This document shows positions 1-52,203 of a stretch of 52,203 nucleotides of DNA, in pieces; position 1 is the stretch's first letter; each line of letters starts with the position of its first letter. Where the stretch lies: NCBI GenBank assembly GCA_015232535.1, contig JADFZM010000002.1, positions 1 through 52,203 on the forward strand. The letters run 5' to 3'. The notes under the pieces are model-generated. The model searched no databases and had not been told where the DNA came from. It saw only the letters and a program-made list of their open reading frames with translations. This DNA is from Candidatus Omnitrophota bacterium. Its GTDB lineage: Bacteria; Omnitrophota; Gorgyraeia; Zapsychrales; Zapsychraceae. A program made the translations under genes and the position numbers.

Positions 1-68
1 CTTTTGTATTCGCAAAGGCAAGTCCTTTAGCGGATCCGAAGGATTTGGAGAAGTTTTTGTATTCATAA
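1..68 (+). CDS. TPP-dependent 2-oxoacid dehydrogenase E1 alpha subunit, C-terminal end (partial)
   Basis: Only the last 21 codons are in the window (reading frame beginning at base 3, stop TAA at 66-68). The peptide contains ASPLADPKDLEKFLYS, which resembles the usual tail of pyruvate/acetoin dehydrogenase E1 alpha subunits (an Ala-Ser-Pro-Leu-x-Asp-Pro segment followed by a short helix). The next gene, 59 bases downstream, is the matching E1 beta subunit, and alpha-beta adjacency is the normal arrangement for this enzyme. The identification rests on a short tail plus context, so it is moderately secure. The thiamine-diphosphate-binding residues lie outside the window. Confidence 0.65.
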   Translation, partial: FVFAKASPLADPKDLEKFLYS

Positions 69-127
69 TTTTAAACGATGGATGTAAGACGAGATACGTT
101 TTTCGTCCTTCGTTGAAAGAATAATAA

Positions 128-1171
128 ATGCCTTGGACAAAATTACAAATTGAGCGAGAAGAGCCGGTTTTCGACGAAAGCCAGGGACAGAACGTGCGCA
201 AGCTTTCTTACGGAGACGCTATCCGCGAAGCCCTCGACCAGGCCCTGGAAAAAGACGGGCGAGTTTATGTGATGGGGCAGGGGATAGATGACCCCGGCGG
301 TATGTTCGGGACAACATTAGACCTGCATAAGAAATACGGTAATGAGCGTGTTTTTGATACCCCACTTTCGGAGAGCTGCTTAACGGGTGTTGCCGTAGGC
401 TCGGCAATGGCCGGGATGAGGCCCGTCTATATTCATAATCGTCCCGATTTTCTTCTTTTGGCCATGGACCAGATAGTCAATCATGCCTCTAAGTGGAGCT
501 ATATGTTCGCCGGGCAGGTTTCAATCCCGCTTGTTATCCGTACTTGTATCGGGCGGGGATGGGGCTCTGCCGCCCAGCATTCGCAGGCTTTGCAGTCTTT
601 ATTCGCCCATGTTCCGGGTTTGAAAGTTGTTATGCCGGCATCGGCTTATGACGCTAAGGGGCTTTTGATCACCGCTATCGCCGATAATAATCCGGTTATC
701 TATATCGAGCATAGATGGTGCTACAAGCATATCGGTTATGTGCCGGAGAAAATTTATTCCATCCCCTTCGGGCAGGGAGTTGTTAAGAAAGAAGGCAAGG
801 ACGTTACAATAGTTGCTGTTTCGCATATGGTGATTGAATCTCTGCGCGCCTCCGTCGAGTTAGAAAAAAAGGGAATTAGCGTAGAGATTATTGACCCGCG
901 CACTCTTAGGCCTCTCGATGAGGAAATAATTTTGAAATCCGTGGCCAAAACAGGAAAACTTCTTGTTGCCGACCTTTGCTGGAAGACGGGCGGTTTCAGC
1001 TCGGAGGTAATAACAACAGTCGCCGAAAAAGGTTTACGGTCTCTTAAAAAGCCGCCGGTTCGATTGTCCTTTCCGGATATCCCTACTCCGGCAGGTTTTA
1101 CTTTGGAGAATGCTTTTTATCCGGGAGTTGATGATATTGTGCGGGAGGTTGAGAAGCTGGCGAAGGAGTAA
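128..1171 (+). CDS. TPP-dependent 2-oxoacid dehydrogenase E1 beta-like subunit in a sugar operon
   Basis: 347 residues of transketolase-type pyrimidine and C-terminal domains, the E1 beta partner of an alpha2beta2 thiamine-diphosphate enzyme. The segment FDTPLSE places Glu82 at the position of the E1 beta glutamate that activates the cofactor aminopyrimidine (Glu59 in mature human E1 beta). AAQHSQ (His151) and FAHVPGLKVV are also typical. The usual GED motif is GQG here. No E2 (lipoyl acyltransferase) or E3 gene is nearby; the neighbours are nucleotide-heptose enzymes. PDH-E1-like pairs without E2 are known to add two-carbon branches to 4-keto sugars (AviB1/AviB2 of avilamycin biosynthesis, as I recall), so a sugar-branching role is plausible. 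An ordinary oxoacid dehydrogenase with E2/E3 elsewhere is the alternative. ATG start with a weak purine-rich upstream sequence. Confidence 0.8.
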   Translation: MPWTKLQIEREEPVFDESQGQNVRKLSYGDAIREALDQALEKDGRVYVMGQGIDDPGGMFGTTLDLHKKYGNERVFDTPLSESCLTGVAVGSAMAGMRPVYIHNRPDFLLLAMDQIVNHASKWSYMFAGQVSIPLVIRTCIGRGWGSAAQHSQALQSLFAHVPGLKVVMPASAYDAKGLLITAIADNNPVIYIEHRWCYKHIGYVPEKIYSIPFGQGVVKKEGKDVTIVAVSHMVIESLRASVELEKKGISVEIIDPRTLRPLDEEIILKSVAKTGKLLVADLCWKTGGFSSEVITTVAEKGLRSLKKPPVRLSFPDIPTPAGFTLENAFYPGVDDIVREVEKLAKE

Positions 1172-1176
1172 ATGAT

Positions 1177-2109
1177 TTGAACAAAGACTCAAAAATATTT
1201 ATAGTCGGGCATGATGATATACAGGAAAAGTCCCTTTTAGCCTATTTTGTTAAAAGCGGGTTTAAAAATGTTTTCTCCGCCTCGGATATCGCTTTAAACA
1301 CCGCTGTTCAGTCTTCTGTATTCCATTTCTTTATGAAGCACCGACCGGAATACGTTTTCTTAAACTCCATACGCTCCGGAGGAATAGAAGCCAACCGCCA
1401 AAGCCCGGCGGATTTTATTTATGAGAATATCGAAAGCCAGAACAATATATTTTACTCATCTTACAAATTCGGCGTCAAGAAGCTCCTTTATTTGGCCAGC
1501 TCCTGCGTTTATCCCAAGGAAGCTTCCCAGCCCATCAAAGAATCCTATATTTTGACAGGGGAACTTGAAGAAACAAGCCGGGCTTATTCAATTGCGAAAT
1601 TGGCGGGAATAGAAAGCACCCGCGCTTTCCGTAAGCAATATGGTTTAAACGCTATTGCCGCGATCCCGGCGACGGTTTACGGCCCCGGCGGGGATTTTGA
1701 TGCCGGGAAATCGCATGTGATTTCCGCTTTGATAGCGAAATTTACCGGCGCGGCCAGAGATAATTTAAGCGAAGTTACGGTTTGGGGCTCGGGTAAACCA
1801 CGCAGGGAATTCTTATATGTTGATGATTTTGTTTCGGCGTGCTTATTTTTAATGGAGAAATATAATGAGGAAGGTATTATTAATTTCGGCGCGGGAGAGG
1901 ATATATCGATTGCCGAGCTGGCGGGTATTATCGCGCGCAAAACAGGCTTTCGGGGAAGCGTAAGATACGACGCCTCTAAGCCGGAGGGAGTAATGCAAAA
2001 ACTTTTGGATAATTCCCGAATAAAACAATTGGGATGGAAGCCGAAAACTTCTCTGGATATGGGAATAGAAGAAACGTGTAAATGGTATAAGGATAATTCA
2101 GGCAAATAG
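1177..2109 (+). CDS. GDP-L-fucose synthase-like extended SDR with a degenerate NADP glycine loop
   Basis: 310 residues that align end to end with GDP-4-keto-6-deoxymannose epimerase-reductase (Fcl/WcaG). The epimerase-reductase residues are kept: Ser108 and Cys110 in SSCVYP, Tyr137 and Lys141 in YSIAK, and His180 in KSHVI. The WGSGKPRREFLYVDD and DASKPEG segments are also conserved. The cofactor loop is not: GHRGMVG of E. coli Fcl reads GHDDIQE here (residues 11-17), so two of the three Rossmann glycines are Asp14 and Glu17. The start is TTG at 1177; the ATG at 1172 hits a stop after one codon. In Campylobacter, Cj1428 (Fcl-like) follows Cj1427 in GDP-heptose modification, and the same pair occurs here. 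The likely role is reduction or epimerisation of a GDP-4-keto-heptose, but cofactor use is uncertain. Confidence 0.8.
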   Translation: MNKDSKIFIVGHDDIQEKSLLAYFVKSGFKNVFSASDIALNTAVQSSVFHFFMKHRPEYVFLNSIRSGGIEANRQSPADFIYENIESQNNIFYSSYKFGVKKLLYLASSCVYPKEASQPIKESYILTGELEETSRAYSIAKLAGIESTRAFRKQYGLNAIAAIPATVYGPGGDFDAGKSHVISALIAKFTGAARDNLSEVTVWGSGKPRREFLYVDDFVSACLFLMEKYNEEGIINFGAGEDISIAELAGIIARKTGFRGSVRYDASKPEGVMQKLLDNSRIKQLGWKPKTSLDMGIEETCKWYKDNSGK

Positions 2110-2131
2110 TGAAACAGAAACGGAGCAAGAG

Positions 2132-3064
2132 ATGAAAATATTAGTAACCGGCGGGGCGGGCTATATAGGCTCGGTAATGGTGCCGATGCTTTTATCTATG
2201 GGGCACGAGGTTACCGTTTTAGATAATTTCATGTTCAACCAGACTTCCCTTTTGGATTGCTGTCATTTTAAAACTTTGCAAATAATCAGGGGAGATACCC
2301 GTAACGAGGATTTAATAAAGAGATTGATCAAAGACAAAGACGCGATATTTCCCTTAGCTTGCCTTACCGGCGCTCCGTTATGCTCTAAAGAGCCGGCGAT
2401 GGCCGAGGATGTCATTCTTAAGGCGATGCGCCTTATTTTGAAGCTGCGCGGTAAAGGACAGGTTATCATTTATCCGACGACAAACAGCGGTTACGGTATC
2501 GGCGAAAAAGGCAAGTTTTGCACGGAGGATACTCCTCTTCGGCCTGTTTCTTTGTACGGTAAATTGAAAGTGCAGGCGGAAAACGAAATCCTGGAAGCGG
2601 GAAACGGCATTACCTTAAGGCTAGCTACTGCTTTTGGGGTTAGCCCGCGCATGAGATTGGATCTTTTGGTCAATGATTTTGCTTACCGCGCCCTTAATGA
2701 CCGCTATGTTATCTTATTCGAGGCGCATTTTAAGAGAAATTATATTCATGTCCGCGATGTTGCCAAGGCTTTCATCCATTCTTTGGATAATTTTGCGAAA
2801 ATGAAAGATCAGGCTTACAATGTGGGCTTAAGCGACGCGAATTTGAGCAAAAAGGAACTCTGCGAAGAGATAAAGAAACATGTCCCGGAGTTTTATTTCC
2901 TTGAATCAGCCGTCGGCGAAGACCCGGATAAAAGGGATTATATAGTCAGCAATGAAAAGATCGAGAAAACCGGTTATATGCCGGATGTTTCTTTGAGCGA
3001 TGGAATAAAAGAGCTTGTGAAAGGATACCAGGCGATAAAAAGAAACCAGTTCGCCAACATTTAA
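2132..3064 (+). CDS. Cj1427-like GDP-D-glycero-alpha-D-manno-heptose C4 dehydrogenase
   Basis: 310-residue extended short-chain dehydrogenase with an intact NAD loop GGAGYIG (7-13) and catalytic Tyr142/Lys146 in SLYGKLK. Several diagnostic stretches match my memory of Campylobacter jejuni Cj1427: a TNSGYGIGEKG segment at 117-127, RMRLDLLVNDF, FKRNYIHVRDV and EDPDKRDYIVS. Cj1427 oxidises GDP-D-glycero-alpha-D-manno-heptose at C4 with tightly bound NAD recycled by 2-oxoglutarate. The HddA and HddC genes that make that substrate are 1.5-3 kb downstream in the same operon, which supports the assignment. A 22-base gap separates it from the Fcl-like gene. The product, a GDP-4-keto-heptose, would be the entry point for the ColD-like and Fcl-like enzymes. 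A generic UDP-hexose epimerase is the less likely alternative. Confidence 0.85.
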   Translation: MKILVTGGAGYIGSVMVPMLLSMGHEVTVLDNFMFNQTSLLDCCHFKTLQIIRGDTRNEDLIKRLIKDKDAIFPLACLTGAPLCSKEPAMAEDVILKAMRLILKLRGKGQVIIYPTTNSGYGIGEKGKFCTEDTPLRPVSLYGKLKVQAENEILEAGNGITLRLATAFGVSPRMRLDLLVNDFAYRALNDRYVILFEAHFKRNYIHVRDVAKAFIHSLDNFAKMKDQAYNVGLSDANLSKKELCEEIKKHVPEFYFLESAVGEDPDKRDYIVSNEKIEKTGYMPDVSLSDGIKELVKGYQAIKRNQFANI

Positions 3065-3067
3065 AAG

Positions 3068-4588
3068 ATGCAAAGTAAAACGGATGTTTTATTCGTAAAG
3101 CCGAATAACCAAAAGAAAATCTTTCAGGACCTGAGCAAGGATTTTTCCGGAATTGAGCCGCCTTTGTGGCTTATTTTAACCGCCGCTTTTATCAAAAAAG
3201 AAGGGTTTTCGGTTTCGGTTATCGATGCGGAGGCGGAGAATTTAAGCACAGACGAAACCCTGGAGCGAGCGCGTAAGGAAGATCCTCTTTTAGTCGCGGT
3301 CTTGGTTTCAGGCACAAACCCTTCTGCCTCGACGATAAATATGCCGGGGGCAGGCGAATTCCTGAAGGCGCTTCATGAAAAAGGCACGAGAGCCTTGACG
3401 GTTATTTCAGGGCTGCATCCGTCGGCTTTGCCCCGAAGGACGATGGAAGAGACGGCGGCGGATTTTTTGATAGAGGGCGAAGGGTTTTACACATACCGCG
3501 ATTTGATATCATTGCTTAAGAAGGGGAATCCTAAGGTAAATGATTTTAAGGTTAAAGGGCTTTGGTTTAGAAAGGGCAAAGAGATCCTTTCTAATCCCAG
3601 GGCGGATAATGTCAATGACTTAGGAGTTCTGCCTATGCCGGCATGGGATCTTCTTCCTATGGATAAATACCGGGCGCACAATTGGCATTGTTTTTCACGC
3701 GTCGATAAAAGGACCCCTTATGCTGTTATCTATACGAGCTTAGGTTGCCCTTTTAATTGCCATTTTTGCTGTATCAACTCTATTTTCGGCGGCCCCGGGA
3801 TCAGGTATCGCCCGGTAAAAGACGTTTTAAGCGAGATAGAATACTTAGTTAAGAATTATAAAGTTAAGAATATTAAGATTTTAGACGAGCTTTTCGCGCT
3901 TAACTGGAAGCACGTCGAGGAAATTTGCGACGGTTTGATCAATTTTGGTTTTGAGCTAAATATTTGGGTTTACGGGCGGGTTGATACGGTCAAGGATTAT
4001 ATGCTTGCCAAAATGAAAAAAGCCGGGATAAATTGGATAGCCTACGGGTATGAAGCCGGGAGCAAAAAAGTCAGAGACGGGGTTTCCAAAGGGCGTTTTA
4101 GCGAGAAAGAGATCAAAGAGATCACCCGAAAGACTCACGAGGCGGGGATCAGTATAGTCGCTAATTTTATCTTCGGTCTTCCCGAGGATGATATGGAAAC
4201 AATGAAGGAAACCCTTGATTTGGCCAAAGATCTTAATTGCGAATACGCTAATCTTTATTGCGCCATGGCTTATCCGGGCTCGAGGTTGTACGAGGATGCC
4301 GTTAAGCAAAAACTTCCTTTACCGGAAAGTTGGAGCGCTTTTTCTCAGTTTAGCGTTGACTGTTTGCCTTTGCCGACGAAATATATCACAAGCGCTGAGG
4401 TTTTACGTTTCCGCGACGCAGCGTTTGATGACTATTTTTCCGATCCGCGCTACTTGGAGATGATAGAAAGAAAATTCGGCGATAGCGCGGTTAATAACGT
4501 TAAGGCGATGCGTGAGGTAAAGTTAAAGAGGAAAAATTACACTCTTGATAACAAAGTTTATTTTAAGGGCACCATGGAGGCAATTTAA
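3068..4588 (+). CDS. B12-binding-domain radical SAM protein of the heptose operon
   Basis: 506 residues. The N-terminal half (about 1-200) has the Rossmann-like cobalamin-binding layout of class B radical SAM proteins, with an ISGLHPSALP segment and GEGFYTYRDL near 137-146. The radical SAM core follows, with the [4Fe-4S] cluster cysteines Cys227, Cys231 and Cys234 in GCPFNCHFC. A C-terminal extension runs from about 430. Family members include C-methyltransferases and many unassigned enzymes acting on lipids or sugars. The gene sits between the C4 dehydrogenase and HddA, 3 bases after the former and directly abutting the latter, so it probably acts on the same heptose or glycan. The substrate cannot be deduced from the sequence. 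Confidence 0.8.
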   Translation: MQSKTDVLFVKPNNQKKIFQDLSKDFSGIEPPLWLILTAAFIKKEGFSVSVIDAEAENLSTDETLERARKEDPLLVAVLVSGTNPSASTINMPGAGEFLKALHEKGTRALTVISGLHPSALPRRTMEETAADFLIEGEGFYTYRDLISLLKKGNPKVNDFKVKGLWFRKGKEILSNPRADNVNDLGVLPMPAWDLLPMDKYRAHNWHCFSRVDKRTPYAVIYTSLGCPFNCHFCCINSIFGGPGIRYRPVKDVLSEIEYLVKNYKVKNIKILDELFALNWKHVEEICDGLINFGFELNIWVYGRVDTVKDYMLAKMKKAGINWIAYGYEAGSKKVRDGVSKGRFSEKEIKEITRKTHEAGISIVANFIFGLPEDDMETMKETLDLAKDLNCEYANLYCAMAYPGSRLYEDAVKQKLPLPESWSAFSQFSVDCLPLPTKYITSAEVLRFRDAAFDDYFSDPRYLEMIERKFGDSAVNNVKAMREVKLKRKNYTLDNKVYFKGTMEAI

Positions 4589-5593
4589 ATGATAATAAGC
4601 CGGACACCTTTTAGGATCTCTTTTTTCGGCGGGGGAACCGATTACCCGGGATGGTTTAAGGAAAACGATGGCGCGGTTGTGGCGACAACGATCAATAAAT
4701 ATTGTTATATCACCTGCCGCTATCTTCCGCCATTTTTTGAACATAAATCGAGGATAATCTATTCCAAGATGGAGCATGTTTCAAAGATAGATGAGATTGA
4801 CCACCCGGCGGTCAGGGAGGTTTTAAGGTTTTTAAAAGTAAAAGAAGGCGTTGAGATCCATCACGACGGAGATTTGCCTGCCCGCACGGGACTGGGCTCA
4901 AGCTCTTCTTTCACCGTGGGCCTTTTGAACAGCATGTACGCGCTTTTAGGCAAGATGGCATCGAAAGAACAACTTGCAAAAGAGGCCATATATATCGAGC
5001 AAAATATGTGCCTTGAAAATGTCGGTTGCCAGGACCAGATGCTGGTTGCTCACGGCGGATTGAATTTTGTCGAATTCGGCGGGGACAATCACTTGAAAAT
5101 AAGCAAGATAACGGTGCCCGGGAGCACTCTCGAAGATTTACAGTCGAATCTGATGCTTTTTTTTACCGGGTTTTCGCGGAACGCCTCCGAAATAGCCAAG
5201 CATCAAGTAAAGAACATCCCTAATAAGCGTCGTGAACTTGAATTGTTGTACCAGATGGCGCTTGAGTCGTTAAAGATTTTAAACAATAACAAATTAAATG
5301 ATTTCGGTAAACTGCTGCACGAAAGCTGGATGCTTAAGAAAACACTCTCGGATAAAATCACAACGCCTCAGATCGATGAGATATACAATAATGCCAAAAA
5401 GTCCGGGGCTCTAGGCGGCAAGTTGATAGGGGCGGGCGGCGGCGGCTTCGTGCTTCTTTATGTCCCGAGGGAAAAGCAGGCGATTGTAAAGGAGAAATTA
5501 AAGAAGCTATTATTGGTCCCGTTTAAGTTCGAGACCTTAGGAAGTCAGATCATTTTCTATCAGCCGAGCGAAGGGTACGTTAAGAAAAAATAA
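4589..5593 (+). CDS. hddA: D-glycero-alpha-D-manno-heptose 7-phosphate kinase (GHMP family)
   Basis: 334 residues, the usual length for HddA. The N-terminus RTPFRISFFGGGTDYP (5-20) is typical of heptose/fucose kinases. The GHMP phosphate-binding loop is LPARTGLGSSSS (96-107), and the C-terminal motif 3 is KLIGAGGGGFV. The enzyme phosphorylates heptose 7-phosphate at C1 to give the 1,7-bisphosphate on the way to GDP-heptose. HddC is next and GmhB is further down the operon, which makes the pathway assignment firm. A GGAGG sequence at 4576-4580 precedes the ATG, which abuts the stop of the preceding gene. L-fucokinase-type activity is the main alternative within the family. Confidence 0.88.
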   Translation: MIISRTPFRISFFGGGTDYPGWFKENDGAVVATTINKYCYITCRYLPPFFEHKSRIIYSKMEHVSKIDEIDHPAVREVLRFLKVKEGVEIHHDGDLPARTGLGSSSSFTVGLLNSMYALLGKMASKEQLAKEAIYIEQNMCLENVGCQDQMLVAHGGLNFVEFGGDNHLKISKITVPGSTLEDLQSNLMLFFTGFSRNASEIAKHQVKNIPNKRRELELLYQMALESLKILNNNKLNDFGKLLHESWMLKKTLSDKITTPQIDEIYNNAKKSGALGGKLIGAGGGGFVLLYVPREKQAIVKEKLKKLLLVPFKFETLGSQIIFYQPSEGYVKKK

Positions 5594-5600
5594 TATTTCG

Positions 5601-6314
5601 ATGAAAAATAAATTAAAAAACATTGATGTGGTGATTCTTTGCGGAGGATTAGGCAAAAGGCTCCGCCCAATGACGGGAGAGGCTCAAAAAACGATGGCTA
5701 TGGTGGCCGGCCATCATTTCCTAGATATCCTCCTCGGCTATTTATCTAAGCAAGGCTTTAAAAGGGTCATCCTTTGTACCGGTTTTTTTGCCCAAGAAGT
5801 TGAGGAATATTATAAGAAGAATGATTTTGGCTTAAAACTGGAGTTTTCCCGGGAGCCAGAACCTTTGGGCACCGGAGGGGCTTTTAAGAATGCCGAAGGG
5901 ATGATTAATAGCGGGACATTTTTCGGTTTAAACGGCGATTGTTTCTGCCCGGTTGATTACAGCGCTGTCTATGAATTTCACAAGGAACATAATGGGGTTA
6001 CGACTTTGGTGGTTGCGCAGGTCGCCGATAGCCGCGATTTCGGCAGCATCATTCTCGATAAAGACGGAGCCATTAGCGATTTTTTAGAGAAAGATGCCAG
6101 CCGCGGGATAAGTTACATTAATGCCGGAATATATTGTTTTGAGAAGAAAATATTTGATTTCATGCCGAAACTGAAAAAGTTCTCTATTGAAACCGACGTT
6201 TTCCCCTCGATAATTAAAAAAGGTTTTTACGGATTTCTGACGGGTGCCGAGTTTATCGATATCGGGACACCCGAGAGGTTTTCTAAGGCGCAGGAAATTT
6301 TTAAGAAAGGGTGA
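5601..6314 (+). CDS. hddC: D-glycero-alpha-D-manno-heptose 1-phosphate guanylyltransferase-like nucleotidyltransferase
   Basis: 237-residue sugar-phosphate nucleotidyltransferase. The nucleotide-binding signature ILCGGLGKRLRPMT lies at 12-25, with a lysine at 30 (QKTM) in the place of the usual P-K-P. Metal-binding Asp is in the LNGDCF segment, and GTGGAFKNA contacts the sugar nucleotide. Its length and location directly after hddA match HddC, which joins heptose 1-phosphate to GMP. The GDP specificity is inferred from the neighbouring HddA, Cj1427-like and Fcl-like genes, not read from the sequence. An RmlA or mannose-1-phosphate guanylyltransferase activity is possible. Confidence 0.82.
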   Translation: MKNKLKNIDVVILCGGLGKRLRPMTGEAQKTMAMVAGHHFLDILLGYLSKQGFKRVILCTGFFAQEVEEYYKKNDFGLKLEFSREPEPLGTGGAFKNAEGMINSGTFFGLNGDCFCPVDYSAVYEFHKEHNGVTTLVVAQVADSRDFGSIILDKDGAISDFLEKDASRGISYINAGIYCFEKKIFDFMPKLKKFSIETDVFPSIIKKGFYGFLTGAEFIDIGTPERFSKAQEIFKKG

Positions 6315-6317
6315 AAC

Positions 6318-7493
6318 TTGAAAATAAATTTGGAACAAAGCAAAACCCTGATCTCTAAGGCCGATTACCGCGTCCCCTTCGGGACAATATCTTTAACCTC
6401 GGAAGCTAAGAAGCTTATAAAAGAGGCCTTAGATAGAAAATGGCTGACAAGGGGAAAACTTGTGCAGGAATTTGAAGAAAAATTCGCATCCCTTTTCGGG
6501 GTAAAGTATGCGGTAACGGTTAGTAGCGGTACGGATGCCGATTGCATTGCCTTAGCTGTTTTATACGATTACGGCGCAAAAAGGGGGGATGAGGTGATAA
6601 TCCCCGCTCTGACTTTTATTGCGACCGGAAACGCCGTTTTACAGGCCGGCTTTAAGCCTGTTTTTGTTGACGTAAAAAAAGAGACTTTGAATATCGACCC
6701 CGCAAGAATCGAAAAGGCCATCACCAATAAAACCCGGGCGATCATGCCGGTGCATTTGATGGGAAAGCCGGCCGAGATGGACAAGATAATGGCAATAGCT
6801 CGAAGGCATAACCTCTTTGTCGTTGAGGACGCAGCCGAGGCCCACGGTGCGCAATATAAGGGAAAATATGTCGGCACTTTCGGCCAAATGGCCGCTTTTT
6901 CCCTTTACGCGGCTCATATTGTTACGACCATTGAAGGGGGCATAATAATTACCGACGATAAAAAGATCGCCGAGATCTTAAGGTCTTTGCGCAATCATGG
7001 AATTGAAGGAAAATTCCGGGCAAAGCGGATCGGTTTCTCGGCGAAAATGAATGAAATTGAGGCGGCGGTGGGTTTGGGGAACATCAAGATTTTTGATAAA
7101 ATATTAAAGAAACGCCGGCGCAATTTGTTATATCTGATCGATAAATTCCGAAAATTCGACGATATATTCCTGTCTATCAAAGAGGAAAATAACGAAAAAA
7201 TCGGTCCGCACGCTTTTTCGATCGTCCTAAAGGATAACTCAAGGTTCACCAAGGACGAATTTGTAGCTTTTTTGGACAAAAGGGGCATTGATTCAAGGAA
7301 TTTATTTTATTCCATCCCAACCCAGTGCCCGAGCTACTCTTATCTTGGCCATAAGTTAGGGGAATTTCCCGAGGCGGAATATTGTTCGGATAACGGGACG
7401 CATATCGGGATCCATCAGGATTTGGAATTGAAAGATTTGGATTATGTCGAAGAGAATGTTGAAGAATTTTTGAGGGCAAAAGGGCTGAGGTAA
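6318..7493 (+). CDS. ColD/E1-like PLP-dependent sugar 3-dehydratase (DegT fold, Schiff-base Lys replaced by His)
   Basis: 391-residue fold-type-I PLP protein of the DegT/DnrJ/EryC1 group. Where sugar aminotransferases have the cofactor lysine, this protein has His200 in SLYAAHIVTTIEGG. In GDP-4-keto-6-deoxymannose 3-dehydratase (ColD) and the CDP-hexose E1 dehydratase a histidine occupies that position and permits C3 deoxygenation instead of transamination. The C-terminal GIHQDLEL segment also resembles ColD (NHQIEL). The second DegT gene at 10553 keeps the lysine, so the two are functionally distinct. The start is TTG at 6318, three bases after hddC. Predicted reaction: loss of the C3 hydroxyl from a GDP-4-keto sugar, probably the 4-keto heptose made upstream. 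No E1-type [2Fe-2S] cysteine cluster is apparent. Confidence 0.82.
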   Translation: MKINLEQSKTLISKADYRVPFGTISLTSEAKKLIKEALDRKWLTRGKLVQEFEEKFASLFGVKYAVTVSSGTDADCIALAVLYDYGAKRGDEVIIPALTFIATGNAVLQAGFKPVFVDVKKETLNIDPARIEKAITNKTRAIMPVHLMGKPAEMDKIMAIARRHNLFVVEDAAEAHGAQYKGKYVGTFGQMAAFSLYAAHIVTTIEGGIIITDDKKIAEILRSLRNHGIEGKFRAKRIGFSAKMNEIEAAVGLGNIKIFDKILKKRRRNLLYLIDKFRKFDDIFLSIKEENNEKIGPHAFSIVLKDNSRFTKDEFVAFLDKRGIDSRNLFYSIPTQCPSYSYLGHKLGEFPEAEYCSDNGTHIGIHQDLELKDLDYVEENVEEFLRAKGLR

Positions 7494-7497
7494 TTTT

Positions 7498-8616
7498 ATG
7501 AAAATAGCAATTAATTGCCGATCCTTTATTAACAAAAAATATACCGGCATCGGCCGCTATGCTTATCAGTTATTAAAAAGTTTAAGCGAGATCGATACCG
7601 AGAACCAATATTTGCTTTACATTAAAAAGGGATTGATAAATCTAAACAAAAGGATACCGAGTTTTAATGTAAAGAATTTTACGCTAAAGATCGACCGTTT
7701 CCACCACGGGTTGGAGAAATCTATCGGCACAGTCGATGTTTACCATGCGCCAAGCCCAGAAGCCGTGACAGTCAATAATGGCGCCAAGATAGTTGTAACA
7801 GTGCATGATCTTATCTTTAAGACCTTTCCGGAGGGGCACACGCAGACATCGATCGATGAAACGGAGAGGAAAATGCATAATATCGGCGAGAGGGCCGATA
7901 AAATAATCTGTTGTTCAGAGAATACCATAAATGACCTTAAGAAATATTTTAAAATACCCGATGAGAAAATAACGCTTATCTACCAGGGAGTGGATAAAAA
8001 CATTTTTTACCCGATAAACGCCGAAGAATCAAAACTTGCTGAACGGGTGATTAAAAAACGCGGGATCAAAGACCCTTTTATCCTTTCGGTCGGGACAATC
8101 GAGCCGAGGAAGAATTTGGAAAATATCTTATACTCATTTGATAAGCTTAGGGCACGCGGGAAGTTCAAGGGTAAATTGGCGGTTATAGGGATGGAAGGCT
8201 GGCTTAGCGAAGGAGTCGAAGGGCTGATAAAAAAGCTGGAATTAAAAGAGCATGTTGTTTTCCTCGGATATTTGACCGACCAGGAACTGCGGTATTTTTA
8301 TAACAAAGCCGAGGCTTTTGTATTTCCTTCCTTTTACGAAGGGTTTGGTTTTCCGATAATCGAGGCATTTTGCTGCGGAACCCCGGTTGTTACTTCAAAT
8401 GTTTCTTCTTGCCCGGAGGTGGCCAAAGATTCGGCTCTATTGGTAGACCCTTATAGCTCGGAAGATATTTCGGAGGCGATAGCACGGATATTGCATGACC
8501 CGAAGCTTAAGCGATCTCTTGTTGAAAAAGGATTTCGCCGCGGGAGCGATTTTAGTTTCCGGAAAACAGCCCAAAAAACATTAGCGGTTTATAACGAAGT
8601 TTGCCAAAAGCAATGA
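7498..8616 (+). CDS. Glycosyltransferase family 4
   Basis: 372 residues with the two-domain GT-B layout of GT4 mannosyl/rhamnosyl transferases. The N-terminus MKIAINCRSF followed by TGIGRYAYQLL is the common acceptor-domain start. The C-terminal domain has ILSVGTIEPRKNLENIL and the E-x7-E nucleotide-sugar motif in YEGFGFPIIEAF. No signal peptide or membrane segment is seen, so it works at the cytoplasmic face of the membrane. It lies 4 bases after the ColD-like gene and overlaps the next glycosyltransferase, so it is part of the glycan operon. Donor and acceptor cannot be read from the sequence. Confidence 0.85.
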   Translation: MKIAINCRSFINKKYTGIGRYAYQLLKSLSEIDTENQYLLYIKKGLINLNKRIPSFNVKNFTLKIDRFHHGLEKSIGTVDVYHAPSPEAVTVNNGAKIVVTVHDLIFKTFPEGHTQTSIDETERKMHNIGERADKIICCSENTINDLKKYFKIPDEKITLIYQGVDKNIFYPINAEESKLAERVIKKRGIKDPFILSVGTIEPRKNLENILYSFDKLRARGKFKGKLAVIGMEGWLSEGVEGLIKKLELKEHVVFLGYLTDQELRYFYNKAEAFVFPSFYEGFGFPIIEAFCCGTPVVTSNVSSCPEVAKDSALLVDPYSSEDISEAIARILHDPKLKRSLVEKGFRRGSDFSFRKTAQKTLAVYNEVCQKQ

Positions 8617-9455
8617 AAATAAGCGGATTCACAATTGCCCGCAATGTAATCAAATATAACTATCCCGTAATTGAGTCGATCAATTCAATTCTGCCGATCT
8701 GCGATGAGTTTATTGTCAATATCGGTGATTCCTCCGATGGTACGGAAGCCCTCCTTAAGGAACTTAAAAGCCCCAAGATAAGGATAATCAGGAATCGCTG
8801 GGATATGAGTTTAAAAAGCGAGACCTTGTCGCAGCAGACCAACCTTGCACTCAAAGAGTGTAAAGGAGACTGGGCTTTTTATTTGCAGTCGGACGAAGTT
8901 GTTCATGAAAAGGATCTCTCCCGGCTTTTTTCGCTGATGAAAAACAATTTAAACAATCAGAACGCGGATGCCCTAAGGTTCTATTGGCTGCATTTTTACG
9001 GGAGCTTTTACCGTTACCGAATTGATTCCGGTTGGTACCAGAAACAGGACAGGATAATTAGGAACAATAACACCGTCGAATCATACGGCGATGCCTATGG
9101 TTTCCGGCGAACAGACAAAAGGCCCCTGGGTAGAGTGAACACTGGATGTTTTATTTACCATTATGGCTGGGTTCAGCCGAGGGATTTGATGATGCAAAGG
9201 CGGATCAATGCCGAGGAGATAGGGTTTGTTTCTCTTGACGATAAAAAAACAAAGAAAGAATATGAATACGGCGACCTGGGCAGGTTTCCTCCTTATTTTG
9301 GCAGCCACCCGAAGGCCATGGCGGAGATAATTATAAAACATTCAATGAGCGTTGAAGATCTAAAGCGCATCGACAAAGAATTCTGGTGGCATCCGGCGAA
9401 AATATTGCGTTTGCGTTATAAGACCTTTAACCGTGTCAAGCAAAGAATCGATTAG
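8613..9455 (+). CDS. Glycosyltransferase family 2-like protein
   Basis: 280 residues from the ATG at 8613, which overlaps the preceding stop as ATGA. A TTG 12 bases earlier would add four residues but is less likely. The N-terminus has a GT-A layout: FTIARNVIKYNYPVIESI, then IVNIGDSSDGTEALL as the nucleotide-binding strand, and LQSDEVVHE in the place of the DxD motif (Ser-Asp-Glu). The rest is rich in aromatic residues and Arg/Lys. Soluble, no membrane segment. Likely adds one sugar of the operon's glycan; the variant SDE metal motif leaves some doubt about catalysis. Confidence 0.7.
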   Translation: MKISGFTIARNVIKYNYPVIESINSILPICDEFIVNIGDSSDGTEALLKELKSPKIRIIRNRWDMSLKSETLSQQTNLALKECKGDWAFYLQSDEVVHEKDLSRLFSLMKNNLNNQNADALRFYWLHFYGSFYRYRIDSGWYQKQDRIIRNNNTVESYGDAYGFRRTDKRPLGRVNTGCFIYHYGWVQPRDLMMQRRINAEEIGFVSLDDKKTKKEYEYGDLGRFPPYFGSHPKAMAEIIIKHSMSVEDLKRIDKEFWWHPAKILRLRYKTFNRVKQRID

Positions 9456-10556
9456 ATGAAAATCAACGGACTCAAGCGGGATATGAATATTGCTCCAAGG
9501 AAACTGCTGATCGTTAATATCTTCGGTATCGGAGATGTCCTTTTTACTACCCCGATAATCAATAACCTCAAAGCTTTTTTCCCCGATCTCAAGCTCGGTT
9601 ACCTTTGTAACCGCCGGACCGAGGAGATGTTAAAGAGGAATAAAAAACTGGATAAAATACATGTCTATGAGCGCGATGAGTTCAAGGCGCTTTATAAGAG
9701 GTCAAAACCCGCCTATTTCCTGATGATTAAAGATTTTATCAAGGAGCTTAAAGAGCAAGGCTATGATACGGCGATCGATGTTTCTTTAAACACCTTTACG
9801 TCTTTTTTGGTCTGGTTTATCGGGGTCAAGAACCGCTATGTGATCAACTATAAAAACAGGAGTTTTCCTCTTAATAATAGGATAGATATCGACGGCTATG
9901 AGGAAAAGCATGTGATAGAATATTATTTGGATTTGCTGCGCGTTTTGGATATACCGGTTTTGACAAAAGGGATCGATATAGGTATTAACGAGCAGGACCT
10001 TTCTTGGGCAGAGGAATTCTTTAAGCGGAATTCCTTGCTCCAAAAGAAATTGGTAGTGGGGATTGTCCCGGGAGGCGGAGCGAGTTGGGGGAAGGACGCT
10101 ATTTATAAACGCTGGCCGCTCGAAAAATACGCCAAATTAGCTGACAATTTGATTGAAAATTACGGTGCGGAGATTATACTGATGGGGGATAAAAACGAAG
10201 TCGGATTGTGTTCTTCTATCGCCAAGCTGATGCGCAATAAAGTTTTTTCGGCTTGCGGTGATACAACTCTGTTCCAATTCGGCGCTTTAGCCCGCCGGTG
10301 TAATTTTTGCGTTTTGAATGACGGAGGGCCTTTACATGTAGCGGTGGCCGCGGGTGCCAGGGTTGTATCTGTGTTCGGGCCCGTTGAGGAAAAGGTTTAT
10401 GGCCCCTATCCGGCAGGGCATCATTTGGTTGTTGCTAAGGATATCCCATGCCGGCCTTGTTATCACAGGTTTAAAAGGGCAAGTTGTGAACACGTGAGCT
10501 GTTTAAAAATGTTGGAAGCACAAGAGGTATTAGAAAGGATTAAGAAGATTCTATGA
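9456..10556 (+). CDS. Glycosyltransferase family 9 (heptosyltransferase-like)
   Basis: 366 residues. IVNIFGIGDVLFTTPII near the N-terminus is the acceptor-domain signature of ADP-heptose:LPS heptosyltransferases. The C-terminal domain has GGGASWGKD, KRWPLEKYAKL and LNDGGPLHVAVAAG, the nucleotide-heptose site of GT9. A Cys-rich tail (CRPCYH, CEHVSC) is common in the family. The ATG at 9456 directly follows the previous stop; a second ATG at 9483 is a possible start. GT9 enzymes transfer L,D- or D,D-heptose to the LPS inner core, in keeping with the heptose-activation genes around it. Confidence 0.87.
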   Translation: MKINGLKRDMNIAPRKLLIVNIFGIGDVLFTTPIINNLKAFFPDLKLGYLCNRRTEEMLKRNKKLDKIHVYERDEFKALYKRSKPAYFLMIKDFIKELKEQGYDTAIDVSLNTFTSFLVWFIGVKNRYVINYKNRSFPLNNRIDIDGYEEKHVIEYYLDLLRVLDIPVLTKGIDIGINEQDLSWAEEFFKRNSLLQKKLVVGIVPGGGASWGKDAIYKRWPLEKYAKLADNLIENYGAEIILMGDKNEVGLCSSIAKLMRNKVFSACGDTTLFQFGALARRCNFCVLNDGGPLHVAVAAGARVVSVFGPVEEKVYGPYPAGHHLVVAKDIPCRPCYHRFKRASCEHVSCLKMLEAQEVLERIKKIL

Positions 10557-11659
10557 AAGTTCCGTTTATTGATTTTACCGAACAGCACCAAACAATAAAG
10601 AAAGAGATCGAAACCGGCTTTAAGGAAGTCTTTCGCAGGGGAGATTTTGTTCTTGGCAAAGCGGCTGAAGAATTTGAAGCGCAGTTCGCCGGTTACTGTG
10701 ACTCAAAATACGGGGTGGGCGTTAACTCCGGAACGGACGCTTTATATTTGGCCGTATCGGCGTTGGATATCAACTTAGGAGATGAGGTTATAATTCCGCC
10801 TTTTACTTTTATCGCGACCGCTTTGTGCATTTCTTACACCGGGGCAAAGCCTGTTTTCGTTGATATCGAGGATGAGACCTATAACCTTGACCCTAAAAAG
10901 ATAAAACAGGCGATCACCAAAAAAACAAAAGCTATTATGCCTGTTCATCTCTACGGGCAAACGGCGGATATGGACGAGATAAATTCGATCGCTAAAGAAT
11001 ACGGTATTGCCGTTATCGAAGACGCCGCTCAGGCGCACGGCGCGAGATATAAAGGAAAAAGGTCCGGAGCTTTGGGAGAAGTAGCCTGCTTCAGCTTCTA
11101 TCCGACTAAGGGCTTAGGAGCTTACGGTGACGGGGGGATAGTTGTGACTAGTAATAAGGATATTTACGAAGAAGTAAAGATGCTCAGGGACTACGGCCGG
11201 GAAGGCCGTTACAAGCATAAGGTCAAGGGCTACAATTCCCGCCTCGATACTTTGCAGGCTGTGGTTTTATCGGCGAAGCTGAAACATCTGGACAAATGGA
11301 ACGAGCAAAGGTCAAATCACGCGGCCTATTACGGAAAGCTGTTAAAAGGGATCAAAGGCGTTAAGGTTCCCGTGGCAAAAAATGACCGCACCCATGTTTA
11401 TCAGACCTTCGCGATAAGGGTTAAAAACCGGGATGCTGTCTGTGCCGAACTGCAAAAAAGAGGGATAGGAGTACTTATCCATTATCCGATCCCGATCCAT
11501 CTTCAGGAAGCTTATCGGGAATTAAAACATAAAAAAGGCGATTTCCCGGTAAGCGAAGCATTATGCGAGGATGTTTTATCTTTACCTATGTTCCCGCATA
11601 TGACGAAAAAACAGATAGAATTTGTTTGTGAGAACATTAAAGAATTGGTGAAAAAATAA
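10553..11659 (+). CDS. DegT/DnrJ/EryC1/StrS-family sugar aminotransferase
   Basis: 368 residues, standard length for the family. The PLP Schiff-base lysine is Lys186 in SFYPTKGLGAYGDGG; the cofactor-stacking and phosphate segments VNSGTDALYLAV and EDAAQAHGA are intact. It starts with an ATGA overlap on the GT9 gene. It would transaminate a keto nucleotide sugar, giving an amino sugar in the glycan. It is unlike the His-type paralogue at 6318, so the operon may hold one deoxygenating and one aminating enzyme of the same fold. The exact substrate is not deducible. Confidence 0.87.
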   Translation: MKVPFIDFTEQHQTIKKEIETGFKEVFRRGDFVLGKAAEEFEAQFAGYCDSKYGVGVNSGTDALYLAVSALDINLGDEVIIPPFTFIATALCISYTGAKPVFVDIEDETYNLDPKKIKQAITKKTKAIMPVHLYGQTADMDEINSIAKEYGIAVIEDAAQAHGARYKGKRSGALGEVACFSFYPTKGLGAYGDGGIVVTSNKDIYEEVKMLRDYGREGRYKHKVKGYNSRLDTLQAVVLSAKLKHLDKWNEQRSNHAAYYGKLLKGIKGVKVPVAKNDRTHVYQTFAIRVKNRDAVCAELQKRGIGVLIHYPIPIHLQEAYRELKHKKGDFPVSEALCEDVLSLPMFPHMTKKQIEFVCENIKELVKK

Positions 11660-12441
11660 TGCTGAATACTAAGACCGGGAAAATCCCTTTAAGTGTTGTT
11701 GTTATCACGAAAAATGAAGAGGCTAATATCGAAAAATGCCTGGGAAGCGCCTTGGGCTGGGCGGATGAGCTCTTGGTTGTCGATGATGAATCGACCGATA
11801 AAACGGTTGAGCTCTCGAAAAAACTTTCCGCCCGGGTTTTGCATAGAAAAATGGACAATGAAGGAATACACCGCAACTGGTCATATTCCCAAGCAAAGAA
11901 CGAATGGGTTTTAAGCCTGGATGCCGATGAATATGTTACGGAAGAACTGAAAAGGGCGATAACCGAGGCGATAAAAAAGGATGATTTTCAGGCGTATACT
12001 ATACCTCTTAAGAATTATATCGGCAGTTATTTTGTTAGGTACTCGGGCTGGTATCCGGCGGGAAAGACGCGGCTTTTTATGAAAAGCAAATTCCGCTATG
12101 AGGAGGTCGAAGTTCACCCGAAGGTATTCTTAGACGGAAAAACGGGCTTTCTTGAAGGCGATATTGTGCATAAAGGTTATCCCGATTTTGAGCATTTCCT
12201 AGGTAGCTTGAACAGGCAGACGACTTTAGAGGCCAGGAAATGGATAAATACCGGAAGGCAAATGTCTTTGGGCCGGGCTGTATGGCGGACCCTGGACAGG
12301 TTTCCACGTTCTTTCTTCGGGAAGAGAGGTTTTAAGGACGGGTTTATCGGTTTTATGATCGCTTTTTTTGCCTCGCTTTACCAGATAATGAGCTATGCCA
12401 AATATTGGCAGATGAAGAGGGAAAATAATCAAACCAAATGA
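11659..12441 (+). CDS. Glycosyltransferase family 2, WaaE/KdtX-like LPS core glycosyltransferase
   Basis: 260 residues with GT-A signatures VVVITKNEEANIEKCL, LVVDDESTDKT and LSLDADEYV (DxD Asp88/Asp90). Length and layout, including a basic C-terminal region that may contact the membrane, match WaaE-type beta-1,4-glucosyltransferases of the LPS inner core. The ATG shares one base with the preceding TAA and the gene overlaps gmhB by ATGA, indicating translational coupling. Confidence 0.83.
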   Translation: MLNTKTGKIPLSVVVITKNEEANIEKCLGSALGWADELLVVDDESTDKTVELSKKLSARVLHRKMDNEGIHRNWSYSQAKNEWVLSLDADEYVTEELKRAITEAIKKDDFQAYTIPLKNYIGSYFVRYSGWYPAGKTRLFMKSKFRYEEVEVHPKVFLDGKTGFLEGDIVHKGYPDFEHFLGSLNRQTTLEARKWINTGRQMSLGRAVWRTLDRFPRSFFGKRGFKDGFIGFMIAFFASLYQIMSYAKYWQMKRENNQTK

Positions 12442-13010
12442 AGATAGTCTTCCTGGATAGAGACGGAGTGGTTAATCAGTTCCCCGGAAACGGCGAATAT
12501 GTAACTAAGCTGAAGAATTTTTCTTTTATCCCGGGTTCGCTTGAGGCTATCCGCCTTTTAACGGAGAATGGCTATCGGATCTTTATCATCTCCAATCAGG
12601 CCGGTGTGGCCAAGGGCGTTTATTCGATGAGCAAGTTAAAACTCATTAATAGAAAGATGCTCGACGGCATTAAGAAAGCCGGCGGAAAAATAAACAAGAC
12701 TTTCTACTGCACGCACCGCTCCGATGAAGGCTGCCACTGCCGGAAGCCGGAGATAGGAAGCATCATAAAAGCCCTTAAGTCGGTTGGGCAAAGCCTTCAA
12801 ACGGAAAATACTCGCTTTTTCGTCGGGGATTCGAAGTCGGATATCTTGACCGGTTTTCGCTCGGGGTGCCGCACTATCCTTGTCCTTTCGGGAAGGGCAA
12901 AAAGAAAAGATGTCGGCAAATGGGGAGTGCGCCCGGAATATATCGTCAAAAACCTTCAGGAAGCAACAAAAATAATAATCGGCTCAAACGGGTCAAAAGA
13001 ACCTGCCTAA
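12438..13010 (+). CDS. gmhB: D-glycero-D-manno-heptose 1,7-bisphosphate 7-phosphatase
   Basis: 190 residues of HAD superfamily. Nucleophile and acid/base aspartates are Asp7 and Asp9 in FLDRDGVVN; motif II is ISNQAGVAKG. The zinc site typical of GmhB is intact: Cys91, His93, Cys99 and Cys101. It removes the 7-phosphate of heptose 1,7-bisphosphate after HddA, giving the substrate of HddC. A GmhA isomerase is not in the window and may lie upstream or elsewhere. The HisB histidinol-phosphatase is the nearest relative, but context favours GmhB. Confidence 0.9.
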   Translation: MKIVFLDRDGVVNQFPGNGEYVTKLKNFSFIPGSLEAIRLLTENGYRIFIISNQAGVAKGVYSMSKLKLINRKMLDGIKKAGGKINKTFYCTHRSDEGCHCRKPEIGSIIKALKSVGQSLQTENTRFFVGDSKSDILTGFRSGCRTILVLSGRAKRKDVGKWGVRPEYIVKNLQEATKIIIGSNGSKEPA

Positions 13011-13035
13011 GCAAAATCAAAAAGGGGAGTATGCC

Positions 13036-14118
13036 ATGAAAATACTCGTTATCTACGCTTCGGCCGGGGCCGGGCATCAAAAGGCCGCGGAGGCTATTTA
13101 CGAAGGTATAAAGAAATATACTTCCCACGAGGCGAGGCTCGTCGATGTACTTGATTATACCAATTCAAAGAATTTATATAAAAAAAGCTACTTTTTAATG
13201 ATCTCTAAGGCCCCTTGGCTATGGGCTTTCTTTTTCGGTTTGATCGATATCCCCTGGCTGCAGCCATTGGTTCGTTTTGTAAGAAGGGTTTATAACTCGA
13301 TAATTGCAGTTAAACTGGAGAAATTCCTTAAGGCGGAACAGTTTGATTATATTTTATCGACCCATTTCATGCCTAATGAGGTCGCTTCAAGCTTAAAAGC
13401 CAAAGGTTTGATCAAATCAAAAGTGATCTCCTGCGTGACCGATTTTGACGTTCATAAGATATGGCTGGGGAAAGCGGTTGATAAATATACTGTTGCCTGC
13501 GAATGGACTAAAGAGAAATTAAAGTCTATCGGAATAGATGAGAAAAAGATCTTTGTGACCGGTATCCCTACTAACGAAAAATTCGCCGCTAAAGTTGATG
13601 TTTCCGAATTGAAAAAGAAATTAGGGGTAAGGCCGGATGCTTTTACGGCTCTTATTGCGACCGGCTCTTTTGGTATCGGGCCGATCGAGGAAATAATAAA
13701 GGCTTTGAACGGAGAAATGCAGGTTGTGGTCGTTTGCGGACATAACAAAGGCTTGTATCAAACATTAAGCGAACAAAAATACGGCGATGTTGTCGTATTT
13801 AGCCTGGTTGATAACATGTACGAGCTGATGTCGGTTGCCGATGTTATGGTCACTAAGCCCGGCGGATTGTCTATCTCCGAGGCCTTGGTTAAGCAGCTCC
13901 CGATGATATTCTTCAGCCCTATCCCGGGGCAGGAAACCAACAACATTATGGTTTTAAAGCGTTATGGAATCGGCTTTGAAGGCTCGGGGATAGAAGAGAT
14001 TGTTTCGGAACTGAAAAGCCTTATGAATTCCCGAGATAAATTCCTGACGGCATTAAAGATGACCACAAACTTATCTTATCCTTCCGCGGTAAAAGATATT
14101 GTTTCGCTTATTGTATGA
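13036..14118 (+). CDS. MGDG-synthase/UgtP-like diacylglycerol glycosyltransferase (GT28)
   Basis: 360 residues. YASAGAGHQKAAEAI (8-22) is the GxGH acceptor-domain signature of plant MGDG synthases and Bacillus UgtP. The C-terminal half has TKPGGLSISEAL and an IPGQETNN segment, the UDP-sugar-binding region of GT28. A hydrophobic, aromatic stretch at about 58-85 probably binds the membrane. Substrates would be diacylglycerol and a UDP-hexose, producing a glycolipid. An AAAGGGGAG sequence upstream of the ATG is a fair ribosome-binding site. It may be a membrane glycolipid enzyme or part of the glycan operon. Confidence 0.8.
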   Translation: MKILVIYASAGAGHQKAAEAIYEGIKKYTSHEARLVDVLDYTNSKNLYKKSYFLMISKAPWLWAFFFGLIDIPWLQPLVRFVRRVYNSIIAVKLEKFLKAEQFDYILSTHFMPNEVASSLKAKGLIKSKVISCVTDFDVHKIWLGKAVDKYTVACEWTKEKLKSIGIDEKKIFVTGIPTNEKFAAKVDVSELKKKLGVRPDAFTALIATGSFGIGPIEEIIKALNGEMQVVVVCGHNKGLYQTLSEQKYGDVVVFSLVDNMYELMSVADVMVTKPGGLSISEALVKQLPMIFFSPIPGQETNNIMVLKRYGIGFEGSGIEEIVSELKSLMNSRDKFLTALKMTTNLSYPSAVKDIVSLIV

Positions 14119-15959
14119 GCAAGACCGTCGCCCAAGTTGTTTTTAGCCTGCCTATAGAAGGCCATTTCGACTATTCTGTCGACGATAAGTTGAAAAGTGC
14201 TATTTACCCCGGCCAGAGGGTCAAAGTCGTTTTCAATAAAAGAAAAATCATCGGATATATTCTAAAGCTGAGCAACAAAAGCCAAATTCAAGACCTCAAT
14301 CCGGTTATTGAGGTGCTGGATAAAGGGCGGATTTTATCCGACGGGGAATTGGCTTTTGCCGGGGAATTCAGCCGCTATTACGGGTGCAGTTTAGGCGAGG
14401 CGATAGAATGTTTTCTTCCCGTTGCCCTAAGAGGAGCGGCGAAGACTTTATCTGTCGTTAAAGAGCCTGTTTATAACCCAGGGGTTAAGCCGAAGGCCAC
14501 AGTTTTGAACATGCCGGATAAAGAGGCGGGTTTTAAATATTTGCTGGAGCGTATAAAAACCTATACCGATGATAAAAAGGGGATCCTTATAATTGTCCCC
14601 GAGAGTGCACAGGTAAAGCGCCTTACTGAGGTTATTAAGAAAGCTATAGACGCGCCGATACTTTCTCTTGAGCGGCCTCTTGTTATGAAAAGCGATATCT
14701 CAAAATGGGAAGCTATCAAAAATGGCGATACGGGCATAGTTGTCGGTACGCGATCTTCGGTTTTTTCGCCTCTCTATAAATTGGGGTTAATCGTTATGTT
14801 CCACGAGTGCAACTACAGCTACCGGCAGGAGCAGTCCCCGCATTACCATACCCGCGATGTATGTTTAATGCGCTCTAAGTTATCCGGTTGTGACCTTATT
14901 TTTGCCGGCGAGGCTTTTAGCGCCGAAGTTTGGAACATGAAAAACAAGTTTAAATGGGAGTACAAAGACTTCCCCAGAGAAAAATATGCCGATCTCCAGA
15001 TCGTCGATATGGAGAATTACGGGCCGAAAACAAATTACTATTTATCTTATCCTTTGCAGAATGCGATCTCTAAATCTTTGGCGGAGAATAAAAAGGCATT
15101 GTTGTTTTTTAACCGAAAAGGATTCAATTCCAGGACTCAGTGCAGCCAATGCGGATACACCCTGAAATGCGAAAGGTGCGATACGTGGCTTACCTTTATA
15201 TATTCTGCCCAGTCCCTGGCCTGCCCGCGCTGCGGATTCAAATGCGAGCTCCCTAAGATTTGCCCGAAATGCGAGAAATCCTACTTGAAATCTTCCGGAA
15301 TGGGAATTGAAAAACTGGAAAGCGACCTAATGCGGTTCTTCCCTCAGGCTAAGATTTGCTGTTTTGATAAGGATTCGAAGAATTTTAATCCGGACGCGAA
15401 TATCATTATCGCCACCTCGGCTATCCTGAAAAAGGCAGACACATTGAATATCGATATCGCTGCCTGCATTAACCTCGACTCTGAATTGAACCGGCCGGAT
15501 TACCGAAGCGCCGAAGGGGCCTTCTTTTTGCTGATAGCTTTGCGGAATTTGGCGAAAGAAAAGCTGATTGTTCAGACCCGGTTGCCTGATAATTACTCAT
15601 TAAGATCCTTAAAAAAGCTGGATTTTAATGCGTTTTACAAAGAGGAGTTAAAATTAAGGAAAGAGTTAGGTTTCCCTCCATATAAGGATATGGTGGTTGT
15701 GACTTTGCGCGCCGCGGATAAAAAGAAGGCGGAGGAAAGCGCGGAAGAATTATATAAAGCGCTTATAGAGAAGAAGCCCAAAAACATAGAAATTATCGAG
15801 CCCCAGCCCAGCATTGTTCCGAAGTTGCGGGATAAGTTCCGATATAGTATCATGCTTAAAGGGCGTTCCCCGGATAAGCTTATAAGTTATTTAAAAGATT
15901 GCCAAAAAAGACAGAAAAACAAACATTCTGTGGTGACAACGATAGAAGTGAACCCTTAA
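14115..15959 (+). CDS. priA: PriA-like primosome protein with degenerate helicase motifs
   Basis: 614 residues against about 730 for typical PriA. The N-terminal DNA-binding domain (about 1-110) is recognisable, and the VVGTRSSVFSPL strand (209-220) is kept. All eight zinc cysteines are present (343, 346, 352, 355, 370, 373, 383, 386). The ATPase is gone: there is no GxxGxGKT between 130 and 165, the DEEHD box is FHECNYSYRQ (229-238), and the QVAGRAGR box is replaced around 475-490. Actinobacterial PriA proteins also lack helicase motifs, so a structural, ATP-independent role in replication restart has precedent. The gene is intact and tightly packed (ATGA overlap upstream, fmt 2 bases downstream), so it is not a decaying pseudogene. 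The priA-fmt order is common in bacteria and supports orthology. Confidence 0.87.
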   Translation: MSKTVAQVVFSLPIEGHFDYSVDDKLKSAIYPGQRVKVVFNKRKIIGYILKLSNKSQIQDLNPVIEVLDKGRILSDGELAFAGEFSRYYGCSLGEAIECFLPVALRGAAKTLSVVKEPVYNPGVKPKATVLNMPDKEAGFKYLLERIKTYTDDKKGILIIVPESAQVKRLTEVIKKAIDAPILSLERPLVMKSDISKWEAIKNGDTGIVVGTRSSVFSPLYKLGLIVMFHECNYSYRQEQSPHYHTRDVCLMRSKLSGCDLIFAGEAFSAEVWNMKNKFKWEYKDFPREKYADLQIVDMENYGPKTNYYLSYPLQNAISKSLAENKKALLFFNRKGFNSRTQCSQCGYTLKCERCDTWLTFIYSAQSLACPRCGFKCELPKICPKCEKSYLKSSGMGIEKLESDLMRFFPQAKICCFDKDSKNFNPDANIIIATSAILKKADTLNIDIAACINLDSELNRPDYRSAEGAFFLLIALRNLAKEKLIVQTRLPDNYSLRSLKKLDFNAFYKEELKLRKELGFPPYKDMVVVTLRAADKKKAEESAEELYKALIEKKPKNIEIIEPQPSIVPKLRDKFRYSIMLKGRSPDKLISYLKDCQKRQKNKHSVVTTIEVNP

Positions 15960-15961
15960 AG

Positions 15962-16894
15962 ATGAAAATAGTATTTTTCGGAAGCGACGATTTCGCGGCG
16001 TGCCATTTAGAGGCTCTTTTGTCGGCAAAAGAGGGGATAATTTGCTGCGTTTGCCCCGTCGATAAAGCCGTCGGGCGCGGAATGCGAAAGGCCTCGTCCC
16101 CGGTCAAGGAAATCGCTGTCAAAAATGGCATTGATGTTTTGCAGCCGCTTGATCTTATGGATAGAGGCTTTTTAGAGAAGCTAGAGGCATTTGAAGCGGA
16201 CCTTTTTATAGTCATCGCATACGGGAAAATACTTCCCAAGGAAGTTTTAACGATACCAAGAATATTTTCGATAAATGTCCATGCCTCATTGTTGCCTAAA
16301 TACCGCGGAGCGGCTCCTATAAACTGGGCTGTTATAAACGGAGAAGAATCTACCGGCATAACCATTATAAAAATCAACGAAAAAATGGATGCCGGAGAGA
16401 TCGTAAGCTCATGCATCGTTCCTATTTCCCGCGGCGATACGTCGTATCAGTTAAGGGAGAAAATGAAAAGTATCGGGCCTCAGCTCCTAAAAGGCACGGT
16501 TCAAGCGATTTTGGCGGGTAAATATAAATTAACTTCGCAGGACGAGTCAAAGGTAAGTTTTGCCCCGAAATTGACAAAAGAAAACGGCAAGATCGACTGG
16601 AATAATCAAGCCGAGGCCATATGCAATAAAGTTAGGGGCCTTTTGCCCTGGCCTTCTGCTTATACTTTTTATCGTGGAAAGATGCTGAAAATATTGAGAG
16701 CGGATGTCTCGGCTTTTATGGCGCAGGGGCATAAGCCGGGCGAGGTTGTTTCAACCGATAAGAAGGGGGTAAACATAGCCGCTAAGGGAAGCGTTGTCCT
16801 GATTAAGGAAGTGCATTTACAGGACGGGAAGCAAATTTCAGCCTTTGATTTTACTTTAGGGCATGAGTTGAATCCCGGGGAGCGTTTGGAATAA
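15962..16894 (+). CDS. fmt: Methionyl-tRNA formyltransferase
   Basis: 310 residues from the ATG at 15962; the longer TTG-started frame would overlap priA by 61 bases and is rejected. The N-terminal formyltransferase domain has the catalytic trio Asn105, His107 (in INVHASLLPKYRG) and Asp143 (in KMDAGEIV), matching N106/H108/D144 of E. coli. The C-terminal OB-fold domain follows from about 205. It formylates initiator Met-tRNA using 10-formyl-tetrahydrofolate. It is the last gene of the long + strand run. Confidence 0.95.
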   Translation: MKIVFFGSDDFAACHLEALLSAKEGIICCVCPVDKAVGRGMRKASSPVKEIAVKNGIDVLQPLDLMDRGFLEKLEAFEADLFIVIAYGKILPKEVLTIPRIFSINVHASLLPKYRGAAPINWAVINGEESTGITIIKINEKMDAGEIVSSCIVPISRGDTSYQLREKMKSIGPQLLKGTVQAILAGKYKLTSQDESKVSFAPKLTKENGKIDWNNQAEAICNKVRGLLPWPSAYTFYRGKMLKILRADVSAFMAQGHKPGEVVSTDKKGVNIAAKGSVVLIKEVHLQDGKQISAFDFTLGHELNPGERLE

Positions 16895-16923
16895 ATAAAG
16901 GCAGCTAGAAACAGCAAAATAAC

Positions 16924-16950
16924 TTGACAATATCCCGAAGAGGATATAGC
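16924..16950 (+). promoter_or_regulatory. Candidate sigma-70 promoter of gap
   Basis: A perfect TTGACA (16924-16929) is followed after 15 bases by TATAGC (16945-16950); an alternative TATATT lies at 16952-16957 with a long spacer. It sits about 60 bases before the gap start codon in a 116-base intergenic gap. The spacing is not ideal, so the -10 assignment is tentative. Confidence 0.4.
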
Positions 16951-16995
16951 TTATATTAGTTTTATTTATTTGAAAAAAGCGCTTCAACATTTTAA

Positions 16996-18066
<1,071 letters not shown>

Positions 18067-18082
18067 TTAAGGCTTTTAGTTT

Positions 18083-18120
18083 AAAGGGGATCGCTGTTTT
18101 GGCGGTCCCCTTTTGTTTTT
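18083..18120 (+). terminator. Rho-independent terminator of gap
   Basis: A 12-base stem (AAAGGGGATCGC, 18083-18094, with GCGGTCCCCTTT, 18102-18113, one G-T pair) around a 7-base loop, followed by a T-rich tract to 18120. It lies 16 bases after the gap stop codon. Confidence 0.88.
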
Positions 18121-18129
18121 AAATTATGT

Positions 18130-18157
18130 TTGGCTATACTGTTTTTTTTGGTATAAT
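18130..18157 (+). promoter_or_regulatory. Candidate promoter of the pilin-like gene
   Basis: TTGGCT (18130-18135, 4/6 match to the -35 consensus), 16-base spacer, perfect TATAAT (18152-18157). It lies just after the gap terminator and 33 bases before the ATG of the pilin gene, a good position for its promoter. Confidence 0.6.
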
Positions 18158-18190
18158 CTGAAATATCATCTACGGGAAAAAGGGGCCAGT

Positions 18191-18661
18191 ATGCAATCCA
18201 AAGCATTTACGCTTATGGAAATCCTTATAACGGTCATTATAGTCGGGGTATTAGCTTCCGTCGCTATCCCCCGTTATGTGTCTACGGTGGAAAGGGTCAG
18301 GGCTATGGAGGGGATCAATCTCCTGAAACAGCTTTTAGGCGCGCAGAAGATCTATAGGATGGAGAACGGGATATATTGCTACTGGATCTCTGACTGTTGG
18401 GATGACCTGGGAGTGGGTATAGAAAATTTTCAAAATGATGATCCAAATGATATTGAGCATTTTGACTGGGATACTCGCTCGACCGGAGCCGAAGGGCAGC
18501 TCGCAGCAGGGCAGAGATTAGCTATTATTAGAAGGCTTAACAGAAACACGAATAGTTGTTTATACAGGCTGAGGATTAATGAAGATTCTACGATTGATTG
18601 CGACAATGAACCAGGTTGTACAAATTTTAGCTGTGAACGATTGGGGCGGCTGGCCTATTAA
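18191..18661 (+). CDS. Type IV pilin/pseudopilin-like protein
   Basis: 156 residues from the ATG at 18191 (AAGGGG upstream). The short leader MQSKA is followed by FTLMEILITVIIVGVLAS, the N-terminal hydrophobic helix with Glu5 that all type IV pilins share. The residue before the cleavage point is Ala, not the usual Gly. The C-terminal domain contains several cysteines (near DCDNEPGC and FSCERLG) that could form a pilin disulfide loop. It is a separate unit 2 kb from the gsp genes, with its own promoter, and could be an alternative major pilin or accessory pseudopilin. No prepilin peptidase is nearby. Confidence 0.85.
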   Translation: MQSKAFTLMEILITVIIVGVLASVAIPRYVSTVERVRAMEGINLLKQLLGAQKIYRMENGIYCYWISDCWDDLGVGIENFQNDDPNDIEHFDWDTRSTGAEGQLAAGQRLAIIRRLNRNTNSCLYRLRINEDSTIDCDNEPGCTNFSCERLGRLAY

Positions 18662-18685
18662 AAATAGAATAGAACGGGAGGAGAA

Positions 18686-18913
18686 ATGATCACGCCGGAG
18701 ATGAGAGAACTGATAAACGATCCTCGCGTAAAAGAGGAGATCAACAAACACCGTTGGTATGAAAGCGAGCGCAAGGGCTCGGATGTCGGGTTGGACTATG
18801 CGGTTGAGGATTGGCTGAGAAAATACTCTTTATCTTGGATGAAACGTAATATTTCCCTAGAAAGGACAGAAACTGTTTGGGAATCGATAAAGAAAGTATT
18901 TAATAAAAAGTAA
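18686..18913 (+). CDS. Small protein of unknown function
   Basis: 75 residues with a strong GGGAGGAG (18676-18683) two bases before its ATG, 24 bases after the pilin stop. Highly charged and predicted helical, with a tryptophan/tyrosine-rich middle (HRWYESERKG, DWLRKYSLSWM). No signal peptide, membrane segment or family motif that I recognise. Co-transcription with the pilin gene up to the terminator at 18972-19010 is likely. The good ribosome-binding site is the main support for its being real. Confidence 0.65.
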   Translation: MITPEMRELINDPRVKEEINKHRWYESERKGSDVGLDYAVEDWLRKYSLSWMKRNISLERTETVWESIKKVFNKK

Positions 18914-18971
18914 AGGCCTATTAACCTTAGGGATCCCTTAAACGTTTTCAATAAATTTAGCGCAAACAGGC

Positions 18972-19010
18972 AAAAAAAAGGCAACTCAAATATTGAGTTG
19001 CCTTTTTGTT
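18972..19010. terminator. Bidirectional rho-independent terminator
   Basis: Perfect 10-base stem GGCAACTCAA (18980-18989) / TTGAGTTGCC (18993-19002) with a 3-base loop, A-rich on the left (18972-18979) and T-rich on the right (19003-19010 and beyond). It can stop transcription from the small gene at 18686 (+) and from the beta-helix gene (-), whose stop codon is at 19031. Confidence 0.9.
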
Positions 19011-19030
19011 TTTATGAAATCCGAAATTAA

Positions 19031-20200
19031 TTACCTGCCGCCGTACTGTTCCATCAAAAGCATCTTTGACCCTTTAGTCGGTGGCTTTGTTGTCTTTGCG
19101 GCTTCTATTGTATTGCCATAAGCCCCGATATTTACTCTTCCGCCGTTATAATTGGGCTCAAGAGAATAGGGGTCTGCCGGATCTCCTTGATCGATTACCG
19201 GAGAAATAAAGTTTTGCTCATGAAAGTCTCCGTTTGCCGCATCGACAAAAAGAGGGTCCTCGGAGATATTGTTAGCAAGAGTTGCTCGACCGGTCTGATA
19301 ATCACCCGAATCGTTTAAGTATACATCATTATATGAAACTGTTACGTTTTGGTCGCGGTCGGTAGTAAGCTTTGTTACTATTCCCCTCCCGCGGTTATTA
19401 AATACAACATTGTTCCTAATACTAACTGATAATGGTGTGTAATAGAGAGCTGTTGATATTGCTTTTCCTTGGGTGTTTGTAAGCCCGGTTATGGTGTTAT
19501 TAACTATAGTTCCTCGAAAAAGCTGACCTTCCGCTTGAATTCCATTGCCAAAATTTGTTATTAAATTGTTTCTGATTATAACTTGTTCATTGACGGTATT
19601 TGAATTAGATAAAATACCTACTGAGTTAGGGCAATTATTAGATCCCAAGATTATTAGTTTATTTCCGGAGATGGAACCGGATGTTCCACTAAACTCGAAC
19701 CCCTTCTGTACAGAACAGGATCCGTTATGGACTTCAAAATGATTGTTGGTAATTCTCGCATTGGATACTCCAAGAGCGACTACACCAGTACCAACTACAT
19801 TTACAAACTTTGAATTCCTGACTTCCATTTCAGAGCTATAATTAAATGATAAATCAATGTTGTCGAATTTCATGTTTTCAATAACAATGTTGTCAGAATC
19901 AAAAACGTGTATAGATAGATTCAGGATAGTGTCTTCCGATGATTCACCCCTAAATGTCAGATTTGATTTATTTTCCAAGTAGATATGCGGTTCTCCTTCC
20001 TCAGGATTTTCCGAGGAGGAGGGAACATACACTCCGTTAGCAATAAAAATAGTATCTCCTTCTTCAGCTGCGTCTATGGCTTGATAGATTTTTGGGTAAT
20101 CTGCAGGAACATTAAGAGTCGCCGCTTCACCAATATAGGGAAGGGCCCAGAAACAAACAACTGCGGTGAGAAAAACTGTTGATAGGGTTAATTTCTTCAT
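19031..20200 (-). CDS. Secreted right-handed beta-helix (pectin-lyase-fold) protein
   Basis: 389 residues from the ATG at 20200; GAAAGGAGA (20207-20214) lies six bases upstream, deciding the start over a TTG at 20227. The N-terminus MKKLTLSTVFLTAVVCFWAL is a signal peptide, probably cut after GEA near residue 26. LNVPADYPKIYQAIDAAEEGDTI opens a parallel beta-helix, with many Asn-rich turns such as IRNNLITNFGNGIQ, NNTITG and SIRNNVVF. The C-terminal DPLFVDAANGDFH ... SPVIDQGDP ... NIGAYG pattern is common in secreted right-handed beta-helix proteins. It is probably a surface or secreted polysaccharide-binding/lyase or adhesin protein. Expression appears controlled by the c-di-GMP riboswitch upstream. 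No catalytic residues can be assigned. Confidence 0.85.
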   Translation of the reverse strand: MKKLTLSTVFLTAVVCFWALPYIGEAATLNVPADYPKIYQAIDAAEEGDTIFIANGVYVPSSSENPEEGEPHIYLENKSNLTFRGESSEDTILNLSIHVFDSDNIVIENMKFDNIDLSFNYSSEMEVRNSKFVNVVGTGVVALGVSNARITNNHFEVHNGSCSVQKGFEFSGTSGSISGNKLIILGSNNCPNSVGILSNSNTVNEQVIIRNNLITNFGNGIQAEGQLFRGTIVNNTITGLTNTQGKAISTALYYTPLSVSIRNNVVFNNRGRGIVTKLTTDRDQNVTVSYNDVYLNDSGDYQTGRATLANNISEDPLFVDAANGDFHEQNFISPVIDQGDPADPYSLEPNYNGGRVNIGAYGNTIEAAKTTKPPTKGSKMLLMEQYGGR

Positions 20201-20229
20201 TAAGATCTCCTTTCGTTCGTGCTGCAAAA

Positions 20230-20262
20230 TTTAAAAGCCCTTTTCCTTATCAGAATAGGGCT
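20230..20262 (-). terminator. Terminator hairpin of the riboswitch expression platform
   Basis: On the minus strand, AGCCCTATTC (20262-20253) pairs with GAAAAGGGCT (20245-20236) with one mismatch and a 7-base loop, followed by a U-rich stretch (TTTAAATTTT) toward 20227. It lies between the aptamer and the ribosome-binding site, where a ligand-controlled terminator would be expected. Confidence 0.65.
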
Positions 20263-20276
20263 ATTAAACAAAAAAA

Positions 20277-20366
20277 TCGTTTTGTTCGGTAGTCCGGCTA
20301 TCCTTTTTAAGGACCATGGATTTTGCGTCCCAGCATTACTGCTGGTTTGCCTTTATCGTAAAACGA
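20277..20366 (-). promoter_or_regulatory. Cyclic-di-GMP-I (GEMM-I) riboswitch aptamer
   Basis: Read on the minus strand, the segment shows the conserved blocks of the class I c-di-GMP aptamer in order: AAAGGCAAACC, a P2 stem CCAGCA/TGCTGG capped by the GNRA tetraloop GTAA, GGACGCAAA, CCATGG (tetraloop-receptor side), then AAGGATAGCCGG and ACTACCG. P1 is TCGTTTT (20366-20360) with AAAACGA (20283-20277). The spacing agrees with the Vc2 aptamer. It is in the 5' leader of the secreted beta-helix gene, followed by a terminator-like hairpin. Whether ligand turns expression on or off is not decided by the sequence alone. Confidence 0.93.
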
Positions 20367-20391
20367 CAAATATTTTATACATCCGTTTACA

Positions 20392-20419
20392 AGAATAGCA
20401 TTAATTTTCAATCTGTCAA
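20392..20419 (-). promoter_or_regulatory. Candidate promoter of the riboswitch/beta-helix transcript
   Basis: On the minus strand, TTGACA (20419-20414), 16 bases, then TATTCT (20397-20392). Transcription would begin near 20385, about 20 bases before the aptamer's P1 stem, leaving the whole riboswitch in the leader. Confidence 0.5.
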
Positions 20420-20759
20420 GGGAGAGAATTTTAAAAAAGCCTTTTCCCGCTGATTTCAAATTACGAAGCTGCTAATCATAAGTGCTTGATATATAATAGC
20501 TTACAAGATAGAAGATAATTATCTACGTAGTTTAACAATGAATTAAAAAGCGTAATAAATAAAATTTATATTTTCACTGGGCTCAGTGTTCGGAATTCAG
20601 GATATTTCGTAATTCAAGCAGAAAAAAAAGAAAGGGCATGTATTTTGAATATCCCCCAAATAAAACTTAAGTTTAAACCGCCAATTGCTTAAAATCATAA
20701 ATTAATAGGCCCTTATTTTACAGAAATGATATAATTATTAAAATAAATACAAGGATAAT
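20420..20759. other. AT-rich intergenic region before gspE
   Basis: No gene or structured RNA is evident. A TATAAT at 20730-20735 lies 25 bases before the gspE start but has no convincing -35 element. An AAGGA (20751-20755) serves as the gspE ribosome-binding site. The rest is AT-rich with no repeats that I can see. Confidence 0.5.
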
Positions 20760-22442
20760 ATGGGTAAAAATAAATTTCCATTAGGGCAGCTTTTAATAGA
20801 GAAGAAGATCATAACCCAAGAGCAGTTGGATATTGCTCTTCGAAAGCAAAAGGAAACAGGAGAGCTTTTAGGAGCGACCTTGCTGGATTTGGGCTTCATT
20901 GATGAGGAAACGGTTTTCATTCCTTTATTAGCCGGCCAATTAGGGGTTGATTTTATAAGCTTTAAGGACCTGCAGATCAATCCCGAAGCGATAAAAAAGT
21001 TGCCCGCTAAATTCGCCAGCCATTATAATATAATACCCTGTGATTTTAAGGACAATGTGCTAAAGATAGCGACTACCCAGCCTCTGGATGTGCATTTGAT
21101 CGATGAGTTGAGCTCGGTGGTTAAAAGCAAGGTAAAGACTGTCTTGGCCAGCGAGAAGGACATTACGGAGGCGATAAGGCAATATTACGGTGTCGGCGCG
21201 GAAACGATCGAACAGATGATGGGTTCTGTTCAGCAATCGGCTGTCAGCGAGAAGGAAGTCGCCGGAATTGAAGATGAATCCGAGGCCTCGATAAGCAAAT
21301 TTTTAAACCAGATCATTATCGAGGCGTACAGGGATAGGGCGACGGATATCCATATCGAGCCTTACGAAGACGAGCTTAAAATAAGGTACCGTATCGACGG
21401 AATATTATACGACGCCAAGGTCCCGGCGAACATCAAGGTTTTCAAGGATGCCATAAATTCGCGCATAAAGATTTTATCAAACCTCAATATCGCCGAGAAA
21501 AGGGTTCCGCAGGATGGGAGGTTCAAAGTAAGGGTCAATGACCTTGATATTGACCTTCGCGTATCATTCCTTCCCACCCAGCACGGCGAAAGCGTTGTTT
21601 TAAGGGTCTTGAATTCCGCCCGCTTGTACGATCTCGAGGAACTGGGGTTCAATAAAGATGAGTTAAAGATAATAGAGAATATCCTCAAGCGGCCGCACGG
21701 GATAATTTTCCTCACCGGCCCCACCGGAAGCGGAAAGACAACCACTCTTTATTCATTCCTTTCCAAGGTCAATACCGAGGATAAAAAAATAATCACGATC
21801 GAAGACCCTGTCGAATACCAGCTAAAAGGTATAACGCAGATACAGATAAACCCTAAAGTAGGCCTCACTTTCGCCCAGGGCCTGCGTTCCATGCTCCGCC
21901 ATGACCCGGACATAATGATGGTCGGAGAGGTTCGCGATATCGAAACCGCCGAGATAGCCATTCAGGTTGCCTTGACCGGGCATTTGGTTTTATCGACCTT
22001 GCATACGAACGATGCACCAAGCGGGGTGGCGCGGCTTTTGGATATGGGAGTTGAGCCTTATTTGATAACCAGTACGGTGGAGTGCCTGATCGCTCAGAGA
22101 TTGGTCAGGGTTATTTGCCCCAGCTGCCGCCAGAGCTATATTCTGCCCGACGATGTCCTGGAGGAATTCGGCGAGGAAAAAGGAAAAGAAGTTATCGCCT
22201 ACAAAGGCAAGGGCTGTGAAAGCTGCCATTTCACCGGCTATATCGGGCGCGAGTCGATCTACGAGATCCTGGTCTTTAGCGAGGAGATACGCGGCCTGGT
22301 AATGGAAAGGGCGACGGCAAATCATATCCGCGAAAAAGCCGCAGCGCAGGGGATGAAAACACTTCTTCATTCCGGCTGGGCGAAGATCAAAAAAGGCATT
22401 ACTACCGTCGAAGAAATCTTCAGGGTAACAAAAGATGAATAG
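20760..22442 (+). CDS. gspE: Type II secretion/type IV pilus assembly ATPase GspE/PilB
   Basis: 560 residues. The N-terminal domain (about 5-65) has the MshEN pattern: LGQLLIEKKIITQEQL, IALRKQ, LLGATLLDLGFIDEE; this domain binds c-di-GMP in some family members. The ATPase has Walker A GPTGSGKT (320-327), Asp box ITIEDPVEYQ (346-355), Walker B IMMVGE (385-390) and His box TGHLVLSTLHTND. Zinc cysteines are 453, 456, 486 and 489. It powers pseudopilus assembly from the cytoplasm, with GspF as membrane partner 19 bases downstream. The riboswitch next door hints that c-di-GMP may matter to the locus. Confidence 0.95.
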   Translation: MGKNKFPLGQLLIEKKIITQEQLDIALRKQKETGELLGATLLDLGFIDEETVFIPLLAGQLGVDFISFKDLQINPEAIKKLPAKFASHYNIIPCDFKDNVLKIATTQPLDVHLIDELSSVVKSKVKTVLASEKDITEAIRQYYGVGAETIEQMMGSVQQSAVSEKEVAGIEDESEASISKFLNQIIIEAYRDRATDIHIEPYEDELKIRYRIDGILYDAKVPANIKVFKDAINSRIKILSNLNIAEKRVPQDGRFKVRVNDLDIDLRVSFLPTQHGESVVLRVLNSARLYDLEELGFNKDELKIIENILKRPHGIIFLTGPTGSGKTTTLYSFLSKVNTEDKKIITIEDPVEYQLKGITQIQINPKVGLTFAQGLRSMLRHDPDIMMVGEVRDIETAEIAIQVALTGHLVLSTLHTNDAPSGVARLLDMGVEPYLITSTVECLIAQRLVRVICPSCRQSYILPDDVLEEFGEEKGKEVIAYKGKGCESCHFTGYIGRESIYEILVFSEEIRGLVMERATANHIREKAAAQGMKTLLHSGWAKIKKGITTVEEIFRVTKDE

Positions 22443-22461
22443 ATCAATAAGGGATAGGTAA

Positions 22462-23691
22462 ATGCCCGAATTCCGTTACAAAGCAAAAGAAGGGCCGAGC
22501 AAAGTGGTGGAGGGAGTTGTCGATGCCGGAAATGTTGATTTGGCCATCAGTAAAGTGATAAATTTAGGCTTGACCCCGATAGATATTTCGGTTAATACCC
22601 ACCACGAAATAAATCCTGCCAAGTCAGCCACAAAAGGAAATTTTGTATTTGTTAAGCGCTTTAAACAGAAAGACCTTGTCCTTTTTGCCCGGCAGATGAG
22701 CGACCTGGTGGGCGCGAATGTACCGATGCTTAAATCGCTCCAGCTCGTCGAAAGCCAGACCGGCAACCCTTATTTCAAAGAGATAATAAAGAAGATGCAC
22801 AAATATGTAGAGGACGGCGGTGCTTTATCCGATGCCTTATCTCAGGAAAAAAATATTTTTAGCCCCTTGTACGTAAATATGGTCCGCACGGGTGAATTAA
22901 GCGGGAAGCTGGATGTTGTGTTGAGCAGGCTGGCCGATTATATGGAGAAAGAAATGGACACCACAGGCAAAATCCGCTCCAGTTTGGCTTATCCGGGGCT
23001 GATAATGATAGTCGGGGCCTTAACGGTATTTTTTCTGCTCAGCTTTGTAATCCCAAGGATCTCTTCGATGTTTGATGATATGGACCAGGCTCTGCCGCTT
23101 CCGACGGTTATACTTGTAAAATTGGGAGTATTTTTTTCTAATTTCTGGTGGCTGATGATTTTATTGTTTATTTCAGGAGCCTATTATGGCCACCAGTATA
23201 TTTCATCCCAAAAAGGAAGGTTATGGTTTGATGTTTTGAAATTAAAACTTCCCTTCCTGGGAGAGTTTGTAAAGGTCGACCAGATCGGAAGATTTTCCCG
23301 GACCATGGCGACGATGCTTGAAAGCGGGGTACCGATAACTATGGCCTTGAATTCGGTCTGGCCGGGTTTGGATAATGTGATATTAAAATCAGAGATAAAA
23401 AAAGTCGCTGAGGAAGTTACGAAAGGCAGTAGCCTGCGCCTGGCGTTAAAGAGATGCTCTTTTTTTCCGGAGTTCGCTTTAAATATGATCTCGGTCGGAG
23501 AGGAGACCGGGCGGCTTGAGCAGGGATTCTACAAAATTGCCGATACTTTCGAGCGCCAGGCGGATGAGGCTGTCAAAACAACTCTATCTTTGCTGGGCCC
23601 GCTGGTATTGGTATTTATCGTCGGGATTGTGGGTATGGTTGTCATTGCGATGATCTTGCCAATATTTAAAATGAATCTGATAATCCAGTAA
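22462..23691 (+). CDS. gspF: Type II secretion inner-membrane platform protein GspF/PilC
   Basis: 409 residues with the standard MPEFRYKAKE start and two T2SSF domains (about 65-190 and 270-395). Signature FARQMSDLVGANVPMLKSL occurs in the first and FSRTMATMLESGVPITMAL in the second repeat. Three membrane helices are near 170-200, 215-240 and 375-405. It forms the platform that GspE drives. It follows gspE by 19 bases; a repeat-filled 0.57 kb spacer separates it from the pseudopilin genes. Confidence 0.95.
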   Translation: MPEFRYKAKEGPSKVVEGVVDAGNVDLAISKVINLGLTPIDISVNTHHEINPAKSATKGNFVFVKRFKQKDLVLFARQMSDLVGANVPMLKSLQLVESQTGNPYFKEIIKKMHKYVEDGGALSDALSQEKNIFSPLYVNMVRTGELSGKLDVVLSRLADYMEKEMDTTGKIRSSLAYPGLIMIVGALTVFFLLSFVIPRISSMFDDMDQALPLPTVILVKLGVFFSNFWWLMILLFISGAYYGHQYISSQKGRLWFDVLKLKLPFLGEFVKVDQIGRFSRTMATMLESGVPITMALNSVWPGLDNVILKSEIKKVAEEVTKGSSLRLALKRCSFFPEFALNMISVGEETGRLEQGFYKIADTFERQADEAVKTTLSLLGPLVLVFIVGIVGMVVIAMILPIFKMNLIIQ

Positions 23692-23702
23692 AGTTCCTAA
23701 GT

Positions 23703-23980
23703 TCCGGGGACGCGTACCTAATTATGGAAATGAAAAAAGTAATATTCAAAATCCATGATGATTAGACAGAAGATATTATAAGGAGTTGACTAAGGTATTT
23801 ATTCTTGACCAGCGGTGAGTTGCGGGCAGTTGAAGCCGTATTTAAAAAGTTCTTTGTTATAACCGGACAGGGATTCTGCCTGACGCCTGCCTGGCGAAGG
23901 TTGGGGCGGCCAGGGGGAGTTCCGGGGATACGTACCCAATTAAGGAAGCTCAGGGGATATGAATTAGGTACGCGTCCCCA
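23703..23980. repeat. REP-like motif in three copies, with an imperfect hairpin
   Basis: A motif containing GGGGACGCGTACCTAATTA occurs at about 23706-23724. A variant with GGGGATACGTACCCAATTA occurs at about 23924-23942. An inverted copy with AATTAGGTACGCGTCCCC is at about 23962-23979. Copies two and three can fold into a long imperfect hairpin with the palindromic GTAC at the core. Immediately after, CCCATAATTGT is repeated in tandem (about 23978-24000). The pattern resembles REP elements mobilised by Y1 (RAYT) transposases, but no transposase gene is present here. Confidence 0.7.
23823..23915 (+). repeat. 93-base direct repeat, copy 1
   Basis: Begins CGGGCAGTTGAAGCCG and ends TTGGGGCGGCCAGGG. 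By eye it differs from copy 2 (24001-24093) at 9 of 93 positions, with no gaps, and the copies are offset by 178 bases. Contains CTGCCTGACGCCTGCC, which is self-complementary in parts. No coding potential is apparent, although a short open frame crosses it. Confidence 0.8.
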
Positions 23981-24000
23981 TAATTGTCCCCATAATTGTC

Positions 24001-24093
24001 CGGGCAGTTGAAGCCGTATTTTAAAAGTTCTTTGTTTTACTCGGACAGTGATACTGCCTGACGCCTGCCCGGCGGAAGTTGGGGCGGCCAGGG
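24001..24093 (+). repeat. 93-base direct repeat, copy 2
   Basis: Second copy of the repeat at 23823-23915, about 90 percent identical over its full length. Both copies abut the GTAC-centred REP-like motifs, suggesting one composite intergenic element that was duplicated in the gspF-gspG spacer. Confidence 0.8.
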
Positions 24094-24272
24094 TTAGGCG
24101 GGGTTGATAATTTTAATTCCCCCCACCCCCCATTGCTGGAGGGGGTCTTAATCGATGTTTTAGTTGCACATCGGGGAGGAAAACAACGGAAGCAACAATT
24201 TTTATAATGACGTAATTCAAGGATATTTAAGGTAAAAACAGGATAGAATTAGAAAGTAATATGGGAGGAGAT
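24094..24272. other. Spacer before gspG
   Basis: Contains a C-tract/G-tract pair around 24119-24146 that could form a GC hairpin. A TATAAT at 24203-24208 is about 65 bases before gspG and lacks a clear -35 element. It may hold a promoter for the gspG-M genes. The ribosome-binding site GGGAGGAG (24263-24270) directly precedes the gspG start. Confidence 0.45.
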
Positions 24273-24719
24273 ATGCGTAAAGAAAAAAGGTCAGGATTTA
24301 CAATGATTGAAATCATGCTGGTAGTTATAATCATCGGCATCTTAGGTGCGATGGTTATGCCCAATATAACCGGAAAAAGCGAGCAGGCGAGGAAGGCCGC
24401 CGCCCGGGCGGATATCGAAGCTAATCTTTCGGCGTCCCTTGATCTTTACGAAATGGACAACGGCAGGTTTCCTACGACCGAGCAGGGTCTTAAGGGCCTT
24501 TTGGTTAAACCGACTTCGTCTCCCGAGCCGGCGAATTGGAACGGCCCATATCTCAAAAAGAAGAAGATGCCGCTAGACCCCTGGGGAAGAGAATATGTCT
24601 ATGTTTCGCCTGGAGCGCGCAATGAGGGAGAGTATGACCTTTCGTCTTTAGGCCGAGATGGAGTTGAAAGCGAAGATGATATCATCAATTGGGGCGAGAC
24701 TGGAATGCAAGGGGAATAG
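24273..24719 (+). CDS. gspG: Major pseudopilin GspG
   Basis: 148 residues from the ATG at 24273, chosen because GGGAGGAG lies just upstream; the ATG at 24261 is part of that sequence's approach. Prepilin cleavage site RSG/FTMIEIMLVVIIIGILG with Glu5. The C-terminal domain carries the GspG hallmarks: FPTTEQGLKGL, PLDPWGREYVYVSPG and YDLSSLGRDG, including the calcium-site region. It is the main subunit of the periplasmic pseudopilus. Confidence 0.95.
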   Translation: MRKEKRSGFTMIEIMLVVIIIGILGAMVMPNITGKSEQARKAAARADIEANLSASLDLYEMDNGRFPTTEQGLKGLLVKPTSSPEPANWNGPYLKKKKMPLDPWGREYVYVSPGARNEGEYDLSSLGRDGVESEDDIINWGETGMQGE

Positions 24720-24722
24720 AAT

Positions 24723-25244
24723 GTGGAAAGCCGAGAGAGGGTGAAAATATTTTTTAAAACAGGTAAGCGGATAAGAAGCGGTTTCACTTTAATCGAAATT
24801 ATATTTGTTGTGATGATCGTTCTAATAATCCTCGGCATTGCCCTGCCTAATTTCAGTAAGACATACTCCGGAGTACTTCTTAATCAAACAGCGCAGGATT
24901 TAACCTATTCTATGCGCTATGCCCAGTCTTTGGCTATCAATAAAGGTATTATGACCCGCTTGGTGGTAGATGAGAGTAAGGGGTCGTATTGGGCCGAGGA
25001 ACAATTAACCGATGATACGGGCGATGTAACCGATGATTTCGTAAAAGGGAAAGGGCGTTTATCGAGGCCCGTTCAAGTACAGGCGGATATTGAGCTGGAA
25101 TGCGAAGGCGGGCAAATTATGTTCTATCCCGACGGAAGCATAGAAAAAAAGAGGCTTTATTTATGCCGCAAGGAAAAGTGTTTTACCGTAACGACAAAGG
25201 AATTATGGGGACAAATAGCGCTTTTAAACGGAAAAGTTTTATAA
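24723..25244 (+). CDS. gspH: Minor pseudopilin GspH
   Basis: 173 residues. The start is GTG at 24723; the ATG two bases earlier is closed by a stop within eight codons. Prepilin site RSG/FTLIEIIFVVMIVLIILG with Glu5. The central LLNQTAQDLTYSMRYAQSLAINKG matches the GspH/FimT domain helix. The C-terminus has GGQIMFYPDGS, the usual GspH beta-strand. Its position between gspG and gspI fits. It forms part of the pseudopilus tip. Confidence 0.88.
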   Translation: MESRERVKIFFKTGKRIRSGFTLIEIIFVVMIVLIILGIALPNFSKTYSGVLLNQTAQDLTYSMRYAQSLAINKGIMTRLVVDESKGSYWAEEQLTDDTGDVTDDFVKGKGRLSRPVQVQADIELECEGGQIMFYPDGSIEKKRLYLCRKEKCFTVTTKELWGQIALLNGKVL

Positions 25245-25246
25245 GC

Positions 25247-25678
25247 ATGGTTTTCCCTGGGAAGAGAGGATGCGGTAATAAAAGGGCATCCATGCTCATC
25301 GAGGCCTTGCTTTCGACGGTAATTTTATCGGTAAGCCTTACGGTAATAATCAGCTCGATAACGGCTTGTGTGCGTTCGATTGTTTACAGCAGTGATTACA
25401 CTGAGGCGCTTTTTTTAGCGGAAGACAAAATGCTTAAACTATTGGAAAAAGGATCGGTCGCTGTCAATCTTAAAGAGGAGGAGGCTTTTCCCGCTCCTGA
25501 CGATAGATTCAAATATATCCTCCAAACAAACATATCGGAATTCTCTAAGGCCGCCTCCGACCTGCCTTCCGAGGAGAAGATCAATGAGGTTGCCTTAAAA
25601 GTATATTGGGACTCCGGGAAAAGAAAGAACGCCCTGGAATTTAACACTTACCTGTTTAATTTGCCCGATGAAAAATAA
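25247..25678 (+). CDS. gspI: Minor pseudopilin GspI-like
   Basis: 143 residues from the ATG at 25247, two bases after the gspH stop; a longer frame starting at 25100 would overlap gspH heavily and is rejected. The N-terminal signal is NKRA/SMLIEALLSTVILSVSL: Glu5 is present, but the residue before cleavage is Ala and the first mature residue Ser instead of Gly/Phe. ALFLAEDKMLKLLEKG resembles the GspI helix region. Order G-H-I-J-K supports the assignment. Confidence 0.78.
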   Translation: MVFPGKRGCGNKRASMLIEALLSTVILSVSLTVIISSITACVRSIVYSSDYTEALFLAEDKMLKLLEKGSVAVNLKEEEAFPAPDDRFKYILQTNISEFSKAASDLPSEEKINEVALKVYWDSGKRKNALEFNTYLFNLPDEK

Positions 25679-26387
25679 TAATAAATCATTCACCATGATC
25701 GAGCTTCTTTTAGCGCTAAGCATATTTGCGGTCATCGCCTCCGGTGTTTACAGTATTTTTTGGAGCGGATTGAAATTAAGCCACCGCGCCCAGCTCAAGA
25801 CATCTGTTTACAAAGAGGCCCGCCTCGCCATTAATTTAATGACCAGGGAGCTGGAGAATATGCTTTATTATGACTTCGGGGAGAAATATCCGAATAAAGC
25901 TTCTTTTTTCGGTACGGAAAGCAGCATAAGTTTCTTAACCGAAAGTGATGAAGGATTGAAAGCGGTGAGCTATTATCTGGTGTCACCGTCTGATGGCACG
26001 GCGCATACCGTTATTATCGGAGATATATACAAAAAAAACGTAGCCTTTGAGATCAAAGACGAAAAGCTCGAGCGGCTCAATTTTCTGGTGCGGGAAGAAA
26101 AACTTTTCGTCGATTACTTAAATAATGCGGAGGGCCAAAGCGGCAGTCTCGAGGTGGTTTCGGCAAATGTAAAAGAAGGCGGCCTGAAATTCAGTTATGG
26201 GTATTCGGCCGGGGGTGATAACACCTCTATTGTTAGGAAGGGCACCTGGAAGGGAAAATATATCCCTTCCGATGTAAGAATGGAAATAGATTTCATAAAT
26301 CGGCTCGACCCTAAGCGCAGTATGAATATCAAAAGAGGTGTTTTGATCTCAACGGGCTTCTTAGGGGAGGAAGAAGGGCCGCAATAA
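25668..26387 (+). CDS. gspJ: Minor pseudopilin GspJ
   Basis: 239 residues, overlapping gspI by 11 bases. Prepilin motif NNNKS/FTMIELLLALSIFAVIAS with Glu5; the residue before the cleavage point is Ser where Gly is usual. The segment YKEARLAINLMTRELENM matches the GspJ helix that follows the transmembrane part. It pairs with GspI and GspK in the tip complex. Confidence 0.85.
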   Translation: MKNNNKSFTMIELLLALSIFAVIASGVYSIFWSGLKLSHRAQLKTSVYKEARLAINLMTRELENMLYYDFGEKYPNKASFFGTESSISFLTESDEGLKAVSYYLVSPSDGTAHTVIIGDIYKKNVAFEIKDEKLERLNFLVREEKLFVDYLNNAEGQSGSLEVVSANVKEGGLKFSYGYSAGGDNTSIVRKGTWKGKYIPSDVRMEIDFINRLDPKRSMNIKRGVLISTGFLGEEEGPQ

Positions 26388-26389
26388 AT

Positions 26390-27463
26390 ATGAGAATAAG
26401 GACGGGTAATAAATCCGGGGTAATTTTGATAATCGTGCTATGGGTATTGGTCATCTTGACTGTTTTGTCCTTAAGCCTGGGACGCGGCTCGAATATCGAA
26501 TTGGCTATGGCGAAATACGCGATAGGTAAAGCGCGGTCAAAATACATTGCCTGGGCGGGATTGTTTTATTCAGTTTATCAGCTTAAGCAAGACACTAAAG
26601 ACCCTGCCTCGGCCGCCGAAGACAATTTGTATTACTGCGGAATAAAAACGGATGATTCCGTAAATCCGGAGACACTTTTTAAAGACCACAAGGTGGAGGG
26701 AGGGGAATTCAGCATTTATTACCGACAAGAAGCTTCGGACAGCGGCAGAAAAAGAATTGTTTACGGCCTTTTCGACGAAGAGCGGCTGCTCAATCTTAAC
26801 GGCATAAACAGTTTTAACGTTCCGATCCTGGAAAGCCTTTTGACGGTTCTGGGCGTGGAACAGGAGAAAGCGAGGACTATCGCGGCCGCAGTTGCCGACT
26901 GGCAGGACGGCGACGATAATTTATCCGACGGGGAATACGGCGCGGAAAACGATTATTATTCGAGTCTGCCCAAGCCTTATCTTTGCAAGAACTCTGCCTT
27001 TAACTCTCTTCCTGAATTGCTGCTTGTAAAGGGGATGGACAAAGAGGCCTACTCTTTGGTAAAAAATTATCTGACCGTTTTACCTTCGCAGGGAGGGTTA
27101 AAGGTGAATTTTAATACCGCTTCATACCCCGTCTTACTGGCTTTGGCCATGGATTCCTTAAAAAGGACGGTTAATGCCACAGAGGAAGATGCCAGAAGCC
27201 TGGTTGAAAAAATGATTAAATACAGGCGAGGCGGGGACCAAACAGAATTTACCTCCGACGACAGAAAGGTGGATTTGACCGAGACCCCCGTTAATGCCGT
27301 TGAAAGGAATATCTTTTTGCAGATGAGCCGCTATAAGACCGACCGTTCGCAGTATTTCCGCGTACACTCACAAGGAACTGACTCGGCAAGAAAGATAAAA
27401 ACTAATTTGACAGCGGTCATAGATCGGGATGACAATAGTGTATTATATTGGAAGATTAACTAG
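26390..27463 (+). CDS. gspK: Minor pseudopilin GspK
   Basis: 357 residues, the long pseudopilin of T2SS. The N-terminus NKSG/VILIIVLWVLVILTVLS lacks Glu5, as is characteristic of GspK. A large domain with two helix-hairpin-like regions follows: DEERLLNLNGI, VADWQDGDDNL, YLCKNSAFNSLPELLLVKGM and VNFNTASYPVLLAL are typical. It caps the pseudopilus. Two bases separate it from gspJ. Confidence 0.9.
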   Translation: MRIRTGNKSGVILIIVLWVLVILTVLSLSLGRGSNIELAMAKYAIGKARSKYIAWAGLFYSVYQLKQDTKDPASAAEDNLYYCGIKTDDSVNPETLFKDHKVEGGEFSIYYRQEASDSGRKRIVYGLFDEERLLNLNGINSFNVPILESLLTVLGVEQEKARTIAAAVADWQDGDDNLSDGEYGAENDYYSSLPKPYLCKNSAFNSLPELLLVKGMDKEAYSLVKNYLTVLPSQGGLKVNFNTASYPVLLALAMDSLKRTVNATEEDARSLVEKMIKYRRGGDQTEFTSDDRKVDLTETPVNAVERNIFLQMSRYKTDRSQYFRVHSQGTDSARKIKTNLTAVIDRDDNSVLYWKIN

Positions 27464-27475
27464 GCCTAAGGTGAT

Positions 27476-28909
27476 ATGAATAAAGGGATTTCCTCAGTAA
27501 TAGAAATTACCGAATCGAGCGTTAAGCTTTTGCAGTATAAAGGCTCTTCAGGGAAGAAGGTGTTTTTAAGCGCGGATGTTAAACCTTTAGTTGATTTTAA
27601 TGATGAGGAGCTGGTAAAAAGTCTTAACGGATTCATAGTTTCGCGGAGTATAGGCTCTGGTGATTTGACCTTGATTGTCCCGCGAAAATTCGCCATTCTC
27701 AAGCAGATGAAGCTTCCCTCCCATAATGAGGCGGAGATAAAAAAAATGATCGGCCTTCAGCTGGTCAGCCAGCTCCCTTATTCTTTGGAGGATGTGATTT
27801 ATGATTATCTTTTGATAGAGAAAGACAGCAGCGGTTATTCGCGGGCCCTGGTGTTTGTCCTTCACAAAGATGTTTCGCAAAGATATATCAACCTACTGGA
27901 AAAAGTCGGATTAAGGCCGAACGTATTGACTGTCAGTTCGCTGGGGATCCTGGGATGGCTTAATTATCAGACGGAGATTCAATCTATCAACTTGCATTCA
28001 CCGGTTATCGTAGTTGATATTGATATGCAGCACTCAGAGATATGTTTCTTGAACAATCTCCAGCTGCTTTTCTCCCGTAATGTTGATTGGGGGCTGAGGG
28101 ACTTGAACGAAGATAATCCTATTGAACTTTTAGGCCAGATTGAATTAAGCCTGGAGGCTTATAATAAGGAAAACATGGGCCCGGCTGTGAAAAGGGTCAT
28201 GATTATCAGCTGCGAAAATACGGCTGAGGGGCTTAAAAAAAGGATCGAAGAAGAGTTAAAATTACCGGTGGACATACTTTATGCTTTAGATAACTTAACT
28301 TTTCAAAAGAGCTTTAATCTGGCGTCCATGAAAGATAACAGGTTAATTTCTTTAACGGTTGCTTTAGGCCATGCCTTAGAGAATGTTAAACATGCTCTGA
28401 ACCTGCTTCCGAAGGAGATACACGACAGCGAAAAAATTAAAAAGCAGACTAAAAAGGCCGTCAAGTTCGGTTTTCTATTTCTATCGTCTCTATTGTTATG
28501 CGCGGCTATAATGGCCGTTGACCTTTATCAGAGGAGAAATTATCTCAGGAAGATTGAAATGAAAGCCGAAGATATAAATCCTAAGCTCAAGGATGCTAAA
28601 AATAAACTGCAATTTGTGAAGTTTTTCAACGAAGAGTATAAAGGCCAGACCTCTGTCGCCGATATCATCGCCGGGCTTATTGACATAACACCTTTGGATA
28701 TTTCTTACCGTTCGGTTTATCTCGATGAGAACGGGGCTTTTACTCTCCAGGGATACGCCCAAAAAGGCGCGAGTGTAAACGACTTACAGTCTAAAATGGT
28801 GAAGTCGCCGATTTTTAAAGAGGTGAACCTGCAGTTCGCTACAAAAAGAATGACCTATAACATGGAATTAACCGATTTTAAGATAATAGCTCAAATAATT
28901 AAGAAATAG
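27476..28909 (+). CDS. GspL-like (PilM-PilN fusion) assembly protein
   Basis: 477 residues. Residues 1-310 form an actin-like PilM/GspL cytoplasmic domain: SSVIEITESSVKLLQY at the N-terminus, VIVVDIDMQHSEICFLNN (177-194) as the second phosphate-loop strand. A single membrane helix is at about 331-350, followed by a periplasmic PilN-like coiled segment and ferredoxin-like domain. This fused layout corresponds to GspL, the link between GspE and the inner-membrane complex. It lies 12 bases after gspK. Confidence 0.82.
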   Translation: MNKGISSVIEITESSVKLLQYKGSSGKKVFLSADVKPLVDFNDEELVKSLNGFIVSRSIGSGDLTLIVPRKFAILKQMKLPSHNEAEIKKMIGLQLVSQLPYSLEDVIYDYLLIEKDSSGYSRALVFVLHKDVSQRYINLLEKVGLRPNVLTVSSLGILGWLNYQTEIQSINLHSPVIVVDIDMQHSEICFLNNLQLLFSRNVDWGLRDLNEDNPIELLGQIELSLEAYNKENMGPAVKRVMIISCENTAEGLKKRIEEELKLPVDILYALDNLTFQKSFNLASMKDNRLISLTVALGHALENVKHALNLLPKEIHDSEKIKKQTKKAVKFGFLFLSSLLLCAAIMAVDLYQRRNYLRKIEMKAEDINPKLKDAKNKLQFVKFFNEEYKGQTSVADIIAGLIDITPLDISYRSVYLDENGAFTLQGYAQKGASVNDLQSKMVKSPIFKEVNLQFATKRMTYNMELTDFKIIAQIIKK

Positions 28910-28914
28910 CCGAA

Positions 28915-29451
28915 ATGATCGTTAGAAAATTTACCAAGCGGGAACAGTATATCGCATTCTTTTGCGCCCTGACGGGGTTTGTTTATCTGGGGTACTTAGG
29001 GGCATATATCCCATTTAAGAATGAGATCGAGGCTATCGACGCTAAAATCAGTACCGCGGAGGCGAAATTTAATAAAAACAGAGAGACAATAAAGGAAGCA
29101 GAGGAGCTGGAGGCTCAGTATAAAACATATATTTCAAAATTTGCCCAAACCAAGACAAACGAGCAGGAAATGTCCTCGCTGCTCGAAGAGATCGAGGAGG
29201 TGGCTAACAAGCTGGGGTTGAAGATCTCCGACCTTAAGCCTAAGAAAGTCCAGAAAGAAGAGTATTATAACCGTTTTTCGGTGACTTTGGCGATAGACAG
29301 CCAGCTGGTCGATATAATACATTTTATATATACCTTAGAAAACAAGCCGTATAATTTCAGCATTGATGAGATACGCTTTGACCAGGCTACCCGGGCCAAA
29401 TCCAGCGTAAAAAGCAATCTGGTATTATCCAAGATCCTTATACCCCGCTGA
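28915..29451 (+). CDS. GspM/PilO-like inner-membrane assembly protein
   Basis: 178 residues: a short cytoplasmic start, one membrane helix at about 12-31 (YIAFFCALTGFVYLGYLGAY), a charged coiled coil at about 35-85, then a PilO-type ferredoxin-like domain. It follows the GspL-like gene by 5 bases and would dimerise with it. It is the last recognisable gene of the T2SS operon; no GspC, GspD or peptidase follows. Confidence 0.78.
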   Translation: MIVRKFTKREQYIAFFCALTGFVYLGYLGAYIPFKNEIEAIDAKISTAEAKFNKNRETIKEAEELEAQYKTYISKFAQTKTNEQEMSSLLEEIEEVANKLGLKISDLKPKKVQKEEYYNRFSVTLAIDSQLVDIIHFIYTLENKPYNFSIDEIRFDQATRAKSSVKSNLVLSKILIPR

Positions 29452-29623
29452 TCAGGAAAAGTTTTCGAATAATTAAATAATGAAAAGCTGTTAACCCCGA
29501 TATGCTTAATGGGACTGTCGCGAAATACCGTTTTCCAGGTCACGGCGATAATGATCGATGTTAATAGCCTGGTTTTTTCTTTTCTTGCAATAAGACTTCA
29601 ATTTTGTAACGCTCGGAAGTCCA

Positions 29624-29653
29624 TTGTTTTTTTTAGGGGAGGTATGGTATAAT
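29624..29653 (+). promoter_or_regulatory. Candidate promoter of the lipid A deacylase/polyene operon
   Basis: TTGTTT (29624-29629), 18-base spacer and a perfect TATAAT (29648-29653) preceded by TGG. It lies about 70 bases before the ATG of the PagL-like gene. The following genes are spaced so tightly (7 bases or overlap for the next several kb) that this may drive the whole lipid cluster. Confidence 0.6.
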
Positions 29654-29721
29654 TACAATTCGTCGTGTCCATAAATAGTAGAATTAGTACAAATAGTTTA
29701 GTCCCGATAGAGAGTACTTAT

Positions 29722-30390
29722 ATGTTCAATTTTATACTTTACTTTATACTCTTAATTTTAACCTTACTCCCATGCACAGCCCTGGCTGCTCAAGCAGAAT
29801 ATATCCCCATAGCCACATCTGCTTCTGAAGCGCAATCTGTTAAGAATAATCCTACGTTCAAGGAATTTGGAATCTTGACGAGCTATGGCACTGCAAAAGT
29901 AACAGAAAAGGATGATTATGTCACAATACCAATGTTTTTTCGCTTTGGGATTGATTGCGATAAGTTTGGGCTCGGTTATTCAGATTGGATCGAGCGGGGA
30001 GCGAAAGATCTTTTTCACAAAGACTTTCGCCCAAAGGGCACAACAGAGTTTTTGATAGAACCATTTCTCAGTTATGTCCCGAGCCCGGACAGTAACATGG
30101 AAGGCGGAATCATTCTTGCTTTTAAATATGACTGGCCCCTGACAGAAAAGTTTCATACTTACGTATGGAATGGTGGCGGGATAATGTATATTACTCAGCA
30201 TTTACGCGAACAATCAACTCAGTGGAATTTCACTCCGCAGATGGGCGGAGGCTTCAGCTATTTTCTGGATAAAAACAAAGCATTAAGCATTGAATATCGC
30301 CATCGCCATTTCTCAAATGCTAATAAAAGGTTACCAAATGACGGGATAAATCAGGGTTTTATATCAGTTGGCTTTTCATGGTTCTATTGA
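29722..30390 (+). CDS. PagL-like acyloxyacyl hydrolase/lipid A 3-O-deacylase
   Basis: 222 residues from the ATG at 29722, chosen because it starts a signal peptide (MFNFILYFILLILTLLPCTALA); a GTG frame 57 bases upstream is less likely. The rest alternates aromatic/hydrophobic residues as in an 8-stranded outer-membrane barrel and ends SVGFSWFY, a barrel-type aromatic terminus. The family signature is EYRHRHFSNA (191-200) with His196 and Ser198 matching the catalytic pair of PagL, followed by NDGIN. I could not assign the acidic third residue. It would remove an acyl chain from lipid A at the outer membrane. It is the first gene behind the promoter and is 7 bases from the FabG-like gene. Confidence 0.82.
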   Translation: MFNFILYFILLILTLLPCTALAAQAEYIPIATSASEAQSVKNNPTFKEFGILTSYGTAKVTEKDDYVTIPMFFRFGIDCDKFGLGYSDWIERGAKDLFHKDFRPKGTTEFLIEPFLSYVPSPDSNMEGGIILAFKYDWPLTEKFHTYVWNGGGIMYITQHLREQSTQWNFTPQMGGGFSYFLDKNKALSIEYRHRHFSNANKRLPNDGINQGFISVGFSWFY

Positions 30391-30397
30391 GGCTTAG

Positions 30398-31132
30398 ATG
30401 ACCGGATCAAAAAATAAACTGGCATTAATCATCGGTGGAAGTCGTGGTATAGGGCGAGCCATTGTTTTACGTTTGGCGCAGGAGGGCTTTGATATCTGGT
30501 TTACCTGCCGTTCTAATATGGAGGCGGCCCAAAAAGTTCAAGCGGAGGTCGAAAAGATCGGCAGGGAGTGCAGGGTCTTTTCTTTTGATATCGCTGATTA
30601 TAACGCGGTCAAGCTGGCTTTGGAAAAACAAGTTGATACGCGCGTTCCAGATGCCGTTGTTTACAACGCGGGCATTTCAAAGGATAACCTTTTTGTTTTT
30701 ATGACGAGAGAGGAGTGGGATTCGGTTTTACATACCAATCTGGATGGATTTTATCATGTAATGCATACAGTAATTTTCCCTATGTTGCGTGAGAAGAGGG
30801 GCAGAATCGTGATTATTGCATCTACATCTGGGGAGATTGGGCAGGCCGGACAGGTCAACTATTCGGCGTCTAAAGCCGGATTAATAGGAGCTGCCAAGGC
30901 TCTGGCGCGAGAAGTAGCGCGTAAAAATATTTTTGTAAATGTTGTGTCTCCCGGGGTCATAGAAACAGAAATGACCAAGGATCTTCCAAAAGACAAAATC
31001 CTTCCGTTGATCCCTTTGCAGCGTTTTGGTTCAGCCGATGAAGTCGCATCCATTGTGGCTTTTTTGTGTACAGAAAAGCACATGTATATTCATGGGCAGG
31101 TAATTGGCGTCAACGGCGGCCTTGCCATCTAA
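30398..31132 (+). CDS. FabG-like 3-oxoacyl-ACP reductase (ApeQ-like)
   Basis: 244-residue classical short-chain dehydrogenase. NADP loop LIIGGSRGIGRAI, NAG motif YNAGISKDN, catalytic Ser in IIASTSGEIGQ and YSASK active site. C-terminal INGGLAI-type ending (VNGGLAI). In aryl-polyene clusters a dedicated FabG homologue (ApeQ) reduces each beta-keto intermediate during chain growth; the ketosynthases and dehydratases downstream make that the likely role here. Confidence 0.9.
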   Translation: MTGSKNKLALIIGGSRGIGRAIVLRLAQEGFDIWFTCRSNMEAAQKVQAEVEKIGRECRVFSFDIADYNAVKLALEKQVDTRVPDAVVYNAGISKDNLFVFMTREEWDSVLHTNLDGFYHVMHTVIFPMLREKRGRIVIIASTSGEIGQAGQVNYSASKAGLIGAAKALAREVARKNIFVNVVSPGVIETEMTKDLPKDKILPLIPLQRFGSADEVASIVAFLCTEKHMYIHGQVIGVNGGLAI

Positions 31133-31149
31133 CGAAAGCTTTAAACTCC

Positions 31150-32652
31150 ATGGAAAGATATAATTCAATAATTGTTGGGAGCGGAATCAGTGGATTAACT
31201 TTGGCTTTACTTTTAGCTGCTAACGGACGCAAGGTTCTGCTGCTTGAAAAGGCCCCAATCATCGGCGGATGTTTGTCGCGTTTTTATAAGAAGGGAGTTC
31301 CTTTTGATACGGGATTTCATTTTACCGGAGGATTTGTTAAAAACAGAATAATGGAAGATATGCTCAGAGTTTTAGGCATTCGCGACAGCATTCATCCCAT
31401 TCTTCTTGATAAGGAAAGATCTAACCGATTTATTTTTGAAAATGAAGGCCTAAGCCTTGAAATGCCTGCCGGCTTAGAACAATGCTGTGCTAAACTTGAG
31501 AATTATTTTCCTGCACAACGTGTTGCCATAAGAAATTATTTTGAAATGGTTGAGCGGGTTATTCAGTCGACCCCGTCATTTGATTTACGCAAAATCTCTT
31601 TTTCTCCCGAACCCATTGAAGAAGATTACATTAGCCTTCAAAAAGTTTTAGATAGTCTTACCCAAAACCAAACGCTTAAAGCTGCCTTATCGGTTTATTG
31701 TATGTGTTATGGTACTAAGCCTTCTGAGATATCTTTTGCTAATCATGCGCGAGTGTCTATTGGTTTTTATGATTGTTTAACGCGAATAAAAGACGGGGGA
31801 GAAGCCTTTATTCGGGCTTTTTCTCAAGCGTTCAAGAATTATCCGATTATGATCCGGTGCAATACAACCATTCAAGAGTGTCTAGATATTCACGATGGCA
31901 TTGTTGGCCGCGTCCTTCTTTCTGATGGCGAAGAAGTTGCTTTTGATGAATGCATTTTTACCATTCATCCATTTGAAGTTTTGAAAATCATTCCGAAACA
32001 GCATTTTTCTAAAGCATTTTGGGAAAGAGTAGAGTCCTTCGAGCCCTCCAATGGTTTCTTTTCGGTATTTGGGGCAATTGAAGGAGAAAAGGTAGCTGAT
32101 AATTTTGAACCCTCCATCGTGTCGTTATTACCGCATTCTGATATTAATATTTTATTAGACCCTAAGTACATTGGTCCTCAAGCTTTAGCGATCTTTCAAA
32201 GCTTAGAATGCGCTAAGGATAAAACTTTTCATGTTCTTAATGCTTTTGAGCCATCTTTTTTTGAGCAAGTTGCTCCTTGGTCTAACTCAAAAGTCGGCCA
32301 TCGTCCGCAAGGATATACGGATTATAAGAAACAGCGTGTTCAAAGTATTTGCAATCGGATTCAAGGATTCTTTCCTGAATATAAGGATTCATTTCGAATG
32401 TATGACGCTGCCAGCATGTTGACGTTCCGTGATTATCTGTTTTCGCCTGATGGCAGTGCTTATGGGATAAAACAAAAAGTCGGACAATTTAATCTTTTTG
32501 GAAAATTACCTTTACGTAATCTTTATACTGCTGGGCAGAGCGCGGTTCTTCCCGGGATATTGGGAGCCATGTTGTCTTCTTTTGTTATTGCCCGGGCTCT
32601 CGTTGATAAAGATGCGTACAACAATTTTATAAATAAAAGTTTATGTCCCTAA
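31150..32652 (+). CDS. CrtI/phytoene-desaturase-like FAD-dependent oxidoreductase
   Basis: 500 residues from the ATG at 31150; an upstream start would overlap FabG. The FAD-binding GSGISG (10-15) with Glu33 at the end of strand two and IIGGCLSRF follow the amine-oxidase/CrtI/retinol-saturase pattern. The C-terminus NLYTAGQSAVLPGILGAM is the second FAD-contacting motif. Related enzymes desaturate, saturate or isomerise polyenes, so it may modify the polyene chain made by the cluster. The region is visibly more AT-rich than the heptose operon. Exact reaction unknown. Confidence 0.8.
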   Translation: MERYNSIIVGSGISGLTLALLLAANGRKVLLLEKAPIIGGCLSRFYKKGVPFDTGFHFTGGFVKNRIMEDMLRVLGIRDSIHPILLDKERSNRFIFENEGLSLEMPAGLEQCCAKLENYFPAQRVAIRNYFEMVERVIQSTPSFDLRKISFSPEPIEEDYISLQKVLDSLTQNQTLKAALSVYCMCYGTKPSEISFANHARVSIGFYDCLTRIKDGGEAFIRAFSQAFKNYPIMIRCNTTIQECLDIHDGIVGRVLLSDGEEVAFDECIFTIHPFEVLKIIPKQHFSKAFWERVESFEPSNGFFSVFGAIEGEKVADNFEPSIVSLLPHSDINILLDPKYIGPQALAIFQSLECAKDKTFHVLNAFEPSFFEQVAPWSNSKVGHRPQGYTDYKKQRVQSICNRIQGFFPEYKDSFRMYDAASMLTFRDYLFSPDGSAYGIKQKVGQFNLFGKLPLRNLYTAGQSAVLPGILGAMLSSFVIARALVDKDAYNNFINKSLCP

Positions 32653-33875
32653 AAAGAGTTGTTATCACAGGAATAGGTGCAGTATCGCCATTAGGAAGCG
32701 ATTCTCTTGAAATGTCGCAAGGGCTTGAGGCTTCTCTTAGCGCCGTGCAATATATGGAAGGCTGGGATACTTATAAAGGCTTGAGGTGTCTTGTAGCTGC
32801 GCCGGCTAAGGCTAAAGATGAACATCTAATCCCGCGACAGAGCCGCAGGTCCATGGGCTCTATGAGCATTTATTCTGTTCAGGCCGCGCAAGAGGCATTG
32901 AATGACAGCGCGCTTCCAACAGAAATATTAAAGACAGGCCGAGTAGGCTGTATTATCGGTTCCACCATGGGAGGCGCTAAAAGCATTAATGATGTTTATG
33001 AAAATATGGCATCGCAAAGAGATTTAACGCAATTGACCTCGATGAAATTCTTTCAGTGCATGTCTCATACAGCAGCGTTGAATGTTTCCCAATATTTGGG
33101 TATTAACGGCGTTGTTATGGCGACTTCGGCGGCCTGTGCTTCAGGGCTTCAGGCGATTGGGACGGCGTATGATCTTATCCGCTTAGGTTCCCAAGATGTA
33201 ATTTTGTGCGGCGGGGCGGAAGAGCTTCATCCTACTGTTACAGCATCATTCGATATTTTGTTTGCCACTTCAACGAAATATAATGATCGCCCTCAACTAA
33301 CACCACGTCCTTTCGATGCCAATCGTGATGGGCTGGTCTGCGGCGAAGGCGCAGGAATTATTGTGATAGAAAGCTATGAACACGCAATGGCTCGTAGCGC
33401 AAAAATTCATGCAGAGATTATTGGGTATCAAACTTGTGCTAGCGGGTTACATATCAGTCAGTCGAGCAAGGAGGCTTTGGCCTCTTCCATGCGAGGAGCA
33501 TTAGCCGCGGCACAGATAAATTCTAAGGATATTGATTATATTAATGCCCATGCGACGGCAACGCTACAAGGAGACAAGGAAGAGGCGGATGCTATTCGGG
33601 AAATATTTGGAGATAAGGTCCCTGTCTCTAGCCTTAAAGGATATATGGGGCATACCTTAGGTGCTTCAGGCGGCCTTGAATTGATTGCCAGTTTGTTTAT
33701 GATGCGTTCCGGTCGGATTTATCCGACGAAGAATTTAGAAAATGTAGCCGATGATTGCCAGGGTATTTGGCATGTGCAAAAGCCATTAAAGCGACCGCTA
33801 AATTTTATTTTAAAAAACGCATTCGCACTCGGCGGAATTAATGCGTCGATAGTATTGAAAAGGTTGTCTCAATAA
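32643..33875 (+). CDS. Beta-ketoacyl-ACP synthase II-type (polyene ketosynthase 1)
   Basis: 410 residues with an intact Cys-His-His active site: Cys165 in TSAACASGLQ, His303 in NAHATAT and His337 in GYMGHTLGASG. FabF-like overall. It overlaps the oxidoreductase gene by 10 bases. In an aryl-polyene setting it would be an ApeO/ApeR-type elongating condensing enzyme. A housekeeping FabF is unlikely because of the cluster and three other KS or KS-like genes. Confidence 0.9.
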   Translation: MSLKRVVITGIGAVSPLGSDSLEMSQGLEASLSAVQYMEGWDTYKGLRCLVAAPAKAKDEHLIPRQSRRSMGSMSIYSVQAAQEALNDSALPTEILKTGRVGCIIGSTMGGAKSINDVYENMASQRDLTQLTSMKFFQCMSHTAALNVSQYLGINGVVMATSAACASGLQAIGTAYDLIRLGSQDVILCGGAEELHPTVTASFDILFATSTKYNDRPQLTPRPFDANRDGLVCGEGAGIIVIESYEHAMARSAKIHAEIIGYQTCASGLHISQSSKEALASSMRGALAAAQINSKDIDYINAHATATLQGDKEEADAIREIFGDKVPVSSLKGYMGHTLGASGGLELIASLFMMRSGRIYPTKNLENVADDCQGIWHVQKPLKRPLNFILKNAFALGGINASIVLKRLSQ

Positions 33876-33900
33876 AATTAGTTGGATAAGGGAAGGAGAA

Positions 33901-34176
33901 ATGATGATCAAAGAAGAAGTCATAAAGAGAATTAATAAAGTCTTCGAGAAGGACTTTGAAATTGATCTGAAGAGGCTTAAGCCAGATGCGCAAATTTTTA
34001 ATGATTTAGGCCTCGATAGTTTGGATATTGTGGACCTGGTCGTGGCCCTGCAGAAAGAGTTCAGCGTTACTATCCGGGATGACGCGCGAGTTCGTAATAT
34101 CCGGACCCTTAATGACATTTATGATTTTATTCTTCTGCTGGGCGAAGAGAGAAAAAAGGAGAATATTAAGGAATAA
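33901..34176 (+). CDS. Acyl carrier protein 1
   Basis: 91 residues (ATGATG start; AAGGAG seven bases upstream). The phosphopantetheine site is Ser40 in FNDLGLDSLD. Acidic helix-rich protein with a basic C-terminal tail. It carries the growing acyl chain for the ketosynthases around it. The stop shares a base with the start of the acyltransferase gene. Confidence 0.92.
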   Translation: MMIKEEVIKRINKVFEKDFEIDLKRLKPDAQIFNDLGLDSLDIVDLVVALQKEFSVTIRDDARVRNIRTLNDIYDFILLLGEERKKENIKE

Positions 34177-34931
34177 TGTTGACGTTAAAAAAGTTAATCC
34201 TCAATACTGCTTTTTATCTTTTTTTCTTTTTGTTAACTATTCTTTATACCGTGGTTTTAACATTATTGATGATAGGGGTTAGAGTTCTTTCTTCTGATCA
34301 TGAGGTTAATAGGCAATTGCGTTTAGGCATTCGCTGGTATGGACGTATACTTATTTGGGTCTTGCCTCAGCCCTTTTTAAAGGTAAAATATACTAATAAA
34401 TCTCGTCAAGAAAATAAGGATTTACCTTGCATTGTCATTTGCAATCACCGGTCATCATCAGACCCATTTTTAATGGCTTGCCTATCATTTGACTTGATTC
34501 AGATCGTAAATAAATGGCCTTTTAGGATCCCGTTCTTAGGTTGGGTTGCGCGTTTGTCAGGATATTTGAGTGTGAATGAGATGTCGTTTGAGGAATTTAG
34601 ATATCGCTGTGGAAATATTTTAGATCAAGGCGTTTCTGTTGTGGCTTTTCCGGAAGGGACTCGCTCCGGATCTAGAGCAATGGGACAATTTCGCAGTGCG
34701 ACGTTTCGTATCGCGCTTGAGAAAAAAGTTCCGATTGTGCCGCTATGTATAACAGGCAATGAAGATAAACCCCTACGCGGTTCTTTTTGGCTGAATCCCG
34801 GCACGATCCTTATTCACAAATTGCCCCCAGTTCCATACGAAGAATTTAAGGATTTTAGTCCGTTTAAGCTTAAGAACTACATCCGAGATATTATTGAACG
34901 CGAAACAAAAGTAATGGATTCCCAGAAATGA
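34176..34931 (+). CDS. PlsC-type 1-acylglycerol-3-phosphate acyltransferase-like
   Basis: 251 residues. An N-terminal membrane helix at about 8-35, then the HX4D motif His91-Asp96 (NHRSSSD) and the glycerophosphate-binding FPEGTRSG (158-165); PIVPLCITG is the typical motif IV region. It transfers an acyl group from ACP to a lipid acceptor. In aryl-polyene clusters such an enzyme is thought to help attach the polyene to a lipid anchor. Confidence 0.87.
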   Translation: MLTLKKLILNTAFYLFFFLLTILYTVVLTLLMIGVRVLSSDHEVNRQLRLGIRWYGRILIWVLPQPFLKVKYTNKSRQENKDLPCIVICNHRSSSDPFLMACLSFDLIQIVNKWPFRIPFLGWVARLSGYLSVNEMSFEEFRYRCGNILDQGVSVVAFPEGTRSGSRAMGQFRSATFRIALEKKVPIVPLCITGNEDKPLRGSFWLNPGTILIHKLPPVPYEEFKDFSPFKLKNYIRDIIERETKVMDSQK

Positions 34932-36223
34932 AATCATTTGAGCATTATCAAAAAAGTTCATTCTTAGAACTTAGTGCTAGGCAAAAAATACAAACTCAAT
35001 TATTACGTCAGCACATGACGTATTGTAATAAATCGTCTCCGTTTTATCGTCAACTTTTTAAAAAACATGGGGTGGTTCCCGAATCGGTCAATTTAGATAA
35101 TTTGCAGGATGTTCCATTTACGGATAAACATTGCTTGGAGCGTTCTAATAAATCATTTATAGCAGTTTCACAAGAAAGTGTAGCGGATATTGTCTTATCT
35201 AGCGGCACCACGGGCGCTCCGACAAAAATAGTTTATTCTCAAGGAGACCTGGAGCGATTAGCTTATAATGAACGTCAATCATTGGCGTCTTGCGGCCTAA
35301 ATGCTCACGATCGTGTTCTTTTAACCTGTACCATCGATCGTTGTTTTATTGCTGGATTGGCTTATTATTCCGGGGCAAGAGCTCTTGGGGCCGCATGCAT
35401 ACGCAATGGTTTAAATTCTCTGGAAAGCCACGCGGGAATTATCAAATTAATGAACCCGACTGTTATTGTTGGTGTCCCATCATTCTTGCGGAAACTGGGT
35501 AATTTTGTCTCGCATCAGAAGATTTCCGTCGCTAGCGTCAAGAAGCTTGTTTGCATCGGGGAGCCTTTAAGGAATATTGACATGCAAAAGTTGACACTTC
35601 TAGAAGATATCGAGAAAATCTGGAAAGCCAAAGCGTACTCAACTTATTCTTCCTCGGAAATAGTTACTACTTTTTGTGAATGCGAAAGACAAAATGGCGG
35701 GCATTTGCATCCGGAATTAGCAGTTGCTGAAATTGTGGATGAGAGAGGGCGCCGGGCTAGTGCAGGCGCTGCCGGAGAATTAGTGGTAACACCCTTAGGA
35801 ATTGAAGGAATGCCTTTAGTGCGTTTTCGCACAGGAGATATTAGCTTTATGATAGATGAGCCTTGCGCTTGTGGCCGTAAAAGTCCGCGCTTAGGGCCTA
35901 TCTTAGGGCGAAAAAAACAAATGCTTAAGATAAAAGGAACGACTGTTTATCCTTTGGCTGTTTTTTCTGCCCTTGATAATATCTCTGAGATAAGCGATTA
36001 TTTTATTACGGTATTTTCTCAGGATGCTCTTTCTGACCGATTGACAGTGACTGTTTCCTTGCGTTATTCCTGTTCAGTTCGTAGAATTAGTGAAGTTTTG
36101 GCTGCAAGTTTACGAGTAGCCCCGGAAGTTGTGATAGCTTCCGAAGAAGAAGTACGCCGTGTTGTTTATAATCCATCTTTACGGAAACCTGTTCGATTTT
36201 TTGATAGGAGAAAAAAGGTATGA
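34928..36223 (+). CDS. PaaK-like adenylate-forming ligase (aryl/acyl-CoA or ACP ligase)
   Basis: 431 residues of the phenylacetate-CoA ligase type. The ATP P-loop is SSGTTGAPT (91-99); YSSSE (240-244) is the adenine/substrate motif; RFRTGD (299-304) binds ribose; the hinge and C-terminal domain begin with GRKKQMLKIKGTTVYP (327-342). In aryl-polyene pathways the AMP ligase (ApeH) activates the aromatic starter acid for loading to ACP. No ammonia lyase to make such an acid is in the window, so the starter may come from elsewhere, e.g. a benzoate. Overlaps its neighbours by 4 bases each. Confidence 0.85.
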   Translation: MKSFEHYQKSSFLELSARQKIQTQLLRQHMTYCNKSSPFYRQLFKKHGVVPESVNLDNLQDVPFTDKHCLERSNKSFIAVSQESVADIVLSSGTTGAPTKIVYSQGDLERLAYNERQSLASCGLNAHDRVLLTCTIDRCFIAGLAYYSGARALGAACIRNGLNSLESHAGIIKLMNPTVIVGVPSFLRKLGNFVSHQKISVASVKKLVCIGEPLRNIDMQKLTLLEDIEKIWKAKAYSTYSSSEIVTTFCECERQNGGHLHPELAVAEIVDERGRRASAGAAGELVVTPLGIEGMPLVRFRTGDISFMIDEPCACGRKSPRLGPILGRKKQMLKIKGTTVYPLAVFSALDNISEISDYFITVFSQDALSDRLTVTVSLRYSCSVRRISEVLAASLRVAPEVVIASEEEVRRVVYNPSLRKPVRFFDRRKKV

Positions 36224-37710
36224 GCACCTGTGGGAAAATCCCTAATCGATTCGAATTTTCTCAGCACGATATTGAAGAAGCGGTTCGCTCCGGTCAACTT
36301 TTATCTGCAGAGATAGAATTAAGCCTAAAATGCAATTTGCGCTGTCAATATTGCTATGTTTCTACGACAGCTGACCAGAACAATGAGCTTACGGGAAAAG
36401 AAATCCGCGATGTAATTCTTCAAGCGCATGATTTAGGTGCGCGTAAGATTATTATTCTTGGCGGAGAGCCATTAATTTATCCGCGAATTATTGAAAAAAT
36501 AGAATTCATTCGCGCTCATGGAATGCAGGTAGAATTATTTACTAATGGTCTTATGGTAACGCCTGCTATGGCGCGTCGATTATTTGAGCTTGGTGTAAAT
36601 GTTGTAATAAAAGTTAATTCTTTTAAAGATGACGTTCAAGATAAAATTGTTGGTATGCCGGGGGCTTCCAAAAAGATGAGGGCAGCGCTGGTGAACCTTA
36701 AGGGAGCAGGATACCCTTATGGAGCCGGATTCTTAGCCGTGAGCACAATTATTTGCCGGGAAAATTTTTCTGAACTTATAGATTTATGGGTTTGGATTCG
36801 AGACCAGGGAATTCTGCCTTATTTTGAAATCTTAACCCCTCAAGGAAGGGCTTCAGAGAATGATTGGCTTAATGTCGGGGCTGCCGATCTCGAAGATTTA
36901 TTTTATAAAATAAGTGAGATAGACCGAACACGTTATAACCAAATCTGGGATCCTCAGCCGCCTCTTGTCGGAGGGAAATGCTTGCGCCATCGTTTTTCTT
37001 GTTTAATCAATGCCCAAGGCTTTGTTATGCCGTGTGTCGGGGTAAACATTCCAATCGGAAATATTAGGGAGAAAAAACTCAAGGACATCCTAAGAGAAAG
37101 CGAGATTGTCCAAGATCTTAGATATTATCACGATAAAATTAAAGGACCTTGCGGCAAGTGCGACAAAGCCGATGATTGTTATGGTTGCCGAGGGGCTGCT
37201 TATCAATTGACTGGTGATTATTTAGCTTCGGACCCTTTATGTTGGAAGAATTTATCGCTTTCTGAAGATATTGCAAAGCTCCCTATTTTAGTTAATGAAT
37301 TTATTCCCCACGGAAAGCCCATGTGTTTGGTTGATCGCTTGATAAAGCAAGGGGAACGAAGCGCCGAAGTCGAGACCACAATAAGAAGAGATATGCCTTT
37401 TGTGGACGAAAATGGTTTATTAGAAGAGGTTGGATATTTAGAAATGATTGCCCAGGCCACTGCAGCTATGAGAGGGTTTAAGCAGTATGGGATAACGAGT
37501 AATAAGCAAGAGGGTTTTCTTTCAGGGGCAAAGGATTTTGAGATTTTTGAACGCGCACGCGTAGGAGATGTTCTCGTTACGTCTGTATTTAAATATGCCA
37601 AATTTGAGGATATTGGTGTCATTAAGGGAACTATCCACCGCGGATCTTCTTTGCTAGCGCAGGGTGAGATAAAAGTTTGGCAGAAGTCAGCCAAGGAGAA
37701 AATAGCATGA
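36220..37710 (+). CDS. Radical SAM/SPASM protein fused to an ApeP-like hotdog dehydratase
   Basis: 496 residues. Residues 30-345 are a radical SAM enzyme: cluster Cys38, Cys42, Cys45 (CNLRCQYC), SAM-contact GGEP (81-84), and a SPASM-like set of cysteines at 254, 261, 272, 311, 314, 320, 323 and 341 that can hold auxiliary Fe-S clusters. Residues 352-490 are a separate hotdog domain resembling ApeP-type 3-hydroxyacyl-ACP dehydratases, with IPHGKPMCLVDR (His364) and EEVGYLEMIAQATAA (Glu408). The frame is continuous with no internal stop. The two domains may act on the same ACP-bound intermediate. I know no characterised example of this fusion. Overlaps the AMP ligase and LolA genes by ATGA. Confidence 0.85.
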   Translation: MSTCGKIPNRFEFSQHDIEEAVRSGQLLSAEIELSLKCNLRCQYCYVSTTADQNNELTGKEIRDVILQAHDLGARKIIILGGEPLIYPRIIEKIEFIRAHGMQVELFTNGLMVTPAMARRLFELGVNVVIKVNSFKDDVQDKIVGMPGASKKMRAALVNLKGAGYPYGAGFLAVSTIICRENFSELIDLWVWIRDQGILPYFEILTPQGRASENDWLNVGAADLEDLFYKISEIDRTRYNQIWDPQPPLVGGKCLRHRFSCLINAQGFVMPCVGVNIPIGNIREKKLKDILRESEIVQDLRYYHDKIKGPCGKCDKADDCYGCRGAAYQLTGDYLASDPLCWKNLSLSEDIAKLPILVNEFIPHGKPMCLVDRLIKQGERSAEVETTIRRDMPFVDENGLLEEVGYLEMIAQATAAMRGFKQYGITSNKQEGFLSGAKDFEIFERARVGDVLVTSVFKYAKFEDIGVIKGTIHRGSSLLAQGEIKVWQKSAKEKIA

Positions 37711-38360
37711 TTAAAATATTCGTAACACTTTTAATATTCTTTCTTGGAAATGTTGTTCAATGTCAAGCCCAAAACTCCGATGAAGTAAAGGAGGTGCTTA
37801 CAAATATTACAAGCCAAATGGCGAATCTCAAGACCGTTCAAGCCGATTTCACTCAAGAAAAGAAGATGGCCGTATTTACTTCACCGATAATTTTGCGTGG
37901 AACATTGCTATGGGAAAAACCTGATTCCTTTGCTTGGCGAATTGTTTCTCCGATTCAGTATATAATTGTCATGCGGCAAGGAATCGCCCGACAATGGGAG
38001 GGGGAGCATAATACTATCCAAGAATTTCAAATGAGCTCCAATCCTGTCATGCGCGTAGCTTCTTCGCAATTGCAGAAATGGTTTGGCGGAAATTATCAGA
38101 AGCTTGCCACGGAATATGATGTTTCTTTGGCTGGCCGTCAGCCGTTAATTTTGGCTTGTGTGCCACATCAGGATAGCCCGGAATCCGGCGTGATTGCACG
38201 AATCTCGATACAGTTTCGAGAAGATTTGCGTTATATCGAACGAATTACAATTGAAGAAGTATCCGGAGATATAACAAATATCAAATTCGAAAATACACAT
38301 TTTAATTTGCCAATTTCAGAAGATAGTTGGCGTATAGGTTTGGTGAGCCCACATGTTTGA
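37707..38360 (+). CDS. LolA-like outer-membrane lipoprotein carrier (ApeL-like)
   Basis: 217 residues from the ATG at 37707 (ATGA overlap with the preceding stop). The N-terminus MIKIFVTLLIFFLGNVVQCQA is a signal peptide. The mature part has the LolA layout: MANLKTVQADFTQEKKM, ILRGTLLWEKPDSFAWRI, and a C-terminal beta region. Aryl-polyene clusters carry a dedicated LolA homologue before an MMPL exporter, and the same order is found here. It probably ferries the lipid product through the periplasm. Confidence 0.87.
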   Translation: MIKIFVTLLIFFLGNVVQCQAQNSDEVKEVLTNITSQMANLKTVQADFTQEKKMAVFTSPIILRGTLLWEKPDSFAWRIVSPIQYIIVMRQGIARQWEGEHNTIQEFQMSSNPVMRVASSQLQKWFGGNYQKLATEYDVSLAGRQPLILACVPHQDSPESGVIARISIQFREDLRYIERITIEEVSGDITNIKFENTHFNLPISEDSWRIGLVSPHV

Positions 38361-40725
38361 GGCCTGTTTTGAAAAAGTATTTTTGTTTTTTCAGCGGTTT
38401 AAAAGAACTGTTTTAATAATTTTGTGCTCGGCTATAGCCCTTTTTGCAATAGCAGCAACATGCATCCACTTTGATAATGATATTGTGAGCATGCTGCCTT
38501 CTGACCCCAAACTTCGACGAGATTTTGATCTTGTTCGGGGAAGTGCGTTTGCCGGTAAAGTTGTTCTTTCTTTTGAATTAAAATCTCCTGACAGATCTTT
38601 GGATGATTTGGTCCGCTATGTTGATACGGTTGTCCAGCGTCTTCCGGGGCCACTTGTAAACAAAGTTATTAAAGGGCCGGACCTTTCTCCGGATGAGCTG
38701 GTGAAGTTTGTTCAAATCGGCCCTCGCTTGATCGGTGAAAAAAGTTTAGAGGCTTTTTCCGGGCGAACATCGCCGAGTGCCATCGATGAAAGCCTGCGTT
38801 CAGTCCGTTCACGTTTGATCTCTTTTCAAGGGATGTTTATTAGCGGCATTGTGCAGGCTGATCCTCTTGGAATATTTTCGCAGGAGTTAACGGCTCTACA
38901 ACAACTAGCGGCTACTTTTGGACGTAATGTCACTTTTTACAATGACCACTTTGCTACGCAAGACGGTAAGCATCTGATGCTTATTCTTGAGACGCCAGTT
39001 CAGATTACAGACGCAGAGCGTTCAAAGGAATTAATATCTTATATTCAGGCATGCCTCAAAGATATTCCGTCTTATGCTCAGGCGGATATTATCGCCGGGC
39101 ACACGCATACAGTGGCTAATGAGTCTTTGATCAAGAGCGACATTGCTCGAACAGTAACGGTCGCGACGATTGCCTATTTGCTCGTTTTAATATGTTTCTT
39201 CAGGGATATGCGCGCGGCGATATTTTTTTTAATTCCTGCGTGTTCCGTTTTGGTTGCTTTGGTTTGTTCGGGGCTGATATTTGGCCGTATTTCGGCGTTT
39301 ATTGTAGCTTTGGCATCAGTCATTATCGGCATTTCAGATGATTACGGGATCCTTGTTTATACTGCTATTCGTACGGCTGGACGTCGGGATGTGGTTTCTT
39401 GCATGGCACGACCCATTGTCTTGGCAGCCTTATTCACGAGCGGGATATTTTTTGTATTCTTCTTTTCCAGTATCCCCGGATATCATCAACTTGCTTTTTT
39501 AACTATCATCAGCATTTGGCTGTGTGTTTTATTTGTTTTATTGATATTTCCTCATCTTGTTACGACGTCAGCGCTTCGTCTTCCCCGTGGCGTGGGGGAA
39601 GGCCCGACAAGCCCCAAAAAAGATAGGCAAAAGATTGTGGCTTGGATCATTCTTATCGTGATTTTATGCGTCGGTGCGCAACGTATGACTTTTAGTAGCG
39701 ATATTTCAACGTTAGACGGCGTTGATGCCAAGACCCGTGCCGGAGAGGAGAAATTCGAGGAGGTTTGGTTGGGACGATATAAACAAGGGATATTCGTTGT
39801 GACTGCTCCGACACTTGAAGAAGCACTTACGGTCAATCGAAGCGTTTATAATGATTCGGCTTCTTTTTCTAAACAGATTACCAGTATCGCGCCATTTATG
39901 TTGCCTGAGCAAGAACAGAAGAAAAATATTGCGGCTTGGCGGGTTTTTTGGCAAACAAAGAAAGGGCAGGATTTAAGAGATTCCGTTCAAGTAAGCGCTA
40001 TGCAAAATGGATTTTCACCCGATGCTTTTGCCTCATTTCTAGACTTAACCCAGCGCGATTCTTTTCCGAAGTTTGAGGACATTTCTTTCTTAAAACAAAT
40101 GTCAGAGCGATTTATTTCATCCCAAAAGGGTTTGGTTCGCGTATTAACGTTTTTTCCGGAAGAACCCGGCTATACAGTCCATTTTAATCGGTTGGCACAT
40201 AAATATCCCGGGTCATTTATTTTTTCACGAACAGAGTTTTCCCGGCGATTTAATTCAAGTATTAATCAAGAAGCGTTACGGCTGGCCGGGTATGCTGGAT
40301 TATTTTTGTGTTTTGTGGCGGCATTCTTTTTGCGCAGAATGCGGTTAATTTTAGCTGTTTTATCAGCTGCGGTTACGTGTATATTAGCTATAGCCGGTGT
40401 CTATGGATTCTTGGGGAAGCCGTTAACCGCTCCGGCCCTTGTGGCGATGATGATCGCTGTAGGCCTTTCGATAGATTATGGTGTATTTTTATTGTATTCT
40501 TTACAAAATAAGATCGATACGGGAACGGCCAAAGCTGTCAGTATTTCTGCTGCCACAACATTAACCGGTGCGCTTTCTTTGTTGGCAGCACATCATCCGG
40601 CGCTTTTTTCAATAGGTCTTTCTTTAAGCGTGGGTTTAGGCGTCGGATGGTTGTGTGCACAAATAATTATGCCGGCTTTATACAGACTTTATTGTTCGAA
40701 TGCTTGTGAGGCCAAGAATGAATAA
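38353..40725 (+). CDS. MMPL/RND-family lipid exporter (ApeM-like)
   Basis: 790 residues. One membrane helix at about 18-36, a periplasmic domain (about 40-250), five or six helices (about 256-402), a second periplasmic domain (about 430-635) and a second helical bundle (about 636-782), the usual internally repeated MMPL/RND plan. SVIIGISDDYGILVY and MIAVGLSIDYGVFLLYS are the paired helix-4 motifs with the proton-relay aspartates. It overlaps the LolA gene by 8 bases. Predicted inner-membrane exporter of the polyene lipid to the LolA-like carrier. Confidence 0.9.
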   Translation: MFEACFEKVFLFFQRFKRTVLIILCSAIALFAIAATCIHFDNDIVSMLPSDPKLRRDFDLVRGSAFAGKVVLSFELKSPDRSLDDLVRYVDTVVQRLPGPLVNKVIKGPDLSPDELVKFVQIGPRLIGEKSLEAFSGRTSPSAIDESLRSVRSRLISFQGMFISGIVQADPLGIFSQELTALQQLAATFGRNVTFYNDHFATQDGKHLMLILETPVQITDAERSKELISYIQACLKDIPSYAQADIIAGHTHTVANESLIKSDIARTVTVATIAYLLVLICFFRDMRAAIFFLIPACSVLVALVCSGLIFGRISAFIVALASVIIGISDDYGILVYTAIRTAGRRDVVSCMARPIVLAALFTSGIFFVFFFSSIPGYHQLAFLTIISIWLCVLFVLLIFPHLVTTSALRLPRGVGEGPTSPKKDRQKIVAWIILIVILCVGAQRMTFSSDISTLDGVDAKTRAGEEKFEEVWLGRYKQGIFVVTAPTLEEALTVNRSVYNDSASFSKQITSIAPFMLPEQEQKKNIAAWRVFWQTKKGQDLRDSVQVSAMQNGFSPDAFASFLDLTQRDSFPKFEDISFLKQMSERFISSQKGLVRVLTFFPEEPGYTVHFNRLAHKYPGSFIFSRTEFSRRFNSSINQEALRLAGYAGLFLCFVAAFFLRRMRLILAVLSAAVTCILAIAGVYGFLGKPLTAPALVAMMIAVGLSIDYGVFLLYSLQNKIDTGTAKAVSISAATTLTGALSLLAAHHPALFSIGLSLSVGLGVGWLCAQIIMPALYRLYCSNACEAKNE

Positions 40726-41383
40726 GAAGTTGTTTATAAGCACGATAAGTCTAGTTATTTTACTAATGGGTTGCGCTCACCTTCCCATAAGAAGTATATC
40801 CAGACAAGAAACGCAGGTAGTTTTAGACGATTTTCAAGTACGGCTGGGGGATAAATATGAAATTCTTAGTTCGGTTGTATTCAAGTATAAGTTTTTTACA
40901 TTATCGAGCTTAGGATTAACCTCTATCGACCTACCTAAGGACTATTTGGCAGTTGCTGGAATTACTCCGGCAGGTATCACTTTGTTTAAAATTGTTTCCG
41001 AGAAAGGGAAAATCATTCATTCGTTTGTTATCCCGGAATTAGAGAAACGTGGCGATGTTGCCAAAGCTGTGTCCGGAAATATTCGGGATATTTATTTTGA
41101 TTTAACTCCTGGCCAGCTTATATCCATGGTTTCCAAAGGTGATAAATTATATTTGAAAACCTTAGTTTCTGACGGGGCGCAGAATGAATATGTTTTTTCT
41201 GAGAAGGATAGAACGCTATTGGAAAAACGCCTTTACAAAAATGGCAAGCTTTCTTGGAACATATACTACAAAAATTGGTTTGCTGATTCTTCTGGTAAAA
41301 TTCATCCAAAAGATATTCGTTTATTGCATAGGGAGTATAAGTATCAGTTATTATTAAATCTCAAAGAGGCGAAGCCTCTATAG
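40718..41383 (+). CDS. Lipoprotein, ApeN/DUF3261-like by position
   Basis: 221 residues from the ATG at 40718, overlapping the exporter by 8 bases. Lipobox LMGC (16-19) with Cys19 as the lipidated residue. The mature part is beta-rich, with VVFKYKF and NIYYKNWF segments, and resembles the DUF3261 lipoprotein that follows the exporter in aryl-polyene clusters. I base this on position and general appearance; the family match needs confirmation. Likely an outer-membrane-anchored acceptor or assembly factor. Confidence 0.68.
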   Translation: MNKKLFISTISLVILLMGCAHLPIRSISRQETQVVLDDFQVRLGDKYEILSSVVFKYKFFTLSSLGLTSIDLPKDYLAVAGITPAGITLFKIVSEKGKIIHSFVIPELEKRGDVAKAVSGNIRDIYFDLTPGQLISMVSKGDKLYLKTLVSDGAQNEYVFSEKDRTLLEKRLYKNGKLSWNIYYKNWFADSSGKIHPKDIRLLHREYKYQLLLNLKEAKPL

Positions 41384-41398
41384 GCCCAAGGTTAAATT

Positions 41399-41773
41399 AT
41401 GTCTATATTATACAAAGAGATCAAAGAACTATTTAAGCAAGTCCATTGTCACAAGGATGGAAAAATAACTGCCGAGATAACTTTCCCCAAAAAGTTTACA
41501 GGGTTTAAGGGGCATTTCCCAAAGAACCCGGTCGTTCCCGGAGTATGCGAAATTATGAGCGTAATTGTGTTGTTAGAGCTAGCTTTTAAACAAAAAGCAA
41601 AATTAAAGACAATTAATTTGGCAAAATTTTTGGCGCCCGTTACTTGTCAGGAAAAAATAAACGTTGAGCTTCAGCGTGAAAATAAGAGCGGTGTCTTGGA
41701 ACGCGTTAAAGCGGTATTTATGTCAAAGAAAAGAAAAGTTGCCGAAATTCGAATCGAGGTTAATTATGAATGA
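41399..41773 (+). CDS. FabZ/ApeI-like hotdog 3-hydroxyacyl-ACP dehydratase
   Basis: 124 residues. The catalytic-loop signature FKGHFPKNPVVPGV (36-49) with His39 is that of FabA/FabZ-type dehydratases, and the ApeI subgroup has the same length. It would form the trans double bonds of the polyene together with the fused dehydratase domain encoded at 36220. The usual catalytic acidic residue on the central helix appears as Glu51 (GVCEIM). It overlaps the thioesterase gene by 8 bases. Confidence 0.86.
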   Translation: MSILYKEIKELFKQVHCHKDGKITAEITFPKKFTGFKGHFPKNPVVPGVCEIMSVIVLLELAFKQKAKLKTINLAKFLAPVTCQEKINVELQRENKSGVLERVKAVFMSKKRKVAEIRIEVNYE

Positions 41774-42269
41774 GCCTGTTTCTAAATCAACCCGTCGTAG
41801 CAAAGGATCATATTTTAATTCTCCAATAAACGTTTTGCCTGCGCTTAGCGCACAGGTCCGTTTGCGCGTAGCCTTCAGTGATGTTGACCCTATGGCTGTC
41901 GTCTGGCATGGGCGCTATGGACAGTATTGCGAAAAGGCTTATGCGGAACTGACACGCAGTTGTGGGATTTCATATCATGATTTTTTCCAAGCACGGCTTC
42001 GGGCGCCGATTGTTCAAGCCCATATGGACTACTATGAACCGTTATTGTTGGAAGAAGAATTCACTGTAACTGCCAATTTAATATGGTGCGAAGGGGCGCG
42101 AATGAATGTTGAATATGTTCTGGCTAAGACTGAAGGATCAATTGCGGCAACAGGATATACTGTACAGATGTTTACCGAACATACGGGGATACCATTGTTA
42201 ACAATTCCGCCGCTCATTGAAAAGTTACGTCAGCGTTGGCTAAAAGGAGAGTTTAAGTGCCTCCAATAA
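41766..42269 (+). CDS. 4HBT/YbgC-like acyl thioesterase (ApeK-like)
   Basis: 167 residues from the ATG at 41766, the start nearest the end of the preceding gene; a longer frame from 41664 would overlap it by more than 100 bases. The hotdog signature FSDVDPMAVVWHGRY (37-51) contains the catalytic Asp41 and the conserved His48 of 4-hydroxybenzoyl-CoA thioesterases. A thioesterase of this type (ApeK) occurs in aryl-polyene clusters. Confidence 0.87.
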   Translation: MNEPVSKSTRRSKGSYFNSPINVLPALSAQVRLRVAFSDVDPMAVVWHGRYGQYCEKAYAELTRSCGISYHDFFQARLRAPIVQAHMDYYEPLLLEEEFTVTANLIWCEGARMNVEYVLAKTEGSIAATGYTVQMFTEHTGIPLLTIPPLIEKLRQRWLKGEFKCLQ

Positions 42270-43387
42270 AAACTGTAGTCACAGCCTGTGATTTGGTAAC
42301 TGCCTATGGGGAGGGCGCTTTGTTTTGTTGGAATGGTATATTATCCTCTAAAAGCGCCATCGGCAAAGCGGAGCGGTTTTCTACGGCTTCATTTCAGAGC
42401 AGTAATGCAGCTACCGTGGCAGGGGTTAAATATTTAGGCGAGGAGTCTCTTGTGATTCAAATGTTTCTTTTGCTCTTTAATAGCAATAAGGCATTAATCC
42501 CTCACGATGCCCTGCTTGTTCTTGCTACTACTACGGGAGAAATAGATATATTAGAAAAGCAGGTTTTAGAAGGGGCTGGCGATGAGAAGGAGAGTAGGCT
42601 TGGTGTTCTATTGGAGAAAGTAAAGGCGCTTACCAAAGTTAAGGGAGAGGGCACGATTATTTCCAGCGCTTGTACCTCATCGATTGCTGCCCTTGGTTTT
42701 GCTTCAAGCCTGATTCAAAGCGGAAAACATGATTGTGTGTTAGTAGTTGCCGCTGACGCGGTGACGGAGTTTGTTTTTTCTGGATTCTCATCGCTTATGG
42801 CGCTTGACCCTGATAAGGCAAAACCATTTGATAAAAATAGGGCTGGTTTAAGCCTGGGCGAAGGCGCGGGATTTGTTTTACTCATGAGCCAATCGCGGGC
42901 ACAGCGGGAAGGCAGGACAACCTTAGGAGAAATAGCTGGCTGGGGAGTAGCAGGTGACGCCAATCATATGACGGGGCCATTGCGCGATGGCAGCGGTTTG
43001 AAGCTGGCAATACAAAAGGCCTTGCGCAGTGCCGAGTTATCCAGCGATGATGTGGGATGCATATCCAGCCATGGCACAGGGACAGTATACAATGATTCAA
43101 TGGAGATGAAGGCCTATAAGAGTGTTTTCGAGAATCGAGAGGTACCTCTTTACTCAATAAAAGGAGCCGTCGGGCACACCATGGGAGCATCCGGCTTAAT
43201 CGAAACTGTGATTGCTCTTCGGGTTTTAGAAGAAAATATTATTCCTCCCACGGTGGGATTAGCTGATGTTGATCCTGAGGCAAAAGATTGGGTTTCATTG
43301 GAAAAACGTACTTTAGAAAAGCGCGCTATCTTGCTTAACAACGCAGGATTCGGCGGAGTAAACGCGGCGCTGTTATTAAAACAATAA
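42257..43387 (+). CDS. Beta-ketoacyl synthase (polyene ketosynthase 2)
   Basis: 376 residues, GTG start at 42257 with AAGGAG nearby, overlapping the thioesterase by 13 bases. Complete active site: Cys139 in SSACTSSIAALG, His272 in SSHGTGT and His307 in GAVGHTMGASG. It is shorter than FabF at the N-terminus, as in the ApeC/ApeO group. Ends GFGGVNAALLLKQ. It is a distinct condensing enzyme from the one at 32643. Confidence 0.88.
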   Translation: MPPIKTVVTACDLVTAYGEGALFCWNGILSSKSAIGKAERFSTASFQSSNAATVAGVKYLGEESLVIQMFLLLFNSNKALIPHDALLVLATTTGEIDILEKQVLEGAGDEKESRLGVLLEKVKALTKVKGEGTIISSACTSSIAALGFASSLIQSGKHDCVLVVAADAVTEFVFSGFSSLMALDPDKAKPFDKNRAGLSLGEGAGFVLLMSQSRAQREGRTTLGEIAGWGVAGDANHMTGPLRDGSGLKLAIQKALRSAELSSDDVGCISSHGTGTVYNDSMEMKAYKSVFENREVPLYSIKGAVGHTMGASGLIETVIALRVLEENIIPPTVGLADVDPEAKDWVSLEKRTLEKRAILLNNAGFGGVNAALLLKQ

Positions 43388-43401
43388 GGAAAGGAAATGG
43401 T

Positions 43402-43998
43402 ATGAAAAAGACAATTGTTTTATTAGTGTTGGCGGTATTGGCTAGCGGATGTGCTACTGTAAAATTGAAGGAGGACAAGACTTATTATACTAAGGCGAAT
43501 GTCTGGTATGAGAAGCCGAATGAAGTGTTAACCGTGTACCATAAAGGAGAGATTATTCCTGTAGGTACAAAAGTTACAGTGGTGAACGCTAGCGGTAGTT
43601 GTATAACATTTATTCCTGAATCAAACTCAAAGAAATATACTTTGGTCAATTCATCAAAATATAGCAATATAGGAATTGAAGAGTTTTTTAATCAGTATTT
43701 TTCTGAATCTGATGTAAAGGCCGAAGGAGGAGAGTTTTATAATTTTACAGAAGAAGAGAGAAAGAATATTGAAAATGGTATTATTGCTTCAGGAATGAGC
43801 AAAGAAGCGGTTTTAATGGCATATGGATATCCTCCCAGTCATCGTACTCCTGATACGCGTAGTAATCGTTGGGTCTACTGGATAAGTAAATTCAGGAATT
43901 TTGGTGTTGAATTCAAAGATAACAAAGCAATACTTGATGAGAAAAGCAATAGGCAGAAAGTTCAACAAGACAGCGTAGAGCCAGCAGAAAAGCCCTAA
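43402..43998 (+). CDS. BamE/SmpA-like lipoprotein
   Basis: 198 residues with a lipobox LASGC (Cys17) after a short signal peptide and AAGGAAA upstream. The C-terminal part, IIASGMSKEAVLMAYGYPPSHR then NRWVYW, resembles the BamE/OmlA fold (short helix pair followed by beta-strands). The N-terminal half is beta-rich and unassigned. The reading frame stops at a TAA and then, in the same frame, continues into a SHOCT-like segment to 44103 (see separate entry), so the ancestral protein was probably 34 residues longer. Confidence 0.75.
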   Translation: MKKTIVLLVLAVLASGCATVKLKEDKTYYTKANVWYEKPNEVLTVYHKGEIIPVGTKVTVVNASGSCITFIPESNSKKYTLVNSSKYSNIGIEEFFNQYFSESDVKAEGGEFYNFTEEERKNIENGIIASGMSKEAVLMAYGYPPSHRTPDTRSNRWVYWISKFRNFGVEFKDNKAILDEKSNRQKVQQDSVEPAEKP

Positions 43999-44103
43999 GG
44001 TTCTAATGCGGATGGACTTTTGGAATACAAGAAATTAATAGATACCGGCGCTATTACCCAAGAGGAATACGAACAGAAGAAAAGTCAGCTTTTAGGGTTA
44101 TAA
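43999..44103 (+). pseudogene. In-frame SHOCT-domain tail separated by a stop codon
   Basis: Directly after the TAA at 43996-43998 and in the same frame, 34 codons encode GSNADG followed by LLEYKKLIDTGAITQEEY and a short basic end, closing with TAA at 44101-44103. This is a recognisable SHOCT domain (short C-terminal helical domain with a K-x-L-x-D-x-G-x-I-T-x-E-E-Y pattern). It has no start codon of its own. It is either a tail lost by a nonsense mutation or reached by stop-codon readthrough. Confidence 0.7.
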
Positions 44104-44137
44104 GTATTCGCTCATATGGGATAAGAAGTCTATTTCA

Positions 44138-44170
44138 GGCTTCGGCGGAGTGAGCGGAGCGCTGGTATAA
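44138..44170 (+). pseudogene. Possible remnant of a ketosynthase C-terminus
   Basis: The frame read here gives GFGGVSGALV then stop, close to the end of the ketosynthase at 42257 (GFGGVNAALLL) and to KS C-termini in general. No KS body precedes it; the upstream sequence is the SHOCT tail and unrelated codons. It suggests deletion or recombination of a former KS gene. The similarity is only about ten residues, so chance is possible. Confidence 0.35.
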
Positions 44171-44192
44171 AACAGTAAAAAAGGAGGCGCAG

Positions 44193-44861
44193 ATGTCAAG
44201 GTTAGCAAAGTTTTATTTTTTGATTTCTTTTGTTTTGCTCAGTACCGGTTGCGCCACAAACCGTGGTTTTTTGGGCATAGATGTGCCTGCCGGAAGCCTG
44301 ACTGTACCTAATGGTAAGCAGGTGTATATTCGTTCGATTACTGATAACCGCCAATTCCAAGATAAGCCTTCAACCCCGGATATTCCTTCTTTAGGCTTCG
44401 ATAGCTTGAAAGAGGCCACGGCAGATATTAAAAACAGGGCTATGGCAAGAAAGCGTAATAGTTATGGAAAGGCTATGGGTGATATCCTGCTTGAAGAGGG
44501 GCAGAGCGTACAAGGCGTTATTTACCAGGCGACGAGGAATTCTTTATTTTCCCTTGGCTATGCTGTAGTCAGCAAGGAAGAAGAAGCAAGGCCTGATGCG
44601 ATCATATTGGATATCTCGATCGATAAATTCTGGGGTTGGCTTGAGCCGGGATTCTGGGCCATATCCCTGAAAAGCGAGATAACTACGACAAATACTATAA
44701 CCATGCCGAAACAGGACAGCCCAATCCTTATAAAGGCAACGGCAAAGAATACCTGTCAGGTAGGAAGTGAAGCCAACTGGAAAAAGGTTTTCAGGCTAGT
44801 AATTGATGATTTTATTGAGAAGGCCAAAATAGAGCTGAAGAATTTGGATACGAACAATTAA
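44193..44861 (+). CDS. Lipoprotein of unknown function (YajG-like appearance)
   Basis: 222 residues, with AAGGAGG before the ATG. Lipobox LSTGC (17-21 region, Cys20). After this GSLTVPNGKQVYIRSITDNR and PDAIILDISIDKFWGW suggest an alternating alpha/beta fold like YajG/LPS-assembly-type lipoproteins that collect in clusters of envelope genes. No catalytic motif. It lies between the BamE-like lipoprotein and the KS-like protein, so three lipoproteins are in the cluster. Confidence 0.7.
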   Translation: MSRLAKFYFLISFVLLSTGCATNRGFLGIDVPAGSLTVPNGKQVYIRSITDNRQFQDKPSTPDIPSLGFDSLKEATADIKNRAMARKRNSYGKAMGDILLEEGQSVQGVIYQATRNSLFSLGYAVVSKEEEARPDAIILDISIDKFWGWLEPGFWAISLKSEITTTNTITMPKQDSPILIKATAKNTCQVGSEANWKKVFRLVIDDFIEKAKIELKNLDTNN

Positions 44862-44874
44862 ACAGAAGATTTCC

Positions 44875-45429
44875 ATGATAAAAGGACACGGTTGGATAAA
44901 AGAGGGGCAATGCGGCTGTAGCCAGAAAGGCCTTTTGTGGCAGTATACCGATCTGCGGTCATTATGCGCCGAGCTGCTTGAATGTGCCGTACTTGCTTAT
45001 CCTGTAGAAAATTTTGCCAGGTTTGATGCCGCTTCGCGTCTCGTTGCTATATCAGTGGCTTTGGCTTTAAATGACGCTAGTATCCCTTATTCCAAAGGGA
45101 AGAAACAGGATATTGGAATACTTGGCACGAATACTGACGGAGCGCTGGATTCAAATCTCTCCTACTTTCGAGATTATGTGGCAGCGGGAAGAAAACTTGG
45201 GCGGGGAAACTTTTTTATCTATACTTTGGCATCAAGCCCGTTGGCAGAATCGGCAATCCATTTCGGGTTGCAGGGGCCGGCATTTTATATGCGGAATTTG
45301 GAAAATCCGGAAGAAAATTTATTAGCCCAGGGTGAATTGATGGTACGAAATAAAGCAGCCCAAACTATATTGGCGGTTTCTTTTGGAACAAAAGAGGCTG
45401 CCTGTAAATGTATTCAAGAAACAATATGA
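44875..45429 (+). CDS. Stand-alone ketosynthase-like N-terminal domain without active-site Cys
   Basis: 184 residues. IGILGTNTDGALDSNLSYF and FFIYTLASSPLAESAIHFGLQGP follow the first half of the thiolase fold as seen in short 'Ketoacyl-synt_2' proteins of aryl-polyene clusters. Where a KS has Cys in a TxxxACSS motif, this protein has FYMRNLENPEENLL; no Cys or His active site is present. It may act as a chain-length or structural partner of an active KS. The stop TGA overlaps the ATG of the next gene. Confidence 0.68.
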   Translation: MIKGHGWIKEGQCGCSQKGLLWQYTDLRSLCAELLECAVLAYPVENFARFDAASRLVAISVALALNDASIPYSKGKKQDIGILGTNTDGALDSNLSYFRDYVAAGRKLGRGNFFIYTLASSPLAESAIHFGLQGPAFYMRNLENPEENLLAQGELMVRNKAAQTILAVSFGTKEAACKCIQETI

Positions 45430-46688
45430 AGGTAAAACTTATATATCCCAAATGGCCTAAACTTGCCTTTCAGCCTGAATTTAATTTGCCGCCTCATGGG
45501 CCTATCTGTTTCGCGGCTGCCTTGCCGCGGGACATTGACATTGTCTTTTGTGACGAGAACGTGGAAGATTTAACGATCGATCGGGACGAAGATCTGGTTT
45601 TTATTTCATGCATGTTGACTTGTCAGATCGCTCGCGGCTGGGAAATTGCTGACCAATACCGTGCTATTGGCAAGAAAGTTATTTTTGGCGGCATTGCAGT
45701 TATGTTACATTACGAAGAAACGTTGCCTCATGCGGACGCTGTTTTCTTAGGGGAAGCCGAAGGACACATTGGGAAAGTATTTCAAGATTTTGAGCGCGGC
45801 GCATTGAAGAAGATTTACAATTTTATGAATGATTACCCTGACACCGCATTGATTGGATCTGCCAGAAGAGATATCTTAAAACACGAGCTATATAATTTTC
45901 GTGGCGTGCAAATGGTGGACCTGGTTCATGCTTCGAGGGGATGTAAGTTTAATTGTTTTCCCTGCTGCACCCCTTTTTTAGGCGGAAGGAAATTTCGCCC
46001 TCGCCCAATTGATAAAGTTGTTGAAGAATTAAGAAGTATTCCTAACAATCGTCTCTTTTTGGTTGATAATTCATTGGCGCAAGATGATCAATGGGAAAAG
46101 GATCTTTTTCAAGCGATGATACCCTTGAAAAAGAAATGGGTGTCACATCCGATTAAAGATGACGATGAGATCCTAGATTTGGCAGTTAAGGCTGGATGTT
46201 GGTATGTATATCAGGCTATTTTTGATACATCAGATTATATAAGGCGGCGCGTAAAACGTCTTAAAGAAAGGGGAATCGGTGTTGAAGGGACAATTATTTT
46301 AGGAACTGACGATCATGATGAGGATTATATAAAGAGGCTCGTTGATTTTCTTCTGGATATCGATCTTGATTTGGCGGAATTTACTATTTTAACTCCATTT
46401 CCTCATTCTCCGATTCGTTCAAAGCTGGAAAAAGAGAATCGGATTATTCATAATGACTGGTCTCGGTATACCGCCGGAGAAGTTGTTTTTAAACCTGCGA
46501 AGATGACCGAAGAGGCTCTATCGAAAATGTATGAATACGCTTGGAAAACTTTTTATGCTAGCTGTTGTAAAGAGGTTAAGATGGCAAAACTTTATTTAAG
46601 TATTATGCAGCGGGAGAAACAGGACGGAACTTATCAACATGTGCGCTTACGTAATTCTCGAGGATGGGAGTCACCTGTTAAAAGATGA
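45426..46688 (+). CDS. B12-binding radical SAM protein 1 of the lipid cluster
   Basis: 420 residues from the ATG at 45426 (ATGA overlap); a start 18 bases earlier is possible. An N-terminal cobalamin-type Rossmann domain (about 1-130) contains VIFGGIAVMLHYEETL and VFLGEAEGHI. The radical SAM core has Cys173, Cys177 and Cys180 in RGCKFNCFPC. The C-terminal SPFPHSPIR-like strand (LTPFPHSPIRS) is common in HpnP/MiaB-like class B enzymes. Probable C-methyl transfer or another radical reaction on the lipid or its head group. Confidence 0.82.
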   Translation: MKVKLIYPKWPKLAFQPEFNLPPHGPICFAAALPRDIDIVFCDENVEDLTIDRDEDLVFISCMLTCQIARGWEIADQYRAIGKKVIFGGIAVMLHYEETLPHADAVFLGEAEGHIGKVFQDFERGALKKIYNFMNDYPDTALIGSARRDILKHELYNFRGVQMVDLVHASRGCKFNCFPCCTPFLGGRKFRPRPIDKVVEELRSIPNNRLFLVDNSLAQDDQWEKDLFQAMIPLKKKWVSHPIKDDDEILDLAVKAGCWYVYQAIFDTSDYIRRRVKRLKERGIGVEGTIILGTDDHDEDYIKRLVDFLLDIDLDLAEFTILTPFPHSPIRSKLEKENRIIHNDWSRYTAGEVVFKPAKMTEEALSKMYEYAWKTFYASCCKEVKMAKLYLSIMQREKQDGTYQHVRLRNSRGWESPVKR

Positions 46689-48061
46689 AAATTGTTCTTA
46701 TTTCTGCTAATACCGCCCAAACACCTTATCCGGTGTATCCTCTTGGCATGGGAATTGTTGCCAAGGCTCTCCTGGACGCAGGGCACCAGGTCGTGCAATT
46801 CGATTTTCTTCATTCCGGCCAGTCGTTTGAGAAATTAACTCAAGTTTTACTATCACAGATGCCGGATCTTGTTGGGATATCTATCCGTAATATTGATAAT
46901 GTGAATTTGGCCAGTGAACAGCATTATATAGGCACCGTTCGCCAGATTGTCCTAGCGGTACGTTCTTCAGTAAAAGTACCGATTGTTTTAGGCGGTGCCG
47001 GTTTTTCCATTATGCCGGAAACTATTCTTGATGCTGTCGGAGCAGATTATGGGATTGTCGGAGAATCTGAGTCCGCGGTTGTTGATTTCGTGGCGGACAT
47101 AGAGGGTGGGAAACGTCCTGATAGATGTATTCGAGCTCATAATTTAGTCGCACCTAAGAACATTGGCAGCGCTCAGTATGATTCGGATATCATAAAATTT
47201 TATCTTAAATATGGCAATATGGTTGGCATGCAGACAAAGCGCGGATGCATTCATAAATGTGTTTATTGCACATATCCGCTACTTGAAGGGAGAATTTTCC
47301 GGCCCCGTCCAGCTGTCGATGTTGTGGACGACATTGAAGTATTGATTAAAGACCATCATGCCGGGTATATTGTTTTTACTGATTCTATATTTAATGACGA
47401 CCAAGGGCTTTTTTTGAATGTTTTACATGAAATGAAACGTCGTAGGTTATCGGTGCCATGGACCGGATTTATAAAGCCAGGCAATATTCTTGAAGAGCAT
47501 GTGCTTTTGATGAAAGAAACTGGTCTTAAGGCGGTCGAAATAGGTTCGGATGCGGCATCAGATATTGCGTTAAAAGGGATTGGAAAAGATTTTCTTTTTA
47601 AGGATATCATATCGGCTAATGATATTTTTGTCAGAAACGGTGTAGCCACAGCACATTTTTTTATGTTTGGCGGCCCCGGGGAAACGAAAGATTCCGTGAT
47701 GGAAGGAATCGAAAATATTATTGCGCTTCCGGGGACAGTTTCTTTTATGTTCATGGGGATTCGTATTTTGCCGGAAACTCCTTTGGAAAAAATTGCGTTA
47801 AGGGACGGGGTAATTGAGCCGGGACGGGACTTGTTAGAATCCGTTTATTATATTTCTCCGGCTCTTGACCGACAATGGCTTGAGAAGACCATGCTAGAGG
47901 GTTTTAAAGACCATCGATGTTGTTTCTTTCCGGCGGATAAATTTGAATCAAGCATAAAATTTCTTCATCAGATGGGATATTCGGGGTCTTTGTGGGAAAT
48001 GTTGTCACCGAACAAAATGCGAAGATCGCAAAGATCGATTCATCCTATGCAAAAAGGATAG
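46685..48061 (+). CDS. B12-binding radical SAM protein 2 of the lipid cluster
   Basis: 458 residues with an ATGA overlap on the previous radical SAM gene. The N-terminal domain has YPLGMGIVAKALLDAGH, VLGGAGFSIMPETIL and YGIVGESESAV, typical of B12-binding radical SAM proteins of lipid and secondary metabolism. Cluster cysteines Cys188, Cys192 and Cys195 are in RGCIHKCVYC. FFMFGGPGET is the later SAM-binding motif. No DxHxxG motif is seen, so cobalamin would bind base-off/His-off. Adjacent and co-translated with its homologue, suggesting sequential steps. Confidence 0.83.
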   Translation: MKIVLISANTAQTPYPVYPLGMGIVAKALLDAGHQVVQFDFLHSGQSFEKLTQVLLSQMPDLVGISIRNIDNVNLASEQHYIGTVRQIVLAVRSSVKVPIVLGGAGFSIMPETILDAVGADYGIVGESESAVVDFVADIEGGKRPDRCIRAHNLVAPKNIGSAQYDSDIIKFYLKYGNMVGMQTKRGCIHKCVYCTYPLLEGRIFRPRPAVDVVDDIEVLIKDHHAGYIVFTDSIFNDDQGLFLNVLHEMKRRRLSVPWTGFIKPGNILEEHVLLMKETGLKAVEIGSDAASDIALKGIGKDFLFKDIISANDIFVRNGVATAHFFMFGGPGETKDSVMEGIENIIALPGTVSFMFMGIRILPETPLEKIALRDGVIEPGRDLLESVYYISPALDRQWLEKTMLEGFKDHRCCFFPADKFESSIKFLHQMGYSGSLWEMLSPNKMRRSQRSIHPMQKG

Positions 48062-48074
48062 ATAATTTATAAAA

Positions 48075-49274
48075 ATGATTACAGAAGATTCAAAAAAAGC
48101 GAATATTCCTTTAGATTTTATATGGTGCGTTATCCCGGTTTATAATAACGCTGCCACGGTATATAAAGTTGCTGTCGGTTGCCGAAAGCGCCTTCATAAT
48201 GTTCTGGTTGTTGATGACGGCTCAACAGATACAAATGTGCCTGAGTTGTTTGCCCAAACGGACATTCATGTTTTGCGGCATGATACTAATCGCGGCAAAG
48301 GCGCGGCATTGATCACGGCTCTGAATTATATTCATGCTCACAGCGGAATGTTTATGATCACAATTGATGCGGATGGCCAACATTACCCTGAAGATATACC
48401 TTCTTTTATAGAAAATTTGCATGAGTCAACAATCCTTATTGGTAGTCGCGACTTTACAGTAGTCAATGTTCCTGGCACAAGTAAGTTCGGGCGAAAATTC
48501 TCAAACTTTTGGCTTCATATAGAAACGGGAGCGGAGGTTGCTGATACGCAAAGTGGTTTTCGTGCTTATCCGGTAGGATATTTAAAAAAATTGATATTTT
48601 CTACGAGTTATTATGATTGGGAAGTTGAGGTCCTGGCGCGTTGTGTGTGGGCGGGGCTTACAATCAAGTCTATACCAATAAATGTTTTTTATCTTCCTGG
48701 AAGAGCTCGAATTTCTCATTTTCGCCCTTTCCTTGACAATTTACGTATAACGCTATTACATTGTCGATTGATCGGACGAATCCTTTTGCCTATACCGCAT
48801 AAACAGCTTGTGCCAAAAACGAAAAAGAATGAAATTAATATGCAATTGTTCAAGGACCCAAGACATTTCTTCCAGGGGCTTTTGGCGGAGCATGCCACGC
48901 CAGTTGGGCTTGCGGCATCGGCGTTTGTTGGTATTTTTTTAGGCGTATTACCGCTATTATCGGTGCATATGGTGGTTATTCTTTATGTGGTTAGCCGGCT
49001 TCATTTAAACAAAGTAATGGCACTTGCCATTCAAAATATTTGTATGCCGCCATTTGTTCCGGTAGTTTGTATTGAGATTGGCCATTATTTGCTCTATCGT
49101 GAGTGGATTACTGAAGTATCATTACGCGTGATCTTTTGGCAGTTTAAAGATAGAATTTGGGAATGGCTGGTCGGTTCTTTAGTTGTAGCCCCGCTTTTGG
49201 CGATTTTTATCGCAATTATTGTATTTATTATTTCATCGCGTTTTCATAAGGAGCGCTTAGCCCGTGCAACCTAA
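48075..49274 (+). CDS. Glycosyltransferase family 2 fused to DUF2062
   Basis: 399 residues. Residues 1-240 are a dolichyl-phosphate-mannose-synthase-like GT2: VVDDGSTD (45-52), RGKGAALITAL, and DADGQHYPEDI (98-108) with the DxD metal motif. Residues about 265-395 are a membrane DUF2062 domain with three hydrophobic segments (VGIFLGVLPLLSVH, IQNICMPPFVPVV, VGSLVVAPLLAIF). Aryl-polyene clusters contain a GT2 and an LpxL-like acyltransferase, often fused; here they are separate adjacent genes. It probably glycosylates the product at the inner membrane. Confidence 0.84.
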   Translation: MITEDSKKANIPLDFIWCVIPVYNNAATVYKVAVGCRKRLHNVLVVDDGSTDTNVPELFAQTDIHVLRHDTNRGKGAALITALNYIHAHSGMFMITIDADGQHYPEDIPSFIENLHESTILIGSRDFTVVNVPGTSKFGRKFSNFWLHIETGAEVADTQSGFRAYPVGYLKKLIFSTSYYDWEVEVLARCVWAGLTIKSIPINVFYLPGRARISHFRPFLDNLRITLLHCRLIGRILLPIPHKQLVPKTKKNEINMQLFKDPRHFFQGLLAEHATPVGLAASAFVGIFLGVLPLLSVHMVVILYVVSRLHLNKVMALAIQNICMPPFVPVVCIEIGHYLLYREWITEVSLRVIFWQFKDRIWEWLVGSLVVAPLLAIFIAIIVFIISSRFHKERLARAT

Positions 49275-50181
49275 TGTTTCCATGTGTGTCGGCCAAAAAA
49301 TAGAAGTGAAGCATCGCGGTAACGCTTTAGGCTTCTGGTTTTTTCGCCAAACCTTAGGGGTTTTTGGTTTGAGGGGAGCATATTTTTTGTTATCTGGAGT
49401 GGCGCTTCATTATCTTTTGTTTGACATTGACGCTCGTCGGCAGGCTATGAGTTATGTGCGGCATCGTTTTCCGTCAGACGGGTTTTTACAAAATGTTAAT
49501 GCTGTTTATCGCATTTTTATTAGTCAAGGACGCCATTTAATTGATCACTTTGCTTCATTAACCGGGACGGTTGATTTTGATATGATGTTGGAAGGCAAAG
49601 AGATTATCAAGAAGGTTAGCGACGCTAAAGAAGGGTGTATTTTACTTACTTCGCATTTCGGTAATTGGCAAATTGCGATGCCTGCTTTTGCCCAAGTCAA
49701 CAAGAAGGTTTATCTTGTTATGCGACCCGAAGATAATCAAGCGGTCGCTCAATCGTTAGGGATTGGCCGGGAAAGTTCGCAAATCCATTTGATTTCGCCC
49801 GAGGGCAATTTGGGAGGAGCCATTGAAATTGTTAAAGCGGTTCAAGAAGGCGCTGTTGTTTCAATGATGGGCGATCGTCGCTATGGATTTGATAGTGTTA
49901 AAGTCCCTTCCTTTTTAGGCCAACCGGCCTTTTTCCCTTACGGGGCCTTTGTCATTGCCGCCACTTGTCAAGTTCCAGTAATTGTCTTTTTATCCGTGAA
50001 AACAGGGGATAGAAAATATACGGTGGATATTTCTCGGGTGATCTATCCTTCTTATAAAGAAGGTAAACCAAAAAAAGATCAATTGACAGAATGGGTTCAG
50101 GAATACGTTGGGGTTCTAGAAGAGTTTGCCCAAAAGTACCCGTATCAATGCTTTTTATTTCATGATGTTTGGAAAACATAA
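49264..50181 (+). CDS. LpxL/HtrB-like lysophospholipid acyltransferase with HX4Q motif
   Basis: 305 residues with a GTG start at 49264; an ATG 18 bases later is also possible. The lipid A acyltransferase layout is present: hydrophobic N-terminal segment (LRGAYFLLSGVALHYLLF), then LLTSHFGNWQI with His131, and a conserved MMGDRRYG region. The acidic partner of the HX4D/E motif is Gln136. This may reduce activity or reflect a different acceptor. It overlaps the GT2-DUF2062 gene by 11 bases. Likely adds an acyl chain to the anchor of the polyene lipid. Confidence 0.78.
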   Translation: MQPNVSMCVGQKIEVKHRGNALGFWFFRQTLGVFGLRGAYFLLSGVALHYLLFDIDARRQAMSYVRHRFPSDGFLQNVNAVYRIFISQGRHLIDHFASLTGTVDFDMMLEGKEIIKKVSDAKEGCILLTSHFGNWQIAMPAFAQVNKKVYLVMRPEDNQAVAQSLGIGRESSQIHLISPEGNLGGAIEIVKAVQEGAVVSMMGDRRYGFDSVKVPSFLGQPAFFPYGAFVIAATCQVPVIVFLSVKTGDRKYTVDISRVIYPSYKEGKPKKDQLTEWVQEYVGVLEEFAQKYPYQCFLFHDVWKT

Positions 50182-50194
50182 TAACGGAGGATAT

Positions 50195-50473
50195 ATGGAT
50201 CAAAAAGAACAAGAGCTGTCAGAAATTCGAAAGAAATTAAAAGAATTAATTGTTACAGGCCTTTCATTGGAAGGGGTTGACCCGAAACTTATCAAAGACG
50301 ACGAAATTCTCTTCGGCGAAGGGCTGGGTTTAGATTCTCTAGACGCTGTTGAAATTGTTGTTCTTTTGCAGCGCAATTGGGGATTGGAAGTAAAGGATAT
50401 GAAAGAAGGGCAGAAGGCCTTTTCCTCCATCAATACCCTAGCGAATTATGTTTATGATCACATTAAGAAATAA
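50195..50473 (+). CDS. Acyl carrier protein 2
   Basis: 92 residues from the ATG at 50195, preceded by CGGAGG; an upstream frame overlapping the acyltransferase is rejected. The phosphopantetheine Ser48 is in LFGEGLGLDSLDAVEIV. Acidic, helical. Its second-helix sequence differs clearly from ACP 1 at 33901, so the two probably serve different steps (e.g. starter loading and elongation). Confidence 0.92.
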   Translation: MDQKEQELSEIRKKLKELIVTGLSLEGVDPKLIKDDEILFGEGLGLDSLDAVEIVVLLQRNWGLEVKDMKEGQKAFSSINTLANYVYDHIKK

Positions 50474-50480
50474 TTGAAAT

Positions 50481-51647
50481 ATGCCAGTGAAACCGGTTGT
50501 TATTAGTTCAATGGGCGCAATTTGCGCGGCTGGAAAGACGACTTTGGAGATTATCTCGACATTCGAATCCTACCGTCGAAATCCAGGCCTCCCGACTATC
50601 TTTGAATCTTCGCTGGATTTTCCTGTCTTTGAGGTTAAGAAATTTTCACATCCTCCAGAAATTATGCGAACTTTGGCGCTTGCTTATGTTGCCTTAGATG
50701 AAGCTATATCGGACGCGGGGCTAGATGGAAGCCTTAAAGGATCAAGGGTGGGAATTTGTATGGGGACCACGGTTGCCAGTCAACTTAACGATGAATCTTG
50801 GTATCGGAGATATTGTATTGAAAATAAAATTTATCCTGAACCGATCGATAAATATTTTAAAGGAAATCTGGCTGAAGCACTAGCTCTTCGCTTAGGAATT
50901 TTGGGTCCAGCATTAACAATTGTGAATGCATGTTCTTCTGGCGCGGATGCTATAGGGGTAGCAATGGATTGGCTTTCAACAGGGATTTGCGATATTGTCA
51001 TTGCCGGTGGGGCTGATGAGATTAATCATATTCCTTATTGTGGTTTTGGCGCATTGAGCGTTACAAGCTCATTGCCATGCAAACCTTTTGATAAGAATAG
51101 GAATGGTTTGAATTTAGGCGAGGGGGCAGGTATTTTAATTTTAGAGACAGAAGCGTCTGCGGTAAGGCGCTCAAGGAAGCCGGATCTTTTTGTTTCCGGT
51201 TATGGCGCGGCTGCGGATGCGTATCATCTGACAGCGCCACGGCCCGATGGCTCCGGCCTGGCGAAAGCGATTGATATGGCTTTTACTCAAGCCGGACTAA
51301 AAGCGCAAGACATAGCTTTTGTTAATGCTCACGGCACCTCGACTCGGGATAATGACCTGGCGGAAGGTCGCGCGTTACTGCGAATTTTTGGACAAGATCT
51401 CAAATTTCTTTCAACCAAAGGTTTTACCGGGCATACTCTTGGCGCAGCAGGTGCGTTAGAAGCTATTTTTATTGCTCTCGCTTTGCGCCATGGCTGGATA
51501 CCAGGCAATATTGGATTTGAAGAAACGGACGAAGAAATAGGAATTGCTCCGGTAATGAAGAAGACCTCTGTTGGGGGGAAAGCTGCCCTCTCAACGTCAT
51601 TAGCTTTTGGGGGAAACAATGCGGCTTTGATCGTTTCAAGATGCTAA
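50481..51647 (+). CDS. Beta-ketoacyl synthase (polyene ketosynthase 3)
   Basis: 388 residues. Intact Cys151 in NACSSGADAIG, His284 in NAHGTSTRDND and His318 in GFTGHTLGAAG. The FGGNNAALIVSR ending is complete. It follows ACP 2 by 7 bases and shares its stop with the start of the next KS-like gene. It is the third active condensing enzyme of the cluster. Confidence 0.9.
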   Translation: MPVKPVVISSMGAICAAGKTTLEIISTFESYRRNPGLPTIFESSLDFPVFEVKKFSHPPEIMRTLALAYVALDEAISDAGLDGSLKGSRVGICMGTTVASQLNDESWYRRYCIENKIYPEPIDKYFKGNLAEALALRLGILGPALTIVNACSSGADAIGVAMDWLSTGICDIVIAGGADEINHIPYCGFGALSVTSSLPCKPFDKNRNGLNLGEGAGILILETEASAVRRSRKPDLFVSGYGAAADAYHLTAPRPDGSGLAKAIDMAFTQAGLKAQDIAFVNAHGTSTRDNDLAEGRALLRIFGQDLKFLSTKGFTGHTLGAAGALEAIFIALALRHGWIPGNIGFEETDEEIGIAPVMKKTSVGGKAALSTSLAFGGNNAALIVSRC

Positions 51648-52203
51648 TGCATATTAATGGAATCGGTATTATTTCGCCAGTTGGTCGCGGCCTAGAAGTT
51701 CATCGTCAGGCTTTGGCTAATGCTTCTTTGCCGGCTGTTGTTGATGGGTTTCATCGAGTTTCCGAAAAGGACCTGAAAGATCCTTGTCTGGCCAAGGATG
51801 CTCGGCGAGCAGGCCGATTCGACCGTATAGCAATTTTGGCTGGGATGGATGCTCTTAAAGATGCAGGGATCTGTTTGGATATAGATTCGCCACAAATTGG
51901 CCTGATTTTGGCTACAAGCTTTGGGCCACATTCAACAACCTTTCGTTTTCTAGATGACCTTTTGAATTTCAAAGAAAAAGATGTTTCGCCAACACTCTTT
52001 TCTCATTCTGTTCACAATGCCGCAGCGTCTTATTTATCACTTCTGGCTCGCATACAAGGGCCCACATTAACTGTTACGCGTTTCTTTTTTGCATTTGAGG
52101 AGGCGCTGTCTTTGGCGTGTTCTTGGCTTGAGCAGCAAAGATGCAAGCATGTTTTGGTTGGCGCCGTTGATGAATTAGGGTCTGTGATGGAACAGATTAT
52201 TCG
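51647..52203 (+). CDS. Ketosynthase-like protein lacking active-site Cys (partial, runs off the end)
   Basis: About 185 residues are visible, from the ATG at 51647 (an in-frame ATG at 51641 is also possible). It begins MHINGIGIISPVGRG as KS proteins do, then DSPQIGLILATSFGPHST, FSHSVHNAAASYLSLLARIQGP and TVTRFFFAFEEALSLA. The last segment occupies the position of the catalytic Cys, which is absent. This resembles the chain-length-factor-like partner of heterodimeric aryl-polyene ketosynthases. It directly follows the active KS at 50481, so the pair may form a KS-CLF heterodimer. Confidence 0.75.
   Translation, partial: MHINGIGIISPVGRGLEVHRQALANASLPAVVDGFHRVSEKDLKDPCLAKDARRAGRFDRIAILAGMDALKDAGICLDIDSPQIGLILATSFGPHSTTFRFLDDLLNFKEKDVSPTLFSHSVHNAAASYLSLLARIQGPTLTVTRFFFAFEEALSLACSWLEQQRCKHVLVGAVDELGSVMEQII

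Follow-up and report, generated by a model that had tools for sequence, protein, structure and literature searches.

A class I c-di-GMP riboswitch upstream of an exported beta-helix gene in Candidatus Omnitrophota is predicted to be a transcriptional OFF switch

An uncultured Candidatus Omnitrophota bacterium encodes an exported beta-helix protein, and upstream of the gene lies what the sequence identifies as a genuine class I c-di-GMP (GEMM-I) riboswitch. It is likely, judging from modelled folds, that this element is a transcriptional OFF switch acting in cis on the beta-helix gene, which would probably be turned off at high c-di-GMP. An earlier note on this DNA had named no direction of control; folding predicts OFF, a prediction made because of the competing folds of the leader and the precedent of Cd1, a riboswitch studied by NMR. 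Within the window (the whole stretch of DNA analysed, 52,203 nucleotides) the elements follow one another in the order promoter-like pair, aptamer, terminator hairpin, ribosome-binding site (RBS) and ORF, as listed here with the gene and the terminator behind it.

20392-20419, minus strand: promoter-like pair TTGACA-16-TATTCT, from a consensus scan (10/12 matches, TG before the second hexamer)
20276-20367, minus strand: aptamer with extended P1, GUCGUUUU (20367-20360) / AAAACGAU (20283-20276), read from the sequence and used in the constrained folds
20285-20361, minus strand: aptamer core, with P2 at 20345-20330 and P3 at about 20320-20292, from the RF01051 match and residues read from the sequence
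20298-20304, minus strand: predicted antiterminator strand AGGAUAG, the 3' strand of P3
20252-20258, minus strand: CUAUUCU, part of the terminator 5' arm and predicted partner of the P3 3' strand, from folding and shuffles
20226-20262, minus strand: intrinsic terminator, hairpin AGCCCU..AGGGCU (20262-20236) and interrupted U-tract (20236-20226), -12.4 kcal/mol
20205-20210, minus strand: RBS GGAGAT, read from the sequence
19031-20200, minus strand: gene for the 389-residue exported right-handed beta-helix protein (P0001; PF13229 and signal peptide), start ATG at 20200
18975-19007, no strand assigned: strong terminator 3' of the beta-helix gene, a 15-pair hairpin with a T-run on both sides

The family assignment rests on an Rfam cmscan of the whole window, in which positions 20361-20285 of the minus strand matched RF01051 (c-di-GMP-I) over its full length (model positions 1-87 of 87) with 58.7 bits against a gathering score of 35 and an E value of 5.4e-9, while no other Rfam family was found over its cut-off. 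The Infernal search that the earlier note had proposed as a check of its identification is thus significant, and the identification stands. In a permissive scan RF03167 (c-di-GMP-I-GGC), whose name we take to denote a G at the A47 position, overlapped the aptamer with 56.8 bits; this lies under its own gathering score of 59, and the family was rejected on that ground. In the Omnitrophota aptamer the A47 position is an A. A model specific to the order (R1), which was built partly from the same sequence, scores the aptamer at 79.2 bits. In Vc2 of Vibrio cholerae, the reference aptamer, the ligand is contacted by G20, A47 and C92 (PMC4744006); read from the minus strand, and in Vc2 numbering, these residues are 20351, 20324 and 20289, and binding of c-di-GMP is predicted. 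The aptamer blocks, GNRA-capped P2 and P1 stem described in the earlier note are all readable: P2 is CCAGCA-GUAA-UGCUGG, capped by GUAA, and P1 is the extended helix listed above. The three residues, the capped P2 and P1 are common to Vc2 and the Omnitrophota riboswitch; Vc2, however, is a translational switch, whereas the Omnitrophota leader has a terminator and a P3 5' strand one nucleotide longer. That strand also exceeds the Rfam consensus by one nucleotide, and it is because of this extra base that the model counts three mismatched P3 pairs; re-registered by one base, the helix reads UCC/GGA, GG/CC, UCCUU/AAGGA. The helices are supported by double-sided changes at 12 of the 15 consensus pairs in an order-specific alignment of 30 related aptamers, and the leader folds better than its shuffles (z -3.4).

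The terminator-like hairpin that had been placed between aptamer and RBS is real. Counted from the 3' end of the aptamer, it lies wholly downstream, at +22 to +49; it is absent from the list returned by a strict terminator scan, and its U-tract is broken (UUUUAAAUUUU). The promoter-like pair reported upstream is well placed and matches 10 of 12 consensus positions, but such matches are common in this AT-rich region, where 9 were found against 7.2 expected, so that their number is not above chance.

Growing transcripts were folded from a presumed start near 20385. With no ligand bound, and from the emergence of the terminator 5' arm onwards, the 3' strand of P3 pairs with 20258-20252 in these folds with a probability of about 0.99. 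The antiterminator so formed consumes strands that P3 and P1 require, and in free RNA it persists up to the synthesis of the final four terminator bases. When the aptamer was enforced in constrained folds the antiterminator became impossible and the probability of the terminator was 0.95-0.98; the terminator-type expression platform of the earlier note holds up in these folds. The arm was shuffled 500 times, and the whole sequence 3' of the aptamer another 500 times; in neither set was the observed antiterminator pairing reached. At equilibrium, the terminator is better than the antiterminator by about 2.8 kcal/mol in full-length free RNA, from which we infer that the switch would have to work by kinetic trapping of the antiterminator. 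In the mechanism we propose, when c-di-GMP is scarce AGGAUAG and the bases that follow it would pair with CUAUUCU of the terminator 5' arm, and the antiterminator, lengthened by a AACAAAACG/UUUUUUUGUUU hairpin, would let the polymerase read through. Bound c-di-GMP would lock P1 and P3 and leave the terminator 5' arm free, upon which the AGCCCU/AGGGCU hairpin would halt transcription upstream of the RBS. Control would be in cis on one gene, that of the exported beta-helix protein. It could be argued that the ligand instead, or in addition, alters access to the RBS, as in the unconstrained minimum free energy fold of the 189-nt leader GAUUUUUUU pairs with the RBS region. Once 30 nt of the ORF are included, however, RBS accessibility is 0.40-0.42 in every state of the aptamer, and translational control through RBS masking, which we regard as most improbable, was rejected for that reason.

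The closest precedent for a transcriptional OFF switch of this design is Cd1 of Clostridioides difficile, which turns off a flagellar operon in response to c-di-GMP; by NMR its aptamer and terminator are present together, in competition with a short-lived antiterminator (PMC9262584). As in Cd1, the Omnitrophota aptamer is followed by a wholly downstream terminator, and the antiterminator is made of an aptamer strand and the terminator 5' arm (PMC9262584); the terminator is compatible with the folded aptamer and the antiterminator is not. The two differ in their targets, a flagellar operon in Cd1 and an exported beta-helix protein here, and Cd1 is described without P1, a stem that in the Omnitrophota aptamer can be drawn as an extended helix. 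The opposite direction, in which the bound aptamer would prevent termination, has a model in the cGAMP-sensing GEMM-Ib riboswitch of Geobacter pilM, an ON switch whose terminator shares an aptamer strand (PMC9262584). That topology is found in four leaders from the same order (L022, L155, L201 and L202), in which the terminator overlaps the 3' strand of the aptamer. In the leader studied here, by contrast, the terminator is wholly downstream and, in the folds, forms alongside a bound aptamer; we consider an ON switch unlikely. The pilM riboswitch and the Omnitrophota switch have fold and clan in common, but the latter keeps G20 and has a separate terminator.

The gene under this predicted OFF control fits the secreted beta-helix protein that had been proposed as the target. 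P0001 matches Pfam PF13229 with an E value of 1.4e-10 (41.5 bits against a cut-off of 25.9) and begins with a signal peptide read from the sequence, MKKLTLSTVFLTAVVCFWALPYIGEA; a role at the cell surface is predicted. Because the gene is followed by the strong terminator at 18975-19007, riboswitch and gene probably form a monocistronic unit. No relative of P0001 was found by sequence in the PDB, and a single-sequence AlphaFold model (pLDDT 41) was too poor for use. The 54 related genomes hold no relative of the protein, which is thus restricted to one of the 55 genomes searched, where it has two partial paralogues. This restriction, together with the extra base and three model mismatches in P3 and the interrupted U-tract, might be read as the mark of a decayed aptamer that folds and may bind its ligand while the gene is no longer controlled, and there is a precedent for binding without regulation in Bc1 of B. 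thuringiensis, which binds c-di-GMP with no change in expression (PMC11218506). All specificity residues are intact, however, and the complementarity of the antiterminator is far above that of shuffles; we therefore give decay very little credence.

Comparison with a close relative indicates how the unit is distributed. At the corresponding locus of that relative (L050), whose GspE is 84% identical, the flanking genes match: a small ORF (18686-18913 in the window, 5634-5867 in L050) and then gspE. The riboswitch and the beta-helix gene are missing from L050, which has some 60 bp where the window has about 1.8 kb; both flanks align by BLAST. Riboswitch and gene are thus a unit of ~1.8 kb that is present or absent as a whole. 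At a further locus (L052) a different c-di-GMP-I riboswitch occupies the same divergent position before gspE, and its target is an unrelated exported protein of 1714 residues; at two others (L102 and L070) a c-di-GMP-I riboswitch lies directly 3' of gspE. By a rough estimate, three gspE neighbours in 80 loci are more than expected at roughly one riboswitch per 200-400 kb. Relatives of the gspE gene of the window place the host in Candidatus Omnitrophota. This gene (20760-22442, plus strand), divergent from the riboswitch, encodes a GspE/PilB-like ATPase with an MshEN domain. The MshEN motif consists of two copies of RLGxx(LVI)2xxG(LVI)2xxxxLxxxLxxQ (PMC5013675). The neighbouring GspE matches Pfam MshEN and NCBIfam NF053729, but in motif I it has P for R and K for G, and in motif II L for R and G for Q; with key residues of the motif missing, it was not relied on as a second c-di-GMP sensor. 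Farther along the window, the DNA between gspF- and gspG-like genes (23700-24150) holds a repeat in two nearly identical copies, GGGCAGTTGAAGCCGTATTT.AAAAGTTCTTTGTT..CGGACAG, as well as GGGGACGCGTACC elements in inverted orientation.

The riboswitch is one of many. The 2.2-Mb draft genome of the host has 11 RF01051 hits, and across the 55 genomes searched (its own and those of relatives) the family was found at E <= 0.001 in all 55, and over its cut-off in 54, with 2-14 per genome. From these genomes about 119 riboswitch loci were gathered. An ORF lies no more than 500 nt away in 108 of the leaders; 90 of these have a terminator of <= -8 kcal/mol, and in 74 of those 90 it starts 9-110 nt 3' of the aptamer. 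In these 74 leaders the pairing of the terminator 5' arm with the aptamer is 0.565, against 0.321 for shuffled arms (Wilcoxon p 4e-10, a value that is too small as the sequences are related), and CCUAU occurs in 36 of the 74 arms against 1.9% expected. The antiterminator design is thus common to the leaders of the order. Aptamer-terminator duplexes were no stronger in their own than in swapped combinations in this order-wide set (permutation 858/2000), and pair-specific co-evolution was dropped because swapped duplexes are equally good.

Long aptamer matches of 120-146 nt recur among the relatives, and hairpin inserts of roughly 30-85 nt stand in P2 or the P2-P3 junction at L008 (502-664), L009 (1501-1623) and L011 (1501-1623). 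In the leaders of L001 (1501-1690), L002 (1501-1700) and L139 the P3 3' strand occurs twice, one copy in the aptamer, split by a hairpin before ACCGA, and the other as the terminator 5' arm. For these three an ON switch with a decoy strand, in which the proximal 3' strand would lack C92, was considered and dropped as unsafe; C92 may be retained, because the inserted hairpin precedes an intact ACCGA.

The first gene behind the riboswitch was surveyed in 96 cases in which an RBS could be recognised. A prepilin motif is present in 25 of these genes, and in 51 the N terminus is signal- or TM-like; by crude sequence rules about 79% of the 96 targets thus look exported or pilin-like, compared with 30% among 379 background ORFs from around gspE. 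Pfam matches among the targets include response regulators, NHL propellers, subtilases and beta-helices (the last in 4 of 65 scanned, P0001 included). A family of exported proteins of about 85 residues (signal peptide, then ..SYKVSVTIPALVGVN..), with no Pfam name in the tally, recurs behind c-di-GMP-I riboswitches of the order (L025, L027, L039, L145, L153, L182, L195 and others). At L005, downstream of 1501 on the minus strand, no clear gene follows the riboswitch and its terminator; tandem repeats with a unit of about 48 bp (CCCCCGAAAACGCTCTGGCGTTTTCTGGGGGTATTAAGATGTCGGTTTA) stand there, along with masked bases.

Usually c-di-GMP is tied to the choice between a motile and an attached lifestyle, and from this usual role it may be supposed that the beta-helix gene is tied to the same switch. 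The supposition gains indirect support because the other targets are mostly exported or pilin-like and because the host genome encodes five GGDEF and two EAL domains. It should be emphasized that both the class and this kind of expression platform were known before, and that the riboswitch itself is an ordinary member; what is new is its host, its target gene, the direction of control that is predicted and how far the regulon extends. In the literature searched we found no paper joining Omnitrophota (or Omnitrophica) and riboswitches, although others may exist. Tentatively, we suggest that the Omnitrophota have a c-di-GMP regulon, mainly of exported and pilin-like proteins, in which repeated leader cassettes with a common antiterminator design (CCUAUUC of the terminator 5' arm paired with P3) stand before unrelated, lineage-specific secreted proteins, sometimes beside a secretion or pilus ATPase gene. 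If this is true, a species could put a new surface protein under c-di-GMP by the acquisition of a single cassette. For the single gene this is a standard riboswitch; the greater interest lies in the regulon across the phylum. The riboswitch described here would give access to a dense c-di-GMP regulon of an uncultured phylum, and the surface programmes of the Omnitrophota may be readable from sequence and testable in vitro without culture.
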